This document shows positions 1 through 64,000 of a DNA stretch of 64,000 nt, one piece after another. Each line of letters starts with the position of its first letter. Position 1 is the stretch's first letter. Position numbers and translations under genes: made by a program. Source of the DNA: Sphingomonadales bacterium. GTDB taxonomy: Bacteria; Pseudomonadota; Alphaproteobacteria; Sphingomonadales; Sphingomonadaceae. The stretch covers positions 1 to 64,000 of the forward strand of contig JACXVD010000006.1 of the NCBI GenBank assembly GCA_014763545.1, read 5' to 3'. The notes beneath the pieces were generated by a model that saw only the letters and a list, made by a program, of their open reading frames with translations, was not told where the DNA came from and did not search any database.

Positions 1-613
1 CAACAAGGTCTGGGAAGCGAAGACGACCTCCAGCACCACCACTTATGCCAACACCTACACCGACAATGGCGTGCCGCAGGGCACGGTGCTGCCCGGTACC
101 TATTCGTCCATCCACGTCAGCTGCAACACGACCTTCTCGACCGGCGTCTACATCATCGACGGCGGCTCGCTGAAGATCACCGGGCAGTATGAGGTCACCG
201 GCTCGAACGTGATGTTCGTGCTGAAGAACGGCGCGAGTATCGACATTGCCGGTGGCGCGGACGTCAATCTGACCGCCATCCAGGCCTCCGACCTTGTCGC
301 GCGCGGCGTGTCGCAGACCGACGCCGATCGCCTGGCCGGGATGCTGGTGTTCGAAGACCGCAGTTCGCAGGCCGGGTCCAACGGCAACAAGATCAACGGC
401 AATTCGAATACCGTCCTCAACGGGACGATCTACCTGCCCAACAGCGGCATCGACTTTGCCGGTACGGCATCGGTCACCAGCCAGTGCCTGATGATCGCCG
501 CCGCCACGATCAACATCACCGGCACCACCAATATGACAACCTTCTGCCCGGTCGATCAGACGTCGAGCATCAACGTCGTCAGCACCACGCCCAAAGTGAA
601 GCTGGTCGCATGA
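1..613 (+). CDS. Tad-type pilus/surface protein, C-terminal part (5' end outside window)
   Basis: The reading frame is open from base 2, so the start lies upstream; about 203 residues are visible. The visible part is rich in Gly, Asn, Thr and Ser with alternating hydrophobic residues, the pattern of a stacked beta-strand (beta-helix-like) domain as found at the C-terminus of some large TadG-like pilus-associated proteins. No TM segment is seen in this part. The stop overlaps the ATG of the following TadE-like gene (ATGA), so the two are translationally coupled. Secretion through a Tad/Flp apparatus is inferred from the neighbours; the exact function is not known. Confidence 0.6.
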   Translation, partial: NKVWEAKTTSSTTTYANTYTDNGVPQGTVLPGTYSSIHVSCNTTFSTGVYIIDGGSLKITGQYEVTGSNVMFVLKNGASIDIAGGADVNLTAIQASDLVARGVSQTDADRLAGMLVFEDRSSQAGSNGNKINGNSNTVLNGTIYLPNSGIDFAGTASVTSQCLMIAAATINITGTTNMTTFCPVDQTSSINVVSTTPKVKLVA

Positions 614-1077
614 TGGCGCTGCGCCCTCTCGCGCGGCTCGCCCGCTTTCGGCGCGATTGCCGGGGTTCGATGGTCATCGAAACCGCCATTGTCGCGCCCG
701 TACTGGTAGCGCTGGCGCTGGGCGGGTTCGAGGCCAGCCGGATCGTGGCGCGCGACACCGAACTGCAAAGCGCGGCGGCGGAAGCGGCTGCGATCGTGCG
801 CGCCTCCACGCCCGACACGGCGGCCAAGCGCACCACCATTCGCAGTGTCATTGCCACGTCCACCGGCATTCCGGCGGAGAACATCACCGTCAGCGAAGTC
901 TATCGCTGCGGCGTCGATACCGCCTATGTCACGGCGTCCAGCAGCTGCGCCGACCCCGATACGGTCACGACCTATATCCGGGTGAACATGTCGACCAGCT
1001 ATACGCCGGAATGGACCAATTACGGCATCGGCAGCACGCTGAATTACAATGTCGAACGCACGGTGCTGATCGGATGA
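610..1077 (+). CDS. TadE-like pseudopilin
   Basis: 155 residues. A basic N-terminus is followed by Gly19-Ser-Met-Val-Ile-Glu24 and a hydrophobic helix to about residue 42, the arrangement of a prepilin-peptidase site (Gly, then Glu five residues on) found in TadE/TadF pseudopilins. The rest is a small exported domain with two cysteines (in RCG and SSCAD) that could form a disulfide. The start is the ATG overlapping the upstream stop; a second ATG follows at once. It also overlaps the next gene by ATGA. Role inferred from the family: minor pilin or assembly factor of a Tad/Flp pilus. Confidence 0.75.
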   Translation: MMALRPLARLARFRRDCRGSMVIETAIVAPVLVALALGGFEASRIVARDTELQSAAAEAAAIVRASTPDTAAKRTTIRSVIATSTGIPAENITVSEVYRCGVDTAYVTASSSCADPDTVTTYIRVNMSTSYTPEWTNYGIGSTLNYNVERTVLIG

Positions 1078-1514
1078 TGGCGCGTCTGGCCCCCTTCTTC
1101 CGCCGCCTGAACGAGCCGCGCGCTGCGGTGACGGTCGAGTTCGCGCTGCTCAGCACGCTGTTTTTCGCGATGATGCTGGGCGTGCTGCAGGTCGGCATCG
1201 GCATGCAGGCCTACAATGCGATCCGCAATGCGTCCGCCGACGTCGCGCGATATACGATGGTGCAGTACGAAAGCGGCAACAAGATCAGCAATTCGCAGAT
1301 CCGCGCCTATGCGATCTCCACGGCCAAGAGCACGCCCTATCTGCTGGAAAACGCGCGCCTCAATGCCCAGGTGCAGGATGCTTCGACCCAGCGCGTGACG
1401 GGAGCGAAGGAGATCACCTTGACGATCACCTACCGCCTGCCCAGCCTGATCACCGTGCTGGATATCTACAGCCCGAACATCACCTATTCCCGGCCGATCT
1501 TCATCCTGCAGTAA
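1074..1514 (+). CDS. TadE-like pseudopilin
   Basis: 146 residues. N-terminal basic segment, then a helix starting around AAVTVEFALL with Glu22 at the pseudopilin position, followed by an exported domain. The glycine normally preceding the processing site is replaced by Ala, so cleavage by a TadV/CpaA-type peptidase is less certain. It is the third member of a tightly overlapping set and lies directly upstream of the first vWA protein. Start chosen at the ATG overlapping the preceding stop. Confidence 0.75.
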   Translation: MMARLAPFFRRLNEPRAAVTVEFALLSTLFFAMMLGVLQVGIGMQAYNAIRNASADVARYTMVQYESGNKISNSQIRAYAISTAKSTPYLLENARLNAQVQDASTQRVTGAKEITLTITYRLPSLITVLDIYSPNITYSRPIFILQ

Positions 1515-1565
1515 CCGGCGGCAGGCGCATCGCCGCAGCCGCGGCGAAGGATCGGGAATAACATT

Positions 1566-1573
1566 TTAACCAT
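1566..1573 (+). promoter_or_regulatory. Candidate CtrA-type motif TTAACCAT
   Basis: The octamer TTAACCAT lies 44 bases before the GTG start of the first vWA gene. TTAACC-containing half-sites are bound by the alphaproteobacterial cell-cycle regulator CtrA, which controls pilus genes in Caulobacter. The same octamer precedes the second vWA gene. Binding is inferred, not shown. Confidence 0.4.
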
Positions 1574-1616
1574 GTTAGTTCACGCAGGCCTTACGCGCCT
1601 TTCCTAGGGAAACTGC

Positions 1617-3584
1617 GTGCAAAGCGGTCCAATCCTTTCCGGCCAGGCCAGCGCAGCAGGTTTCCTGCATCGGCTGCTGCGCGACCGCGCAGGCAATACG
1701 CTGGCGATGATCGCCGCAGCGATCCTGCCAATCATGGCCATGGTCGGCGGCGGGGTCGACATGGGCCGATCCTATCTCGCGCAGAGCAGGCTGCAACAGG
1801 CCTGCGACGCCGGGACACTCGCGGCACGCAAGCGGCTGGGCACCGAAGTCGCCGTGACCGGCATCATTCCCGACGATGCGGCCGCAGTCGGGCAGCGGTT
1901 CTTCAACATCAATTACCGCAACGGCAGCTACGGATCGACCGATCGCGCCTTTTCCATGGTGCTGGAGGACGACCTTTCGATCAGCGGCGAAGCAAGCGTT
2001 GCAGTCCCGACAACGATCATGAAAGTGTTCGGCTTCGAAAAGGTCGATGTTTCGGTCAACTGCGTCGCGCAGATGAACATGAGCAACACCGATGTGATGT
2101 TCGTGCTCGATACGACCGGGTCGATGTTCGAAACGAACCCCGGAGACACCTCGAACCGCATCGATTCCATGCGGTCGGTCGTAAAGAACTTCATCGCCCA
2201 GCTGAAAGCCAACAGCACCGGTTCGCACCGGCTGCGCTTCGGCTTCGTCCCCTATTCGACCAACGTCAACGTCGGCGGATTGCTGAAAGACGATTGGGTC
2301 GTGAAAGACTGGAATTACCAGTCCCGCGACCTCATCCAGGTGGGCACAACAACCTACACGGTAACCTACAACCGCAACTGGACATATGTCAGCGGTTCGG
2401 TCAGCGAAGCGATCGCAACCAGCAGTTACCCCGCCACATTCCACAACGGCAACGGCGGCTCGACCACCATCGACGAAAACGAGAATGTCATCGTCGTGCC
2501 GGCGTCAGGTGGATATTACACCTGCGACACGCCGCCGTCCGGCTCCACCTATAGCTGGAACGCGACCCTGCTTTCCACGACCGACTACCCCTTGGCCGGC
2601 CCGCCATCCGGCACGCAGACGGTCCAGAAATACCAGTCGCTGGAGAACGGCACACGCTACTGGCTCTCGATCAGCGGCTCGACCTGCAAAGTCATGCAAC
2701 AGGTCTTCACCAACCGCGTCCAGACCTATGAACGGGTCACCGAGCCGCGCGAGAAGCCAATCCTCAAATATCAGTACAAGCAGATGCCCTTCGATGTCAG
2801 CGCATGGCGCAGCACGGGCAATGGCTGCATCGAGGAACGCGATACCTACGAGATCACCGATTACGATCACGTCGACTTCACCAAGGCGCTCGACCTGGAT
2901 ATCGACCTGGTGCCGACGTCGAGCGATGCGACCAAGTGGCGCCCGATGTTCCCTGGGCTGATCTATGCCCGTTCGATGATGTGGAATGGCAGCGGGAGCT
3001 TCACCACGCATCCGGTCACCACCGCGGACGAATATGTCATGCCGCAGGGGCTGGGCCTGGCGACCTGCCCCACCCCAGCGCGCAAGCTAGCCGAGATGAG
3101 CAATGACGAGGTCGACACATATCTCAATTCGCTGCAACCCAATGGGCAGACCTATCACGATATCGGCATGATCTGGGGCGCACGACTGATCTCGCCGACG
3201 GGGATCTTTGCCGACGAAAACGGCGATGTGAACGCCAGCGCGCCGACCAGCCGCAACATCATCTTCCTGACCGATGGCGAAACCGCTGCTTTCGACCTTG
3301 CCTATTCGAGTTATGGCATCGAACCGCTCGACGAGCGGCGCTGGGATGAGGGTTCGAGCCAGACACTATCCCAGACCGTCGAGGCACGCTTCGGCGTTGC
3401 CTGCGCCGAAGCGCGCAAACGCAACATCACGGTGTGGGTCATCGGATTCGGCACATCGCTGTCCGATGTGTTCAAGAATTGTGCGGGTTCGGGCCATTAT
3501 TTCGAGGCCGCCGACAGCGCGCAGCTCAATGCGACTTTCACCAAGATTGCCAAGGATTTGCAGGAACTGCGGATCACCCGCTGA
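1617..3584 (+). CDS. TadG-like protein with von Willebrand factor A domain (copy 1)
   Basis: 655 residues, GTG start after the SD-like AGGGA. A cytoplasmic basic head and one TM helix (about residues 28-46, RAGNTLAMIAAA...) resemble the TadE/G N-terminal module but lack the Glu of a pseudopilin. A vWA domain begins at about residue 158 with the MIDAS motif Asp165-Thr-Thr-Gly-Ser169. A long Tyr/Thr/Ser-rich insertion containing several Cys fills roughly residues 220-400. The later vWA strand FLTDGE lies near residue 550, and the C-terminus ends in a Leu/Ile-rich helix. TadG-like vWA proteins are thought to act in pilus or surface-adhesin assembly. It is closely related to the next gene, so a tandem duplication is evident. 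Confidence 0.8.
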   Translation: MQSGPILSGQASAAGFLHRLLRDRAGNTLAMIAAAILPIMAMVGGGVDMGRSYLAQSRLQQACDAGTLAARKRLGTEVAVTGIIPDDAAAVGQRFFNINYRNGSYGSTDRAFSMVLEDDLSISGEASVAVPTTIMKVFGFEKVDVSVNCVAQMNMSNTDVMFVLDTTGSMFETNPGDTSNRIDSMRSVVKNFIAQLKANSTGSHRLRFGFVPYSTNVNVGGLLKDDWVVKDWNYQSRDLIQVGTTTYTVTYNRNWTYVSGSVSEAIATSSYPATFHNGNGGSTTIDENENVIVVPASGGYYTCDTPPSGSTYSWNATLLSTTDYPLAGPPSGTQTVQKYQSLENGTRYWLSISGSTCKVMQQVFTNRVQTYERVTEPREKPILKYQYKQMPFDVSAWRSTGNGCIEERDTYEITDYDHVDFTKALDLDIDLVPTSSDATKWRPMFPGLIYARSMMWNGSGSFTTHPVTTADEYVMPQGLGLATCPTPARKLAEMSNDEVDTYLNSLQPNGQTYHDIGMIWGARLISPTGIFADENGDVNASAPTSRNIIFLTDGETAAFDLAYSSYGIEPLDERRWDEGSSQTLSQTVEARFGVACAEARKRNITVWVIGFGTSLSDVFKNCAGSGHYFEAADSAQLNATFTKIAKDLQELRITR

Positions 3585-3633
3585 GAGGCATTGCCATCGC
3601 CAGAGCGCCGCTGCGCGGGCCATGGTCAACAAA

Positions 3634-3641
3634 TTAACCAT
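3634..3641 (+). promoter_or_regulatory. Candidate CtrA-type motif TTAACCAT
   Basis: Same octamer as before the first vWA gene, 33 bases before the ATG of the second copy and followed nine bases later by TTAG. It suggests that the second cassette has its own promoter rather than reading through from the first. It may have been copied with the gene. Confidence 0.4.
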
Positions 3642-3673
3642 CCATCTTAGAACTGCCCTTACCGCGCCGCTGT

Positions 3674-5587
3674 ATGCGCGGCAGGGTGAACCGTTCCCAT
3701 CATCTACCCCGTACAGACTGCGGCACATTCCTGCGCCGCCTGCTGCGCGACCGCGCTGGCAATACGCTGGCGATGATTGCTGCGGCCATCTTGCCGATCA
3801 TGGCGATGGTTGGCGGCGGGGTGGACATGGGCCGATCCTATCTCACGCAGAGCCGCCTCCAGCAGGCCTGCGATTCCGGGGTTCTCGCCGCGCGCAAGCG
3901 GCTGGGCTCGGAGGCCGCAGTCACGGGCGAAATCCCCAGCGATGTCGCCGAAATGGGGCGGCGGTTTTTCAACATCAACTTTCGCAACGGTAGCTACGGA
4001 TCGACCGACCGCACCTTCGAAATGACGCTGGAGAGCAATTACGCGATCAGCGGCACAGCCTCCGCCCGGGTGCCGACCACGATCATGAAGGTCTTCGGCT
4101 TCGACCACGTCGACGTGAATGTCGATTGCGAAGCGCAGATGAACTTCCAGAACACCGATGTGATGATGGTGCTCGACGTCACCGGGTCGATGAACAGCAC
4201 CAATCCGGGCGACAGCATGTCGCGGCTCGACGCGCTCAAGCAGACGATCGTCAGCTTCCACGCCCAGCTCGAAAGCGCAAAGGCAGGCGGTGCAAGAATC
4301 CGTTATGGCTTCGTGCCCTTCTCCACCAACGTCAATGTCGGTGCGCTGCTGCGGGACGAGTGGATGGTGAACCAGTGGACCTACCAGTCGCGCGAACTTT
4401 CGGTCGGCGGGCCTGCTGTCAGCTACCAGACCCGTTACTCGTATCTCGACGTCATCTCCGGGACCTATTCGGAAACCACCCAGAGCACCTACGACGCGAG
4501 CTACAATTCGGCAAAAGGCACCTATAGCTGCCCGACCAAGCCGACCAGCACCTACAGCTATACCAGCCAGGTGATGAGCACGACGACAGAGGCAGTCGTC
4601 GGCCCCCCGCCGGGCACCAGGACGATCAGCACAATCCGTTACACCGAGAACGGAGATTACTATTCGGCAAAGCTCAACGATTCCACCTGCACGGTGACCA
4701 AGCAGAGCTACGTCAATTACGTCACCGAAGGGAAGAAGATCACCGAGCCGGTCTATTCGAGCGCTGCCCTGTGGCAATACAAGCCGATCAGCTACGATGT
4801 GAGCGACTGGCGGACCAGCTCGAACGGCTGCATCGAGGAACGCGATACCTACGACATTACCGACTACGACAATGTCGATCTGACCAAGGCAATCGATCTC
4901 GATATCGACCGCGTTCCCGACCCGACCGACCCTGCGACACAGTGGCGTCCGCAATATCCGGGCCTGGTCTATGCGCGTGAAATTCTCTGGGACTACACCG
5001 GCAAGTACAAGAAGGGCACAAGCACGACGTTGAGCGAATATGTCAGCCCCTATTGGGCGGGGCTGGCAAGTTGCCCGTCCCCTGCCAAGAAGCTCTCCAC
5101 GATGACCGACGAGGAGATGTCGGCCTATGTCGGCACGCTGACCGCCAGGGGCAGCACCTACCACGATATCGGCATGATCTGGGGTGCCCGGCTGCTCTCG
5201 CCCACCGGCATTTTCGCCGATGAGAACGCCGATGTCGACGGACTGCCGACCAGCCGCAACCTGATCTACCTGACCGATGGCTACACCTCGACGGTGGACC
5301 TCAGCTACTCGGCCTATGGACTCGAGCCGATCGACGAGCGCCGCTGGAAGCTGAGCGATGCCACGTCGCTCAACCAGACCGTTATCAATCGCTTCAGCTA
5401 TGTGTGCCAGGAACTGAAGAAGAAGAACGTAACCGTCTGGATCATCAGCTTCGGCACCGAACCACAGGACGCGATGGTGCAATGCGCCGGGCCGGGCCAC
5501 TACTTCCAGGCCAAGGACGCACAGGAACTCAACACCACTTTCGCGGCAATCGCCAAGAGCCTGAGCGAATTGAGGATCGACAAATGA
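3674..5587 (+). CDS. TadG-like protein with von Willebrand factor A domain (copy 2)
   Basis: 637 residues, a paralogue of the preceding gene with the same order: basic head, TM helix, MIDAS motif Asp168-Val-Thr-Gly-Ser, long Tyr/Thr/Ser-rich insertion, second vWA half with YLTDGY. The N-terminal quarter and the segments around CIEERDTY and TYHDIGMIWGARL are almost identical between copies, while the central insertion has diverged strongly. The start is uncertain: ATG 3674 has no clear SD and GTG 3686 is possible. The stop overlaps the next TadE-like gene (ATGA). Likely exported and membrane-anchored; function inferred as for copy 1. Confidence 0.8.
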   Translation: MRGRVNRSHHLPRTDCGTFLRRLLRDRAGNTLAMIAAAILPIMAMVGGGVDMGRSYLTQSRLQQACDSGVLAARKRLGSEAAVTGEIPSDVAEMGRRFFNINFRNGSYGSTDRTFEMTLESNYAISGTASARVPTTIMKVFGFDHVDVNVDCEAQMNFQNTDVMMVLDVTGSMNSTNPGDSMSRLDALKQTIVSFHAQLESAKAGGARIRYGFVPFSTNVNVGALLRDEWMVNQWTYQSRELSVGGPAVSYQTRYSYLDVISGTYSETTQSTYDASYNSAKGTYSCPTKPTSTYSYTSQVMSTTTEAVVGPPPGTRTISTIRYTENGDYYSAKLNDSTCTVTKQSYVNYVTEGKKITEPVYSSAALWQYKPISYDVSDWRTSSNGCIEERDTYDITDYDNVDLTKAIDLDIDRVPDPTDPATQWRPQYPGLVYAREILWDYTGKYKKGTSTTLSEYVSPYWAGLASCPSPAKKLSTMTDEEMSAYVGTLTARGSTYHDIGMIWGARLLSPTGIFADENADVDGLPTSRNLIYLTDGYTSTVDLSYSAYGLEPIDERRWKLSDATSLNQTVINRFSYVCQELKKKNVTVWIISFGTEPQDAMVQCAGPGHYFQAKDAQELNTTFAAIAKSLSELRIDK

Positions 5588-6171
5588 TGCGACTGCGCCA
5601 ACTTGCCGGCGACAGCAGCGGCGCGACACTGGTCGAATTCGCGCTGATCGCGCCGGCGCTGCTCACGCTCCTGCTCGGCTTGTTCGAGATGGGCTATAAT
5701 TACTACATGCAGTCGCTGCTGCAGGGGTCGATCCAGCAGGCCGCCCGCGATTCAACGATCGAAGGCGCCTATGTGAAGCAGACCGAGATCGACACAGCGG
5801 TGACCAATACCGTGCACCAGATCGTGCCCGATGCGACGATTACCTTCCAGCGCCGCGCCTATTCCAGCTTCTCGAAGGTCAACCAGCCCGAAGATTTCAC
5901 CGATGCCAACAACGACGGCGACTGCAACGATGGCGAGCCGTTCGAAGATGCGAACGGCAATGGCATTTGGGACGCCGACCGCGGCCGGACCGGCCTGGGC
6001 GGTGCGCGCGATGCCGTGCTCTACCAGGTGACCGTCAGCTATCCCCGCACCTTTGGCGTCAGCAAGCTGATCGGCATGTCCGATACGTTCACCACCACCG
6101 CGACCACCGTCTTGCGTAACCAGCCTTACGACAAGCAGGCGGTCGAGCTTTCCGTGGGGAATTGCCCATGA
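5584..6171 (+). CDS. TadE-like pseudopilin with Asp/Asn-rich, calcium-loop-like insert
   Basis: 195 residues. Pseudopilin head SSGATLVEFAL with Glu19 at the conserved position and one hydrophobic helix. Residues about 107-134 read DANNDGDCNDGE then DANGNGIWDADRG, two Asp/Asn/Gly repeats like the calcium-binding loops of dockerin or thrombospondin type 3 repeats. None of the three other TadE-like proteins here has this insert. The start overlaps the upstream vWA stop and the end overlaps the next gene, so the cassette vWA-TadE-TadE is one transcription unit. Confidence 0.75.
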   Translation: MMRLRQLAGDSSGATLVEFALIAPALLTLLLGLFEMGYNYYMQSLLQGSIQQAARDSTIEGAYVKQTEIDTAVTNTVHQIVPDATITFQRRAYSSFSKVNQPEDFTDANNDGDCNDGEPFEDANGNGIWDADRGRTGLGGARDAVLYQVTVSYPRTFGVSKLIGMSDTFTTTATTVLRNQPYDKQAVELSVGNCP

Positions 6172-6860
6172 ACCGCATCCGCCGCCTGCTTCGCCGCCTT
6201 TCCCGCAACTCCTCGGGTACCGCGATGCTCGAATTCGCCCTCTCGGCACCGCTGCTGATGACGGCGGGTCTGTGGGGCGTGGAATCCGCCAACCAGGCGA
6301 TCGTGCAGATGCGCATCAGCCAGGCCGCCGTGCTGATCGCGGACAACGCCTCGCGCGTGGGCGAGGAATCGCTGCTGGGCGATCTGAAGCTCTACGAAAG
6401 CGACATCAACGATGTCTTCTATGGGGCGCATATCCAGACCGGCGGAACCATCGACCTGTTCGACAATGGCCGGGTCATTCTCTCCAGCCTCGAAACCGTG
6501 CCGGGCAGCGATGGCGACAAGCAATATATCCATTGGCAGCGCTGCATGGGCAAGAAGACCTTCAACTCGACCTACGGCAATACCGGAGACGGGCTGACGA
6601 CCGATTTCCCGGGAATGGGGCCGACCGGGCAGGAAATCATCGCTTTCGACGGCGAAGCGGTGATGTTCGTGGAGGTGGCTTACGACTACCAGCCGCTGAT
6701 CTCGAGCCTGTTCACCCACGCCGGCACGCTGAAAGCGACAGCCGCCTTCAACGTGCGCAACAAACGCGACCTGACGCAGGTGTATCAGCGCGACCCCACC
6801 ACACCCGATCCAATCGCCAATTGCGCAGTCTATACCGGGGTAACGGCACCCGCGGTCTGA
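6168..6860 (+). CDS. TadE-like pseudopilin
   Basis: 230 residues. SSGTAMLEFALSAPLL gives the Gly17...Glu22 pseudopilin site and a single N-terminal TM helix. ATG 6168 is preferred to the in-frame TTG six bases upstream because it overlaps the upstream stop and has a GGGGA SD at a good distance. It is the last gene of the Tad-like cluster; the next gene (pdhB) converges with only 9 bases between the stops. Confidence 0.75.
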   Translation: MNRIRRLLRRLSRNSSGTAMLEFALSAPLLMTAGLWGVESANQAIVQMRISQAAVLIADNASRVGEESLLGDLKLYESDINDVFYGAHIQTGGTIDLFDNGRVILSSLETVPGSDGDKQYIHWQRCMGKKTFNSTYGNTGDGLTTDFPGMGPTGQEIIAFDGEAVMFVEVAYDYQPLISSLFTHAGTLKATAAFNVRNKRDLTQVYQRDPTTPDPIANCAVYTGVTAPAV

Positions 6861-6869
6861 GCCGCCGGC

Positions 6870-8252
6870 CTATCCGGCGTAGCAGACCTTCTTCACTGCC
6901 GCGACGATCCGCGGCGCATCGAGCAGCGCCAGCTTTTCGAGGTTGGCGGCATAGGGCAGCGGCACGTCCTCGTCGGTCACCCGCAGCACCGGCGCATCGA
7001 GGTGGTCGAAGCCTTCCTCCATGCAAATGGCGATGATTTCGGACGAGATCGAGCAGGCCGGCCAGCCCTCTTCGGCCACGACCATGCGATTGGTCTTGGC
7101 GAGGCTGGCGAGCACGGTTTCCTTGTCGAGCGGGCGCAGGGTGCGCAGGTCGATCACTTCCGCCTCGATCCCCTCCGCCGCCAGCGTTTCCGCCGCTTCC
7201 AGCGCCAGGCCCACTGCGATCGAATAGGAGACGATGGTGACATCGCTGCCTTCGCGCACGATCCGTGCCTTGCCGATCGGCAGGACATGATCGTCGAGCT
7301 CGGGCAGTTCGAAGCTGCGCCCGTAAACCAGCTCGTTCTCGAGGAACACCACCGGGTCTTCGCAGCGGATCGCGGCCTTCAGCAGGCCCTTGGCGTCATG
7401 ACTGTCATAGGGCGCGATCACGATCAGGCCGGGCACGCTGGCGTACCATGGCCCGTAGTTCTGGCTGTGCTGTGCGGCAACGCGGCTGGCCGCGCCGTTG
7501 GGGCCGCGGAACACCACCGGGCAGCGCATCTGGCCGCCCGACATGTAATTGGTCTTGGCCGCCGAATTGATGATGTGGTCGATCGCCTGCATGGCGAAGT
7601 TGAAGGTCATGAATTCGACGATCGGCCGCAGCCCGCCCATCGCCGCGCCCGCGCCGATCCCGGCAAAGCCATATTCGGTGATCGGCGTGTCGATCACCCG
7701 CTTGGGCCCGAATTCTTCCAGCAGGCCCTGGGTGACCTTGTAGGCGCCCTGGTATTCGGCGACTTCCTCGCCCATCACGAATACCCGGTCGTCACGGCGC
7801 ATTTCTTCGGCCATCGCATCGCGCAAGGCTTCGCGCACGGTCGATTGCTTCATGTTGGTGCCGTGCGGGATCGCCGGATCCTCGACCTTGGGCCGGGGCG
7901 AGCTGGAAGGCTTGGTGATTTCGGCTTCGGACTGGGCCTGGCCGACATCCTTGCCCTCGCCCGGAACATCGACCACCGGCGCGGCGGGCGCGGCAGCGTC
8001 GGCGCTCTCGCCGTCACCTGCCAGCACGGCGATCACGGTGCCGACCTTCACATTCTCGCTGCCTTCGGGAACGAGGATCTTGCCCACGGTGCCTTCGTCC
8101 ACCGCTTCGAATTCCATCGTCGCCTTGTCGGTTTCGATCTCGGCGATGATGTCGCCCGATGAAACCTCGTCACCTTCCTTGACCAGCCATTTGGCCAGCG
8201 TGCCTTCTTCCATGGTGGGGGACAGCGCGGGCATCTTGAGTTCGATCGCCAT
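6870..8252 (-). CDS. pdhB: Pyruvate dehydrogenase E1 component, beta subunit (lipoyl domain fused)
   Basis: 460 residues. Residues 1-78 form a lipoyl domain with the lipoylated lysine in ETDK43A. A linker rich in Ala, Pro and Ser (to about 125) leads to the transketolase-type pyrimidine-binding and C-terminal domains. The N-terminal lipoyl domain on E1 beta is normal for alphaproteobacteria. With PdhA it decarboxylates pyruvate using thiamine diphosphate and acetylates the lipoyl group in the cytoplasmic pyruvate dehydrogenase complex. It is 3 bases from pdhA and clearly co-transcribed. The E2 gene is not in this window. Confidence 0.95.
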
Positions 8253-8255
8253 GGC

Positions 8256-9350
8256 TCAATACTCCCCCACCAGCACATCGGTGTAGAGTTCCGCCGGCGC
8301 GGGTTCTGGCGAGCTTTCGGAGAAATCGGCGGCTTCGGTCACGACTGCGCGGATGCGCTTGTCGATCGCCTTCAGATCCTCTTCGGTCTGGCCCTGTTCG
8401 AGCAACAGCTTCTTCAACCCTTCAATCGGGTCCTTGTGTTCGCGCACGTCCTGCACTTCCTCGCGGGTACGGTATTTCGCCGGGTCGGACATGGAGTGCC
8501 CGCGATAGCGATAGGTGTTGAGTTCCATCAGCACGGGACCCTTGCCATCGCGCACATGTTTGAAGGCGATTTCGGCGGCGCCGCGCACTTCGAGCACATC
8601 CATCCCGTTCACATCCATGCCGGGGATGCGGAAGGCGGTGCCGCGACGGTGGAATTCGGTTTCGGCCGAGCCGCGCTTGACTGCGGTGCCCATGGCATAG
8701 CCGTTGTTTTCGATCACGAAGACGATCGGCAGGTTCCACAAGGAGGCCATGTTGAAGGTTTCGTAGACCTGCCCTTGGTTGGCCGCACCGTCACCGAAAT
8801 AGGCGAGGCAGAAGCCCCCGTCCTCGCGATATTTATGCGCCATCGCCAGCCCGCCGCCGAGCGATACCTGCGCGCCGACGATGCCGTGGCCGCCGTAGAA
8901 CTTATGCTCGGACGAGAACATGTGCATCGAGCCGCCCTTGCCATGGCTGATGCCCGCCTGGCGCCCGGTCAGCTCGGCCATGATCGCTTTCGGGTCGATC
9001 CCGTAGGCGAGCATGTGGCCATGGTCGCGATAGCCGGTGATCACACTGTCCAGCCCGTCGGTCAGCGCCGACTGCAGGCCCACCGCGACCGCTTCCTGCC
9101 CGATATAGAGGTGGCAGAAGCCGCCGATCAGGCCGAGGCCATAGAGCTGGCCGGCCTTTTCCTCGAACCGGCGGATCAGCAGCATCTGTTCGTAGAAGTG
9201 CAGCATTTCCTCGACACTGGCGCCATAGCGCCCGGTCTTTTCATGCTCTTCCTGAAGGCTGTGCAGGACGAAATCGAGGTCCTGTGCGTTGCTGTCTTGT
9301 GCGGCCCGGCTGGGGGCAGGCTTCTTCGTGCTCTTCGCGGCTCGTGCCAA
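8256..9350 (-). CDS. pdhA: Pyruvate dehydrogenase E1 component, alpha subunit
   Basis: 364 residues. The thiamine-diphosphate motif is present as GDGAANQGQ...IENN, and the regulatory/active loop around YRYRGHSMSDP is intact. The N-terminus is Lys/Ala/Ser-rich. The start is TTG at 9350, the only upstream start in frame, with a GAGG SD about nine bases before it. It precedes pdhB by 3 bases. A possible promoter lies about 60-90 bases upstream. Confidence 0.95.
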   Translation of the reverse strand: MARAAKSTKKPAPSRAAQDSNAQDLDFVLHSLQEEHEKTGRYGASVEEMLHFYEQMLLIRRFEEKAGQLYGLGLIGGFCHLYIGQEAVAVGLQSALTDGLDSVITGYRDHGHMLAYGIDPKAIMAELTGRQAGISHGKGGSMHMFSSEHKFYGGHGIVGAQVSLGGGLAMAHKYREDGGFCLAYFGDGAANQGQVYETFNMASLWNLPIVFVIENNGYAMGTAVKRGSAETEFHRRGTAFRIPGMDVNGMDVLEVRGAAEIAFKHVRDGKGPVLMELNTYRYRGHSMSDPAKYRTREEVQDVREHKDPIEGLKKLLLEQGQTEEDLKAIDKRIRAVVTEAADFSESSPEPAPAELYTDVLVGEY

Positions 9351-9409
9351 AGCAAAATCCTCGCTCTTGTCACCTTGGGGAGGTGTGCGCCGACCAGCGA
9401 CGCAGCTTC

Positions 9410-9439
9410 GCTATAGGACCAAGCGCAGTCCGCTGGCAA
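9410..9439 (-). promoter_or_regulatory. Possible sigma-70 promoter of pdhA-pdhB
   Basis: Read on the minus strand: TTGCCA, 18 bases, TATAGC, ending about 60 bases before the pdhA start. Both hexamers are decent matches, but the spacing is one base long; assignment by eye only. Confidence 0.3.
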
Positions 9440-9511
9440 CGCCGGGAATTGCGTGAATACGAAACCAGCGGAGCGACGGGCGCGGCTACGGAATGGCCGT
9501 GCTGCGCGCGG

Positions 9512-9835
9512 TTACTGATCCTTGTGGTCGAGCGTCAGCACAACTTCGTCGGGATGCACGACATTGAGGTTGGAACGCAGCAATTCGCCGACCATGTCGG
9601 GATCGGCGTGATTGGGGTCGAGCAATTCGACCCGGTTCTGCAGCACCCCGATCTGCGATTCCAGCCGGGCGATCTCGCCTTTGCGCACATCGCGCTTCTT
9701 GAGGTTTTCGCTCCACGAAAGAAGGCCGCTCGGCCCGGCAATCGCCAGCCCGCCCAGCAGCAGCAACACGCCCAGCGCGATGGCCTGGACGAGCTGTTCC
9801 CTCGGAAGACTGATTCTGTGCCCCTCACGCGTCAT
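9512..9835 (-). CDS. ftsB: FtsB/DivIC-like cell-division protein (septum formation initiator family)
   Basis: 107 residues from the ATG at 9835 (a TTG 36 bases upstream is possible). One TM helix at about residues 16-34 is followed by a coiled-coil stretch ending in a Glu/Arg/Leu heptad region, the layout of FtsB, which links FtsL and FtsQ in the divisome. Its place just upstream of pdhA is usual in alphaproteobacteria. A GGTTAA (TTAACC on the minus strand) lies about 55 bases upstream of the start. Confidence 0.75.
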   Translation of the reverse strand: MTREGHRISLPREQLVQAIALGVLLLLGGLAIAGPSGLLSWSENLKKRDVRKGEIARLESQIGVLQNRVELLDPNHADPDMVGELLRSNLNVVHPDEVVLTLDHKDQ

Positions 9836-9917
9836 GAAATACACTGAATCACAAGTGATTCCCGCGCGCAAGCGGTTTTGCGACGGTTTGGTTAATTATG
9901 CGGCGGGAGATGCATAA

Positions 9918-9936
9918 TGGTGCGCCCGACAGGATT
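9918..9936 (-). repeat. Stray copy of the tRNA-Arg 3' end (19 bp)
   Basis: Nineteen bases here match exactly 10045-10063, which is the CCA end, acceptor strand and half of the T-arm of the neighbouring tRNA gene. The copies are direct repeats 127 bp apart. Duplicated tRNA 3' ends are typical of attachment sites left by integrative elements, but only about 108 bp separate them and no integrase gene is nearby. Confidence 0.6.
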
Positions 9937-10012
9937 GTGCTTCGCTGCGCTGCGCACGTCTCCGCCGCCATGCGGCTCCGACTCCGAACCTGCTCGATAC
10001 TGAAGCGCCGGA

Positions 10013-10047
10013 CCAGATATCCGCCCTCTGCGAGGACATATATCTGG
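10013..10047 (-). other. Compound hairpin at the 3' end of tRNA-Arg
   Basis: CCAGATAT and ATATCTGG form an 8-bp inverted repeat; inside it CCTC/GAGG can pair again around a three-base loop. On the tRNA strand the hairpin starts with the CCA itself, so it may act in 3' processing or termination. No U-tract follows. Confidence 0.45.
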
Positions 10048-10121
10048 TGCGCCCGACAGGATTCGAACCTGTGGCCCCCAGATTAGGAATCTGGTGCTCT
10101 ATCCTGCTGAGCTACGGGCGC
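10045..10121 (-). tRNA. tRNA-Arg (anticodon CCT)
   Basis: All parts of the cloverleaf can be read on the minus strand: acceptor GCGCCCG/CGGGCGC, D-stem GCTC/GAGC, anticodon stem CCAGA/TCTGG with loop TTCCTAA, a five-base variable region, T-stem ACAGG/CCTGT with loop TTCGAAT, discriminator A and an encoded CCA. Total 77 bases. The CCT anticodon reads AGG, a rare Arg codon in GC-rich genomes. Confidence 0.95.
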
Positions 10122-10160
10122 GCCAACAGCGCCTTTAGGCAAGGCAGGGGCAGCTGACAA

Positions 10161-10631
10161 TCAGTTGAGTTCGTCCGGGTCGGCCATCGGGAACATGATC
10201 GGGGCAAGCGGCACGCCTTCCTCCATCAGTTCCTTCGCTTCCTTGAGCGTCGCCTTGCCATGGATCGCTTCAAGCTCGCGTTCGCCATAGTGCATGGCGC
10301 GCGATTGTTCGGCGAAATCGTCGCCCACCCACTTGCTCTGCTTGAGCGCCCTGGCCTGCGCTTCGGCCAGCGCCCGCATGGCCTGCATCACTTCGGGAGG
10401 AATCTCGCCGCCGACCACCGGACGCGATGCTTCCCCGCGTTGGGCGACATCGCTGCGCTGGTTGGACTTGGCGGGGACTGCAGGGGCCATCGGCGCCTTG
10501 GCAACCTGCGCCGATCCGCAATGCGGGCAGGCAACCAGCCCGCGCTGCTGCTGGCTGGCGTAATCCTCCGACGATCCGAACCACCCTTCGAAGCGGTGCC
10601 CTTCGGCGCAATGCAGGTCGAACACGATCAT
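10161..10631 (-). CDS. DUF1178 family protein
   Basis: 156 residues. The N-terminus has CAEGHRFEGWFGS followed by CPHCGS, two Cys pairs that suggest a small zinc-ribbon. The middle is an Ala/Pro linker and the C-terminus is acidic and helical. This is the DUF1178 pattern; its function is unknown. It follows the nitrilase gene with a 6-base gap and probably belongs to a grx-nit-DUF1178 unit, an order seen in other alphaproteobacteria. Confidence 0.8.
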   Translation of the reverse strand: MIVFDLHCAEGHRFEGWFGSSEDYASQQQRGLVACPHCGSAQVAKAPMAPAVPAKSNQRSDVAQRGEASRPVVGGEIPPEVMQAMRALAEAQARALKQSKWVGDDFAEQSRAMHYGERELEAIHGKATLKEAKELMEEGVPLAPIMFPMADPDELN

Positions 10632-10637
10632 GGCGGC

Positions 10638-11459
10638 TCAGGAAATGGGGATTTCGCGGCGGTTGGCAAGGCTGGGCAGCTGCGCGCGCACCTCGGCAAT
10701 CCGCGCGTCGTCGATCTCGGCAAAGCCCAGCCCCGGCGCATCGCCACCCAGGTCGAGCAGCACCTTGCCCCACGGATCGACCACCAGCGAATGGCCGAAG
10801 GTCTGCCGCCCGTCTGCATGGTGGCCGACCTGCGCGGCCGCCACCACATAGGCGCTCGCTTCGATCGCGCGGGCACGCTGTAATATGTGCCAGTGGTCGC
10901 GCCCGGTGGGCACGGTGAAGGCGGCGGGGATCGCGATGACATCGCATTCCGCACGCCCCAGCGCCTCGAACAAGGCGGGGAAGCGGATGTCGTAACAGAT
11001 CGACAGGCCGAGCCGCCCGGCCGGGCTGTCGGTTACCACCACGACCTCACTGCCCGCTTCATAGGCGTTCGATTCCCGCCAGCTTTCGCCGGTGGCGAGG
11101 TCGACGTCGAACATGTGCAGCTTGTCGTAACGCGCGATGATCGTCCCGGCGCTGTCGATCACAAAGGCGCGGTTGGCCCAGCGGCCATCCCCGGCGTCGA
11201 TCGCCAGCGAGCCGAGCGCAACCCAGATCTCATGGGCTTCCGCCGCCCAGCGCGCGGCCGCAAGCACCGGGTTCTCGCCTTCGGGCACGATGTGTTCGGC
11301 GGCACGCTTGCGATCGCGGTCGAGCAAGCCGGTCATCTCGGGGGTGAAGAGGATTTCGGCCCCCTCGCCTGCCGCGCGCTCGATCGCATCGGCCAGCACA
11401 GCGGCATTTTCCGCCGGATCGATGCCCGACGTCATCTGGAGGACGGCAATTTTCGTCAT
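10638..11459 (-). CDS. Carbon-nitrogen hydrolase (nitrilase superfamily, Nit1/Nit2-like amidase)
   Basis: 273 residues. The catalytic triad of the superfamily can be placed: Glu in FTPEMTG, Lys in YDKLHMFD, Cys in LSICYDIRFP. The length fits the Nit1/Nit2 branch, which removes amide from deaminated glutathione or omega-amides; the link to a glutaredoxin gene next door supports a thiol-related role, by inference. Cytoplasmic. Confidence 0.88.
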   Translation of the reverse strand: MTKIAVLQMTSGIDPAENAAVLADAIERAAGEGAEILFTPEMTGLLDRDRKRAAEHIVPEGENPVLAAARWAAEAHEIWVALGSLAIDAGDGRWANRAFVIDSAGTIIARYDKLHMFDVDLATGESWRESNAYEAGSEVVVVTDSPAGRLGLSICYDIRFPALFEALGRAECDVIAIPAAFTVPTGRDHWHILQRARAIEASAYVVAAAQVGHHADGRQTFGHSLVVDPWGKVLLDLGGDAPGLGFAEIDDARIAEVRAQLPSLANRREIPIS

Positions 11460-11468
11460 GGACGCGGT

Positions 11469-11726
11469 TCAGAGCCCGAGCATCGGATCGAGCTTGCCCG
11501 CACGATCGAGCGCATGGATATCGTCCGACCCGCCCACGGCGACATCGTCGATGAAGATTTGCGGAACGGTGCGCGCGTCGGGTTTGCGGCTGAGCATTTC
11601 CTGGCGCTTGGCGCTGTCCATGGTGATGTCGATCTCCTCGAAATCGACGCCCTTCTTCTTCAGCAGCGCCTTGGCGCGATGGCAGTAGCCGCAGAATGCC
11701 TTGGTGTAGATTTCGACTTTTGCCAT
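11469..11726 (-). CDS. grxC: Glutaredoxin 3 (dithiol glutaredoxin)
   Basis: 85 residues, the usual length. Redox motif Cys12-Gly-Tyr-Cys15 near the N-terminus, the cis-proline region TVPQIFIDD and the GGSDD loop that binds glutathione. Reduces disulfides with glutathione. Start at ATG 11726; the stop is 10 bases from the nitrilase start. Confidence 0.93.
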   Translation of the reverse strand: MAKVEIYTKAFCGYCHRAKALLKKKGVDFEEIDITMDSAKRQEMLSRKPDARTVPQIFIDDVAVGGSDDIHALDRAGKLDPMLGL

Positions 11727-11740
11727 GGGGTTTCCCGATA

Positions 11741-11768
11741 CTTGAATGGACCCTTCTGCTTCCTAAAT
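11741..11768 (+). promoter_or_regulatory. Candidate RpoH (sigma-32) heat-shock promoter
   Basis: CTTGAA is followed 15 bases later by CCTAAAT, close to the alphaproteobacterial sigma-32 pattern CTTG-N17-CYTATNT (one mismatch in the -10). It precedes a small heat-shock gene and would give a leader of about 100 bases holding the thermometer. Confidence 0.5.
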
Positions 11769-11811
11769 GACACTTGCAGACGCGTGCCGCAACGGGCGCG
11801 GAAGCAAAATC

Positions 11812-11875
11812 CGGGATGCCGCATGCTGCGGGTCCCGATCCGAACCAAATTGCTCGATGGAGGATTTGAACCATG
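11812..11875 (+). promoter_or_regulatory. ROSE-type RNA thermometer in the hsp20 leader
   Basis: The last hairpin (11846-11868) pairs CAAAUU with the GAUUUG side and CUC with GAG around a GAUG loop. This leaves one bulged G at 11852 opposite the Shine-Dalgarno GGAGGA, the hallmark of ROSE elements (UUGCU facing the SD). A second hairpin, 11812-11837, pairs CGGGA with TCCCG and CCGCA with TGCGG. The AUG lies just after the first hairpin. Melting at high temperature would free the SD. Confidence 0.7.
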
Positions 11876-12334
11876 TCGCGTACCGATTTTACCCCCTACC
11901 GCCGCAACACCGTCGGCTTCGACCGCCTGTTCGACCTGATGGAAAACCAGCTGCGTAGCGGCGGGGACAATTACCCCCCGTTCAACATCGAACGCCGTAG
12001 CGAAGATGCCTATCGCATCACGCTGGCGGTCGCCGGCTTCAAGCCCGCCGATCTCGACATCACCGCGCAGCAGAACCTGCTGGTGATCCAGGGCAAGAAG
12101 AAGGACGAGCCAGTCGATGGCGAAATGCTGCATGTCGGCATCGCCAACCGCGGGTTCGAACGCCGCTTCGAACTGGCGGATTACGTCCGGGTCGACAATG
12201 CCGACCTGTCCGACGGCCTGCTGGTGATCGACCTCGTGCGCGAAGTGCCCGAGGCGATGAAGCCCAAGAAGATCATGCTCGGCCAGCCGACGCTGGAAGT
12301 CGTCCAGAAGGATGACGAGGCCGACGCCGCGTAA
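11873..12334 (+). CDS. Small heat-shock protein, Hsp20/alpha-crystallin family
   Basis: 153 residues. A short N-terminal arm with TPYRRNTVGFDRLF (IbpA-like) is followed by the alpha-crystallin domain, about residues 35-130 (PPFNIERRSEDAYRITLAVAGF...), and an acidic tail. Holdase chaperone that keeps unfolding proteins soluble. Regulation appears double: a sigma-32-like promoter and a ROSE thermometer over the SD. A strong terminator follows. Confidence 0.92.
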   Translation: MSRTDFTPYRRNTVGFDRLFDLMENQLRSGGDNYPPFNIERRSEDAYRITLAVAGFKPADLDITAQQNLLVIQGKKKDEPVDGEMLHVGIANRGFERRFELADYVRVDNADLSDGLLVIDLVREVPEAMKPKKIMLGQPTLEVVQKDDEADAA

Positions 12335-12358
12335 TTCGCGCGAAAGCCCAACCGACAG

Positions 12359-12394
12359 CGGCCCGCCTCTCCCCCCTGGAGGCGGGCCGTTTTT
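12359..12394 (+). terminator. Rho-independent terminator after hsp20
   Basis: An 11-bp perfect stem (CGGCCCGCCTC with GAGGCGGGCCG), a 9-base loop and then five T. It ends 3 bases from the stop of the convergent monooxygenase gene. Confidence 0.85.
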
Positions 12395-12397
12395 CGT

Positions 12398-13594
12398 TCA
12401 GCGTGACGAGGAACCGGCCGGGAAGTCGGGCAATTCGAAATCGTCCGAGATATTCCCGCCGACGAGCAGTTGTGCTGCGCCGGGCAGCGCCAGCATGCGC
12501 GCCGCCATGTCACGAACCGCCAGCCCGAGCCGGGTTTTCGGAGCAAAGGCCCCGGCAAACTCGCGGGCCGACTTCTGCTTGTCGGCGAGGAAGGGGCGCA
12601 GGCGCGCCTCGTAATCGGCAAAGGCGCGCCGGTAATCGTCATGCCCGGCGAGCGCCGCCGCCAGCACATAGGCTTCGGTCATGCCCAGCCCCGTGCCCTC
12701 GCCCGCCAGCAGCGAGGCACAGGCTGCGGCATCGCCCACCAGCGCGACGCGGCCGCTGGTCCAGTGCGGCAATTCGATCTGGCTGACCCGGTCGAAATAG
12801 ATGTCTTCCTGCGCATCCATGGCGGCGAGGATCCCGGACGTCTCCCACCCCATATCGGCGTAAACCTGTCGCAGCATGGCGCGTTTGCCCACCGTGTCGG
12901 CGGGAATGGCGCCGCCCATCGCCTCGGCAGCCATCACCATCAACACCAGGCTCGACCCATCGCGCAAGGCGAAGCGCGAGATGCTGCGCCCGGGCCAGGC
13001 GCGCATGACGTAAACATCCTCGTCACGCGGTGCGTAACCGGGGATATTGAAGGCGGCGACCGCATAGCCGAGATCGCGTTCGAACCCCGCTTCCGGCCCG
13101 AATGCCAGCGAGCGCACGTTCGAGTGGAGCCCATCGGCCCCGATCACCAGGTCCACCGTGCGCATCTCGCCATTGGCGAGCGCGATCGTGACTGCATCGC
13201 CGCGATCTTCGAGCGCCGTGATCGTGGTGCCGAAAATCACCTCCACCTCGTCGCGGATGGTCGAGAAAATCGCGCTCGCAAGGTCGCCGCGCGGCAGGCT
13301 GGTGAAGCGCCCGTCGGTCAGCCCTGCCAGGGCGTCGACCGGGAACCCGCTCTTGCGGTGGCCGTCATCACCGACAATGCGCACTTCGGAAACGCGGTAT
13401 CCCTTGGCCAGCACCGTCTCGACGATGCCCATACGCTCGGCGATGTCGTAGCCCAGCCCCCAGAAGTCGATCACATAGCCGCCGGTGCGCAACTGCGGCG
13501 CGCGCTCGACAATGAAGGGTTCGTGCCCGCCCCGGCGCAGCCAATAGGCAAGGGTCGGCCCGGCAACGCCGGCGCCGCTGATCGCGATCCGCAT
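12398..13594 (-). CDS. FAD-dependent monooxygenase (PHBH/TetX-like fold)
   Basis: 398 residues from ATG 13594, which has a clear AGGAG SD; an in-frame TTG upstream is not needed. FAD motifs: GAGVAG at the N-terminus, GADGLHS in the middle, and the GD motif LVGDAAA...GEGTGLGM in the C-terminal half. Such group A flavoprotein monooxygenases hydroxylate aromatic or polycyclic substrates with NAD(P)H; the substrate here is unknown. It is divergent from a TetR gene with a shared palindromic operator, so it is probably induced by its substrate. Confidence 0.85.
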   Translation of the reverse strand: MRIAISGAGVAGPTLAYWLRRGGHEPFIVERAPQLRTGGYVIDFWGLGYDIAERMGIVETVLAKGYRVSEVRIVGDDGHRKSGFPVDALAGLTDGRFTSLPRGDLASAIFSTIRDEVEVIFGTTITALEDRGDAVTIALANGEMRTVDLVIGADGLHSNVRSLAFGPEAGFERDLGYAVAAFNIPGYAPRDEDVYVMRAWPGRSISRFALRDGSSLVLMVMAAEAMGGAIPADTVGKRAMLRQVYADMGWETSGILAAMDAQEDIYFDRVSQIELPHWTSGRVALVGDAAACASLLAGEGTGLGMTEAYVLAAALAGHDDYRRAFADYEARLRPFLADKQKSAREFAGAFAPKTRLGLAVRDMAARMLALPGAAQLLVGGNISDDFELPDFPAGSSSR

Positions 13595-13662
13595 GTCATT
13601 CTCCTGTGGCAAATTTCCAGCGACCGGTGCCGGGCTCTGGCCTCCGACTCGGCCTGCGTGCT

Positions 13663-13688
13663 ATTATGACTGACTCGTCAGTCATAAT
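13663..13688. promoter_or_regulatory. Perfect palindromic operator, probably of the TetR regulator
   Basis: ATTATGACTGA, four bases CTCG, then TCAGTCATAAT: 11-bp perfect arms in the 108-bp space between the divergent monooxygenase and TetR genes. Size and symmetry fit a TetR dimer site that would repress both genes. Confidence 0.75.
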
Positions 13689-13702
13689 AAAGGACAGATC
13701 TC

Positions 13703-14308
13703 TTGGCACCCAAGATTGTCGATCGCGACGCGCGTCGGCGTGCAATCCTCGACGCAGCAGCGACGACCTTCGCCCAGCGCGGCTATCGCAATACGACGAT
13801 GGACGAAATTGCGGCTGCAGCGGGGCTGGCCAAGGGGACGCTCTATCTCAGCTACAAGAGCAAGGAGGAGCTGTTCTTCGCGCTGTTCGAGGATTTTGCG
13901 GATGAGGCGGCGATGCCGGATACTGCCCTGCCCCCCGGCGCGGACCCGCTGGAAACGGTGACCGCGGTCCTGTGCGGCATCGCTGCGCGGCTGGATGCCG
14001 ATTCGGTGATCGTGCCGCTGACGCTGGAATTCTGGTCGGCATCGGGGGTGGAGGCGACCGGCGCGCGTTTCGGCGATCGTTATCGCGCGATGCTCGACAT
14101 GTTTGCCGGCCAGATGGTCGCCCTGCTGCGGCAGGGACAGGCCGACGGCACGCTTGCCGCAGAGCTGCCGCTTGAATCCCTTGCAGCGAACCTGCTTGCG
14201 CTGATCGACGGGCTGATCGTGCAGCGCTGGGTCGATCCGGCGATGTCGATCGAGGCCCGGTTGCGCGACGCGCTGCCCCACCTGCTGGCGGGGCTGCGCG
14301 CGCGATAG
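13703..14308 (+). CDS. TetR family transcriptional regulator
   Basis: 201 residues, TTG start with AAGGA eleven bases upstream. N-terminal helix-turn-helix: [31 protein letters not shown]... with [12 protein letters not shown], the TetR signature, in residues about 12-58. The helical C-terminal ligand domain is not assignable. Divergent from a flavin monooxygenase; it probably represses that gene and itself through the palindrome between them. Confidence 0.88.
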
Positions 14309-14314
14309 GTTGGA

Positions 14315-15949
14315 TCAGACCAGCCGCGCCTGCTGCAATGCGGCGGAAACGAACCCGGCAAACAGCGGGTGCGGGTCGAACGGCTTGCTCTTGAGTTCCG
14401 GATGGAACTGCACGCCCACGAACCAGGGATGGTCGGGCCGCTCGACGATTTCGGGCAGCAGCCCATCGGGCGACATGCCCGAGAAAATCAGCCCGTCACG
14501 CTCCAGCGCGTCCTGATATTTCAGGTTCACTTCGTAGCGATGCCGGTGGCGTTCGGAAATGCTCGCCGCGCCGCCATAGATGCTCGATACGTGGCTGTTG
14601 CCGTCAAGCTTCGCCTCGTAGGCGCCCAGCCGCATGGTGCCGCCAAGGTCGGTATCCGCACCGCGGGTCTGCAAGCCTTCCTTGCTCATCCATTCGGTGA
14701 TGATGCCGACGACCGGCTCTGCCGTTTCGCCGAATTCGGTGGAGTTCGCACCTTCCACGCCGCCCGCGCGCGCGCCTTCGATGCAGGCCATCTGCATGCC
14801 CAGGCAAATGCCGAGGAAGGGCACCTTGCGTTCCTTGGCAAAGCGCACGCTGGCGATCTTGCCTTCGCTGCCGCGCACGCCGAAGCCGCCCGGCACCAGG
14901 ATGCCGTGCATCGGTTCCAGCTGGGCAGCGATATCGGCTTCGGGCTGTTCGAAGATTTCCGCGTCGATCCACTTGATGTTCACGCGCACGCGGTTGGCCA
15001 TGCCGCCGTGGACCAGCGCCTCGTTCAGCGACTTATAGGCATCGGGCAGGCCGACATATTTGCCGACCACGCCGATCGTCACTTCGCCTTCCGCATTCTC
15101 GTAACGGTCGAGGATATCGTACCAGCGCGACAGGTCGGGCTCGGGCGCGTCGGTGATGCCGAAGGCGCGCAGCACCTCGGTATCCAGCCCCTCCGCATGA
15201 TATTGCAGCGGCACGGCATAGATCGAGGACGCGTCGAGCGCGGGGATCACCGCTTCCTGCCGCACGTTGCAGAACTGCGCGATCTTGCGGCGCTCGCCAT
15301 CGGGAATCGGATGCTCAGCGCGGCACAGCAGCACGTCGGGCTTGATCCCCAGGCTCGCCAGTTCGCGCACCGAATGCTGGGTCGGCTTGGTCTTCAGCTC
15401 GCCGGCCGCGGAAATATAGGGCACCAGCGTGACATGGACGCTGAGCGTCTGCAGCGGCTCCAGCTCGTTCCTCAGCTGGCGGATCGCTTCCATGAAAGGC
15501 AGCGATTCGATGTCCCCCACCGTGCCGCCGATTTCGCACAGGATGAAATCGTGGTCGCCCTGGTCGGCCAGTGCGAACTGCTTGATCGCGTCGGTCACAT
15601 GCGGGATCACCTGCACCGTCGCGCCCAGATAGTCGCCGCGCCGTTCCTTCGCGATGATGTCGCGATAGACCCGGCCCGAGGTGATGTTGTCGCCCTGGTG
15701 CGCCGACACGCCGGTGAAGCGTTCATAGTGGCCGAGGTCGAGGTCGGTTTCCGCCCCGTCGTCGGTCACATAGACTTCGCCATGCTGGTAGGGGCTCATC
15801 GTGCCCGGATCGACGTTCAGATAGGGGTCGAACTTGCGGATGCGGACCTTGTAGCCACGCGCCTGCAGCAACGCGCCAAGCGATGCCGCCATGAGACCTT
15901 TGCCGAGCGAGGAAACCACGCCGCCGGTGATGAAAATATACCGCGCCAT
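14315..15949 (-). CDS. pyrG: CTP synthase
   Basis: 544 residues, normal length. The N-terminal synthetase domain starts with [15 protein letters not shown] (P-loop). The C-terminal glutamine amidotransferase domain has the nucleophile in GICLGMQ and the His/Glu pair in QFHPE. Converts UTP to CTP with ATP and glutamine. Last gene of a tpiA-secG-pyrG set that is conserved in alphaproteobacteria; it converges with the TetR gene with 6 bases between. Confidence 0.97.
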
Positions 15950-16038
15950 GGGTGTCGGGCCTTAAGCTTGGATACGGAGTCGGGGCAAGCGGAATGCGGC
16001 GGCGAAATGCCGCAATCCACAATTCGGTTGTGCGAAAC

Positions 16039-16440
16039 CTATTCCTTGGTCGCGCCGGCCAGCGGATCGTCGCCCGCTGCGGGAGCTGCCGCCGGGCTCG
16101 CCGCGTCGGACGGAGCCGGGGTGGCCGTGGTGTCGCCGGTCAGGCGATCGGCGGTATCGGGCGCAACCTTGCGGTCGAGCGTCGAGGTGATCGCGTCGCC
16201 GCCGGTGGTTTCCACCGCCACCGCCGCCAGGGCGATCGACAGCACGACGAAGGCAATCGCCAGCCAGCGGGTCGCGCGGGTCAGGAAGTCGGCCGCGCCG
16301 CGCGCGCTCATCAGGCCGCCGGGGCTGCCGCCACCGCCGATGCCGAGACCGCCGCCTTCGGAACGCTGCACGAGGATAACGCCGACGAGCGCCGCGGCGA
16401 CCAGCGCCTGGACCACGGTAAGGAAGAGGAAAAGCGACAT
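16039..16440 (-). CDS. secG: Preprotein translocase subunit SecG
   Basis: 133 residues from ATG 16440. Two TM helices (about residues 3-22 and 55-75) separated by the conserved loop VQRSEGGGLGIGGGGS, then a long Ala/Pro/Asp-rich C-terminal tail of about 50 residues, longer than in E. coli but common in this group. Part of the SecYEG channel in the inner membrane. Confidence 0.9.
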   Translation of the reverse strand: MSLFLFLTVVQALVAAALVGVILVQRSEGGGLGIGGGGSPGGLMSARGAADFLTRATRWLAIAFVVLSIALAAVAVETTGGDAITSTLDRKVAPDTADRLTGDTTATPAPSDAASPAAAPAAGDDPLAGATKE

Positions 16441-16533
16441 GCGGGGTCTTCTGGATAATTCAAAGGGAATGGCTTGCCCGCGCATCTAGGCGCGCAGGGG
16501 CGCTAGGGCAAGTGCAGCGATTGGCGGCGCCCC

Positions 16534-17298
16534 TCAGCGTTCGAGCAATTCGGCCGCGGCGTTGACGATGCCGAGGAAGCTTTCCGCCGTCAGGCTGGCC
16601 CCACCGACCAGCGCGCCGCCGACATTATCCGCCGCCAGCAGCTCGCCCGCGTTCTCCGGCTTGACCGATCCGCCGTAGAGGATGCGGATTTCATTGCCCG
16701 CTTCCTCGCCATAGAGTTTCACCAGCAGCGCGCGGATCGCGTTGTGCATCGCCGCCACATCCTCCACCGTCGGGGTGCGGCCGGTGCCGATCGCCCAGAT
16801 GGGCTCGTAGGCGACGGACAGCCGCTCGGCCGCGCCATCCACGGTTTCGGGTAGCGACGCCTCGAGCTGGCGGGTCACGAAGGCTTCCGCCTTGCCCGCA
16901 TCGCGCGTTTCCTCGGTCTCGCCGCAGCACAGGATGACCTTGAGCCCGGCGGCGAAGGCCGCTTCGGCCTTGGCGCGGACGGTCGCATCCGATTCGCCAT
17001 GGTCCTGCCGCCGCTCGCTGTGGCCCAGAATCACGAATTTGGCGCCGGCATCCGCCGCCATGGTGGCCGAAATATCGCCGGTATGCGCGCCATCGGGCGC
17101 GGCGCTGCAATCCTGCGCGCCGACCGCGATCTGTTCGGCTTCGCGGTGAACGGGGTGGATCAGGGTGAACGGCGGCGCCAGCGCCACCTCGACCTTCATC
17201 AGGCGCTGCGCCCCGCGGTCGATCGCGCGCGCTTCGCTGAGCATCGCGCGCGTCCCGTTCATTTTCCAGTTGCCGACAATATAGGGCCGCTCGGCCAT
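16534..17298 (-). CDS. tpiA: Triose-phosphate isomerase
   Basis: 254 residues. Signature segments are intact: GNWKMNG at the N-terminus, the catalytic His in GHSERR, the catalytic Glu in AYEPIWAIGTG, and the phosphate loop YGGSVKPEN. Interconverts dihydroxyacetone phosphate and glyceraldehyde 3-phosphate. First gene of the tpiA-secG-pyrG set, divergent from the PpiD-like gene; the 198 bases between hold no recognisable site. Confidence 0.96.
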   Translation of the reverse strand: MAERPYIVGNWKMNGTRAMLSEARAIDRGAQRLMKVEVALAPPFTLIHPVHREAEQIAVGAQDCSAAPDGAHTGDISATMAADAGAKFVILGHSERRQDHGESDATVRAKAEAAFAAGLKVILCCGETEETRDAGKAEAFVTRQLEASLPETVDGAAERLSVAYEPIWAIGTGRTPTVEDVAAMHNAIRALLVKLYGEEAGNEIRILYGGSVKPENAGELLAADNVGGALVGGASLTAESFLGIVNAAAELLER

Positions 17299-17496
17299 AG
17301 CTCGTTCCCGATACTACTGATTCTGTCCTGCCCCTATGGAGCGGGTGGGCCGGGTCCGCTAGCCGAGCCGGGCGCTCAGGTCAAAACCCTTTGCGACCTG
17401 TTGCGACAAGGCCGCAGGGCAGATAAAGCGCACTGCCCCACACACTGCCTCACATGCAGGGGCGCCACATGCGCCCAGATCCGGACCGGTTTCACA

Positions 17497-19434
17497 ATGC
17501 TCAGTTTCTTCCGTAACTTCTTCAAATCAAAGCTTGGCGTGATCATCACCCTCGCGTTCCTGGCACTGATCGGCCTCGCTTTCGCAAGCGGCGACGTGGC
17601 CAGCAGCGGCGCGTTCGGCGGAGTCGCGGGGGGCGACCGGGTTGCCGTGGTCGGCAAGCAGAAGATCGGCAGCGGCGAATTGAGCCGCGCGGTCACCGCG
17701 CAGGTCGAAGGGATGCGGCAGCAGGATCCCACGCTGACCGTGCCCGCCTTCATCGCGCAGGGCGGCCTGGAAAAAGTGCTCGATTCGATGATCGACCGCT
17801 TCGCGCTGGGCGGATACGCGGAAAAAATCGGCCTGCGCGCGGGCAGCAACCTGGTCAACAGCGAGATCATCAAGCTGCCCGCCTTCACCGGGGCGGACGG
17901 CACTTTCGATGAAAATACCTATCGCGCGGCGATCGCCCAGCGCGGGCTGACCGACAAGATGGTGCGCAGCGACCTCGGCAACGGGCTGCTGGCGCAGCAG
18001 CTGCTGCTGCCTGCTTCCTATGGCGCGCAGATCCCCGACAAATTCGTGATCCACTATGCCTCGCTGCTCAAGGAACGGCGCAAGGGCACGATTACCGTGA
18101 TCATGAGCGCCCCCTACGAGCCCAAGGGCGCGCCGACCGGGGCGCAGCTGCAGGCCTATTACGAGGCCAACAAGAAGAACTACATCCGCCCCGAACGTCG
18201 CGTCATCCGCTACGCCACCTTCGGCGCGGCGCAGATCACCGACCGGATCGAACCGACCGACAACGAAATCGCGGCGCAGTACAAGAAAGACGCCGCGAAA
18301 TATGCCGCCAGCGAAACGCGCAGCTTCACCCAGCTGATCGTGCCCACGCAGCAGAAGGCCGCTGACATCGCCAAGAGCGTGGCCACGGGCGGCTCGCTCG
18401 AAGCGGCAGCACGCAGCGCCGGGCTGCAGACCGCCAAGATCGGCCCGGTCGACAAGGCGAAGCTGGCCAATGATGCCTCGCAGGCCGTGGCCGATGCGGC
18501 TTTCGCCGCTGCCAGCGGCAAGCTCGCGCAGGTCGCGCGCGGCCCGATCGGCTGGTATGTCGTCCGCGTCGACCAGGTGACCAAGATTCCGGCGCGCAGC
18601 CTCGCCGAAGTGCGCGGGTCGATCGCCGATACGCTGCGCGAACAGAACAAGCGCAAGGCGATGTCGGATCTTGCCGCCAATATCGAGGAACAGATCGACG
18701 GCGGCACCGCGCTGACCGAGGTGGCCGACCAGCTTGGCGTCAAGCTCGCCTCGACCCAGCCGCTCACCGCGACCGGCCAGGTTTACGGCAAGCCGAACGA
18801 AAGCGCCCCGCAACTGCTCGCCCCGGCGATCGCCGCCGCCTTCCAGATGGAAGACGAAGGCGAACCGCAGCTGGCCGATGTCGGCAAGGGCGACACCTTC
18901 CTGATCTACGAGGTTTCGCAGATCACGCCGTCCTCCGCCGCGCCGCTGGCCGAGATCACCCCCGAGGTGACCGCCGAATGGCGCCGGGCCGAAGGCGCGA
19001 AGAAGGCAAAGGAAGTAGCCGACAAGGTGCTCGCACGCCTCGTGCGCGGCGAAAGCCTCGACAAGGCACTGGCCGAAGAGAAGGTCGCCGGGCCCAAGGT
19101 CGACCATGTCGATCTCTCGCGCGAAGAAATCGCCCGCACCGGCCAGCAGGTACCCGCCCCGCTGGCGCTGTTCTTCAGCATGGCGCAAGGCACCTCGAAA
19201 AAGCTCGAAGCGCCGGGCGATAACGGCTGGTTCCTCGTCAGCCTGGCCGAAATCGTGCCGGGGACGATGAGCAAGGACGATCCGATGTTCAAGGACGCGA
19301 AGACCCAGCTCGCCACCTCCACCGGGCAGGAATATGCCGAACAGCTGCAGGGCGCGATCCGCAAGGAAATGAAGATCGAACGCAACAAGCCCGCGATCGA
19401 TGCGGTGCGCAAGCAGCTCACCGGCGAAAGCTGA
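17497..19434 (+). CDS. PpiD-like periplasmic peptidyl-prolyl isomerase/chaperone
   Basis: 645 residues, start at ATG 17497 (MLSFFRNFFKSKLG). One N-terminal TM helix (about 13-30), a SurA/PpiD N-terminal chaperone domain to about residue 170, a parvulin-type rotamase region around residues 220-360 and further helical repeats. Anchored in the inner membrane facing the periplasm; assists folding of exported proteins. It directly precedes trpE, a usual arrangement in Sphingomonadales; the stop overlaps the extended trpE frame. Confidence 0.85.
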   Translation: MLSFFRNFFKSKLGVIITLAFLALIGLAFASGDVASSGAFGGVAGGDRVAVVGKQKIGSGELSRAVTAQVEGMRQQDPTLTVPAFIAQGGLEKVLDSMIDRFALGGYAEKIGLRAGSNLVNSEIIKLPAFTGADGTFDENTYRAAIAQRGLTDKMVRSDLGNGLLAQQLLLPASYGAQIPDKFVIHYASLLKERRKGTITVIMSAPYEPKGAPTGAQLQAYYEANKKNYIRPERRVIRYATFGAAQITDRIEPTDNEIAAQYKKDAAKYAASETRSFTQLIVPTQQKAADIAKSVATGGSLEAAARSAGLQTAKIGPVDKAKLANDASQAVADAAFAAASGKLAQVARGPIGWYVVRVDQVTKIPARSLAEVRGSIADTLREQNKRKAMSDLAANIEEQIDGGTALTEVADQLGVKLASTQPLTATGQVYGKPNESAPQLLAPAIAAAFQMEDEGEPQLADVGKGDTFLIYEVSQITPSSAAPLAEITPEVTAEWRRAEGAKKAKEVADKVLARLVRGESLDKALAEEKVAGPKVDHVDLSREEIARTGQQVPAPLALFFSMAQGTSKKLEAPGDNGWFLVSLAEIVPGTMSKDDPMFKDAKTQLATSTGQEYAEQLQGAIRKEMKIERNKPAIDAVRKQLTGES

Positions 19435-19526
19435 GGCTCGCCCTGGCCGGATATTCGCCTGAGAACGCGGGCGCCGCGCAGGAAGCCCTCGCCCGCGGCG
19501 CGCATGCGCTCGTCTGGCGGCGGGTC

Positions 19527-20978
19527 GTGGCCGATACGCAGACGCCCGTCGGTGCCGCGCTGAAGCTGTTCGAACCCGGGCGGGGCGACTTCCTGCTCGA
19601 ATCGGTCGAAGGGGGCGAGGTGCGCGGGCGCTACAGCCTGCTGGGGATCGATCCCGATCTCGTCTTCCGGGCAACCGGCACACAGGCCGAGATAAATGCC
19701 GACTGGCGCCACGACCGCGAGGCCTTCCGCCCGTGCGAAGGTGACAGCCTGGCGGAACTGCGTGCGCTGGTCGCATCCTGCCGGATCGCAGATGTGCCCG
19801 CTGCCCTGCCCCCCGCGCTCGCCTGCGTGGTCGGCTATTTCGGTTACGAGACCATCGGCCTGGTCGAAAAGCTGCCCCGTGCGCCGCAAGGTGCGCTGCA
19901 GGTGCCCGACATGCTGTTCGTGCGCCCGCAGTTGATCCTGGTGTTCGATGGGCTGTCGGACGAATTGTTCTGCATTGCCCCGCTGTGGGCCGATCCGGCG
20001 ACCGACCCCGCCCACGCCATCGAAGCGGCGGGCGAGCGGATCGACGAGGCCCTGCGCAGGCTGGACGGCTCCTTGCCCGCCGAAGCCGCGGTTGCCGAAC
20101 TGCCCGAAATGCAGCTTTCGCCGACCATGGCGCCGGGCGAATATGGCGCGATGGTCGCCCGCGCGAAGGACTATATCGAGGCGGGCGACATCTTCCAGGT
20201 CGTGCTGGCCCAGCGCTTCACCTGCCCCTTCCCGCTGCCGCCGATGGCGCTGTATCGCTCCTTGCGGCGGGTCAATCCCTCGCCCTTCCTCTATCTGCTC
20301 GACCTGCCGGGCTTCGCGGTGGTCGGCTCCAGCCCCGAAATCCTCGTGCGCGTGCGCGCCAATGACGCGGGCGAACCCGAAGTGACCATTCGCCCGATCG
20401 CCGGAACGCGCCCGCGCGGCGCGACGGCAGAGGCTGACAAGGCGGCAGAGGAAAGCCTGCTGGCCGACGCCAAGGAACGCGCCGAGCATCTGATGCTGCT
20501 CGATCTCGGGCGCAACGACGTCGGCCGCGTGGCCGCGCGCGGCAGCGTCGAGGTCACGGCCAGCTTCACCATCGAGCGTTACAGCCATGTCATGCACATC
20601 GTCAGCAATGTGATCGGTCGGCTCGCGCCCGAACACGATGCGCTCGATGCCTTGTTCGCCGGTTTCCCCGCAGGGACAGTGAGCGGCGCGCCGAAAATCC
20701 GCGCCTGCGAGATCATTGCCGAACTCGAACCCGAAACGCGCGGCGCCTATGCCGGCGGGGTGGGCTATTTCGCGCCCGACGGATCGGTCGACAGTTGCAT
20801 CGTGCTGCGCACGGCGGTGGTCAAGGACGGGGTGATGCATGTGCAGGCGGGCGCGGGCATCGTCGCCGACAGCGATCCCGACTACGAACAGCGCGAATGC
20901 GTGGCCAAGGCCAGCGCGCTGATCGCCGCCGCGCGCGAGGCTGCCCGCATCGCGCAGGAACCGGGCTTCGGGCAATGA
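19527..20978 (+). CDS. trpE: Anthranilate synthase component I
   Basis: 483 residues from GTG 19527. The chorismate-binding domain has the conserved IRPIAGTRPRG, LLDLGRNDVGRV, RYSHVMHIVS and FPAGTVSGAPK segments. Makes anthranilate from chorismate with TrpG. The frame stays open for 32 codons upstream (to CTG 19431) and reads LALAGYSPENAGAAQEAL..., which looks like normal TrpE N-terminal sequence. The real start may therefore be a rare codon at or near 19431, overlapping the preceding stop. Confidence 0.93.
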   Translation: MADTQTPVGAALKLFEPGRGDFLLESVEGGEVRGRYSLLGIDPDLVFRATGTQAEINADWRHDREAFRPCEGDSLAELRALVASCRIADVPAALPPALACVVGYFGYETIGLVEKLPRAPQGALQVPDMLFVRPQLILVFDGLSDELFCIAPLWADPATDPAHAIEAAGERIDEALRRLDGSLPAEAAVAELPEMQLSPTMAPGEYGAMVARAKDYIEAGDIFQVVLAQRFTCPFPLPPMALYRSLRRVNPSPFLYLLDLPGFAVVGSSPEILVRVRANDAGEPEVTIRPIAGTRPRGATAEADKAAEESLLADAKERAEHLMLLDLGRNDVGRVAARGSVEVTASFTIERYSHVMHIVSNVIGRLAPEHDALDALFAGFPAGTVSGAPKIRACEIIAELEPETRGAYAGGVGYFAPDGSVDSCIVLRTAVVKDGVMHVQAGAGIVADSDPDYEQRECVAKASALIAAAREAARIAQEPGFGQ

Positions 20979-21805
20979 GAGCGCTCGCACCCGCCCTGCT
21001 GCTTGCGCTTGCTGCCTGCAACCAGCAGGGGGGTGAGCCGGTGCAGCGCATCGACCTCGACGAGATCGGGCCGAATGCCCCCAAGGAAACCGCCACGCCC
21101 AGCCCGACGCCCAGCGTGGCGGCGGCGGACGATGCCTGCCGCGACGTGAGCTTTGGCGGCGCATCGCTGACCGATTGCGTGGCCGATCCGGCCAGGCACA
21201 CGATCATGACCGCATTGGCACCCGAAAGCGGCACGCCGTGGCGCGGGTTCGCGGGGCTGAAGGCGGCGATCGAGCCGGATGCGAAGGTCGCCTTCGCGGT
21301 CAACGCCGGGATGTTCGACGGCGAAGGCAAGCCGATCGGTTATTACGTCGAAGACGGCAACCGGCTGAAGGAACTCAATCGCGCGGATGGGCCGGGCAAT
21401 TTCCACATGAAGCCCAACGGCGTGTTCTTCGGCACCGGCGGCAAGTGGCGCGTGATGGACAGCGACCGCTTCTATTCCACGGTCGGCGACCGCCCCGCCT
21501 TCGGCACCCAGAGCGGGCCGATGCTGGTGGTGGGCGGCAAGCTGCACCCGCAGATTACCGACGACGGGCCGAGCAAGGCGATCCGCAACGGCGTAGGCGT
21601 CGACAGCGCGGGCCGCGCGCATTTCGTGATCTCGAACGAACCGGTCAGCTTCGGCGTTATCGCCCGTTATTTCCGCGACGAGGTGAAGGCGAAGGACGCG
21701 CTGTTCCTCGACGGCAACGTCTCGGCCCTGTGGGACCCGGCGCGCGGCCGGATGGACGCACGCACGCCCATCGGGCCGATGCTGGTGGTGACCGAGAAGG
21801 AGTAA
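20975..21805 (+). CDS. Lipoprotein with phosphodiester glycosidase (NAGPA/DUF2233) domain
   Basis: 276 residues. A signal peptide with lipobox LALAAC (Cys15) is followed by a Thr/Pro/Ser linker. The domain contains FAVNAGMFDGEGKPIGYY, a GVFFGTG segment, SGPMLVV and the GNVSAL region, as in the phosphodiester glycosidase family. Likely outer-membrane or periplasmic; the substrate is unknown. The ATG overlaps the trpE stop, so it is co-expressed with tryptophan biosynthesis without an obvious link to it. Confidence 0.8.
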   Translation: MRALAPALLLALAACNQQGGEPVQRIDLDEIGPNAPKETATPSPTPSVAAADDACRDVSFGGASLTDCVADPARHTIMTALAPESGTPWRGFAGLKAAIEPDAKVAFAVNAGMFDGEGKPIGYYVEDGNRLKELNRADGPGNFHMKPNGVFFGTGGKWRVMDSDRFYSTVGDRPAFGTQSGPMLVVGGKLHPQITDDGPSKAIRNGVGVDSAGRAHFVISNEPVSFGVIARYFRDEVKAKDALFLDGNVSALWDPARGRMDARTPIGPMLVVTEKE

Positions 21806-21809
21806 GCCC

Positions 21810-22766
21810 ATGACCGAACGCCGCACGCTGTATCCGCCCATCGAACCCTACGAAACCGGCATGCTCGATGTGGGCGACGGGCATTCGCTCTATTGGGAAC
21901 GCTGCGGCACCAGGGGCGCAAAGCCAGTGGTGTTCCTCCATGGCGGGCCGGGCAGCGGGATCAGCCCGGGGCAGCGCCAGCAGTTCGACCCGGCGCTTTA
22001 CGATATCCTGCTGTTCGACCAGCGCGGTTGCGGCCGGTCCACCCCCTTCGCCTGCCTCGAGCACAACACCACCTGGGATCTCGTCGCCGATATCGAGCGG
22101 CTGCGCGAAATGTGCGGGCACGAGAAGTGGCAGGTGTTCGGCGGCAGCTGGGGATCGACCCTGTCGCTCGCCTATGCCGAAACCCATCCCGAGCGGGTGA
22201 CCGAACTGGTGCTGCGCGGCATCTTCCTCGCGCGCCAGTGCGAACTCGACTGGCTCTATGCATATGGCGCCTCGGAACTCTATCCCGAAGGCTGGGACGC
22301 CTATGTCGGCCATATCCCCGAGGATGAGCGCGGCGACCTGGTCGGCGCCTACCACCGCCGCCTGACCAGCGACGACGATGCGGTGAAGCTCGCCGCGGCC
22401 AAGGCGTGGAGCCTGTGGGAAGGCCTGACGGTGACCCTGCTGCCCGACCCGGCGATGCTCGAGGAATTCACCGACGATGCGCATGCCATCGCCATCGCGC
22501 GGATCGAAAACCATTATTTCATGCACAAATGCTGGCTGGAAGAAGCGCAATTGCTCGCCAACGCCCACAAGCTGCGCGGCATCCCGGGCTTTATCGCGCA
22601 GGGCCGCCACGATTGCTGCACGCCCCCCTCAGCTGCGTGGGCGCTGAAACAGGCATGGCCCGAGGTCGAGCTGGAAATCGTGCCCGACGGCGGGCACCTC
22701 TACACCGAGCCCGGCATCACCGATGCGCTCGTCCGTGCGACCGACCGCTTCGCCGGGAAGGCTTGA
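21810..22766 (+). CDS. pip: Proline iminopeptidase
   Basis: 318 residues. Alpha/beta hydrolase of the S33 family: oxyanion loop HGGPGSG, the DQRGCGRSTP segment, nucleophile in GGSWGSTL, and the late His in PDGGHLY. Removes N-terminal proline from peptides in the cytoplasm. SD AAGGAG seven bases before the ATG. It lies between trpE and trpG, in the same direction. Confidence 0.93.
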   Translation: MTERRTLYPPIEPYETGMLDVGDGHSLYWERCGTRGAKPVVFLHGGPGSGISPGQRQQFDPALYDILLFDQRGCGRSTPFACLEHNTTWDLVADIERLREMCGHEKWQVFGGSWGSTLSLAYAETHPERVTELVLRGIFLARQCELDWLYAYGASELYPEGWDAYVGHIPEDERGDLVGAYHRRLTSDDDAVKLAAAKAWSLWEGLTVTLLPDPAMLEEFTDDAHAIAIARIENHYFMHKCWLEEAQLLANAHKLRGIPGFIAQGRHDCCTPPSAAWALKQAWPEVELEIVPDGGHLYTEPGITDALVRATDRFAGKA

Positions 22767-22811
22767 TCGCGCCCGATAATCGGGCAAAGGCGAAGCCGAA
22801 AGAGTAAGCCC

Positions 22812-23396
22812 ATGATCCTTGTCATCGACAATTACGACAGCTTCACCTTCAACCTGGTCCACTACCTGATGGAACTGGGCGCGGATGTGCAGGTGGTGCG
22901 CAACGATGCGCTGACCCCGGCGGAGGCGCTGGCGACGGGTGCGAAGGGTATCCTGCTCTCGCCCGGCCCCTGCACGCCCAACGAAGCGGGCATCTGCCTC
23001 GACCTCGTCGGGGCCTGTGCCGAAACGAAGACCCCGCTGCTCGGCGTGTGCCTCGGCCACCAGTCGATCGGGCAGTATTTCGGCGGCAAGGTGGTTCGCG
23101 GCGGGCTGATGCATGGCAAGACCAGCCCGGTGACGCACGATGGCAGCGGCGTGTTCGCCGGCCTTCCCAGTCCCTTCACCGCCACCCGCTATCACTCGCT
23201 GATCGTGGAGGACATTCCCGATTGCCTGGCCGTCAATGCGCGCAGCGACGATGCCCATGTGCAGGGTTTCCGCCATGTCGAGCTGCCGATCCACGGCGTG
23301 CAGTTCCACCCCGAGAGCATCGCGACCGAACACGGCCACGACCTGCTCGCCAATTTCCTGCGCATCTGCGGGATGAACGCCGTCCAGATCGCATGA
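22812..23396 (+). CDS. trpG: Anthranilate synthase component II (glutamine amidotransferase)
   Basis: 194 residues. [13 protein letters not shown] at the N-terminus, nucleophile Cys in GVCLGHQ and the His-Pro-Glu of FHPESI. Supplies ammonia to TrpE. A 6-bp stem (GCCCGA/TCGGGC) lies about 27 bases upstream of the ATG. The stop overlaps trpD by ATGA. Confidence 0.95.
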
Positions 23397-24385
23397 AGCA
23401 CCTGCCGCTCGCCGTGCCGCATATGAGCGAGGCCGAGGCCGAGGAGGTCTTCGGCTGGATCCTCGACGGCGATGCCAGCGACGAGGAAATCGCCCGCTTC
23501 CTGCTCGCCATGACCGAACGGAGCGAAACGGCGGACGAGATCGCCGGGGCCGCCCGTGCGCTGCGCGCCCGCTACATCCCCGTCAAAGGGCCGGACAACG
23601 CGATCGACGTTTGCGGCACCGGGGGCGACGGGCACCACACGCTCAACGTCTCCACCGCCGTCGGGCTGGTCGTCGCATCCTGCGGCGTGCCGGTCGCCCG
23701 CCACGGCAACCGCGCGATTTCCTCGCTGTCGGGCGTTGCCGACACGCTCGAGGTGTTGGGGCTCGACATGGCCGCCGCCGGGCGCACCGCCGAAAAGACG
23801 CTGGCCGAAATCGGCATCTGCTTCCTTTTCGCGCCCAATCACCACCCGGCGATGGTCCGCATCCAGCCGATCCGCAAGGCGCTGGGCCGCCGCACGATCT
23901 TCAACCTGATGGGGCCGCTGTCCAACCCGGTCGGGATCAAGCGCCAGCTGATCGGCATTGCCCGCCCGGGCTATGTCTCGATCTATGGCGACGCGACCGC
24001 GCGGCTGGGGACCGAGCGGACCTTCATCGTCTCGGGCGACGAGGGGCTGGACGAATTGAGCCTGGCGGGCGGCAACGAGATGGCCGATGTCGCCGGGCAC
24101 GAATTTGCGATGAAGCGGGTCGACGCGAGTATGGCCGGGCTCGACCACGCGCCGCTCGATGCCATTCGCGGCGGCGATCCGGCACATAACGCCAAGGCGC
24201 TGGCCGCGCTGCTCGATGGCGAACCCAGCGCCTATCGCGAAACGGTCAAGTTCAACACCGCTGCGGCGCTGATGGTTGCGGGCCGCATCGACGACTGGGC
24301 CGAAGGGGCCGCGATGGCTGCCGAGGCGCTCGATTCGGGCGCGACGAAGGCACTGCTCGCGCGCTGGATCGAGATGGCGAAATGA
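23393..24385 (+). CDS. trpD: Anthranilate phosphoribosyltransferase
   Basis: 330 residues from the ATG overlapping trpG. The phosphoribosyl-binding loop [16 protein letters not shown] and the RHGNRAISS motif are present. Transfers phosphoribose to anthranilate. The 4-base overlaps at both ends mark trpG-trpD-trpC as one translationally coupled unit. Confidence 0.96.
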
Positions 24386-25167
24386 ACAAGCTGGACGAAA
24401 TCTGCGCCACCAAGCGCGAGGAAGTGGCCGCGCGCAAGGCGGTGACAAGCCTGGGCGACCTCGAAATCCGCGCCTCGGCCCAATTGCCGCCGCGCGGGTT
24501 CCTCCGCGCGCTGGAAGGGCGCGCAGCGGTCGGCTTCGGGCTGATCGCGGAGGTGAAGAAGGCGAGCCCCTCCAAGGGATTGATCCGCGCCGATTTCCAG
24601 CCTTCGGAACATGCCCGCGCCTATGCCAGCGGGGGCGCGGCGTGCCTGTCCGTGCTGACCGACGAGACATATTTCCAGGGGCACGAGGATTACCTGATCG
24701 AAGCCCGTGCCGCGTGCAACCTGCCCGTGCTGCGCAAGGATTTCATGGTCGATCCGTGGCAAGTGGCGGAAGCGCGCGCGATCGGGGCCGATGCGATCCT
24801 CATCATCGTCGCCGCGCTGGACGACGCGCAGATGGCCGAAATCGAAGCCGCGGCGATCGAACAGGGCATGGATGTGCTGGTCGAAGTCCACAATGAGGCG
24901 GAGATGGAACGCGCCCATGCGCTCCAGTCGCGTCTGATCGGGGTCAACAACCGCGATCTCAAGACCTTCACCACCGATCTTGCCACCACCGAACGCCTCG
25001 CCCCGCTGGCGCCCGAAGGGGCGCTGCTGGTCGGCGAAAGCGGGATCAACAGCCACGCCGACTGCCTGCGCCTCACTGCCGCCGGCGTACGCTGTTTCCT
25101 CGTCGGCGAGAGCCTGATGCGGCAGGCCGATGTCGAGGCCGCAACGCGGGCACTGCTGCAGAGCTAG
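24382..25167 (+). CDS. trpC: Indole-3-glycerol phosphate synthase
   Basis: 261 residues, monofunctional (no fused TrpF). TIM barrel with [18 protein letters not shown] and [10 protein letters not shown] motifs and the C-terminal GESGI phosphate site. Overlaps trpD by ATGA; a terminator-like hairpin lies about 95 bases downstream. Confidence 0.96.
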
Positions 25168-25260
25168 CCAAGTGGGGGGCATCCTCGGTCAGCCTCTGTC
25201 CTACATCGCACAATTCTGCCATGCGTCCCGCATGATTGCGCTCGACAAACCTGCTTCCCG

Positions 25261-25298
25261 CCTGCCGTTCGCACCAGTCCGCACCCGGCAGGTTTTTT
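25261..25298 (+). terminator. Terminator-like hairpin between trpC and moaC, with an alternative 5' arm
   Basis: CCTGCCG (25261-25267) pairs with CGGCAGG (25286-25292) and six T follow. A second upstream arm AAACCTGC (25247-25254) can pair instead with GCAGGTTT (25289-25296). Most simply it ends the trp transcript; the two exclusive pairings also fit attenuation of moaC. Confidence 0.6.
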
Positions 25299-25353
25299 CC
25301 CGCCAGGACAGTGTAACATGCGGTCCATGTCTCGCAGGAAAGGGGCGCGTTTG

Positions 25354-25830
25354 ATGAACGGGCTGACCCATCTCGACGAAAATGGCGCGGCGCGCATGGT
25401 CGATGTCGGCGGCAAGGCAGAGAGCGCGCGCAAAGCCGTCGCCACGGGTCGCATCCGCATGTCGGCAGAGGCGCTGGCAGCCATCCGCAGCGGCGATGCC
25501 CCCAAGGGCGATGTGCTCGCCGCCGCGCGGATTGCCGGAATCATGGCGGCGAAGAAGACCGGCGAGCTGATCCCGTTGTGCCACCCGCTCGCGCTCGATG
25601 CGGTGAGCGTCGATTTCACCTTCGAAGATGGCGCGATCCGCGCGACCGCCACGGCCAGCCTGACGGGCAAGACGGGTGTAGAAATGGAAGCGATGACAGC
25701 TACTTGCGTCGCCCTGTTGACAATTTACGACATGGCCAAGGCGGTCGATAAGGCGATGGTGGTTGAAAGCGTGCGCCTGCTCGCCAAGAGTGGCGGCAAG
25801 TCGGGCGAGTGGCGCGCACCCGACGCATGA
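25354..25830 (+). CDS. moaC: Cyclic pyranopterin monophosphate synthase (molybdenum cofactor)
   Basis: 158 residues from the ATG at 25354, the usual MoaC length, with a GGAAAGGGG SD. Conserved [12 protein letters not shown] and LCHPLAL motifs. Converts the MoaA product into cyclic pyranopterin monophosphate. Overlaps moeA by ATGA. Confidence 0.95.
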
Positions 25831-27026
25831 GCGCCCTGCCCCAACCGATCCCGCTGGAAGAAGCGCAGGCGCGGCTGCTGGCGCTGGCCAGCTCTCTTCC
25901 GCCGGAGAAACTGCCTGCCGAAGAGGCACTTGGCCGCTATCTTTCGACACCGCTCAACGCCCGACGCACCCAGCCATCGGCCGATCTTTCCGCCATGGAC
26001 GGCTATGCACTGGCGGGCGACGGCCCCTGGCAAGTGGTCGGCGAAAGCCGCTGCGGCGCACCCTTCACGGGTGAAATCGCAGCTGGCGAGGCCATTCGTA
26101 TCTCCACCGGCGCGATCGTCCCTACAGGGTCCGACCGGGTGCTGCTGCAGGAAGATGCGGCGCGGGACGGTGCGCATCTTGCGCTCGCCGGTCCCAATCC
26201 TCCGCCCGGCAAGCATATCCGCCGCTGCGGGTTCGACTTTGCACAAGGCGATGCCCTGCTCCCGGCAGGCACGCGGATCGACGCGCCGGAACTGGCGCTG
26301 GCGATCTCGGCCGGTCATGGGCGGCTCGATGTCCGGCGCCGCCCGGCGATTGCCGTGCTCGACAGCGGCGACGAGTTGGCAGCCGATCCCGAGAATTGCG
26401 CTCCCGGCCAGCTTCCCGCCAGCAACGGGCCGATGATCGCCGCTCTGGCAGCGCAGGTGCCGTGCGACATCCGCCGCCACGGGCCGGTGGGGGACAACAT
26501 GCCTGCCCTCGCAGCGGCACTCGCGCAGTGCGACGGGGTGGATGTGCTGGTGACGAGTGGGGGCGCCTCGGTCGGCGATCACGATTTGATCCAGCCTGCG
26601 CTGGAGGCATGGGGTGCGCAGATCGCCTTCTGGCGGGTCGCCATCCGGCCGGGCAAGCCGCTGCTGGTCGCGACCAAGGGCAACACCATCGTGCTGGGCC
26701 TGCCGGGCAATCCGGTATCCGCCTATGTCACTGCACAGCTGTTCCTCCTGCCCCTGCTACGCACGCTTTCGGGCGCGGTCGAGCCGCTGCCGCGCCGGGC
26801 GATGCTGCCGCTCGCCTGCGACCTGCCGCCGGTGGGTAGCCGCCGCATCTTCCTGCGCGCGACGTGGGACGGGGGATTGGTGTGCCCCGTTTCCGAACAG
26901 GACTCCGCCGCCCTGCTCGCCCTCAGTCGCGCCGATGTGCTGATCGAACGCCCCGAAGGCAGCGGCGAAGCCAAAGCGGGAACGGATGTTCCATGCATCC
27001 TGCTCCGAAATGGCGCAGTTGCTTGA
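25827..27026 (+). CDS. moeA: Molybdopterin molybdenumtransferase
   Basis: 399 residues. SAMDGYAL, the GGASVGDHD loop and [10 protein letters not shown], the active-site signatures of MoeA, are all present. Inserts molybdate into adenylated molybdopterin. The start overlaps the moaC stop; lexA follows after 104 bases with its own promoter. Confidence 0.95.
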
Positions 27027-27051
27027 CTTGTCCCGATTGGTTGCCTAAACG
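27023..27051 (+). promoter_or_regulatory. Likely lexA promoter
   Basis: TTGACT, 17 bases, TAAACG, directly followed by the LexA box. The -35 is strong, the -10 weak. Confidence 0.5.
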
Positions 27052-27065
27052 TTCCACATTCGTTC
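27051..27065 (+). promoter_or_regulatory. LexA (SOS) box upstream of lexA
   Basis: GTTC-N7-GTTC, the exact alphaproteobacterial LexA operator, 66 bases before the lexA start and overlapping the promoter's downstream edge. It implies autoregulation. Confidence 0.85.
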
Positions 27066-27130
27066 GCTTGCCACCCCGGTCGGTGGCGGGTCGAGGACGA
27101 TAGGTTGAGGCGACCAGGGAGTGTTTCGCC

Positions 27131-27823
27131 ATGCTGACTGCCAAGCAGCACGAATTGATCCGGTTTATCCAGGCCAAGCTGGAAGAGACGGGTATTTCGC
27201 CCTCTTTCGAGGAAATGAAGGAGGCGCTCGACCTCAAGAGCAAGTCGGGCGTGCACCGGCTGATCTCCGCGCTCGAAGAACGCGGCTTCATCCGCCGCCT
27301 GCCCAACCGCGCCCGCGCGCTGGAGGTGATCCGCCAGCCTGAAGATGCGGTGCCCGGCGCCGTGATCCGCAAGCCCGCGGCGAACGACATTATCGGCAAG
27401 GCGGCTACTCCGCCGGCCCGCCAGCCCGAAGCGGCCAACGACATTATCGAGGTGCCGCTGCACGGTCGCATTGCCGCCGGTGCGCCGATCGAGGCGCTCG
27501 AAGGGCAGAGCTCGATGCCGGTTCCGGCTGCACTGCTCGGCCCGGGCGAACATTATGCACTCGAGGTTTCGGGCGATTCGATGATCGAAGCAGGGATTTT
27601 CGACGGCGACTATGCGCTGGTGAAGCGCACCGAAACCGCGCGCGACGGGGAAATCGTCGTCGCTCTGGTCAACAACGAGGAAGCGACGCTCAAATATCTG
27701 CGGCGCGAAAACGGCATGATCCGGCTCGATCCGGCCAATGGCGCCTATGAACCGCAGATCTATCAGCCGAGCCAGGTGCAGGTGCAGGGCAAGCTCGCGG
27801 GCCTGCTCCGCCGCTATCACTGA
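27131..27823 (+). CDS. lexA: SOS repressor LexA
   Basis: 230 residues. Winged helix at residues 1-65 ([24 protein letters not shown]). Self-cleavage site Ala116-Gly117 in RIAAGAP, catalytic Ser150 in SGDSM and Lys188 in EATLKYL. The linker is long and repeats the hexapeptide AANDII. Represses DNA-damage genes and itself. The stop overlaps the convergent comEC end by 7 bases. Confidence 0.96.
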
Positions 27824-30033
27824 CCTGCTCGTGACGGACGGGGCGCGGCATCGGCTTCGCGCCCCCTCCACCAACCGTGCTGGCCCTGGTGGTCCGCCAC
27901 CCTGTCAATCGACAGCCGCCCGTCCCCCAGCCTGATAGCCAGTCCGCCGCTCTGGTCCAGGAAGTTGCGATCCGCCTTGAGCCAGGCCGGCCGGCAACTG
28001 CGCGGTAGCCAACGGTCCGCCACCACGATGTCGGCCCGCTCGCACGCCGCCGCCAGGGGCCGCGCCTCGACCCGGTCGCGACTGCGGGCCATCAGCACCC
28101 GCCAGCTGCGCCCGTCCCGCACGATGTCGAGCGCACAGAAATCGCGGCTACACCGCGCGCCCGGCCAGTCTGCCAGCGCCACCGGTTGCCCTTCCATCCC
28201 GGCGAGTTCGAGCAAATTGTCGCGCGCATAGTCGCTGCGCCCTTCGCGCAACACCAGCAACCGCTCGCCCTCACCGACAATCCCGACGTTGCGCCCGTCG
28301 CCGGACACTAGCAGGTCGGGCACTGGCGTCGTCAGCAGCATCGCACTCGCCAGTGCGCCAGGCACAAAGCCCAGCAGGCGGGCCTTACCCCGCCACAGCG
28401 CGAGCCAAAGTCCACCGAGCAGGAACAGCGCGTAAGTTCCCCCGGTCATCTGCGGCATCAGCTTGACCGCCCCGGGCTGCCCGGCGGTCCAGTGTGCGAT
28501 ACCCAGCATCAGGTCGAGCGACTTGCCCGCCAGCCACCAGAACGGTGCGCCTGCCCCGACCAGGTCGAAAGCCAGTGCCGCAGCGATCAGCGGCATCGAC
28601 ACGAAGGTCACCAGCGGGATCGCCAGCACATTGGCAAAGGCACCGTAAATCCCCGCGCGGTGGAAATGGAACAGCACGATCGGCATCAGCGCGATCTCGA
28701 TCACCAGCCCGGTGACGAGCAACATCACCAGGTTCCGGCCAGCCCGCGCCAGCCAGCCTTGCTCACGCGGGGCGAGGAAGGCGCGGACCGGCGCGCTGCC
28801 ATGCAGGGCGACAATCGCCAGCACCGCGGCGAAGCTCATCTGGAAGCTCGGCCCGACCAGCGATTCGGGCCACAGCAGCAACACGAATCCCGCTGCGACG
28901 GACACCATCCGCATGCTCAGCGGCTCGCGACCCAGCGCCATGGCCCCCAGCACCAGCACCGCGCCGACGCAGCTTCGCACGGTCGGAACTTCCGCACCGG
29001 TGAGAAGGGTGTAGCCGATCCCGGCCAGTGCGCCGATCCCTGCCGCAAGCAGTGGCAAGCGCACTCGCAGGGCGAGCCAGGGCCACAGCGCCAGCAGGCG
29101 CAAGGCGAGGAAATAGGCACCCGCAATCACCGCGCTGACATGCAGCCCGCTGATCGACAGCAAGTGGGTCAGGCCGGCGTCGCGCATCGCCTCCTCATCC
29201 GCTTCGGCAATCGCGCCCCTGTCACCGCTGGCAAAGGCGGCGGCGATCGTGCCGGGCGAGCCACCCAATTGCCCGCGGACATGCGCGGAAAGGCTGCGCT
29301 GCACGCCTGCCAGCAGGCCGTCTCCGCTTGCCGGTTCGACCACCTCGACACTGCCCAGCACCGATCCGGTCGCGGCAAGCTGTTCGAACCAGGCGGTCCG
29401 CGCAAAATTGTAGGCGCCGGGCAGCATGGGAGGGGCAGGCGGCATCAATCGGGCGCGCAGCCGCACAACCGTGCCTTCCGCCAGGCCCGGCCGGTCCTCG
29501 GCCAAGGGCAAATTGACGCGCAGCTTGCGCGCGGTGCCGGTCGCCGGATCGCGCGCAGCGAGCACCAGGCGCACGCGATCCTGCGCCGGCTGTTCCTCGC
29601 GTTCGAGCACCCGCGCGGTAAACCGCGTGACTTCGGGCCGCTCGATCGGCGGGGCACCCACAAGTGCGGACCGCGCCCACACAAGCGCAATCCCGGCAGC
29701 GATCGCCAGCCCGATCGCGACGGCTGCGGCGAGCAACGCCACCCGATCCTCCCGCCCGCGCCACAGTGCCAGTGCCGCCAGCGCTGCGAGCACCGCCACG
29801 CCGATGGCCGCGCACCATTGCCAAGGCCCCGGCAACACGAACCACAGCGCGATTCCGCCCGCGAATGCGACCGTCAGCCAGGGCCCGCGGTCGAATCCCG
29901 CGCTGCCGAGAAATCGCTCGATGGCCTCCGGGATACTGGACAAGTGCAACAGCTTGGGCCAAGGGCGCTGCAGTGCAGCATAAACCGGTTCGGGCCCCTC
30001 GCCCATAGGAACATCACTGCTGCCGGTCGCCAT
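27817..30033 (-). CDS. comEC: ComEC/Rec2-family membrane protein
   Basis: 738 residues from ATG 30033 (a TTG 36 bases upstream would overlap gltX). N-terminal TM bundle with DUF4131, then the Competence domain with many TM helices, including the conserved [13 protein letters not shown]. The C-terminal region corresponds to the beta-lactamase-like domain but shows no HxHxDH metal motif, so that part is degenerate. ComEC forms the DNA uptake channel in competent bacteria; function here is unproven. Divergent from gltX with only 29 bases between. Confidence 0.85.
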
Positions 30034-30062
30034 GAAGCATATTGGAAAGGAAGCAGTCGGAG

Positions 30063-31457
30063 ATGGCAAGCGATAGCGGCAAGGTGGTTACGCGCTTCGC
30101 CCCTTCCCCGACCGGATTCCTCCATATCGGCAATGCCCGTACGGGCCTGTTTTCCTGGCTCTATGCCCGGCATTGCGGCGGCGAGACGCTCTTGCGGATC
30201 GAAGACACCGACAAGGTCCGCTCCACGCAGGAAGCGATCGACGTCATTTTCGACGGGCTCGCATGGCTCGGCCTCGAATTCGATGGGCAGACCTATTTCC
30301 AGTCGCATTTCGAAGGGCGCCACCGTGAAGTGGCGGAAGAAATGCTCGCCAACGGCTCCGCCTACCGCTGCTATCTGACGCCGGAAGAGCTGGCGGCGCG
30401 GCGTGAAAAGGCGCGCGAGGAGCGGCGGCCCTTCCGGATCGAAAGCGAATGGCGCGATCGGGGCGAGGCCGATTGGCCTGCCGGCGAACCCTATGTCATG
30501 CGGCTCAAGGCGCCGCGCGAGGGCGAAACGGTGATCGAGGATCTCGTCCAGGGCCGCGTCGCGGTCAAGAACGAGGAACTGGACGATTTCGTCCTCCTGC
30601 GCTCGGACGGAACGCCGACCTATATGCTCGCCGTGGTGGTCGACGATCACGACATGGGCGTGACCCACGTGATCCGCGGCGACGACCATCTCAACAACGC
30701 CTTCCGCCAGCTGGCGATCGTCCGCGCGATGGGCTGGCCCGATCCGGTCTATGCCCATGTGCCGCTGATCCACGGGGCCGACGGCGCCAAGCTGTCCAAG
30801 CGCCATGGCGCGCTGGGGGTGCATGACTATCGCGAAATGGGCATCCTGCCAGAGGCGCTGTTCAATTACCTGCTGCGGCTCGGCTGGGGGCACGGTGATC
30901 GCGAGGAATTCACCCGCGAGGAAGCGATTGCACTGTTCGACATCGCCGATGTCGGCAAAGGCCCGTCACGCTTCGACCTCAAGAAGCTGCAGAGCCTCAA
31001 CAGCCACTATATCCGCGAGGCGGCCGACGCCCGGCTTGCATCGCTGGTGGCCCCGCTGATCGGCGAAGGGGTGGATCTGGCCCTGCTCACCGAAGCGATG
31101 CCGGTACTCAAGCCGCGTGCGCGCGACCTGCACGAGCTCGCGGCGGGGGCGGCGTTCCTGTTCAAGAGCCGACCGCTGGCGATGGACGAGAAGGCAGCAG
31201 CCTTGCTCGACGACGCCGGGAAGGCGCTTGTTTCGCAGATTTCCGCGCGTTTGCACGGGGAAAGTGGCTGGACAATCGAGGCTCTCGAGGCCAGTGTCAA
31301 AGCAATGGCTGAGGAGCTCGGGTTGGGCCTCGGCAAGCTGGCGCAGCCAATGCGGGCGGCGCTGACCGGGACGACCACCTCGCCCGGAATTTTCGACGTT
31401 CTTGTTCTGCTTGGCAGGGAAGAAAGCCTCGCGCGGCTGGACGCGCAGGCTGGCTGA
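30063..31457 (+). CDS. gltX: Glutamyl-tRNA synthetase
   Basis: 464 residues from ATG 30063 with the SD GGAAAGGAAG. HIGH-type motif in FAPSPTGFLHIGNART and KMSKS-type motif KLSKRHGA. No GlxRS zinc cysteines are seen. Charges tRNA-Glu, and often tRNA-Gln in alphaproteobacteria, which then use the amidotransferase route. It is followed after 39 bases by gltA. Confidence 0.94.
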   Translation: MASDSGKVVTRFAPSPTGFLHIGNARTGLFSWLYARHCGGETLLRIEDTDKVRSTQEAIDVIFDGLAWLGLEFDGQTYFQSHFEGRHREVAEEMLANGSAYRCYLTPEELAARREKAREERRPFRIESEWRDRGEADWPAGEPYVMRLKAPREGETVIEDLVQGRVAVKNEELDDFVLLRSDGTPTYMLAVVVDDHDMGVTHVIRGDDHLNNAFRQLAIVRAMGWPDPVYAHVPLIHGADGAKLSKRHGALGVHDYREMGILPEALFNYLLRLGWGHGDREEFTREEAIALFDIADVGKGPSRFDLKKLQSLNSHYIREAADARLASLVAPLIGEGVDLALLTEAMPVLKPRARDLHELAAGAAFLFKSRPLAMDEKAAALLDDAGKALVSQISARLHGESGWTIEALEASVKAMAEELGLGLGKLAQPMRAALTGTTTSPGIFDVLVLLGREESLARLDAQAG

Positions 31458-31496
31458 CCGAAGGCAGGGCACCTCACACTCACAAGGAGACGCGAT

Positions 31497-32783
31497 ATGG
31501 CGGACAAGCAGGCGAAACTGGAACTGGGCGGGCAGACCTACGATCTCCCCGTGCTGGAGGGCTCGACCGGCCCGGACGTGATCGACATCCGCAAGCTCTA
31601 CGGCCAGACGCATGCGTTCACCTATGATCCCGGCTTCACCTCGACCGCGAGCTGCGAAAGCGCGCTGACCTATATCGACGGTGAGGAAGGCGTGCTTCTG
31701 CACCGCGGCTATCCCATCGGGCAGCTGGCCGAACATTCCAGCTTCATGGAAGTTTCCTACCTGCTGCTGAACGGCGAACTGCCGAGCGCGGACGAGCTTT
31801 CGACCTTCGAAAACACCATCACCCGCCACACCATGCTGCATGAGCAGCTGATGACCTTCTATCGCGGTTTCCGCCGCGATGCGCACCCGATGGCGGTGAT
31901 GTGCGGCGTGGTCGGCGCCCTGTCGGCCTTCTACCATGACAGCACCGACATCTCCGACCCGGTGCAGCGCAAGATCGCCAGCCACCGCCTGATTGCGAAG
32001 ATGCCGACGATCGCTGCGATGGCGTATAAATATGCCATCGGCCAGCCGTTCCTCTATCCGGACAACTCGCTGAGCTACACCGGCAACTTCCTGCGCATGA
32101 CCTTCGGCGTGCCGGCCGAGCCCTACGAAATCCACCCGGCGGTGGAACGGGCGATGGACCGCATCTTCATCCTGCATGCCGACCACGAACAGAACGCCTC
32201 GACTTCGACCGTGCGCCTTGCCGGTTCGTCGGGCGCGAATCCGTTCGCCTGCATCGCCGCGGGCATCGCATGCCTGTGGGGCCCGGCGCATGGCGGCGCG
32301 AATGAAGCTGCACTCAACATGCTTCACGAGATCGGCACGCCCGACAAGATTCCGCACTATATCGACCGCGCGAAGGACAAGAACGATCCGTTCCGCCTGA
32401 TGGGCTTCGGCCACCGCGTCTACAAGAACTACGACCCGCGTGCGACGGTGATGCAGAAGACCGTGCGCGAAGTGTTCGATGCGTTGAAGGTGACCGATCC
32501 GGTCTTCGAAACCGCGCTGCGGCTGGAAGAAATCGCGCTGAGCGATCCCTACTTCGCCGAAAAGAAGCTGTTCCCCAACGTCGACTTCTATTCGGGCATC
32601 ATTCTCTCGGCGATCGGCTTCCCGACCACCATGTTCACCGCGCTGTTCGCGCTGGCGCGCACGGTCGGCTGGGTCGCGCAGTGGAACGAAATGATCAGCG
32701 ATCCCGGCCAGAAGATCGGCCGTCCGCGCCAGCTCTACACCGGCCCGACGCAGCGCGATTACGTGCCCGTCGAGCAGCGCTGA
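31497..32783 (+). CDS. gltA: Citrate synthase
   Basis: 428 residues, the hexameric type with an N-terminal beta domain. AAGGAGA SD. Active-site segments [37 protein letters not shown] and the late Asp in NVDFYSG are intact. Condenses acetyl-CoA and oxaloacetate, drawing on the acetyl-CoA made by PdhAB. Confidence 0.97.
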
Positions 32784-32792
32784 GGCAGGCCT

Positions 32793-32993
32793 TTGGCTTT
32801 CCTTCGCGCCCTGTTGACGATCGGCGGCGGCTTCCTGGTCGTCGCCGGTTGCTTCTTCGCGCTGCAAGGCGCGGGCATCATCATGTGGCCGCCCGAGAGC
32901 TTCATGCTCGCGAGCCGGACATGGGTGACCTACGGGATCATCATCGCGCTGGCCGGCGCAGCGGTGCTGCTGCTCGGCAGGCGGCTGCGCTGA
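32793..32993 (+). CDS. Small two-helix membrane protein
   Basis: 66 residues, TTG start 9 bases after gltA with a GAGG-like SD. Two hydrophobic helices (about 6-27 and 45-61) joined by a short loop containing MWPPESFML; basic C-terminus. No family function is known to me. Close spacing suggests co-transcription with gltA. Confidence 0.65.
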   Translation: MAFLRALLTIGGGFLVVAGCFFALQGAGIIMWPPESFMLASRTWVTYGIIIALAGAAVLLLGRRLR

Positions 32994-32996
32994 AGA

Positions 32997-34388
32997 CTAT
33001 TCGGCGGGGGCTGACGGCAATTCGAGGGTAAAGCGCGCGCCCTGGCCGGGCGCGCTTTCCACCGTCAGCTCGCCACCCATCGCGCGAGCAAGGCGGCGCG
33101 AGATATACAGGCCGAGGCCCGAACCGCCGTCACCGCTGCGCCCCAGTCGCTCGAATTTCTCGAACACCTTGGCCTGTTGCGCCTCGCTGAGGCCCTGCCC
33201 CTGGTCCGCGACGGTGATCCGCGCACGGTCGGCAGCGGATTCGAGGCGCAGCCAAACCTGCGACCCTTCCGGCGAATAGTTGATCGCATTCCCGATCAGA
33301 TTGAGCAGTACCTGCAGCACCCGGCGAAATTCGCCGATTGCAGGCAAGCTCTCGCCAGTCTGCGGGGCGACCAGCACCACGCGCTTTTCCTGCGCCCTGA
33401 CGCCCAGGATGCCAGTAGCCCGGCGGGCGACATCGGCGAGGTCGATCCGGTCGGGCGCGGTGGTGAAGCCTTCGGCCTCCACAACCTCGAGATCGGACAG
33501 GTCGTCGATCAGTGCCAGCAGATGCTGCCCGGCGCTGGCAATGTCGGCGGCATAGGCGCTGTATTCGTCCGCCAGCGGCCCGGCGAGACGCGCCCGGATC
33601 GTTTCCGCATTGGCGATGATCCGCGCGATCGGCTTGCGCAGCACCGGCGACAGGTCGCGCCCCAGCGAGGGGGTTGCGAGGCGCTTCTCGGCAGTCGCCT
33701 CGGCCTCTGGCTTCGGCGCGACGCGCGGCAGTGGCGTATCGGCGATCAGGTGCAGGTCGAAACCCGCGCTACCCGGTTCGGGCTGCCCATGCGGGACGAG
33801 CACCGCTCGCCACTCGCGGTCCGACCCCGGGATATGGCAGCGCGATCCGTCGAGCAGGCGCCAGTGAAGCGGCTGGGCGTGGCTGCTGCCCGGCAGGTCG
33901 AGGAACGAGGTCCACGGCCGCCCGGCACCATCGCGCATCGCCTGCGCCAGTTCGGCGAGGTCAGGCGCGCTGCATTCCACGGCAAGCACGTTCTGGCGGG
34001 CATCGAGCCGCGCGCTGAGTTCGGCCAGTGTCCGGTCGATTTCGAGCACGCGCTCGGCCGCCCGGGTTTCACCTTCGGCCGCCATCGGGCTCGCCTGCCA
34101 GTTGGCGACGCCAATCTCGCAGCCCTCGCCTTCACCCGCAGTGGGCTCGATTTCGACCCAGGCGGAGATCAGTTCGTCGCCATCGAATGCGCGGATCTTG
34201 CGAGCAAGACGCAGGCCATAGGCGCGCGACTTGCGCACCAGTTCCAGCAATTCGGGAATCGCGATGACACCCGGCATATCCCCGCCGCAACGGCGCTGCA
34301 GCCCCGACAGGAGTTCGTCGGCTTCGACCAGCCGGTCCTGCCCATCGGTCTTGCCCTGGGCGATATATGCAGTCGTCACCAGCGCCAT
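32997..34388 (-). CDS. Histidine-kinase-like protein lacking the phospho-acceptor histidine
   Basis: 463 residues, no TM segment. An N-terminal sensor-like region (1-235) is followed by a HisKA-like dimerisation segment in which the expected S-H-E-L-R-T-P-L reads Ser247-Pro248-Val-Leu-Arg-Lys-Pro-Ile: the His is Pro. The continuation GPLADEYSAYAADI...GQHLLALIDDL matches the PleC/DivL-like HisKA group well. The ATP-binding domain is intact with N box NLIGNAINYSP, G1 DQGQGL, F box FEKFERL and G2 GSGLGLYIS. It may be a pseudokinase that controls another kinase, as DivL (His to Tyr) does in Caulobacter. Stop 4 bases from the convergent small membrane gene; 3 bases after a DUF2336-like gene. Confidence 0.8.
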   Translation of the reverse strand: MALVTTAYIAQGKTDGQDRLVEADELLSGLQRRCGGDMPGVIAIPELLELVRKSRAYGLRLARKIRAFDGDELISAWVEIEPTAGEGEGCEIGVANWQASPMAAEGETRAAERVLEIDRTLAELSARLDARQNVLAVECSAPDLAELAQAMRDGAGRPWTSFLDLPGSSHAQPLHWRLLDGSRCHIPGSDREWRAVLVPHGQPEPGSAGFDLHLIADTPLPRVAPKPEAEATAEKRLATPSLGRDLSPVLRKPIARIIANAETIRARLAGPLADEYSAYAADIASAGQHLLALIDDLSDLEVVEAEGFTTAPDRIDLADVARRATGILGVRAQEKRVVLVAPQTGESLPAIGEFRRVLQVLLNLIGNAINYSPEGSQVWLRLESAADRARITVADQGQGLSEAQQAKVFEKFERLGRSGDGGSGLGLYISRRLARAMGGELTVESAPGQGARFTLELPSAPAE

Positions 34389-34391
34389 GGA

Positions 34392-35366
34392 TCAGCCCAC
34401 CTGCCAGCTCGAACTGGTCGAGCGCGAGGAGGCCAGCATCGCCGCCGCCCGATCGGAGCGCAACTGGTCGAACCCATCGGGAAGCGAAACTTCGGGATGG
34501 AGATAGGCGAACTGCTCCTCCACCTCCTTGGGCTTGAGACCGGCGGCGCGCAGCCCCAGCGCCAGTCGCGCCAGCTGGCGGTCGTTGGTCGAAATGACCG
34601 CGAGGTCGCGATCCTGGTGCGATGCGATCGCCAGCGTGGTGAGGAACAGCGCCACCCCGGCATGGCCGACCGAAAGCGCAACCTGCGCCCCGTTGCCCAT
34701 TGCCATCACCAGCCGGGTCATCAGGCCGAGCCGGCTGGCGCTCTCGTCATATTTGCCGCGCAATGCCTGGTGCGCCTCGGGCGAATTGCTCGTCCCGTGA
34801 TGCGCAAGGAAGCCGTCAAGGCTCAGCAATGCGTGATGAAACAGGTCGCCCGGCAATTCGCCGAGCGGCAATTCCATGCGCCGTTGCTGCTGGTTGAAGC
34901 GCGCCTGCGCCGCCAGTGCCGCCATTGCCACGCTGGCCGTCGCGCTTTCATCCGACGCGATCAGGGCCTGCAACAGCGGCGACAGGACCGGGTCGATTGC
35001 GCTGCGCCGCTCGAGACGTTGGGCAAGCTGCGATTCGAGTGCGAGCGCATGGCAATGGCACAGGAATGGCGGATGATTGGCGAGATGTTCCGCCAGCATG
35101 GCCGCCTGCTGCGAGGCGAAACCGCGCGGATCGGGATTTCCGCTCGCTTCGGCATGGATCAGCAGCAGTTGCCGCGCGACATCGGTCGTCATCCCGCGCA
35201 CGCGGCTGACGATTTCGTCGCTGAACAGCGAATGGTCGTGATTGGCCAGCAAGTGGCCCATGATCGGCCCGATTGTGCCGAGCACGACATCGCCATGCGC
35301 CAGCTCGTCACGCAGGATCCCTTCGACGGGAATGTCGGTCGCTTGTTTCATGCCGGCTTCGATCAT
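34392..35366 (-). CDS. DUF2336-like protein
   Basis: 324 residues from ATG 35366 (ATG 35351 is also possible). All helical, no TM or signal; Ala/Leu-rich HEAT-like repeats, with a C-terminal basic region LRSDRAAAMLASSRS. I recognise the pattern of DUF2336, an alphaproteobacterial family of unknown function often near sensor kinases. It is 3 bases upstream of the pseudokinase gene, so the two are probably co-expressed. A TTAA-N7-TTAG site lies 24 bases upstream of the start. Confidence 0.65.
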   Translation of the reverse strand: MIEAGMKQATDIPVEGILRDELAHGDVVLGTIGPIMGHLLANHDHSLFSDEIVSRVRGMTTDVARQLLLIHAEASGNPDPRGFASQQAAMLAEHLANHPPFLCHCHALALESQLAQRLERRSAIDPVLSPLLQALIASDESATASVAMAALAAQARFNQQQRRMELPLGELPGDLFHHALLSLDGFLAHHGTSNSPEAHQALRGKYDESASRLGLMTRLVMAMGNGAQVALSVGHAGVALFLTTLAIASHQDRDLAVISTNDRQLARLALGLRAAGLKPKEVEEQFAYLHPEVSLPDGFDQLRSDRAAAMLASSRSTSSSWQVG

Positions 35367-35389
35367 TGTCCGCTCATAGCCTGATGTGG

Positions 35390-35404
35390 TTAAGCGCGGG
35401 TTAG
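35390..35404 (-). promoter_or_regulatory. Candidate CtrA box upstream of the DUF2336 gene
   Basis: Read on the minus strand: CTAA-N7-TTAACC, one mismatch from the CtrA consensus TTAA-N7-TTAAC. It ends 24 bases before the ATG and overlaps the end of the upstream gene. Confidence 0.45.
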
Positions 35405-36601
35405 CCGCTTGCGCAGCGAAAGCCATAGCGTCGCAGCCATGGCAACCACCGCCAACAGGCGGATCGCGGGATGCAGCACACCGCCGAATCCGGCCAGTGC
35501 CAGCACCATCGCCAGCAGTATCCGGTCGCGAGCCAGTGCGGCAATCCGTTCCTCGCCGCTCGATTCCAGAATATGCAGCCATCCCAGCAACATGATCGGC
35601 GCGAACAGGGCATGATCCCATGCCGCGTTGGGCCAGGGCAGGCTGGCGAGGAACAGGAAGCCAGCGTCGATCGCGAGCGGCACCAGCAAGTCTGCCCGGC
35701 GCCGCGCCGGCCTGCCGTCACGTTCCAGTCGATCGAGCGCGGCGGCTCCGGCGAAGAGGAAGGCCGAGCCCGCGAGCCCCACCATCCCCGCGCTCACCGA
35801 CATCGCCCAGCCCCACGCCAGCGAGCATCCCAGCACCACCAGCGCCAGCGCCTCCACCGCACGCTTGCCGAAGCCGCGGTCGAACAGCGATTCCGCAAGC
35901 CGTGCAGTGGTACGGTCGGCAAGCGCGATGCCGGGCGCGAACCACCCCTGCGCGGCAAGATTGCGCTCCATCCGGCGCCGGGCGGCCGCTTCGACCTGCG
36001 GAGCCTCGCGGGCCAGCAGCCATTCGCCCGAATCGAGCGTGGTTGCAGGCAGTTCCACGCAACGCGCGCCGCCCTGCAGGGCGATGCGCAGCAGCGCAGA
36101 TGCCGGTTCCACATCGCCGGGCAGCTCGGTTAGCCGCTCGACTGCCTGCCCCCGCAGCACCATCGCCCCGGCCCAGGCGCGCTCGCCGTCGATCCGTTCA
36201 TAGCCGAGCCGGATGGCCGGATCGGCGGGCAGCACAAGGACGCCGGCACGATCGCCCAGCGCCTCCTCGATCTCGGCGGCATCGGCAATAATGCAGTCAC
36301 CCAGCACCAGCAGCTCGTCCGCCGCACTGACCAGGCCGGAAAGCGGCCGCACCCCGTTGATGGCATGGAAACTGGCACCGCGCGCCTCGGCGGCGTGCTG
36401 CAATTCGAGCACGTCAGGCCCGATACCGTGGCAGAATACCACGACCCGCTGCGCGCCCAGTGCGAGAACGACATCGACTTGATGCGCCGCAAGCGTCCGG
36501 GCGCCCATGCGCGCGAAGGCAAGCGGGCCGACGTCACCGTCGCTGCCCTGCCCAGCCCCGCTGGCGGCTTCTGCCATCGTGGAAATCAGCGCGACGCGCA
36601 C
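35390..36601 (-). CDS. Orphan protein: nucleotidyltransferase-like N-terminus plus membrane C-terminus
   Basis: 403 residues from GTG 36601, which has the SD GAGGGGAG at 7 bases; a TTG six bases earlier is too close to the SD. Residues 1-230 look like a Rossmann-like sugar-nucleotidyltransferase core (RTLAAHQVDVVLALGAQRVV..., LLVLGDCIIAD) but the usual GGxGxR loop is not seen. The rest has four or five TM helices. The layout recalls fused cytidylyltransferase/CDP-alcohol transferases, but the CDP-alcohol motif (DGxxAR...GxxxD) is not found. Function unknown. Confidence 0.6.
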   Translation of the reverse strand: MRVALISTMAEAASGAGQGSDGDVGPLAFARMGARTLAAHQVDVVLALGAQRVVVFCHGIGPDVLELQHAAEARGASFHAINGVRPLSGLVSAADELLVLGDCIIADAAEIEEALGDRAGVLVLPADPAIRLGYERIDGERAWAGAMVLRGQAVERLTELPGDVEPASALLRIALQGGARCVELPATTLDSGEWLLAREAPQVEAAARRRMERNLAAQGWFAPGIALADRTTARLAESLFDRGFGKRAVEALALVVLGCSLAWGWAMSVSAGMVGLAGSAFLFAGAAALDRLERDGRPARRRADLLVPLAIDAGFLFLASLPWPNAAWDHALFAPIMLLGWLHILESSGEERIAALARDRILLAMVLALAGFGGVLHPAIRLLAVVAMAATLWLSLRKRLTRA

Positions 36602-36672
36602 CCGCAACTCCCCTCATTCGCGGAGGGGGTTCTAGGCGGAGGCCATGCCGCTGCCAAGCAGCAGGCGGCGGC

Positions 36673-36981
36673 TCAACCGTAATGCGCGGCGAATTCCTGG
36701 ACGAACTTGCTGATCCGCCGCAGCACCACCGGATCGCCCGGTGCGCCTTCCAGCGCTTCGTCGGCGAGGTCGATCAGGTCGGTGGCATGGAAACTGGCTG
36801 CTAGCCCCTTCAGCCGCATGGCGGCAACCGCCCAGTTACCGTCGCAACGCGCCCGGTGCAGCAGGTCAACCTGCCGTTCCAGGCTTTCGGCAAAGGCCGC
36901 GCGCAGTTCCGCCATCAGCGCAGGATCGTCTCCCGCCGCCGCTGCCAGAGTCGCGTCAAGGGCACCGCTTTCATAGGCCAT
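36673..36981 (-). CDS. Hpt-like four-helix protein lacking the phospho-histidine
   Basis: 102 residues from ATG 36981. The sequence has the Hpt (histidine phosphotransfer) signature region NWAVAAM55RLKGLAASF, but the residue that is the phosphorylated His in H-x-L-K-G is Met55. The rest is helical as expected for Hpt. Divergent from the coiled-coil gene with 71 bases between. It could bind response regulators without passing on phosphate. Confidence 0.65.
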   Translation of the reverse strand: MAYESGALDATLAAAAGDDPALMAELRAAFAESLERQVDLLHRARCDGNWAVAAMRLKGLAASFHATDLIDLADEALEGAPGDPVVLRRISKFVQEFAAHYG

Positions 36982-37006
36982 CGCCGCTATCTCTAGCGCG
37001 CTTTGG

Positions 37007-37022
37007 TTAAGGCGGGGTTTAA
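37007..37022. promoter_or_regulatory. Candidate CtrA-like site between the Hpt-like and coiled-coil genes
   Basis: GGTTAA and TTTAA here give TTAA-N8-TTAA (TTAACC on the minus strand), one base longer than the CtrA consensus spacing. It sits in the 71-bp divergent space. Confidence 0.3.
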
Positions 37023-37052
37023 TGTCGCGATTTTCGTGGTAGATTCCACGCC

Positions 37053-39686
37053 ATGAACGGGGGATCTCGCATCGTCGCCTTCGGTTCCGGGGAGGAATCG
37101 CGGCCCACATCACCGTCCGCCACGGACGACACGCTGGAGCTCACCAGCGCTCAGGAAGCCGCGCCCGCAGACTGGGATGAGGGCGAATGGGCTGACGAAC
37201 AGCCTGCCAGGCGTGCCGCAGACTGGGCAATCCCTGCCCTTGCCATATTGGCTGTTGCCGGATGGACGGCGTTCTTCGGCTGGACCTACCGGGCCGAAAT
37301 GCTGGCCGGCGCCGCGCCGCAACAATGGACGGGCTGGATCAGCGCCTGGGCGATCCCGGTGCTGCTTGTGGTATCGCTCTGGCTGCTCTCCATGCGTCTC
37401 AGTCGCCGCGAGGCAGCCCGTTTCGGCGACGCGTCGCTGGCACTGCGCCGTGAAGTCGATGCGCTCGAAACGCGCCTGTCCAACGTCAATCGCGAGCTCA
37501 GCCTCGCCCGCGAGTTTCTCGGCGCCCAGAGCCGCGAGCTGGATTCGCTGGGCCGGATCGCCAGCGAGAAGCTGTCGCGCCATGCCGAAACCTTGCAGTC
37601 GCTGGTCAAGACCAACGGCGATCAGGTCGAATCGATCGCCAGCGTGTCCGGCATCGCGATGCAGAACATGAACAAGCTGCGCGACGATTTGCCGGTTATC
37701 GCCAATTCCGCGCGCGATGTGACCAGCCAGATTGCCAATGCCGGGCGAACCGCCAGCGGCCAGCTGGGCGAGATGATCTCGGGTTTCGAGCGACTCAACC
37801 AGTTCGGTGAGGCCAGCGAGCGCCAGGTCGCTGCGCTACGTACGAAAGTCGACGCCGCGCTGGCCGCCTTCGAGGCGCAGGCGGCGCAGATGGAAGACAT
37901 CACCGCCGCGCGGTTCGCCGCGCTGGGCGACAAGAGCGAGGCATTCCGCACCGAATTGGACGCGCGCGAAGTCGAAGCGCTGGCCGCACTCCGCGCCAGG
38001 GCCGATCGCCTGCGCGACGAACTCGCCCCCGCACGCGAATTGCTGGAAAGCGAAGAGGAAGAAATCCTCAAGTCGCTGCAGGCCCGGATCAACGCCATCC
38101 GTGAAGGTGCCGCCACCGTCGGCCGCGCCCTGTCCGAAGGTCAGCAGAGCGCGGTGAGTGCATGGCAGGCGCAGGTGGACCGGGTTCGGGCCGATCTGGT
38201 CGAGGCACTGGCAGAAGTATCGCGCATCGACGCGATGGCGCTCGAGAACGCGCAGACGCGGCTCGCGGAATTGCGGCAGGAAGCGCAGCAGGTCGACGAT
38301 ACGATGGCCGAACGCAACCGCGCTTTCGACGCGCAACTCGCGGCGCGCCGTGCCGAGGCGGAGAAATTCGCCGAGGCCAGCGCCGCCCAGCTTACCAGCC
38401 GCCTCGCCGAGATCGACGCCAGCCTGACGCAGCGCCGCGCCGAACAGATCGAACATGCCGAGGCGCTCGCGGCACAGGGCGATGCGATCGCCGGGCGGCT
38501 GGCCGAATTGCGCGACACGATCGCGCAGGTGACCGGACAGGGCAGCGAGGCGGAAGCGAAGCTTGCCGCAGGCATCGCCGCCCTCGCCCAGCAATTGGGC
38601 GAGACGCGCGACAGGTTGGAAGGTACCGACACGGCGATTGCCGAGCTGACCGAATCCGGCATTCGCCTGCTCGAAATCATCCAGTCCGGAGCGCGCCATT
38701 CGGCAGAGGATTTGCCCAAGGCAATCGGCGTGGCCGAAGGCCGTCTGTCGGAGGTCGTATCCGGTGCCGAGCGGCTGGAACTCATGCTCGGCTCGGCCAG
38801 CGAGAAGGGCGCCGCCCTCTCCAGCTACGTGATCTCCGCCCGCGAGGCGAGCGCTGCCGCGGGCAAGGAAGCCGAGGAATTGCACGGCAGGCTGGCCGAA
38901 GCGGGCGAAACCCACGCACAACGGCTCGAAGCGCTGCAGTCCAGGCTGGCGGCACTCGGCGAAGACAGTCGCGCCATCGCGGATAACGCACAGGGGAATT
39001 TGCGCGAGGCGCTCGAAACGCTGCAGCAGGCGACGCAGGAAGCCGTCGCCTCGCTCGACACCACCACGACCGCAGGGATCGGGGCGCTGGCCGAACGGGT
39101 CGGGGCCGAAGCAGCCGAAGCAGTGGATCGTGCGTTGCGGTTCAAGACCACCGAGGCGATCGCACAACTCGAACAGGCCGCCGCGCATTCGGCTGGCGTC
39201 AGTCGCGAAGCCGCGGTGCAATTGCGCGACCAGCTGGCCAAGGTCAACGAACTGGCGGGCAATCTCGAAACCCGCGTCCAGCGCGCGCGCGAACGGGCGC
39301 AGGAACAGGTCGACAATGATTTCTCGCGCCGGGTTGCCTTGATCACCGAAGCGCTCAATTCGAACGCCATCGACATTGCCAAGGCGATGTCGAGCGAGGT
39401 GACCGATACGGCCTGGGCCAGCTATCTACGCGGCGATCGCGGCATCTTCACTCGCCGCGCGGTCAGGCTGCTCGAAAACACCGAGGCGCGCGACATCGCG
39501 GAGATTTACGACACCGATCCCGATTTCCGCGAACATGTCAGCCGCTACATCCACGATTTCGAAGCGATGCTGCGGACCATGCTGTCCACGCGCGATGGCA
39601 ATGCGCTGGGCGTAACGCTGCTCAGCAGCGATATGGGCAAGCTCTATGTCGCGCTCGCCCAGGCGATCGAACGGCTGCGCGACTGA
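37053..39686 (+). CDS. Large membrane-anchored coiled-coil protein, TipN-like architecture
   Basis: 877 residues. An acidic cytoplasmic head (1-55), two TM helices (about 58-78 and 93-114), then a coiled coil of Ala/Glu/Arg/Leu heptads from about 120 to 775, and a compact C-terminal cap of about 100 residues (DTAWASYLRGDRG, RRAVRLLENTEARD, RYIHDFEAMLRTML). Length, the two N-terminal TM helices and the coiled coil match the Caulobacter birth-scar/polarity protein TipN (about 880 residues). Homology is inferred from architecture only. It lies divergent from the Hpt-like gene, beside the pseudokinase. Confidence 0.7.
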   Translation: MNGGSRIVAFGSGEESRPTSPSATDDTLELTSAQEAAPADWDEGEWADEQPARRAADWAIPALAILAVAGWTAFFGWTYRAEMLAGAAPQQWTGWISAWAIPVLLVVSLWLLSMRLSRREAARFGDASLALRREVDALETRLSNVNRELSLAREFLGAQSRELDSLGRIASEKLSRHAETLQSLVKTNGDQVESIASVSGIAMQNMNKLRDDLPVIANSARDVTSQIANAGRTASGQLGEMISGFERLNQFGEASERQVAALRTKVDAALAAFEAQAAQMEDITAARFAALGDKSEAFRTELDAREVEALAALRARADRLRDELAPARELLESEEEEILKSLQARINAIREGAATVGRALSEGQQSAVSAWQAQVDRVRADLVEALAEVSRIDAMALENAQTRLAELRQEAQQVDDTMAERNRAFDAQLAARRAEAEKFAEASAAQLTSRLAEIDASLTQRRAEQIEHAEALAAQGDAIAGRLAELRDTIAQVTGQGSEAEAKLAAGIAALAQQLGETRDRLEGTDTAIAELTESGIRLLEIIQSGARHSAEDLPKAIGVAEGRLSEVVSGAERLELMLGSASEKGAALSSYVISAREASAAAGKEAEELHGRLAEAGETHAQRLEALQSRLAALGEDSRAIADNAQGNLREALETLQQATQEAVASLDTTTTAGIGALAERVGAEAAEAVDRALRFKTTEAIAQLEQAAAHSAGVSREAAVQLRDQLAKVNELAGNLETRVQRARERAQEQVDNDFSRRVALITEALNSNAIDIAKAMSSEVTDTAWASYLRGDRGIFTRRAVRLLENTEARDIAEIYDTDPDFREHVSRYIHDFEAMLRTMLSTRDGNALGVTLLSSDMGKLYVALAQAIERLRD

Positions 39687-39689
39687 CGC

Positions 39690-39977
39690 TCAGCCATATT
39701 GGGGGAGCGCCTGCGGCGGGGTGTAGAAATTCAGGTCCTGCGCGGTGATCCACCCTTGGGTGTAATTGAAATAGAAGAAGGCGGTCAGCAGGGCGGCCAG
39801 CACCGTGGCGCGGAGCGCGAGTTTACCCGGGCGAAAATTGCCCGGCGCACTATCGGCCTGGCCCGGAATCTTCTCCATTCCCAGCTCGTCATGCGTCCGC
39901 ACTCCGAACGGTAGCAGGAAGAAAGCCGAGCCAACCCACATCAGGAAATAGATCGCCAGCACCGAAGTCCATTGCAT
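39690..39977 (-). CDS. DUF1467 family membrane protein
   Basis: 95 residues from ATG 39977. Two TM helices (about 3-22 and 55-72), with FLLPFGVRTHDE between them, the DUF1467 signature. Function unknown. It starts 5 bases after the rnj stop and is probably the last gene of the long nuo-birA-coaX-rnj unit; its stop faces that of the coiled-coil gene. Confidence 0.8.
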   Translation of the reverse strand: MQWTSVLAIYFLMWVGSAFFLLPFGVRTHDELGMEKIPGQADSAPGNFRPGKLALRATVLAALLTAFFYFNYTQGWITAQDLNFYTPPQALPQYG

Positions 39978-39981
39978 CGCG

Positions 39982-41628
39982 TCAGTCCTCCAGTTGTACC
40001 ACGCGCACCTGCGGCCGCTTGCCGCACCAGCGCTGCGCCGCACGGCGCGCGGCAAGCCGGGCCGCTTCGCCCACATCGGGGCGGCTCTGCCGGGCCGGCC
40101 CCTTCAGTCGGGCAATCGCCGATCCGATATCGGCCACCGCTTCTTCGATAAATTCCGCGTAATCCTCATCCAGCGGCAGGCCGATGCCCTCCACCGTTGG
40201 CTTGAGCGCGCGGTCGAGAACCACGATCACCAGCCCGTCACGCGCCAAGCGGCGGCGCATGGTTACCGCATCGCCATCGGCAGGCACGATGATGTCACCG
40301 TCGAGCACAAGTCGGCCCGCACGAACTTCCGCGATCTTGCCCGGCTGGCCAGGCAGCAGTCGCACGAGATCGCCGTTCTTCTGCACCACCTGGTTGGGAA
40401 TGCCGCGCTTTTTGCCAAGGCGCGCCTGCTCGGCCATGTGGCGCATCTCACCATGCACCGGCACCAGCGTGTCGGGGCGCAGCCAGCTGTAGAGGGCCTC
40501 GAGCTCGGGCCGCCCCGGATGGCCGGAAACGTGAATTTCGCTCTGACGGTCGGTCACCATCACGATCCCGCGTTCGGCGAGGCGGTTCTGGACGCGCCCG
40601 ATCGACAGTTCATTGCCGGGTATCTGGCGGCTGGAAAACACCACGACATCGCCTGCCACCAGCTCGATCGGATGGTTTTCTTCCGCGATGCGGGCCAGCG
40701 CCGCCCGCGGTTCGCCCTGACCACCCGTGGCCAGGATCAGTACCTCGCCACGCGGCAGGCCCATGGCTGTGTCGAAATCGACCACTTCGGGAAAATCCCG
40801 AAGATAGCCGTTTTCCTGCGAGACTTCGATGATCCGTTCGAGCGAGCGCCCCGCGATGCACAATTGCCGGTTGGTCGCGCGCGCCACCTGCCCCAACGTC
40901 TCGAGCCGTGCCACGTTGGAGGCGAAGGTCGTCACCAGCACGCGCCGACCGGTGTGGCGTGCCACTTCCTCCATCAATCCGCGATAGACCGCGCCTTCCG
41001 ACCCGCTGGCGCGCGGATTGAAGACATTGGTCGAATCGCACACCAGCACGTCGATCCCCTCGTCGCCGAGTTCGCAAAGCTCCTCTTCGGTGGTCGGCTC
41101 GCCGACGATCGGTTCCTCGTCGAGCTTCCAGTCGCCCGTGTGGAAAATGCGGCCGTGCGGCGTGTCGATCAGCAGGGCATTTCCCTCGGCAATCGAATGC
41201 GCCAGCGGGACGTAGGAAATGTCGAACGGACCCAGCGCGAAGCTCCCCGTCCCTTCGATCACGTTGAGTTCGACCTGGCCGGAAAGCCCCGCCTCCTCCA
41301 GCTTGCGCTCTACCAGTCCGGCAGTGAAGGGTGTCGCGTAAAGCGGTACGCCCAGTTCGCCCGCGAAATAGGGAACGGCTCCGATATGGTCCTCGTGCCC
41401 ATGGGTCAGGACGATTCCGCAGAGTTGCGCTGCACGTTCCTCGATGAAGTCCAGATCGGCGAACACCAGTTCGGTGCCGGGATATTCATTGGCGCCGAAG
41501 GTCATGCCGAGATCGACCATCAGCCACCGGCCATCGCAGCCATAGAGATTGACGTTCATGCCAATCTCGCCCGATCCGCCCAGTGCGAGGAACAGGACTT
41601 CGGCTTCGGGGGTGAAATCCTTCTTCAC
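39982..41628 (-). CDS. rnj: Ribonuclease J
   Basis: 548 residues. Metallo-beta-lactamase core with the zinc motif [10 protein letters not shown], followed by the beta-CASP domain ([18 protein letters not shown]) and a short C-terminal domain. Has 5'-3' exo- and endoribonuclease activity in RNA processing and decay. The order nuoN-birA-coaX-rnj is conserved in alphaproteobacteria. The start overlaps the coaX stop by 4 bases. Confidence 0.94.
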
Positions 41629-42401
41629 TGCCGGATCTTCTCCGCAAGAATGGCCAGCCCGTCGAGCGTCAGGTCGGCATCGACATGGTCGAAGATTTCG
41701 GTCTGCTCGTCGAACAGGATCGCCAGCCCGCCGGTTGCGACAACGCTGGCCGGACGGCCGATTTCCGCACGCAGGCGTGCGATCAGCCCTTCCATCATCG
41801 CGACATGCGCCCAGAAAATCCCGATCAGCATCTGGTCTTCGGTGTTGCGCCCGATCACGCTGCGGCTGGCGGGAGCGCGAATGGCGATGCGCGGCAGCTT
41901 CGCCGTCTTGCCCACCAGTGCGTCGAGCGACAGGTTGATGCCCGGCGCAATGATCCCGCCTTTATAGGTGCCGTTGAAGTCGACCACCTCGAACTTCGTC
42001 GCGGTGCCGAAATCGACCACGATCAGGTCGCCGCCATATTTTTCATGCGCCGCAAGGATGTTGAGCGCCCGGTCGGCACCGAGCGAACTCGGCTGATCGA
42101 CGTCGATCGCGAAGGGCCATGCTGCCTCGCCCTGCCCGGCGACGATCGGCGTGATGCCGAAATATTTTTCGCTCAGAACCGTCAGGTTATGGTCAGCGCG
42201 CGGCACAACCGATGCAAAGATGATGCCGGTTATGTCCTCGCGCGCGACGCCTTCGATCTGGAGCAGTTGCAGCAACCAGACCGCATATTCATCCCCCGTG
42301 CGCCGCGGATCGGTCGCGATGCGCCAGCGCGCCTTGATCGTGCGCCCTTCGAACAGCGCAAAGACCACATTGGTGTTCCCGACGTCGGCGGCGAGCAGCA
42401 T
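41625..42401 (-). CDS. coaX: Type III pantothenate kinase
   Basis: 258 residues. ASKHA-type kinase motifs: DVGNTN at the N-terminus, GADRALN in the middle, and [12 protein letters not shown]. First step of CoA synthesis; the type III enzyme is not inhibited by CoA. It lies between birA and rnj and overlaps rnj by ATGA. Confidence 0.95.
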
Positions 42402-42412
42402 GGCAAAATCCT

Positions 42413-43123
42413 TCAGGCGAGCATCACGTCGCCGGCGTGGATGGCACGGATGGAACCATCATCCAAGCGAAGCGACAGCGAACCGTCCGGGCCGAGACCC
42501 TCGATCCGGCCAGACAGCATCCCCTCGCCCGGTTCGTTGACGGTGATCGGGGTGCCCGGCGGATAGGCGGCGGCCTGCCAGCGGCGGAGCAGTGGCTCAA
42601 GCCCGAAATTGCGCCAGCGCTCCACTTCCCGGTCGAAAACCGCGGCGAGATCCCGTGCAAAACCATCGCGCGACGGCGGCGGGCCGATTTGCACCAGCGC
42701 CACCGTTGCACGATCCGGCAATTGCGGTGCGGCGACGAGATTGACCCCGATGCCCACCACGACCGCGCCGCCCGCTGCTTCCAGCAATATTCCCGCGAGC
42801 TTGGCACGCCCCAGCATCAGGTCGTTGGGCCATTTGAGCCGCAGCGCTGCCGGGTCGGGGCAATAGGGCAGTACTGCTTCGTAGGTTGCCAGCCCGGCGA
42901 GAAGCGCCAAGGTCGGTGCCGGTGGGTCACCCCCGCCGGGATGCACAACGGTCGAGCCCATGAAATTGCCTGCGCCATCGAACCACGCGCGCCCTTGCCG
43001 CCCCCGCCCGGCATTCTGCCGATCGGCAACCAGCCAGTCGCCCTCGGCAACATGCTCACCCGCACGCAGGCGGGCGAGCAGCTCGGTATTGGTGGAACCG
43101 GTTTCGGTGACGGTTTCGATCAA
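42413..43123 (-). CDS. birA: Biotin--[acetyl-CoA-carboxylase] ligase
   Basis: 236 residues, TTG start directly after the nuoN stop. The biotin-binding GRGRQGRAW and the KWPNDLM motifs are present, and the short C-terminal SH3-like domain is recognisable. The DNA-binding domain of the E. coli protein is absent, so it is a ligase only. Confidence 0.92.
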
Positions 43124-43124
43124 C

Positions 43125-44588
43125 TCAGCCGACGAAATACAGCGCAGCGGCCGCCTTGTCGGCCATTCCGCCCAACCATCCGGTCAGCAGATAGCCCAGC
43201 GGCGAGATGAAAATCGCGCAAATCGCCAGCAGCGCCTGGTGCGCCCAGTCGCTCTTGCCCACGGCAACATTGGCCGGTTCGTCGAAATACATGACCTTCA
43301 CCACCTTGAGGTAGTAGAAGGCACCGATCACGCTGGCAGCGATACCGATGGCGGCAAGTGGTACCATTCCGGCCTGCACGGCAGCCTGGAACACCAAGAA
43401 TTTGCCCCAGAAACCGAACAGCGGCGGAATACCGGCCAGGCTGAACATGATCATCGCGAGGCACACGGCGAGCACCTTGCGGTGGCTGGACAGCCCGGCG
43501 ATCTGTGCGATCTGTTCGACCGGTTCGCCATTGGCATCCTTCAGCATCAGGATGGCGACGAACCCGCCGATGGTCATCGCGACGTAGATCGCGAGATAAA
43601 CCAGCATCGCCGATGCACCCTGCTGCGTCGCCGCGGCAAGGCCGATCAGGATGAAGCCGACGTTGTTGATCGAGCTGTAGGCCATCAGGCGCTTGATATT
43701 GTCCTGCCCGATCGCACCGAGTGCGCCGACGACGATGGACACCAGCGCCACGATCATCACGATCTGCTGCCATGCCTGGACCTGCGCCCCGAAGGCGTCG
43801 ACCACCACACGCATCGTCAGCGCCATCGCCGCCACCTTGGGCGCGCTGGCGAAGAAGGTGGTAACCGGGGTCGGCGCGCCTTCGTAAACGTCCGGCGTCC
43901 ACATGTGGAACGGCGCGGCGCTGATCTTGAAGGCAAGGCCGGACAGCACGAAGACCAACCCGAACAGCGCCCCCTTGGACATGTCACCCGCCAGCGCGGC
44001 GTGGATGCCCGCGAAGCTGGTGGTCCCCGCGAAACCGTAGGTCAGGCTCATGCCATAGAGCAGGAAGCCGGACGCGAGGGCGCCGAGCACGAAATATTTC
44101 AGCCCCGCTTCCGCCGAACGCTCATCCGTTCGCAGGAAGGCGGCAAGAACGTATGCAGCAAGGCTGTTGAGCTCCAGCCCGATATAGAGCGTCACCAGAT
44201 CGGCAGCGGAGACCATGATCCCCATGCCCATCGCGGCGAACAGCACCAGCACCGGATATTCCGCGCGCATCGCCTTGACCCGTTCGAAGAAAGCGGGCGC
44301 GACGATCAGCGAGGCTGCGGCGGCAAGATAGATCAGCAGCTTGGCAAAGGCGGCGAAGGCATCGACCTTCACCTGCCCGCCAAAGGCCAGCGTGTCCGGC
44401 CCGCTGGCACCATTGCACAGCGCAGGCGCGGCCAGGAAACCGGCGCCGACCAGCGCCGCGACGGCGAGGATCGAGATGAGCCGACTGGCCTTGTCGCCGC
44501 CCCATGCGGCAGCCAGCAGCAGGGCGAGGCCCGACAGGCTCAGGACAAGCTCAGGCGCAACCAGCGCGAGGGAAGCCTGGAATTCCAT
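43125..44588 (-). CDS. nuoN: NADH-quinone oxidoreductase subunit N
   Basis: 487 residues, about 14 TM helices. Antiporter-like proton-pumping subunit; the key Lys of the central helices is in LFGLVFVLSGLAFKIS and the DNIKRLMAYSSINN segment is intact. Stop 1 base before birA; overlaps nuoM by 1-3 bases. Confidence 0.95.
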   Translation of the reverse strand: MEFQASLALVAPELVLSLSGLALLLAAAWGGDKASRLISILAVAALVGAGFLAAPALCNGASGPDTLAFGGQVKVDAFAAFAKLLIYLAAAASLIVAPAFFERVKAMRAEYPVLVLFAAMGMGIMVSAADLVTLYIGLELNSLAAYVLAAFLRTDERSAEAGLKYFVLGALASGFLLYGMSLTYGFAGTTSFAGIHAALAGDMSKGALFGLVFVLSGLAFKISAAPFHMWTPDVYEGAPTPVTTFFASAPKVAAMALTMRVVVDAFGAQVQAWQQIVMIVALVSIVVGALGAIGQDNIKRLMAYSSINNVGFILIGLAAATQQGASAMLVYLAIYVAMTIGGFVAILMLKDANGEPVEQIAQIAGLSSHRKVLAVCLAMIMFSLAGIPPLFGFWGKFLVFQAAVQAGMVPLAAIGIAASVIGAFYYLKVVKVMYFDEPANVAVGKSDWAHQALLAICAIFISPLGYLLTGWLGGMADKAAAALYFVG

Positions 44589-46186
44589 CAGTGCGCCCCC
44601 CCTTCATGCGCTTCGCCCGGTTCGGCACCATGGCCTCCGCCCTCTCCTTCGGCTTCGCCGCCATCCGCCAGTGCATTGGCCGCATGGCCGCGCGGCGTGC
44701 CGGCTTCGAGATGGGCATCCCCATCGGGCTTGGCGCGGGCAAGGCGCGCATCGAGCGCGGCAATGTCGCTGCGCATCGGGGCAAGGAAGCTCTCGGGATA
44801 GACGCCCATCCACAGCACCGCCGCCGCGATCGGGCCGAGCATCAGCCATTCGCGCAGGTTGAGGTCGGGCATGGCGGCCGCATCGGCATTCTTCTGATCG
44901 CCGAACACAACGCGGCGGTAGAGATAGAGCATATAGGCCGCACCCAGGATGATGCCGGTGGTCGAGATCAGCGCGACCCAGCTGTTGGCTTGGTAAATCC
45001 CGGCCAACGAGAGGAATTCGCCGATGAAGTTGCTGGTGCCCGGCAGGCCGACACTCGCCATGGTGAACAGCATGAAGAACAGCGCATATTTGGGCATGTT
45101 GATCGCAAGCCCGCCGTAACGGTCGATTTCGCGCGTGTGCAGCCGATCGTAGATCACGCCGACACACAGGAACAGCGCGCCCGAGACGAGACCGTGGCCG
45201 AGCATGACCATCATCGCGCCCTCCAGCCCCTGAACGTTGAAGGCGAACAGGCCGACCGTCACGATCGCCATATGCGCGACCGAGGAATAGGCGATCAGCT
45301 TCTTCATGTCGTGCTGGACCAGCGCAATCAGGCTGGTAATCACCACCGCCGCCATCGACAGGCCCCAGATCAGCCACACAAATTGTGCGCTGGCTTCGGG
45401 GAACATCGGCAGGCTGAAGCGGATGAAGCCGTAACCGCCCATCTTCAGCAGCACGCCTGCCAGGATCACAGAACCTGCGGTGGGCGCCTGCACGTGCGCG
45501 TCGGGCAACCAGGTATGCACCGGCCACATCGGCATCTTCACCGCGAAGCTGGCAAAGAAGGCCAGGAACAGCCAGGTCTGTGCACCCGCCGGGAAGTCAT
45601 AGGCCATCAGCGTGGGGATGTCGGTGGTGCCCGCTTCGTTCACCATCCACAGCATCGCGATCAGCATCAGCACCGAGCCGAGCAGCGTGTAGAGGAAGAA
45701 TTTGTAGCTGGCGTAGATCCGGTTGTCCCCGCCCCAGATGCCGATGATCAGGTACATCGGGATCAGGCCGGCTTCGAAGAAGATATAGAACAGGAACAAA
45801 TCCTGCGCGCTGAACACGCCGATCATCAGCACTTCCATCAGCAGGAAGGCGGCCATGTACTCGCCGACCCGCTTGGTGATGCTGTCCCAGCTGGCCAGGA
45901 TGCAGATCGGCATCAGGAAGACCGACAGGATGATCAGCATCAACGCGATCCCGTCGATCCCCAGCGCCCACTGGAAGCCGGCAAAAAGCTGCGCACGCTC
46001 GGTGAACTGCCACTGCGCACCGCCGATATCGTAGTTCGCCCACAGCAGCACGCCGAGCGCGAAATCGACCAGCGTCGCGACCAGCGCGATCATCCGTGCC
46101 GGCTTCGCATCGACGAACAGGCAGGCGATGGCACCGACCAGCGGCACCAGCAGCATCAGCGAAAGGATCGGGAGCCCCCCCATCAC
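44588..46186 (-). CDS. nuoM: NADH-quinone oxidoreductase subunit M
   Basis: 532 residues, about 14 TM helices with [23 protein letters not shown] and [15 protein letters not shown], the conserved proton-pathway segments. About the last 35 residues form a Gly/Glu/His-rich hydrophilic tail ([14 protein letters not shown]) beyond the usual end. Overlaps nuoL by 4 bases. Confidence 0.95.
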
Positions 46187-48207
46187 AGCATCACCCAGGT
46201 AATCGCGGCGACCAGCCCGACGAGCATGACCAGCGCATAGCTATAGAGATATCCGGACTGCACCCGCTTGGCCGCAAGCGTGCCGCGCGCGACCACCCAT
46301 GCGGCACCATTGGGGCCGAAGCGGTCGATCAGGCCGACATCGCCGCGCATCCAGAGTTGGCGGCCAAGCCAGAAGGCCGGCTTGACGAACAGGAAGTTGT
46401 ACAGCTCGTCGAAGTACCATTTGTTGTACAGGAAGGCGTGCAACATGCGGAACTGGGCCACGAACTTGCCCGGGATGCTGGTGTCCTTGATATAGGCGAA
46501 CCAGGCGGTCGTAACGCCGATCAGCATCACCACCGTCGCGGCCAGCTTCACCCAGACGGGCACGCCGTGCATCGCGTGGAGCAGCGCTTCGTTGTAATAG
46601 ATCGCCCCGCCCCAGAACTCTTCGCTCTGGAGGAAGGGCGGCGCGAACACGAGGCCCGCAAAGATCGCGCCGATGCTCAGCACGCCGAGCGGGATCAGCA
46701 TCGAGACCGGGCTTTCATGCGGATGATAGCCCGCAGTACCGTCGCCATGCGCGTCGTGATGCGCGTGATCGTCGTGGCCATGCGCCGCGTGACCATGGTC
46801 GTCATGGACCGCATGCTGGATGTGCTCAGACTGGTCCCAACGCGGCTTGCCGAAGAAGGTCAGGAACACCAGCCGCCAGCTGTAGAAGCTGGTCAGCAGC
46901 GCAGCGATCGTACCCATCCAGAAGGCGAAATGGGACAATTCGGTGCCGCGCGCCCAAGCCACTTCGAGGATCGCGTCCTTCGAATAGAAACCGGCGAAAC
47001 CGAACACATCGGCGATACCGACGCCGGTGATCGCCAGCGTGCCCGCCATCATCGCCCAGAAGGTGAGCGGGATATGCTTACGCAGGCCGCCGTAATAGCG
47101 CATGTCCTGCTCGTGGTGCATCGCGTGAATCACGCTGCCCGCGCCGAGGAACAGCAGCGCCTTGAAAAAGGCGTGGGTGAACAGGTGGAACATCGCCGCG
47201 CCATAGGCGCCGACGCCCGCGGCGAAGAACATATAGCCCAGCTGCGAACAGGTCGAATAGGCGATGACCCGCTTGATGTCCCACTGCGTCGTACCGATCG
47301 TTGCGGCAAAGAAACAGGTCGCGGCGCCGACGAAGGTCACCATGGCAAGGGCCACCGGGGCAGCTTCGAACATCGGCGACAGGCGGCAGACCATGAACAC
47401 GCCAGCGGTCACCATGGTCGCGGCGTGGATCAGCGCGGAAACCGGCGTCGGGCCCTCCATCGCGTCGGGCAGCCAGGTGTGCAGGCCCAGCTGGGCCGAT
47501 TTGCCCATCGCGCCGATGAACAGCAGGATGCACAGCACGTCCATCGTCTGCAGGTGCATGCCGAGGAAGGTCATGCTCGCGCCGCTCATCCCCGGCGCGG
47601 CAGCGAGGATTTCGGGGATCGAGGTCGTCTGGAACACCAGATAGGTGCCGAAGATACCCAGCATGAAGCCAAGGTCGCCCACCCGGTTGACCACGAAGGC
47701 CTTGATCGCGGCAGCGTTCGCGCTGGGCTTCTTGAACCAGAAACCGATCAGCAGGTACGAGGCGAGGCCCACACCTTCCCAGCCGAAGAACATCTGGACG
47801 AGGTTGTTCGCCGTCACCAGCATCAGCATCGCGAAGGTGAAGAGGCTGAGATAGGCGAAGAAGCGCGGCTGGTCCGGATCCTCCGCCATGTAGCCCCAGC
47901 TGTAGAGATGCACGAGCGCGGATACGGTGGTGATCACCACCAGCATGATCGCGGTCAGCGCATCGACGCGAAGCGCCCAGTCGAACGTCAGCGTGCCCGA
48001 ATGGACCCAGGTCAGCACCGGCACGACGCTCGCTTCGGCGGTACCGGCCAGGAACGGGATGAACGTCATCCAGCTGAGACCGCAGGATGCGAACAGCGCG
48101 CCGGTGGTCAGCGATTTGACCACCGTGTTGCCCAGTCCGCGATTGCCCAGCCCGCCGATGATGGCGGCCAGCAGCGGCAGGAAGACGATAAGCAGGATCG
48201 GATGCAC
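46183..48207 (-). CDS. nuoL: NADH-quinone oxidoreductase subunit L
   Basis: 674 residues, about 16 TM helices with the lateral helix at the C-terminus. Proton-pathway segments [24 protein letters not shown] and [14 protein letters not shown] are intact. A strongly His/Asp-rich loop, about residues 462-496 ([20 protein letters not shown]), sits between helices and could bind metal. Farthest pump subunit of Complex I. Confidence 0.95.
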
Positions 48208-48213
48208 TGTCGC

Positions 48214-48519
48214 TTATCCCTTCATCCGGTTGGCGTCTTCGACGGCAATGGTGCCGCGGCCGCGGAAATAGATCACCAGGATCGCCAGCCCGATCGCCGC
48301 CTCGCCGGCAGCGACGGTCAGCACGAACATGGCGAAGATCTGGCCCGTCAGATCGCCGAGGAAGGCGCTGAAGGCGACGAGGTTGATGTTCACCGCCAGC
48401 AGGATCAGCTCGATCGCCATCAGGATCACGATCACGTTCTTGCGGTTGAGGAAGATGCCGAGCACGCCGAGCACGAACAGGATCGCGCTGACGACGACGT
48501 AATGTTCGATGCCGATCAC
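48214..48519 (-). CDS. nuoK: NADH-quinone oxidoreductase subunit K
   Basis: 101 residues, GTG start overlapping the nuoJ stop (GTGA). Three TM helices with the conserved Glu in [12 protein letters not shown] and in GEAAIGLAI. Confidence 0.95.
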
Positions 48520-49133
48520 AGCTGGACCCCCTTGCCGACTTCGGGCTGCGTATTGACGGTCGCCTCTTCCGGGCGGCGGGCGACCTGGCGCGAGATGACC
48601 TGGCCGCGCGTGTCGCCGCGCTGGCGATGCGTCAGCACGATCGCGCCGATCATTGCGACCAGCAGGATGATCCCCGCACTTTCGAACAGGAACAGGTACT
48701 TGCTGTAGAGCAGCGCACCGATCGCCTTGATATTGCTCGCACCCACCGCTGCCGCGGCGGTGCCATCGGGCGTGCCCAGTTGCATGCCTCCCGCCTTGTA
48801 GGCACCCAGCCCCATGACCATTTCGGCCAGCAAGACCAGCGCGATGGCGAGCCCGAGGGGGAAATTCTTGACGAAGCCCGCGCGCAGTTCGGCGAAGTCG
48901 ATGTCGAGCATCATCACGACGAACAGGAACAGCACAGCAACCGCGCCGACATAGACGATGACCAGCAGCATCGCGATAAATTCGGCGCCCACCAGCACCA
49001 TCAGCCCGGCAGCGTTGAAGAAGGCCACGATCAGCCACAGCACAGAATGCACCGGGTTGCGGCTCATGATCACCATCACCGCGCTGGCGATGACCAGCGA
49101 GGCGAAAATGTAGAATGCGAGGGTCTGAATCAT
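48516..49133 (-). CDS. nuoJ: NADH-quinone oxidoreductase subunit J
   Basis: 205 residues, five TM helices, with [19 protein letters not shown] in the third. It carries the pi-bulge region near the quinone site. Hydrophilic C-terminal tail. Confidence 0.94.
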
Positions 49134-49145
49134 GGTCGCGGCCCC

Positions 49146-49631
49146 CTACCGATACGGCGCATCGGCTTCAAGGTTCGCGGCAATCGCCCGCTCCCACTTG
49201 TCCCCGTTGGCCAGCAGTTTCGCCTTGTCGTAGAGCAGTTCCTCGCGCGTTTCGGTCGCATATTCGAAGTTCGGCCCTTCGACGATCGCATCCACCGGGC
49301 AAGCTTCCTGGCAGAAGCCGCAATAGATGCACTTGGTCATGTCGATGTCGTAGCGCGTGGTGCGGCGGCTGCCGTCCTCGCGCGGTTCGCTCTCGATGGT
49401 GATCGCCTGTGCCGGGCACACCGCCTCGCACAGCTTGCACGCGATGCAGCGCTCTTCGCCGTTGGGATAACGACGCAGCGCATGTTCACCCCGGAAGCGT
49501 GGGGATAGCGGGTTCTTCTCGAACGGATAGTTGATCGTCGCCTTGGGCTTGAAGAAATACTTCAAGGTCAGCGCATGCGCCTTGAGGAATTCCCACAAGG
49601 TGTAGGACTTGATGAGTTGGGCGACGCTCAT
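49146..49631 (-). CDS. nuoI: NADH-quinone oxidoreductase subunit I
   Basis: 161 residues. Two ferredoxin motifs, [12 protein letters not shown] and [16 protein letters not shown], bind clusters N6a and N6b; all eight Cys are present. Overlaps nuoH by 4 bases. Confidence 0.96.
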
Positions 49632-50680
49632 GCGGCGACTCCGTAACGGGTAAACATCAGCCAGCCAGACACCAGCACGACGAAGATCAGGCTCAGGGGC
49701 AGGAATATCTTCCAGCCCAGCCGCATCAGCTGGTCATAGCGGAAGCGCGGCACGGTCGCCTTCACCCAGGCGAAGATGAAGAAGAAGACGAAGGTCTTGA
49801 GCAGCAGCCAGACCACGCCGGGCACGAGGTACAGCGGCGCCCAGTCCACCGGGGGCAGCCAGCCGCCCCAGAACAGCACCGCGTTGAGCGTGCACATCAA
49901 CAGCACGTTGGCATATTCGCCGAGCCAGTAGAGCGCGAAGGCCATCGAGGAGTATTCGGTCTGGTAACCGGCCACCAGCTCGCTCTCCGCCTCGGTCAAG
50001 TCAAACGGGGTGCGCGCGGTCTCGGCCATGCTCGAGATCAGGAACAGCACCCACATCGGGAACAGCAGGGGGATGAAGGCGAAGCCGTTGAGCACACCGA
50101 ACAGCGCGCCCTGCTGCGCCTTGACGATCTCGTTCATGTTGAACGTGCCCGCCCACAGCACCACGCAGATCAGGATGAATCCGATCGAGACCTCGTAGGA
50201 AATCATCTGCGCCGCGGCGCGCATGGCGGAGAAGAACGGATATTTCGAGTTCGACGCCCAGCCCGCCATCACCACGCCGTAAACGCCGAGGCTGCTGATC
50301 GCGAGGACATAAAGCAGGCCGACATTGATATCCGCCAGCACCGCGCCCGAATTGAACGGGATCACCGCCCAGGCCATCAGCGCGACGGTGAAGGTGATGA
50401 TCGGCGCGATCAGGAAGATGCCCTTGTTCGCCGCCGAGGGGATGATCGTTTCCTGCAGCATGACCTTGAGGCCATCGGCGAAGCTCTGCAGCAGGCCGAA
50501 GGGGCCGACCACGTTGGGCCCGCGCCGCAGCGCGAAAGCCGCCCACATGCGACGCTCGGCATAGATCACCATCGCCACCGCCAGCATCAGCGGCAGCGCG
50601 ATCAGCAGGATTCCGGCAACGGTGGCGATGCCCCAGGCCCATTCGTAGGGCAGGCCCCAGGATTGGAAGAATTCGGTCAT
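49628..50680 (-). CDS. nuoH: NADH-quinone oxidoreductase subunit H
   Basis: 350 residues, eight TM helices. Quinone-chamber loops [21 protein letters not shown] and [20 protein letters not shown] are intact. Joins the hydrophilic arm to the membrane arm. Confidence 0.96.
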
Positions 50681-52686
50681 TCCGCAGCCTCCCGCACGTC
50701 ATCGCCGTGGAGCAGTTCGGCGCTGCATTCCTGCATCACCACGCTCGCCCGCGCGATCGGGTTGGTGAGGTAGAAGTCCTTGATCGGATAGGCTTCGATC
50801 ATGCCTTCCACCTTGGCCTTGGCGTCTGCCTTAGGCAGCGCGCCGTAATCCGCGAGGCCTTCCACACCCAGCGCGGGCACGGCGGCGATCATCGCAGCCT
50901 GGAGCTGTTCGAAACTATCGAAGCCGACCGACACGCCCAGCGCATCGGCCAGCGCGCGCAGGATCGTCCAGTCCTCGCGTGCGTCACCCGGCGCGAACAC
51001 GGCCTTCTCGGCGAATTGCACCCGGCCTTCGGTGTTGACGTAGGTGCCGTCCTTCTCGCTGAAAGCGGCGGCTGGCAGGATAATATCCGCCGCATGCGCG
51101 CCCTTGTCGCCGTGATGGCCGATATAGACCTTCAAACTGTCCGCAAACTGGCTGAAATCGACCTCGTCGGCGCCGAGGAACAGCACAACCTTGGGCTTGG
51201 CCGCGGCGATGTCGGCAATGCCGCCTTGCTGCGCATAGCCGAGCATCAACCCGCCCATCCGCGCAGCGGAGAAGTGCAGGACATTGAAGCCGTTCCAGCC
51301 GTCCTTCACGATCTTCAGCTTTTCGGCCAGCGCCAGCGCGGGCGCCAACGCACCCTTGGCCAGCGCCGCGCCACCCACGATGATCGCGGGGCGTTCGGCG
51401 CTCTTGAAGGCTTCGGCTACATCCTTCGGCAGCTTGCCCAGCACCGAGAGATCGTTGCCGAGGAAGGTCGCCGGATAGGTCGGGTCGAATTCCGGGCCGA
51501 CGAAGAAGATCTTCGCGCCGTTCTTCCATGCCTTGCGCAAGCGCACATTGACCAGCGGCGCTTCCCAGCGGACATGGCTGCCCACCACTAGCACCGCGTC
51601 CGCCGTTTCGATCCCGGCCAGCGTCGAGTTGAAATTCACCGCCGCGAGGTTCGAGACGTCATAGTCCATCCCGGTCTGACGACCTTCGAGCAAGTCGGAC
51701 CCCAGCGCGCCGAGCAGCGCCTTGGCGGCGTACATCGTCTCGCAATCGACCATGTCGCCAGCGATCGCGGCGATGGAGTTTCCGGGCTTGGCGGCCGCGA
51801 TGGCTTCGAATGCATCGGCCCAATCGGCCTCTGCCAGCTTGCCTGCCTTGCGGATCCACACCTTGTCGAGCCGGCGGCGGGTCAGCCCGTCGACCATGTA
51901 GCGGCCCTTGTCGCTCAGCCACTCTTCATTGACGTCGTCATTGATGCGGGGCAGCGCGCGCAGCACTTCGCGCCCGCGGCTGTCGAGCCGGATATTGGCG
52001 CCGACCGCATCGGACACGTCGATGCTGAGCGTTTTCTTCAGCTCCCACGGGCGCGCTTCGAACGCATAGGGGCGGCTGGTGAGCGCACCGACCGGGCACA
52101 GGTCGATCACATTGGCACTCAGTTCGTGCTTGGCGGCCTGTTCGAGATAGGTCGTGATCTGCATATTCTCGCCGCGATAGAGCGCGCCGATTTCGTCCAC
52201 GCCGGCGATTTCTTCGGAGAAGCGCACGCAGCGGGTGCAGTGGATGCAGCGGGTCATCACCGTCTTGATCAGCGGGCCCATGTATTTCTCGGTCACCGCG
52301 CGCTTGTTCTCGTGATAGCGCGAGCCGCCGCGGCCATAGGCGACCGACTGGTCCTGCAAATCGCATTCGCCGCCCTGGTCGCAGATCGGGCAATCGAGCG
52401 GGTGGTTGATGAGCAGGAACTCCATCACCCCTTCGCGAGCCTTCTTGACCATTTCGCTGTCGGTGCGGATTTCCTGCCCTTCGGCGGCGGGCAGCGCGCA
52501 GCTTGCCTGCGGCTTGGGCGGCCCGGGCTTCACCTCCACCAGGCACATGCGGCAATTGCCCGCAATCGACAGGCGTTCGTGATAGCAGAAACGCGGGATT
52601 TCCTTGCCCGCAAGCTCGCACGCCTGGAGCACGGTGGCGCCAGCCGGAACTTCGATTTCAACGCCGTCTACGGTGAGTTTGGGCAT
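50677..52686 (-). CDS. nuoG: NADH-quinone oxidoreductase subunit G
   Basis: 669 residues. N-terminal 2Fe-2S ligands in CYHERLSIAGNCRMC...C (N1b), the His/Cys set HPLDCPICDQGGEC (N5) and CIHCTRC...CPVGAL (N4) are all present. The molybdopterin-like domain follows. No N7 cysteine set is seen, as is common. The Cys content makes the loss in NuoF stand out. Confidence 0.95.
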   Translation of the reverse strand: MPKLTVDGVEIEVPAGATVLQACELAGKEIPRFCYHERLSIAGNCRMCLVEVKPGPPKPQASCALPAAEGQEIRTDSEMVKKAREGVMEFLLINHPLDCPICDQGGECDLQDQSVAYGRGGSRYHENKRAVTEKYMGPLIKTVMTRCIHCTRCVRFSEEIAGVDEIGALYRGENMQITTYLEQAAKHELSANVIDLCPVGALTSRPYAFEARPWELKKTLSIDVSDAVGANIRLDSRGREVLRALPRINDDVNEEWLSDKGRYMVDGLTRRRLDKVWIRKAGKLAEADWADAFEAIAAAKPGNSIAAIAGDMVDCETMYAAKALLGALGSDLLEGRQTGMDYDVSNLAAVNFNSTLAGIETADAVLVVGSHVRWEAPLVNVRLRKAWKNGAKIFFVGPEFDPTYPATFLGNDLSVLGKLPKDVAEAFKSAERPAIIVGGAALAKGALAPALALAEKLKIVKDGWNGFNVLHFSAARMGGLMLGYAQQGGIADIAAAKPKVVLFLGADEVDFSQFADSLKVYIGHHGDKGAHAADIILPAAAFSEKDGTYVNTEGRVQFAEKAVFAPGDAREDWTILRALADALGVSVGFDSFEQLQAAMIAAVPALGVEGLADYGALPKADAKAKVEGMIEAYPIKDFYLTNPIARASVVMQECSAELLHGDDVREAAE

Positions 52687-52690
52687 GGTG

Positions 52691-53290
52691 TCAGGCCTTG
52701 CTCTCGTTCTGCTTGGCTATGCGATAGGCGGCCAGCGCGATGATCGCGCGCAGGCCAAGCTTGCTTACCCTCAGCTGTTGACCGTCCGCGACGCAGGCAG
52801 GCAATCCCTGCGCGTAATCCATTATCAACGCGTCAGCTTCCTTGCTCTCCGGAGCGCTGAATAGCAGCTCGCTGGTTTGTGCGGGATGGCTCAGCACCAT
52901 GCACAGGGCGGTGTATTCAAGCGAGTTCCGCGCCAGGAGCGCCGGGTCGGATGGCTTCAACACACCGGTCAACTGGTCTTGCTTCAGATCGTTGCGCAGC
53001 AGCACTTCGGCCAGCGAACCGGCAAGCAGAATCCCGGAAATTTTCATGCGGGTTCCAAGGCAACGGTCGTGTCCCTTGGCAAGCCGGGTCAATGCTTCCG
53101 AGTAGGTTGCATCATCATAACCCTCGCCAAGCGCCTTCTCAGCGCCGCTGCGGGTATATCCCACAACGCATTGGGCGAAGCGATACATGTAATCAATATC
53201 ATAACGGTCGGGCTGCTCCTTCGCCGTCGCGGCGGCAGGTGTTGCCAGGCCGAGCGCCAAAACCAAAAGGAGGCATAACCGGCACATCAT
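52691..53290 (-). CDS. Exported protein of unknown function inside the nuo operon
   Basis: 199 residues from the ATG overlapping the nuoF stop. A signal peptide ([21 protein letters not shown]) predicts a periplasmic protein. The mature part is helical with four Cys (in [27 protein letters not shown]), suggesting disulfides. No family recognised. It lies between nuoF and nuoG in the same direction. Confidence 0.65.
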
Positions 53291-54402
53291 TCTGCCGCCT
53301 CCCGCACATTCTCGACAATCCGGCGTTCCAGCTCGGGGCGGAAGTGCCGGATCAGGCCCTGGATCGGCCAGGCTGCTGCATCGCCCAGCAGGCGGCTGAT
53401 CGCACGGACGACGTCGGTCGACTTGTCCATCACGATGACGGCGGCGGTGCCAAGGCCGGAGCCGAGTTCTCGCAACCCGTCGAAATCCATCGGCGCGTCC
53501 ATGATCTGCTCGGCCGGGACCAGCGGCACCGACGAGCCGCCGGGGATCACGGCGAGGAGGTTGTCCCACCCGCCGGTGATGCCGCCGCAATGCTTCTCGA
53601 TCAGTTCGCGGAAGGGAATGCTCATGCTTTCCTCGACCACGCAGGGCTTGTCGACATGCCCGCTGATCTGGAACAGCTTGGTGCCCTTGTTGTTGTCACG
53701 CCCGAACGAGCTGAACCAGCCCGCGCCGCGCCGCATGATCGTGGGTGCAACCGCGATGGACTCGACATTGTTCACCGTGGTCGGGCAGCCGTAGAGGCCC
53801 GCACCTGCCGGGAACGGCGGCTTGAGCCGGGGCTGGCCCTTCTTGCCTTCGAGGCTCTCGATCATCGCGGTTTCTTCGCCGCAGATGTATGCGCCCGCGC
53901 CGCGGTGGACGAATACGTCGAAATCGTAACCCGAACCGCAGGCGTTCTTGCCGATCAGCCCGGCGTCATAGGCTTCCTGCACCGCAGCGGAAAGCGTTTC
54001 CGCCTCACGGATATATTCACCGCGGATGTAGATATAGGCGGCGCGCGCGCGCATCGCGAAACCGGCGACCAGCGCGCCTTCGATCAGCTTGTGCGGATCG
54101 TGGCGGATGATTTCGCGGTCCTTGCACGAACCCGGTTCGGATTCGTCGGCATTGATGACGAGGAAGGACGGGCGACCATCCTTGCTCTCCTTGGGCATGA
54201 AGCTCCACTTCATGCCGGTCGGGAAACCGGCCCCGCCGCGCCCGCGCAGGCCGGAATTCTTGATCTCGTCAATGATCGCATCCTGCCCTTTGGACAGGAT
54301 CGCCTTGGTATCGTCCCAATCGCCACGCTTGCGCGCGGCATCGAGATTCCACGGCTGGAAACCGTAGAGATTGGTGAAGATGCGATCCTTATCGGCGAGC
54401 AT
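53287..54402 (-). CDS. nuoF: NADH-quinone oxidoreductase subunit F lacking the N3 cluster segment
   Basis: 371 residues against about 430 for the family. The FMN and NADH sites are intact ([39 protein letters not shown]), and the N- and C-termini are normal ([22 protein letters not shown]). Between RAISRL and GDAAAW, at Leu338-Leu339 (53386-53391), about 60 residues are missing. That segment normally holds CGxCxPC and the later Cys that bind 4Fe-4S cluster N3; no CxxCxxC motif is left anywhere in the protein. The loss is in frame. Without N3 electrons should not pass from FMN to NuoG. It could be a true deletion, a strain mutation or an assembly collapse. Confidence 0.9.
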
Positions 54403-54653
54403 CAGCTTGCATCCCTGTTAGAATTCAGCGCGGCGCTGCGCCTCTCGCCGCGCAGCACCTGGCGATAGACATAGGCCCAGGCGACACCCATCAGGATCGC
54501 GCCAGGCACGAGGCCGAGCCATTCGGCCTGACCGAGCCAGCGATCCTGCGATACGCGGATGATCAGCGCGAACACCGGGATGAAGGTCACGCCCCAGATC
54601 AACCCGGTGCGCAGCGGGTGTTCTTCGAGACTGTCGAACCCGACCATTACCAC
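54402..54653 (-). CDS. Small membrane protein inside the nuo operon
   Basis: 83 residues. Two TM helices (about 15-36 and 45-65) and a basic tail. No family recognised. It overlaps both neighbours: its ATG lies in the end of nuoE and its stop overlaps the nuoF start. Confidence 0.65.
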
Positions 54654-55315
54654 TCCCCCCGGTAATCGTGGTTCTCGCTCACCATGTCCTTGAGCGTGCT
54701 CGGCCCGCCGCTCGGCTCGCTGGTGTGGCGACCGGGCTCCTGCGTGCCCGCCTTGGGCGTTTCACCCTTGGCCAGCGCATCGAGCACGGCGTCGAGCCGT
54801 TCGGGTGTCAGATCTTCGTAATTGTCGTCGTTGATCTGGACCATCGGCGCGGTGGCGCAATTGCCCATGCATTCGACTTCGGTCAGCGTCCACATGCCGT
54901 CGTCGGTGGTGTGGCCCACACTCATCCCGCGCGCCTTGCAGGCCGACATGATCGCATCGCTGCCACGCAGCATACAGGGCGTAGTGCCGCAGACCTGCAC
55001 GTGGAATTTGCCCACGGGGACAAGGTTGTACATGAAATAGAAGGTCGCAACCTCAACCACGCGGATGATCGGCATGTCGAGATAGCGCGCGACATATTCC
55101 ATCACCGGCAGCGGCAGCCAGCCCTGCGTGTTCGTTTCTTCGCCGACCTGCCGCTGGGCATAGTCGAGCAGCGCCATGACCGCGCTCTTCTGGCGGCCTT
55201 CGGGATATTGCGCGATCGCCTTGTCGGCCTTCGCCTTCCAAGCGGGCGAAAACTCGAACGCATCCCAGCGGGCGCGCAGTTCGGGCGTGTCGGCGGCGAG
55301 ATGACGATCAGCCAT
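54647..55315 (-). CDS. nuoE: NADH-quinone oxidoreductase subunit E
   Basis: 222 residues. 2Fe-2S cluster N1a ligands in CGTTPCMLRG and CMGNCATAP. Thioredoxin-like fold; a Gly/Pro/Thr-rich tail follows the fold. Confidence 0.95.
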   Translation of the reverse strand: MADRHLAADTPELRARWDAFEFSPAWKAKADKAIAQYPEGRQKSAVMALLDYAQRQVGEETNTQGWLPLPVMEYVARYLDMPIIRVVEVATFYFMYNLVPVGKFHVQVCGTTPCMLRGSDAIMSACKARGMSVGHTTDDGMWTLTEVECMGNCATAPMVQINDDNYEDLTPERLDAVLDALAKGETPKAGTQEPGRHTSEPSGGPSTLKDMVSENHDYRGEW

Positions 55316-56529
55316 TAGCGGTCACACTCCCCGAACACGACATCGATAGCTCCGAGAATAGCGGTTGCGTCGGGCAGCATGTGGCCCTTCGACATGAAAT
55401 CCATCGCCTGCAGGTGCGAGAACGCGGTCGGGCGGATCTTGCAGCGGTAAGGTTTGTTCGACCCGTCGCTCACCAGGTAGACGCCGAATTCGCCCTTGGG
55501 GCTTTCGGTGGCGACGTAAACCACGCCGGCGGGCACGTGGAAACCCTCGGTGTAGAGCTTGAAGTGATGGATCAGGCTTTCCATCGAGCTCTTCATTTCG
55601 CCGCGCTTGGGCGGAGAAACCTTGCGATCGGTGCTGGCAATCGGCCCCTCGGGCATTTCAGCCAGGCACTGTTTCATGATGCGGGCCGATTGGCGCACTT
55701 CCTCGACACGGACCATGAACCGGTCGTAGCAGTCCGAGCGGGTGCCGACCGGAATGTCGAACTCCATCCGGTCATAGACGTCGTAAGGCTGGCTCTTGCG
55801 GATATCCCACGGAATGCCGGCGGCGCGGATCATCGGGCCGGAGAAGCCCCAGGCCAGCGCATCTTCCTTGTTCACATGCGCAATATCCACATTGCGCTGC
55901 TTGAAGATGCGGTTGTCGATGACGAGGCTCATCGCATCCTCGAACAGCCGCGGCAGGCGGGTGTCGAGCCAGTCGGCGATGTCGGTCAGCAGCTTGAGCG
56001 GCACATCCTGGTGCACGCCGCCGGGGCGGAACCACGCGCTGTGCATCCGCGCGCCCGATGCCCGCTCGAAGAAATTCATGCAGTCTTCGCGCACTTCGAA
56101 CACCAGCAGGTTCGGCGTCATCGCGCCGACGTCCATCATGTGGCTGCCGAGGTTGAGCATGTGGTTCGAAATGCGGGTCAGTTCCGCAAACAGGACGCGC
56201 AGATACTGCGCGCGAAGCGGCACTTCGAGGTTGAGCAGCTTCTCGATCGCCAGGACGTAGGAATATTCCATCCCCAGCGGCGAGCAGTAATCGAGCCGGT
56301 CGAAATAGGGCAGCGCCTGCAGGTAGGTCTTATGCTCGATCAGCTTTTCGGTGCCGCGATGCAGCAGGCCGACATGCGGATCGATCCGTTCGATGATCTC
56401 GCCGTCAAGTTCCATCACCATGCGCAGCACGCCGTGCGCCGCGGGGTGCTGCGGACCGAAGTTGATCGTGTAGTTGCTGATCACTTCGTCACCGGTGGTC
56501 GGCGATTGTTCGAGTTCGAATGTGCTCAT
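55315..56529 (-). CDS. nuoD: NADH-quinone oxidoreductase subunit D
   Basis: 404 residues from ATG 56529. [11 protein letters not shown] at the quinone site and the Asp/Tyr region of the 49-kDa subunit are present. Start chosen for the 4-base overlap with the upstream gene. Forms the quinone pocket with NuoB and NuoH. Confidence 0.95.
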
Positions 56530-57098
56530 GACTGGCAAGTCCACGTACCGTTGGGGTAGCGGCGCTCGCCCGCGCCGCTGGTAATGACGAGATCGGCGCC
56601 CCAGCGCTTGATGCGGCCGGTGACCTGCGGCAGCCCGGGCTTGCGCAGCACTTCGACCGAATATTCGCCGTCGCGTACAGTGGGACCGGATTCGATCACC
56701 TGCATCCCGCCGAGGTCGGCGCCGGGCATCACCCGCTCGCGCCCGTCGAGCACCAGCACGGCCTTGCCCTTGTCATCGGTGCTGGCAGGGGCACCGGCGA
56801 TGAAGACGACCTTGCCGCCTTGGGCAAACTGGCAGCCGCCATCGACCTTGCCGAGCATCATCGCCGCGCTGGTTGGCACCGCAGCAAGCTCGGCCGGCGG
56901 CAGCGCCGTGCCCGTGGGCGCCGCACCATTGCCGGGCGTCGGCATTTCGGCGCGCTTGATCGAGGCGGAAAATTGTTCGGCCGTCTTGGCAGGCGGCGGC
57001 GCATCGGCTTCCTGCTTCGGGGTACACTGGCATCCCGAAACCAGGCCGAGCGCGGCGATCGGCGCAAGGCGGACATAGGGGCGGATGGCTGGCGTCAC
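56526..57098 (-). CDS. Lipoprotein of unknown function inside the nuo operon
   Basis: 190 residues. Lipobox LVSGC (Cys23) after a hydrophobic helix; Pro/Ala-rich linker; C-terminal beta-rich domain ending [10 protein letters not shown]. No family recognised. Overlaps nuoC and nuoD by 4 bases each, so it is tightly coupled to Complex I expression. Confidence 0.65.
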
Positions 57099-57835
57099 GC
57101 CTTGTCGCCCTTCCCGGCATCGGGCTTCTCGCCCGTCTTCTCCTCGGTCGTCTTGGCCGCGACCGCATCGGTCTTGGCACCGGCGCCGGTATCTTTGGGG
57201 CTGTCGGTGGTCTTGGGCGTGGCGGCCTTCTCGTCACCGGGCAGAACGTATTCGGCCCCTTCCCACGGGCTCATGAAATCGAACTGGCGCAGATCCTGCG
57301 CAAGCTCGACCGGTTCGTAAACCACGCGCTTTTCCTCTTCGGAGTAGCGCAGCTCCACATAGCCGGTGAGCGGGAAGTCCTTGCGGAACGGGTGCCCTTC
57401 GAAGCCATAGTCCGTCAGGATGCGGCGCAGGTCGGGATTGCCAGCGAAGATCACGCCGTAGAGGTCGAACACCTCGCGTTCGAGCCAGCCGGCATTGGGC
57501 CACAACGTGGTGACCGTGGGAACCGGTGTGCTTTCCGCCGCGCTCACCTTGGCCAGAAGGCGGTGGTTCTTCGTCACCGACAGCAGCATGTAGACGACTT
57601 CGAATCGCTCGGCCCGGTCGGGATAGTCGACCCCGGCGATTTCCATCAGCTGCTGGTATTCGTGTTCGTCACGCAGCAGGCGCAGCGCATCTTCGATCCG
57701 GTCGCGTGCGATCGTGAGCACGATCTCGCCATGCGCCTCTTTCGAGGCAACGAGCATATCGCCCAGTGCTGCCGAAAGCGTGTCGATAACACCTTCGTTG
57801 CTCGCGAATTTCGGGGCGGAATGGACCACGCTCAT
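57095..57835 (-). CDS. nuoC: NADH-quinone oxidoreductase subunit C with charged tail
   Basis: 246 residues from ATG 57835. The 30-kDa subunit signature EREVFDLYGVIFAGNPDLRR followed by HPFRKDFPL is intact. The last about 45 residues are a Lys/Thr/Ala/Asp-rich low-complexity tail not found in the core family. Confidence 0.93.
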   Translation of the reverse strand: MSVVHSAPKFASNEGVIDTLSAALGDMLVASKEAHGEIVLTIARDRIEDALRLLRDEHEYQQLMEIAGVDYPDRAERFEVVYMLLSVTKNHRLLAKVSAAESTPVPTVTTLWPNAGWLEREVFDLYGVIFAGNPDLRRILTDYGFEGHPFRKDFPLTGYVELRYSEEEKRVVYEPVELAQDLRQFDFMSPWEGAEYVLPGDEKAATPKTTDSPKDTGAGAKTDAVAAKTTEEKTGEKPDAGKGDKA

Positions 57836-58401
57836 TCGGTGATCTCCAGCGAATTGAAATAACGGTCGATCTTGGGCTGGAACGTGCTGCAATCGTCGAA
57901 CCGGGCAAAATAGCTCAACGTCACCAGCGTATCACCATGGCGCACGACCTGCTTCCAGCGGCACATGCCATCTTCGCGGTTGCTGGTGCGGAACGCGCGA
58001 TCACCCTTGAAGGTCAGCTGTTCGATTTTGCCCTTCTTCGCATCGTTCTTGACCTGCGTGTCGAAGAAATGGTCGGCCCCGGTGGCGCCGGTATCGTACC
58101 AGGCGCGCAGGACCAGAGCCCCACCCCGTGCGGCGACATCACTGCAGGCAAGGACGGTGGCCGATTTCGCGTAGGGCGACTTGCCGTCTTCCATCGGCGC
58201 ATCGGCAAAGCTCATCTCACTGAACTTGCAGGGCATATCGAGCGAGAGATTGCCTGTCACCGTATCGACATGGGCGAAACCTTCGCCGTCGAGCGTGCCT
58301 GCATTGGTCTGATGCGTCACGACCTCGCCATCTGCGGCTTGTGCAGGACCGGCGAGAGCGAGTGCCAGAACAGCGAGCGGGATATGTTTCATCGCCGCCA
58401 T
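57832..58401 (-). CDS. Exported protein of unknown function inside the nuo operon
   Basis: 189 residues from ATG 58401 (GTG 58404 is also possible). A signal peptide ends near AQAADGE. The mature part is beta-rich with four Cys (in DMPCKF, LACSD, GMCRW, DDCST), likely two disulfides. No family recognised. Lies between nuoB and nuoC with overlaps. Confidence 0.65.
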   Translation of the reverse strand: MAAMKHIPLAVLALALAGPAQAADGEVVTHQTNAGTLDGEGFAHVDTVTGNLSLDMPCKFSEMSFADAPMEDGKSPYAKSATVLACSDVAARGGALVLRAWYDTGATGADHFFDTQVKNDAKKGKIEQLTFKGDRAFRTSNREDGMCRWKQVVRHGDTLVTLSYFARFDDCSTFQPKIDRYFNSLEITE

Positions 58402-58964
58402 CACCGCTCGACCGTCCCTTCGCGGCGGATCTTGCGCTGCAATTGCATCACCCCATACATCAGCGCCTCTGCCGTCGGCGGGCAGCCGGGGATGTAGATG
58501 TCGACCGGCACGATCCGGTCGCAACCGCGCACCACCGAATAGCTGTAATGGTAATAGCCGCCGCCATTTGCACAGCTGCCCATCGAGATGACGTATTTCG
58601 GCTCCGACATCTGGTCGTAAACCTTGCGCAGCGCAGGCGCCATCTTGTTGCACAGCGTGCCCGCCACGATCATCACGTCGCTCTGCCGCGGGCTGGCGCG
58701 CGGAGCAAAGCCGAAGCGCTCGAGATCGTAACGCGGCATGTTGGCGTGGATCATCTCCACCGCGCAGCAGGCAAGGCCGAAGGTCATCCACCACAGCGAG
58801 CCGGTGCGCGCCCAATGGAACAGCTCTTCCGTGCTTGTCAGCAGGAAACCCTTATCGCTGACTTCGCCCGACAGCGCGTTGAAATAATCCTGGTCCGGCG
58901 CGCGGGTTTCCCCGGCGACAGCGGCTTCGCGGGCCGCGACGGACTGGCTTTCGCTCACTCCCAT
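58401..58964 (-). CDS. nuoB: NADH-quinone oxidoreductase subunit B
   Basis: 187 residues. Cluster N2 ligands in [17 protein letters not shown] and GCPPTAEAL. Start at ATG 58964; GTG 58958 overlapping nuoA is an alternative. Last cluster before quinone. Confidence 0.95.
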
Positions 58965-59341
58965 TCCAGCGCCCCTTTCTTCCAGGCATAGGCAAGGCCG
59001 ATGGCAAGTTCGAACAGGAACACCATCATGGTGATCCAGCCCGGCCATCCGGTCATGTCGAGGCTGACCGCCCACGGGAACAGGAAGGCCGCTTCGAGGT
59101 CGAACACGATAAACAGGATCGCCACGAGGTAGAAGCGCACATCGAACTGGCTGCGGGGATCTTCGAAGGCGGGGAACCCGCATTCATACTCGCTGAGCTT
59201 TTCCGCATCGGGCTTGTGCGTGCCGGTCAGCCGGGCAACCCCCATCGGGAGGAAGACGAAGGCCGCCGACAGGGCAAGCGCGATGACTAAAAAGATCAGG
59301 ATCGGGAGATACTGGCTTAGGTCGACCACAAGCGATTCCAT
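58955..59341 (-). CDS. nuoA: NADH-quinone oxidoreductase subunit A
   Basis: 128 residues from ATG 59341, the usual length. Three TM helices; loop [23 protein letters not shown] partly near the quinone site. First gene of the nuo operon; no strong promoter could be picked out in the 189 bases upstream. Confidence 0.94.
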
Positions 59342-59501
59342 CTGGAGAGGCGGGTTCGCGCTCGCCTCTAGGACGCTCACCCAAGGCGTGCAAGGGCACG
59401 AAAGGTGGAAATCAGTGGTTTGGACCAAAGGATTGCAAAAATGTGATAGTGTCGGCGCCCACACCGCGCGCAATCGGCCCCGTCGCGCCGTGAAAATCGC
59501 C

Positions 59502-59520
59502 AAACGGCGCAGTCGCGCCG
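59502..59520 (-). terminator. Weak hairpin after the aldehyde dehydrogenase gene
   Basis: On the minus strand CGGCGC-GACT-GCGCCG is followed by TTT, just after the stop. It would separate the dehydrogenase from the nuo operon. Confidence 0.4.
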
Positions 59521-59530
59521 CTGCGCGTGG

Positions 59531-60964
59531 CTATTTCCCCATCATCGTTTTCGCCGCGCGCACCGTCGCCGCACCATAGGGCGGTTTGAACCCGCCCAGC
59601 CCGGCTACGTCGATCTTCGGCTGGTGATAGGTGCTGCGCGCGTGGCTGAATTCGCGGAAACCCTCGATCCCGTGATAGCTGCCCATGCCCGCCGGGCCGA
59701 CACCGCCGAAGGGCAGGTCTTCCATCGACACATGGAACACAACATCGTTGGTCGTCACCCCGCCCGAAATCGTACGGGTCAGCACGCGTTCCTGCTCTGC
59801 CCGGTCGGTGCCGAAGTAATACAGGCCCAGCGGGCGGTCGTGGGCGTTCACATAATCGATCGCCTCGTCCACCGCGCGATAGGTTTTCACCGGCAGGACC
59901 GGGCCGAAAATTTCCTCCTGCATCACCTTCATATCGTCATCCACCCCGCGCAGGATGGTGAGCGGCATCTTGCGCACATTGGCGCTGCCGAAATCCTCGC
60001 CTGCGGGATTGACCTCGATAACTTCGGCCCCACGATCGCGCGCATCGGCGACCAGACCTTGCAGGCGTTCGAAGTGGCGATCGCTGACGATCGAGGCATA
60101 ATCCTCGTTGTCGAGCAGCGTGGGATACATTGCGCTGGCACCGTTGGAGAGACCGGCGATCGCTTCCGCCTCCTTGTCCTCCGGCACGATCAGATAATCC
60201 GGCGCGAGGCAGATCTGCCCGGCATTCAGCATTTTGCCGAGCGCAATCCGCTCACCCGCCTTCGCAAAATCGGCCTCGCGGCCCATGATGACCGGGGATT
60301 TGCCGCCCAGTTCCAGCGTCACCGGCACCAGGTTGCGCGCGGCCGCCTCCATCACGCGGCGTCCAGTGGCGGTCGAACCGGTGAAAACGAGGTGGTCGAA
60401 CGGCAGCGAGGAAAAGGCTGCGGCGACGTCCGGCCCGCCCGTAATCACCGCCACTTCTTCCTCGGCAAAGTAATTGGGCGTCAGTTCCGCCATCAGCTCG
60501 CTGGTGCGTTCGGTGAACTCACTCGGCTTGATCATCGCCCGGTTGCCGGCGGCCAGCACCTGCATCAGCGGCCCGAACGCCAGATTGACCGGGAAATTCC
60601 ACGGGCTGAGGATCCCGACCACGCCCTTGGGTTCGTAGCGCACCTCTGCCCGCGCCCCCAGCAGCCCAAGCGGAAACTGCACCTTGCGCCGCTCGGTCCG
60701 CGTCCAGCGCTCGATGTTCTTGAGGCAGTATTTGCCCGCCCCCACAGTGCCGGCAATGTCGGTCAGCAGCGACTGGTGCGGGCTGCGATTGCCGAAATCC
60801 GCGCTCATCGCCTGGCACAGCGGATCGGCGTGATCCTTGAGCAGCGCGATCGCCCGCTTGATGCGATCCTTGCGTACCGACAGACCCTCCGGACGCGCCG
60901 CGGTGAAGGCATCGCGCTGGCGCGCAAGCACTCCTGTCAGAAAGTCTAGCTTGTCGCCTGCCAT
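59531..60964 (-). CDS. Aldehyde dehydrogenase (coniferyl aldehyde dehydrogenase-like)
   Basis: 477 residues. NAD-binding FTGSTATGRRVM, catalytic Glu in LELGGKSP and catalytic Cys in NAGQICLAPDY are present, and the protein resembles the short class 3/coniferyl aldehyde group. Oxidises aldehydes to acids; substrate uncertain. Confidence 0.88.
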   Translation of the reverse strand: MAGDKLDFLTGVLARQRDAFTAARPEGLSVRKDRIKRAIALLKDHADPLCQAMSADFGNRSPHQSLLTDIAGTVGAGKYCLKNIERWTRTERRKVQFPLGLLGARAEVRYEPKGVVGILSPWNFPVNLAFGPLMQVLAAGNRAMIKPSEFTERTSELMAELTPNYFAEEEVAVITGGPDVAAAFSSLPFDHLVFTGSTATGRRVMEAAARNLVPVTLELGGKSPVIMGREADFAKAGERIALGKMLNAGQICLAPDYLIVPEDKEAEAIAGLSNGASAMYPTLLDNEDYASIVSDRHFERLQGLVADARDRGAEVIEVNPAGEDFGSANVRKMPLTILRGVDDDMKVMQEEIFGPVLPVKTYRAVDEAIDYVNAHDRPLGLYYFGTDRAEQERVLTRTISGGVTTNDVVFHVSMEDLPFGGVGPAGMGSYHGIEGFREFSHARSTYHQPKIDVAGLGGFKPPYGAATVRAAKTMMGK

Positions 60965-61028
60965 GCCATCCTCGATTGATTATCTTGCAACACGCCAGTA
61001 ACCCGACCGGCGTAACCCCGAATTATCA

Positions 61029-61043
61029 GTTGCAGGATGCAAC
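61029..61043. promoter_or_regulatory. Palindrome GTTGCA-GGA-TGCAAC before the thiolase gene
   Basis: Perfect 6-bp arms 32 bases before the thiolase ATG; a TTGCAAC half-site recurs at 60985-60991. The site lies between the divergent dehydrogenase and thiolase genes, so it may regulate both. Confidence 0.4.
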
Positions 61044-61074
61044 ACAAAGCGACGCGAAAGGCAAGAACATCGCC

Positions 61075-62271
61075 ATGGCCCAGTTCAACGAATCCGATCC
61101 GATCGTCATCCTTTCCTATGCCCGCACCCCGATGGGCGGCATGCAGGGCGCCCTCTCGGACGTCTCCGCAACCGAGCTTGGCGCGACCGCGGTGAAAGCG
61201 GCGGTTGAACGTGCCGGCGTGGACGGCGCAGAGGTCGAGCGGATTTACATGGGCTGCGTCCTGCCTGCCGGCCTTGGCCAGGCACCCGCGCGCCAGGCGG
61301 CGCTGAAGGCGGGCCTACCCAAGTCGGTGCAGGCAACCACCGTCAACAAGGTGTGCGGCAGCGGGATGCAGACGGTGATCATGGGCAGCGAAGCGCTGGC
61401 CAGCGGCTCGGTCGATTTCGTGATTTCGGGCGGGATGGAGAGCATGACCAATGCCCCCTACCTGCTCAAGAAGCACCGTTCGGGCGCACGTATCGGCCAT
61501 GACATGGCCTATGACCACATGTTCCTCGACGGGCTGGAAGATGCCTATGAAGCGGGCCGCGCGATGGGCACGTTCGCGCAGGAAACCGCCGACAGCTACC
61601 AGCTGACCCGCGACATGCAGGATGATTTCTCGATCGAATCCCTGCGCCGCGCCAATGCCGCGATCGAAAGCGGCGCCTTCGCCGGCGAAGTCGTCCCTGT
61701 CACCGTCAAGACCCGCAAGGGCGATGTGGTGGTGGATAGCGACGAACAGCCGCCCAAGGGCGTGCCCGACAAGATCCGCACGTTGCGCCCGGCCTTTGCC
61801 AAGGACGGCACGATCACTGCGGCATCCTCCAGCTCGATCAGCGACGGCGCCGCTGCGGTTGTTCTGACCCGTGCGAGCGTGGCCGAAGCCAAGGGCCTGA
61901 CGCCGGTGGCCAAAGTGGTTGCCGTGGCCGCCCATGCGCAGGAGCCCAAGGATTTCACCATCGCCCCGGTCGGCGCCATCACCAAGCTGCTCGACAAGGC
62001 GGGCTGGAGCGTTGACGATGTCGACCTGTTCGAAGTCAACGAAGCCTTCGCCTGCGTCACCATGTTCGCGATGCACGACCTCGCCATCCCGCATGACAAG
62101 GTGAATGTGAACGGCGGCGCGACCGCACTCGGCCACCCGATCGGCGCCAGCGGCACGCGCATCATCGTCACGCTGCTCAACGCCCTGAAGGAACAGGGAA
62201 AGAAGCGCGGCGTCGCCAGCCTGTGCATCGGCGGCGGCGAAGCCACCGCCATCGCGGTCGAGCTGGTCTGA
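61075..62271 (+). CDS. Acetyl-CoA C-acyltransferase (thiolase)
   Basis: 398 residues from ATG 61075. Nucleophile Cys in NKVCGSGMQ, then NEAFA, GGATALGHPIGASG and the final Cys in CIGGGEATA. Biosynthetic (PhaA/AtoB) or degradative (FadA) use cannot be decided; length and start favour acetyl-CoA acetyltransferase. Confidence 0.93.
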   Translation: MAQFNESDPIVILSYARTPMGGMQGALSDVSATELGATAVKAAVERAGVDGAEVERIYMGCVLPAGLGQAPARQAALKAGLPKSVQATTVNKVCGSGMQTVIMGSEALASGSVDFVISGGMESMTNAPYLLKKHRSGARIGHDMAYDHMFLDGLEDAYEAGRAMGTFAQETADSYQLTRDMQDDFSIESLRRANAAIESGAFAGEVVPVTVKTRKGDVVVDSDEQPPKGVPDKIRTLRPAFAKDGTITAASSSSISDGAAAVVLTRASVAEAKGLTPVAKVVAVAAHAQEPKDFTIAPVGAITKLLDKAGWSVDDVDLFEVNEAFACVTMFAMHDLAIPHDKVNVNGGATALGHPIGASGTRIIVTLLNALKEQGKKRGVASLCIGGGEATAIAVELV

Positions 62272-62289
62272 CCATCGCCCACCACGCGC

Positions 62290-62316
62290 GGCCCGGAATC
62301 GCTTAGGTTCCGGGCC
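62290..62316 (+). other. Strong stem-loop after the thiolase gene
   Basis: GGCCCGGAA and TTCCGGGCC, 9 bp, around a nine-base loop, 18 bases after the stop. No U-tract follows, so it may stabilise the 3' end rather than terminate. Confidence 0.5.
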
Positions 62317-62335
62317 TGCCCAGTGGTATGTTCCC

Positions 62336-62359
62336 CTCCCTCTGCAAAAGAGGGAGAGG
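62336..62359 (+). promoter_or_regulatory. Hairpin covering the SD of the lipoprotein gene
   Basis: CTCCCTCT (62336-62343) pairs perfectly with AGAGGGAG (62349-62356) around GCAAA; the SD AGGGAGAGG is inside the 3' arm, 5 bases before the ATG. Translation may depend on melting it. Confidence 0.5.
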
Positions 62360-62363
62360 AAAA

Positions 62364-62747
62364 ATGAAAAAATTGCTCCTGTTCGCTGCCGTGGCATCGT
62401 TAGCCGCCTGCAGCCAATCGAACGAGGACGCCCCGCCTCCGCCGCCAGACGACACCCCGGCCGCACCGGCCACGGCGGAATCGATCGTCGGCACCTATGA
62501 AGAGACGACGCCCGAGGGCAAGGTGCTGGTCACCGACATCAAGGCGGACGGCACCTACACCGAAAGCATCGAAGGCAAGGTGACCGAAAGCGGCAGCTGG
62601 ACCCAGGCCGACGGCAAGGATTGCTTCGATCCGGAAGGTGACGATACGCCGGCGCGATGCTTCACCGCCACGCCGATGGCCGAAGACGGCACCTTCACCG
62701 CAACCAACGAGAAGGGCGAATCGATCACCGTCAAGAAGACCGGCTGA
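62364..62747 (+). CDS. Small lipoprotein
   Basis: 127 residues. Signal peptide MKKLLLFAAVASLAAC with Cys16 lipobox, an Asp/Pro/Ala-rich linker and a small beta-rich domain with two Cys (DCFDPEGDD, ARCFTA) and repeated KVT/TKE strands. No family recognised. A terminator follows. Confidence 0.8.
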   Translation: MKKLLLFAAVASLAACSQSNEDAPPPPPDDTPAAPATAESIVGTYEETTPEGKVLVTDIKADGTYTESIEGKVTESGSWTQADGKDCFDPEGDDTPARCFTATPMAEDGTFTATNEKGESITVKKTG

Positions 62748-62773
62748 CCGGATCGCGATGATAAAGGATGGAG

Positions 62774-62800
62774 AGGGCGGCGGTGAAAGGCCGCCCTTTT
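62774..62800 (+). terminator. Rho-independent terminator after the lipoprotein gene
   Basis: GGGCGGC/GCCGCCC stem with an eight-base loop and TTTT. Confidence 0.8.
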
Positions 62801-62828
62801 CATGGCAGCCGCCAACACCTTCTGTGGG

Positions 62829-63305
62829 TCAGGGTTCGCCCGAACCCCACAGCCGATCCTGCCGCACGAAGCCGCGATGCCCGCCGACATCGAACTCGCA
62901 CCAGCCCGCATCGCAATCGCCCAGCTTGCCGACCACGCCCGGTTCGAGCTTCCATTTCAATTTCGCATCGTCGGCTGGCGCATCGCGCATAGCGGCCAGA
63001 TCCTTGCCGATCACCAGTGCGCCGCGCTCAGGCGTTAGCAGGCGGGCGACCACCCAGCCCTGCGCCCCGTCCGGATCGCGGATCAGCCGCCAGCCTTCGA
63101 GCACGCGGATCACCTTCACCGGCAGTCCCTGTCGCTTGTAGACCCATTCGATGGGATAGTCCTCGCTAGGGCCGACGCGCATGTTCACCTCGCCCGCGCG
63201 CATGGCTGCCCAATAGGGTACCTCGCGTTCCTGCGCGGCGGCGGGGATGGCGAGGCACAGCGCAAGCACCGGCAGCAAGGACGAAAGGCGTGAGAGATTC
63301 GACAC
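62829..63305 (-). CDS. Exported SH3-like protein
   Basis: 158 residues from GTG 63305 with a GAGGGG SD. A signal peptide ends at IPAAAQ. Then two SH3-like segments: VNMRVGPSEDYPIEWVYK... and a C-terminal one with WCEFDVGGHRGFVRQD. Such domains (SH3_3/SH3_4) are found in cell-wall proteins; function unknown. Divergent from the hydroxyacid dehydrogenase gene. Confidence 0.8.
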   Translation of the reverse strand: MSNLSRLSSLLPVLALCLAIPAAAQEREVPYWAAMRAGEVNMRVGPSEDYPIEWVYKRQGLPVKVIRVLEGWRLIRDPDGAQGWVVARLLTPERGALVIGKDLAAMRDAPADDAKLKWKLEPGVVGKLGDCDAGWCEFDVGGHRGFVRQDRLWGSGEP

Positions 63306-63392
63306 CTGCCCCTCATAATTCGCCCTGCCCCCCCGCTTCAACCCGCCATGCGTGCTTGACCGGCAGGCCGCACCCGTCCTAGCCACAGATTC

Positions 63393-64000
63393 ATGCCAGA
63401 AACTTCGCTCCGCCAGACCATCGGCAAGCCCAGGGTCATCGTCACCAGGCATCTATTGCCCTCGATCGAGGCGCGCATGGGCGAATTGTTCGACACGGTG
63501 CTCAACACCGACGACCACCCGATGAGCCGCGAAGAACTCGCCGCGGCGATGCGCGATTGCGATGTGCTGGTCCCCACCGTCACCGACCGGATCGACGCCG
63601 AACTGATCGAACAGGCGGGCGATCGACTGGGATTGATTGCCAGTTTCGGGGCGGGCATCGACCATATCGACCTCAACGCGGCGCGCGCGCGCAAGATCGT
63701 GGTCACCAACACGCCGGGCGTGTTCACCGACGATACGGCCGACCTGACCATGGGGCTGATTATCGGCGTGCCCCGCCGGATGCGTGATGGAACCGCTCTG
63801 GTGCGGCGCGGCGAATGGACCGGCTGGGCCCCTTCGACGATGCTTGGCCGCCAGCTGGGGGGCAAGGTGTTGGGCATCGTCGGTATGGGGCGCATCGGGC
63901 AGGCGGTTGCTCACCGTGCCCGCGCTTTCGGGCTGCAGATCGCCTATCACAACCGCCATCGCCTGCCGGCAGCGGTCGAAAACATGTTCCAGGCGCGCTA
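63393..64000 (+). CDS. D-isomer specific 2-hydroxyacid dehydrogenase (cut by window end)
   Basis: 202 complete codons; the rest lies beyond the window. The catalytic domain starts VIVTRHLLPS; the NAD site is GMGRIGQA at about residues 162-169. SFGAGIDHIDL and NTPGVFTDDTADLTMGL fit the glyoxylate/D-glycerate dehydrogenase group. Start at ATG 63393. Confidence 0.88.
   Translation, partial: MPETSLRQTIGKPRVIVTRHLLPSIEARMGELFDTVLNTDDHPMSREELAAAMRDCDVLVPTVTDRIDAELIEQAGDRLGLIASFGAGIDHIDLNAARARKIVVTNTPGVFTDDTADLTMGLIIGVPRRMRDGTALVRRGEWTGWAPSTMLGRQLGGKVLGIVGMGRIGQAVAHRARAFGLQIAYHNRHRLPAAVENMFQAR

Follow-up and report, generated by a model that had tools for sequence, protein, structure and literature searches.

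A conserved pseudo-histidine kinase and a histidine-less HPt-like protein beside a TipN/GPR-type coiled coil in Sphingomonadaceae: a possible CtrA-linked polarity locus

The closest described counterpart of the kinase reported here is DivL of Caulobacter, in which PAS domains are combined with a DHp-CA core, the acceptor His is replaced, the ATP boxes are kept, and the protein is linked to CtrA. DivL is reported to retain its ATP boxes yet to be without kinase activity (PMC4211667), and since the Magnetospirillum DivL is described as carrying Ala at the acceptor position (PMC4211667), Tyr at this site is not an absolute mark of DivL proteins. TipN of Caulobacter and GPR of Agrobacterium have in common two N-terminal hydrophobic segments, a long coiled coil and an apolipoprotein-like match, and GPR is described as essential for the polar growth of Agrobacterium (PMC8262873). 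The CtrA consensus is given as TTAA-N7-TTAA(C) (PMC6180460). The Sphingomonadales are reported to keep CckA-ChpT-CtrA, and their DivJ-PleC-DivK system is described as degenerate or missing (PMC2877005). No account of the five-gene cluster described below was found in the literature searched, whose coverage took in few subscription journals.

We analyzed a 64,000-nucleotide stretch of contig JACXVD010000006.1 from a Sphingomonadales bacterium (the window), for which an earlier note had proposed a non-catalytic polarity and cell-cycle module under CtrA control at positions 32997 to 39686. The five open reading frames named there were all found in place, and encode a PAS-PAS pseudo-histidine kinase, a diverged DUF2336 protein, a membrane protein, an HPt-like protein and a TipN/GPR-type coiled coil. 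Gene order, on which the note had partly staked its proposal, proved to be conserved, with the order and orientation of the five genes kept in 65 of the 70 named Sphingomonadaceae/Erythrobacteraceae contigs that reach from gltA to the coiled-coil gene. The flanks are syntenic too (gltX-gltA upstream, where the citrate synthase gene gltA at 31497..32783, plus strand, converges on the pseudokinase gene, and rnj-coaX downstream), and the conservation of the block may therefore be partly inertia.

The kinase gene (32997..34388, minus strand) encodes 463 amino acids that match HATPase_c (5.6e-29) and HisKA (3.5e-06) of Pfam, and the secondary structure of its AF2 model (mean pLDDT 85, pTM 0.47) reads as two PAS folds followed by DHp and CA. 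The H box is LSPVLRKP, compared with the canonical SHELRTP, and places Pro248 at the phospho-acceptor site. Among 97 aligned kinase rows, not all of them independent (L094 and L098 duplicate the contigs of L031 and L032), this site is Pro in 86, His in two and a gap in one, the truncated kinase of L105; in the deeper branches the residue is N, K, R, D, A or Q. The N, G1 and G2 ATP boxes are intact, their key Asn, Asp and Gly being present in 95-96 of the 97 rows, of which one is the gap. In the 94 rows that remain when L055, L054 and L105 are left out, the H-box core was the most conserved of the stretches compared (mean majority 0.86 vs. 0.57-0.59 for the PAS domains). No stop interrupts the matched stretch in 24 of 26 family kinase matches, and dN/dS against a same-genus relative is 0.12 for the kinase and 0.16 for hpt, both rough estimates because dS exceeds 1. 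At the acceptor position, the aligned His of L053 stands in a degenerate context, and the family member L055 has a canonical kinase with the acceptor His at the same place beside gltA. In a tree for which the 71 named kinases were thinned to every sixth, L055 is placed beside the His-poor clade with a support of 0.71, and the clade without L055 has a support of 0.985. The locus may have a DivJ/PleC origin: among the many models that the nearest canonical kinases match are those of DivJ and PdhS, although every one of these matches falls far short of the cut-off.

The pseudokinase matches 4q20, the structure used for the DivL comparison, in both sequence and fold, among many other kinases. It differs from DivL in having two PAS domains, no strongly hydrophobic segment and Pro instead of Tyr at the acceptor position, and in that its gene sits beside a coiled-coil gene of polarity type. 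We also considered whether this protein is the DivL of its genome and set the idea aside; a separate kinase in the same genome (L065), recognized by its motif alone, carries the Tyr-type, DivL-like H box SYEFRTPL, so that the job of DivL may already be filled. A kinase of the present kind could serve any receiver, a point that speaks against a specifically DivL-like reader.

The HPt-like gene (36673..36981, minus strand) encodes a protein of ~102 amino acids with Met55 at the position of the acceptor His. The window protein (P0004) matches PF01627 at 0.059, and its Pfam and NCBIfam matches are all sub-threshold; nine of 18 members match PF01627 at E <= 1, the best at 0.0011, and a PDB profile search with the alignment returned noise only. 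The protein shares with HPt proteins its size and a helix of the LKGxAxSF pattern, His-bearing homologues occupy the same place in sister families, and its conserved stretches are RCDGNW and LKGLAASF. It differs in the acceptor His, which is absent from the xHxLKG position in all 94 aligned rows. Together with the two His among the 97 kinase rows, this bears out the loss of phospho-acceptor residues that had been proposed for both proteins.

Related loci elsewhere in the order suggest what preceded this state. Of 15 usable order-level loci from other Sphingomonadales, 14 have the genes of a receiver and a second HPt facing that of the coiled coil, in a set that leaves out L255, L256, L258 and L264, whose contigs end at the coiled coil, and G037 (weak match only), G053 and G058, which gave no usable locus. 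A first HPt lies beside the coiled coil in nine of the 15, all nine with His, and was not detected in the other six (L249, L259-L263) with a profile built from eight of the same loci. The order-level receiver has a strong match in one of 35 family genomes (G008) and a weak generic match or none in the rest; G008 also keeps the HPt His, and its assembly is of low quality (completeness 86%, contamination 7%). With a receiver and a His-bearing HPt in the sister loci and a canonical kinase His in one family member, the module looks to be a phosphorelay locus that has decayed but has been maintained by selection.

The remaining two proteins had to be relabelled in part or in full. The DUF2336 name, given to the gene at 34392..35366 (minus strand; 324 amino acids), finds no direct Pfam match: PF10098 is absent from P0002 and 15 aligned relatives (0/16 members), and has no match anywhere in the genome. 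The same-position gene in five deeper-branching relatives (L045, L046, L050, L053 and L055) is nonetheless PF10098 (5e-25 to 4e-63), and a profile-profile comparison (hhalign) of the diverged set with the PF10098-positive set gave 96.6% probability (E 6e-10), so that position and remote homology are all that support the name, for a protein that has diverged below Pfam detection. Its AF2 model (mean pLDDT 88.5) is all helical, with one hydrophobic stretch at residues 229-249; Foldseek and VIA-align gave no convincing PDB match for this model, an absence that is uninformative, and the PDB profile search with the alignment yielded noise only. Pfam and NCBIfam gave no name to P0002 or to P0003, the membrane protein (35390..36577, minus strand; start codon uncertain), which the earlier note had called an orphan. 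It is not one, as its profile matches the membrane part of the bifunctional inositol-phosphate cytidylyltransferase/CDP-alcohol phosphotransferase (IPCT/DIPPS) 4mnd, the best PDB relative by profile (E 4.6e-07), and the membrane protein of the relative L050, whose gene lies beside inositol-1-phosphate synthase, matches PF01066 at 3.1e-10; in a set of 21 members, PF01066 matches one. CDP-alcohol phosphotransferases carry the motif DxxDGxxAR...GxxxDxxxD. The window protein differs from IPCT/DIPPS in that the catalytic DxxDGxxAR was not seen in the alignment, that it has no Pfam match of its own, and that its N-terminal part is weakly nucleotidyltransferase-like (NTP_transf_3 in 1/21 members, at 0.042). 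Judged by its profile match and missing motif, it is a relic or decayed relative of the CDP-alcohol phosphotransferases, and its gene was not detected in L038, L156, L163 or L168.

The coiled-coil gene (37053..39686, plus strand) encodes 877 amino acids, a length near the 882 reported for TipN (PMC13170164). The protein has two N-terminal hydrophobic segments (58-77 and 93-117, by hydropathy only), a long coiled coil with an apolipoprotein-like PF01442 match (2.8e-06, below Pfam's own cut-off) and a conserved C-terminal domain (~750-876), the architecture by which TipN and GPR are recognized; the likeness is one of architecture and profile. The profile was matched by 80 of 289 alphaproteobacterial genomes, 60 of these over the C-terminal domain (table count), and also matches proteins of ~2000 amino acids, as GPR would be. 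Unlike in TipN and GPR, the divergent partner gene encodes a His-less HPt.

Both transcription units carry a CtrA-like box. The first, CTAACCCGCGCTTAACC (35388..35404, minus strand), lies ~21 nt before the DUF2336 start, overlaps the 3' end of the membrane gene together with its stop codon and is followed by GCTATG, presumably a -10-like element. The second, TTAA-N8-TTAA (37007..37022), lies in the divergent hpt/coiled-coil promoter, has a spacing of N8 vs. the consensus N7 and is followed, seven nt before the coiled-coil ATG, by TAGATT, which we also take to be -10-like. The window alone is weak evidence for these boxes, because the three matches to TTAA-N7-TTAAC with at most one mismatch (0.57 expected; two are the same site on both strands) were reached in four of 100 shuffles; in the whole genome the perfect sequence was not enriched (3 matches, 8 in the reversed control). 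It is their conservation across loci that makes the evidence strong. Of 73 loci, 71 have a box scoring at least 8/10 ahead of the DUF2336 gene, and 75/78 coiled-coil and 74/76 hpt upstream regions carry one, as a single shared site. The eight control sets gave 0-4 matches of 63-75 each, and two of these sets are drawn from the membrane-protein and kinase genes of the module itself. A smaller second set had the box in 13/22 coiled-coil promoters. Among 22 coiled-coil promoters of the other type (15 order-level loci and seven family loci lacking the kinase or the module), one reached 9/10 and six more 8/10 within a 540-nt stretch, which is more than four times longer than in the main count and makes the comparison between them inexact; these loci show no clear box.

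Gene content agrees with a CtrA link. A CtrA gene is found at G000:C54. The genome G014, 100% complete and nested in the clade, has the coiled coil, but neither CtrA (at 1e-60) nor a DivK-like gene (at 1e-18), no kinase orthologue (best 3.4e-19), no hpt, no DUF2336-type gene in the 18.5 kb examined around the locus and no CtrA-like box. This joint absence and the conserved boxes support the predicted tie to CtrA; as a partner, a DivK-like receiver is indicated no less strongly. Such a receiver is present in 25 of 26 genomes with the pseudokinase vs. 4/8 without it (Fisher p 0.007, descent uncorrected), a count that leaves out G023 (with it, 4/9, p 0.002) and in which matches of 33-36% identity (G004, G021, G031) were judged not DivK-like; the two DivK searches used 1e-20 and 1e-18. 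Across 24 genomes in which the kinase is non-canonical, identity to the sequence taken as Caulobacter DivK is 46-56%, vs. 66-81% in 22 of 24 order-level genomes. The pseudokinase is present in G018, where no DivK-like match was found, and absent from G028 and G029, which keep CtrA (88-89%) and a DivK-like gene.

The proposal of a non-catalytic, CtrA-linked module therefore stands in part, through the acceptor loss, the conserved block and the CtrA link, with its membrane-protein and DUF2336 labels corrected. We tentatively favor, at somewhat under an even chance, a polarity module under CtrA control that arose when a working phosphorelay locus lost its phosphate chemistry, and that includes a DivL-like reader; by analogy, such a reader at the pole would be the best mechanism. 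Phosphorylated CtrA would switch on the hpt/coiled-coil and DUF2336-kinase units late in the cell cycle, and the membrane-anchored, TipN-like coiled coil would gather at the new pole. There, the DHp/CA surface of the pseudokinase could, as in DivL, sense whether the diverged DivK-like receiver is phosphorylated and leave that state unchanged, with the pseudo-HPt and DUF2336 proteins as possible docking parts. The output may be phosphate-free feedback on CckA-ChpT-CtrA or on the assembly of the pole.

A serious alternative, though one we hold to be less than probable, is that the module is CtrA output only, marking the new pole and placing envelope or motility machinery with no feedback on the relay, while the pseudo-enzymes bind the coiled coil. 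The boxes on both transcription units, the TipN/GPR-type protein in the divergent unit and the reported need for GPR in Agrobacterium polar growth (PMC8262873) would suit this explanation; however, a role in signalling accords better with the lost signalling residues and with the joint occurrence of the pseudokinase and a DivK-like receiver. It is improbable that the genes are neighbors through inherited synteny alone, each with an unrelated role of its own, despite the flanks, which are conserved too, and the membrane gene that goes undetected in several genomes: the block is intact in L044, although gltA and rnj were not found in that stretch, G014 retains the coiled coil without the kinase, hpt or a nearby DUF2336 gene, and the DUF2336 gene meets or overlaps the kinase gene (median -7 nt, extrapolated).

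Two further explanations concern the kinase and the fate of the genes. The intact CA domain could be used for other chemistry, such as phosphorylation of a partner in trans, in which case the protein would be no pseudokinase; the nearly invariant N, G1 and G2 residues and a mostly fixed Pro, rather than random residues, agree with this idea, but the variety of residues in the deeper branches looks like loss and DivL is reported to keep ATP boxes without kinase activity (PMC4211667), and we consider it very improbable. Decay of all five genes into pseudogenes has next to no chance and is already contradicted by the results: catalytic or acceptor residues are lost in three of the five, yet the kinase reading frames described above are largely free of stops, dN/dS is 0.12-0.30 (dS saturating) and the promoters are conserved.

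Returning to the favored reading of a CtrA-controlled module derived from a phosphorelay locus, a bolder extension, which we regard as rather unlikely, is that the kinase and the HPt, together making up an entire branch of a phosphorelay whose receiver has been lost, became a polarity scaffold free of phosphate transfer. Such a scaffold would read a DivK-like receiver and adjust CtrA, and the neighboring citrate synthase could supply a metabolic input. We know of no described case in which a pseudokinase and a pseudo-HPt are kept together under CtrA. If the scaffold reading is true, a DivL-type reader would have been invented a second time, independently. The block also suggests an ordered series of steps from a phosphorelay locus to a binding-only locus. 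By supplying specific genes and promoters, a lineage of natural loss and a likely ancestral state in which the residues still work, the block makes the question of how polarity is coupled to CtrA in the Sphingomonadales testable.

The module that the earlier note had observed at 32997-39686 is borne out, all five of its genes having been found. Four lie on the minus strand and are transcribed from the centre in the order HPt-like protein (P0004, hpt), membrane protein (P0003, mem), DUF2336-type protein (P0002) and histidine kinase (P0001, HK); the fifth, on the plus strand, encodes a coiled-coil protein and diverges from them, with a promoter in common with the HPt-like gene. To judge from the sequences, the flanking genes are presumably citrate synthase (gltX-gltA) on one side and DUF1467-RNase J-coaX on the other. 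Among the best 80 of 421 relatives, a sample that favours close relatives, the closest belonged to Sphingomonadaceae/Erythrobacteraceae; the span from gltA to the coiled-coil gene was complete in 70 of these 80 contigs, and all five genes kept order and orientation in 65 of the 70, with hpt undetected in L109 and L115 and mem undetected in L156, L163 and L168. In a second set of 25 family loci the five genes were all seen in 15, with fewer in the deeper branches; at one locus (L044) the block was intact, the examined stretch showing neither gltA nor rnj. Wherever both genes were found in the best 80 of 421 contigs, gltA (31497-32783 in the window) converges on the pseudokinase gene, and at locus L245, where the module is gone, gltA directly adjoins the coiled-coil gene.

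P0001 matched HATPase_c in Pfam at 5.6e-29 and HisKA, barely passing, at 3.5e-06, and its AF2 model (mean pLDDT 85, pTM 0.47) appears to comprise two PAS folds, a DHp and a CA domain, with DivL (4q20) among many DHp-CA fold matches. The position of the acceptor His is occupied by Pro in 86 of 97 aligned kinase rows (A 2, R 2; N, K, D and Q 1 each; gap 1) and by His in two: L055, where the motif is canonical (SHELRTP), and L053, which reads HSFKPS. In the ATP boxes 95-96 of the 97 retain the key Asn, Asp and Gly, the remaining N-box positions being more variable, and no other kinase stretch compared is as well conserved as the H-box core (mean majority 0.86 vs 0.57-0.59 for the PAS domains; 94 rows). 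A tree built from the DHp-CA part of 53 rows places L055 beside the other clade members (support 0.71; clade without L055, 0.985), and canonical kinases of other Sphingomonadales families come next. The likeliest course is therefore that the His of a functional kinase was lost and the protein was retained afterwards. The acceptor His is likewise absent from P0004 and all 93 of its aligned relatives (M 52, L 24, Q 8, A 3, E 3, W 2, R 1, D 1), which hardly vary in RCDGNW and in much of LKGLAASF. The non-catalytic part of the earlier note's interpretation is right, His being present in 2/97 kinase rows and 0/94 HPt rows.

Candidate CtrA boxes were scored over the 10 positions of TTAA-N7-TTAACC and counted if at least 8 matched within 120 nt upstream. 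Within the best 80 of 421 relatives, such a box precedes 71/73 DUF2336 genes, 75/78 coiled-coil genes and 74/76 hpt genes, the last two counts referring to one common site. Among control genes it was found at mem (3/75), HK (2/71), gltA (0/68), gltX (0/65), rnj (3/68), DUF1467 (4/74), coaX (0/63) and a ComEC-like gene (1/68), and shuffles gave 0.6-3.6 boxes per set. A second family set gave 14/15 for DUF2336 and 13/22 for the coiled coil, with controls at 0-2 of 18-25; at 22 loci of other types the coiled-coil promoter, taken over a longer stretch than 120 nt, had one box scoring 9 and six scoring 8. The box upstream of DUF2336 shares bases with the stop codon of mem (35388-35396), which may explain, and fix, the recurring LTRA-like C-terminal end of an otherwise fast-evolving protein.

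CtrA itself occurs in all 26 family genomes that have the kinase, at 80-100% identity to that of the window's genome. In nine kinase-less family genomes its best matches were at 49-72% (five genomes), 82% (G006) and 88-89% (G028, G029), with no match at 1e-60 in G014; the lowest of these may be other regulators. G014 is estimated to be 100% complete in 60 contigs, and a tree of four flanking genes nests it in the clade (support 0.89 with G033). It retains the genes for the coiled coil and for the membrane protein; DivK-like and hpt genes were not found in it, nor was a DUF2336-type gene in the 18.5 kb around the locus (L239, G014:C22:106500-125000), absence from a draft assembly being no proof. 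Neither CtrA nor a DivK-like receiver was thus found in this complete genome of the clade, although its close relatives have both. All such gene-content counts come from lineages of common descent and are therefore not independent events. The part of the earlier interpretation that placed the module under CtrA is well supported by the conserved candidate boxes (71/73 and 75/78; controls 0-4) and by the joint absence with CtrA in G014.

Measured against a Caulobacter query, the DivK-like receivers showed 46-56% identity in the 24 genomes that combine a non-canonical kinase with a match, 68% in G013, whose kinase has the canonical His, 68% in G006, 74% in G008, 52% in each of G028 and G029, and 66-81% in 22/24 order-level genomes; G018, in which the pseudokinase is present, gave no DivK-like match. 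Twenty aligned sequences keep the acceptor Asp of MDIQ and differ between classes in the first helix. The DivK-like receivers of the family (L302, L296) are of two classes, one canonical and one strongly diverged, with first-helix changes from NMKLF to NRKLF or NLKLF.

The remaining proteins have recognizable relatives. Pfam gave no match for P0002; in five deeper branches the genes at its position encode PF10098 proteins, and profile-profile alignment joins the two types at E 6e-10. As a profile, the membrane protein aligns with the membrane part of the inositol-phosphate cytidylyltransferase/CDP-alcohol phosphotransferase 4mnd, a score raised by inclusion of the L050 sequence. The L050 protein retains a PF01066 match, has by our reading lost a later Asp of the CDP-alcohol phosphotransferase motif, and adjoins inositol-1-phosphate synthase and a nucleotidyltransferase; in the window's protein the motif was not seen in the alignment. 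The mem gene has the highest dN/dS (0.30) of the five. At L050:9848-15793 the nucleotidyltransferase and inositol-1-phosphate synthase, among others, lie between the DUF2336 and membrane genes, and this neighbourhood suggests that the membrane gene derives from an inositol-phosphate pathway. The coiled-coil protein has two hydrophobic segments and an apolipoprotein-like Pfam match below threshold; its profile matches in 80/289 alphaproteobacterial genomes, some proteins reaching ~2000 aa, and in 60 of the 80, counted from the table, over the C-terminal domain. GPR has 2115 aa and two N-terminal membrane segments (PMC8262873) and is termed similar to TipN (PMC8546619) or analogous to TipN (882 aa; PMC13170164); the likeness of the coiled coil to TipN/GPR is drawn from the profile, the segments and these descriptions.

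Fifteen loci of other Sphingomonadales families (L247-L254, L257, L259-L263, L265) extended far enough past the coiled-coil gene for comparison. In 14 of them a receiver gene and a second HPt-like gene lie beside it; a first HPt adjoins the coiled coil, or lies one small gene off, in nine, with His in 9/9, and was not detected in the other six. Within the window's family, the HPt His is kept in G006 and G008, and the order-level receiver is strongly matched in just one of 35 genomes, G008 (7.1e-50; next best 4.2e-11). Among 20 loci from the wider class, one (L295) has such an HPt beside the coiled coil. In the ancestral unit of the order, it therefore seems, the coiled coil stood opposite an HPt, a receiver and another HPt. 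At the 15 loci the genes that face the TipN-like gene often also include the first HPt and one for a small protein of ~100 aa with no Pfam match. No published account of a receiver and second HPt facing a TipN-like gene across Sphingomonadales families was found in the literature searched.

In Caulobacter, CitA, a citrate synthase, restrains CtrA by a non-catalytic route, which emerged from transposon selection on a tipN cpdR double mutant (PMC7083601); that citrate synthase adjoins the module here is suggestive only. By the example of DivL, a fold of this kind can read a phosphorylated receiver while having neither kinase nor phosphatase activity (PMC4211667). What we observed is a module that is conserved and His-less, has CtrA boxes and in one genome is missing along with CtrA; beyond that we infer, and the scaffold part of the interpretation, by which the module senses or positions the CtrA phosphorelay without phosphate transfer, is unproven. 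In the mechanism that we propose, the pseudokinase would read the DivK-like receiver as DivL does, the coiled coil would hold it near a pole, the HPt-like and DUF2336 proteins would serve as docking parts, and the whole module would be under CtrA.
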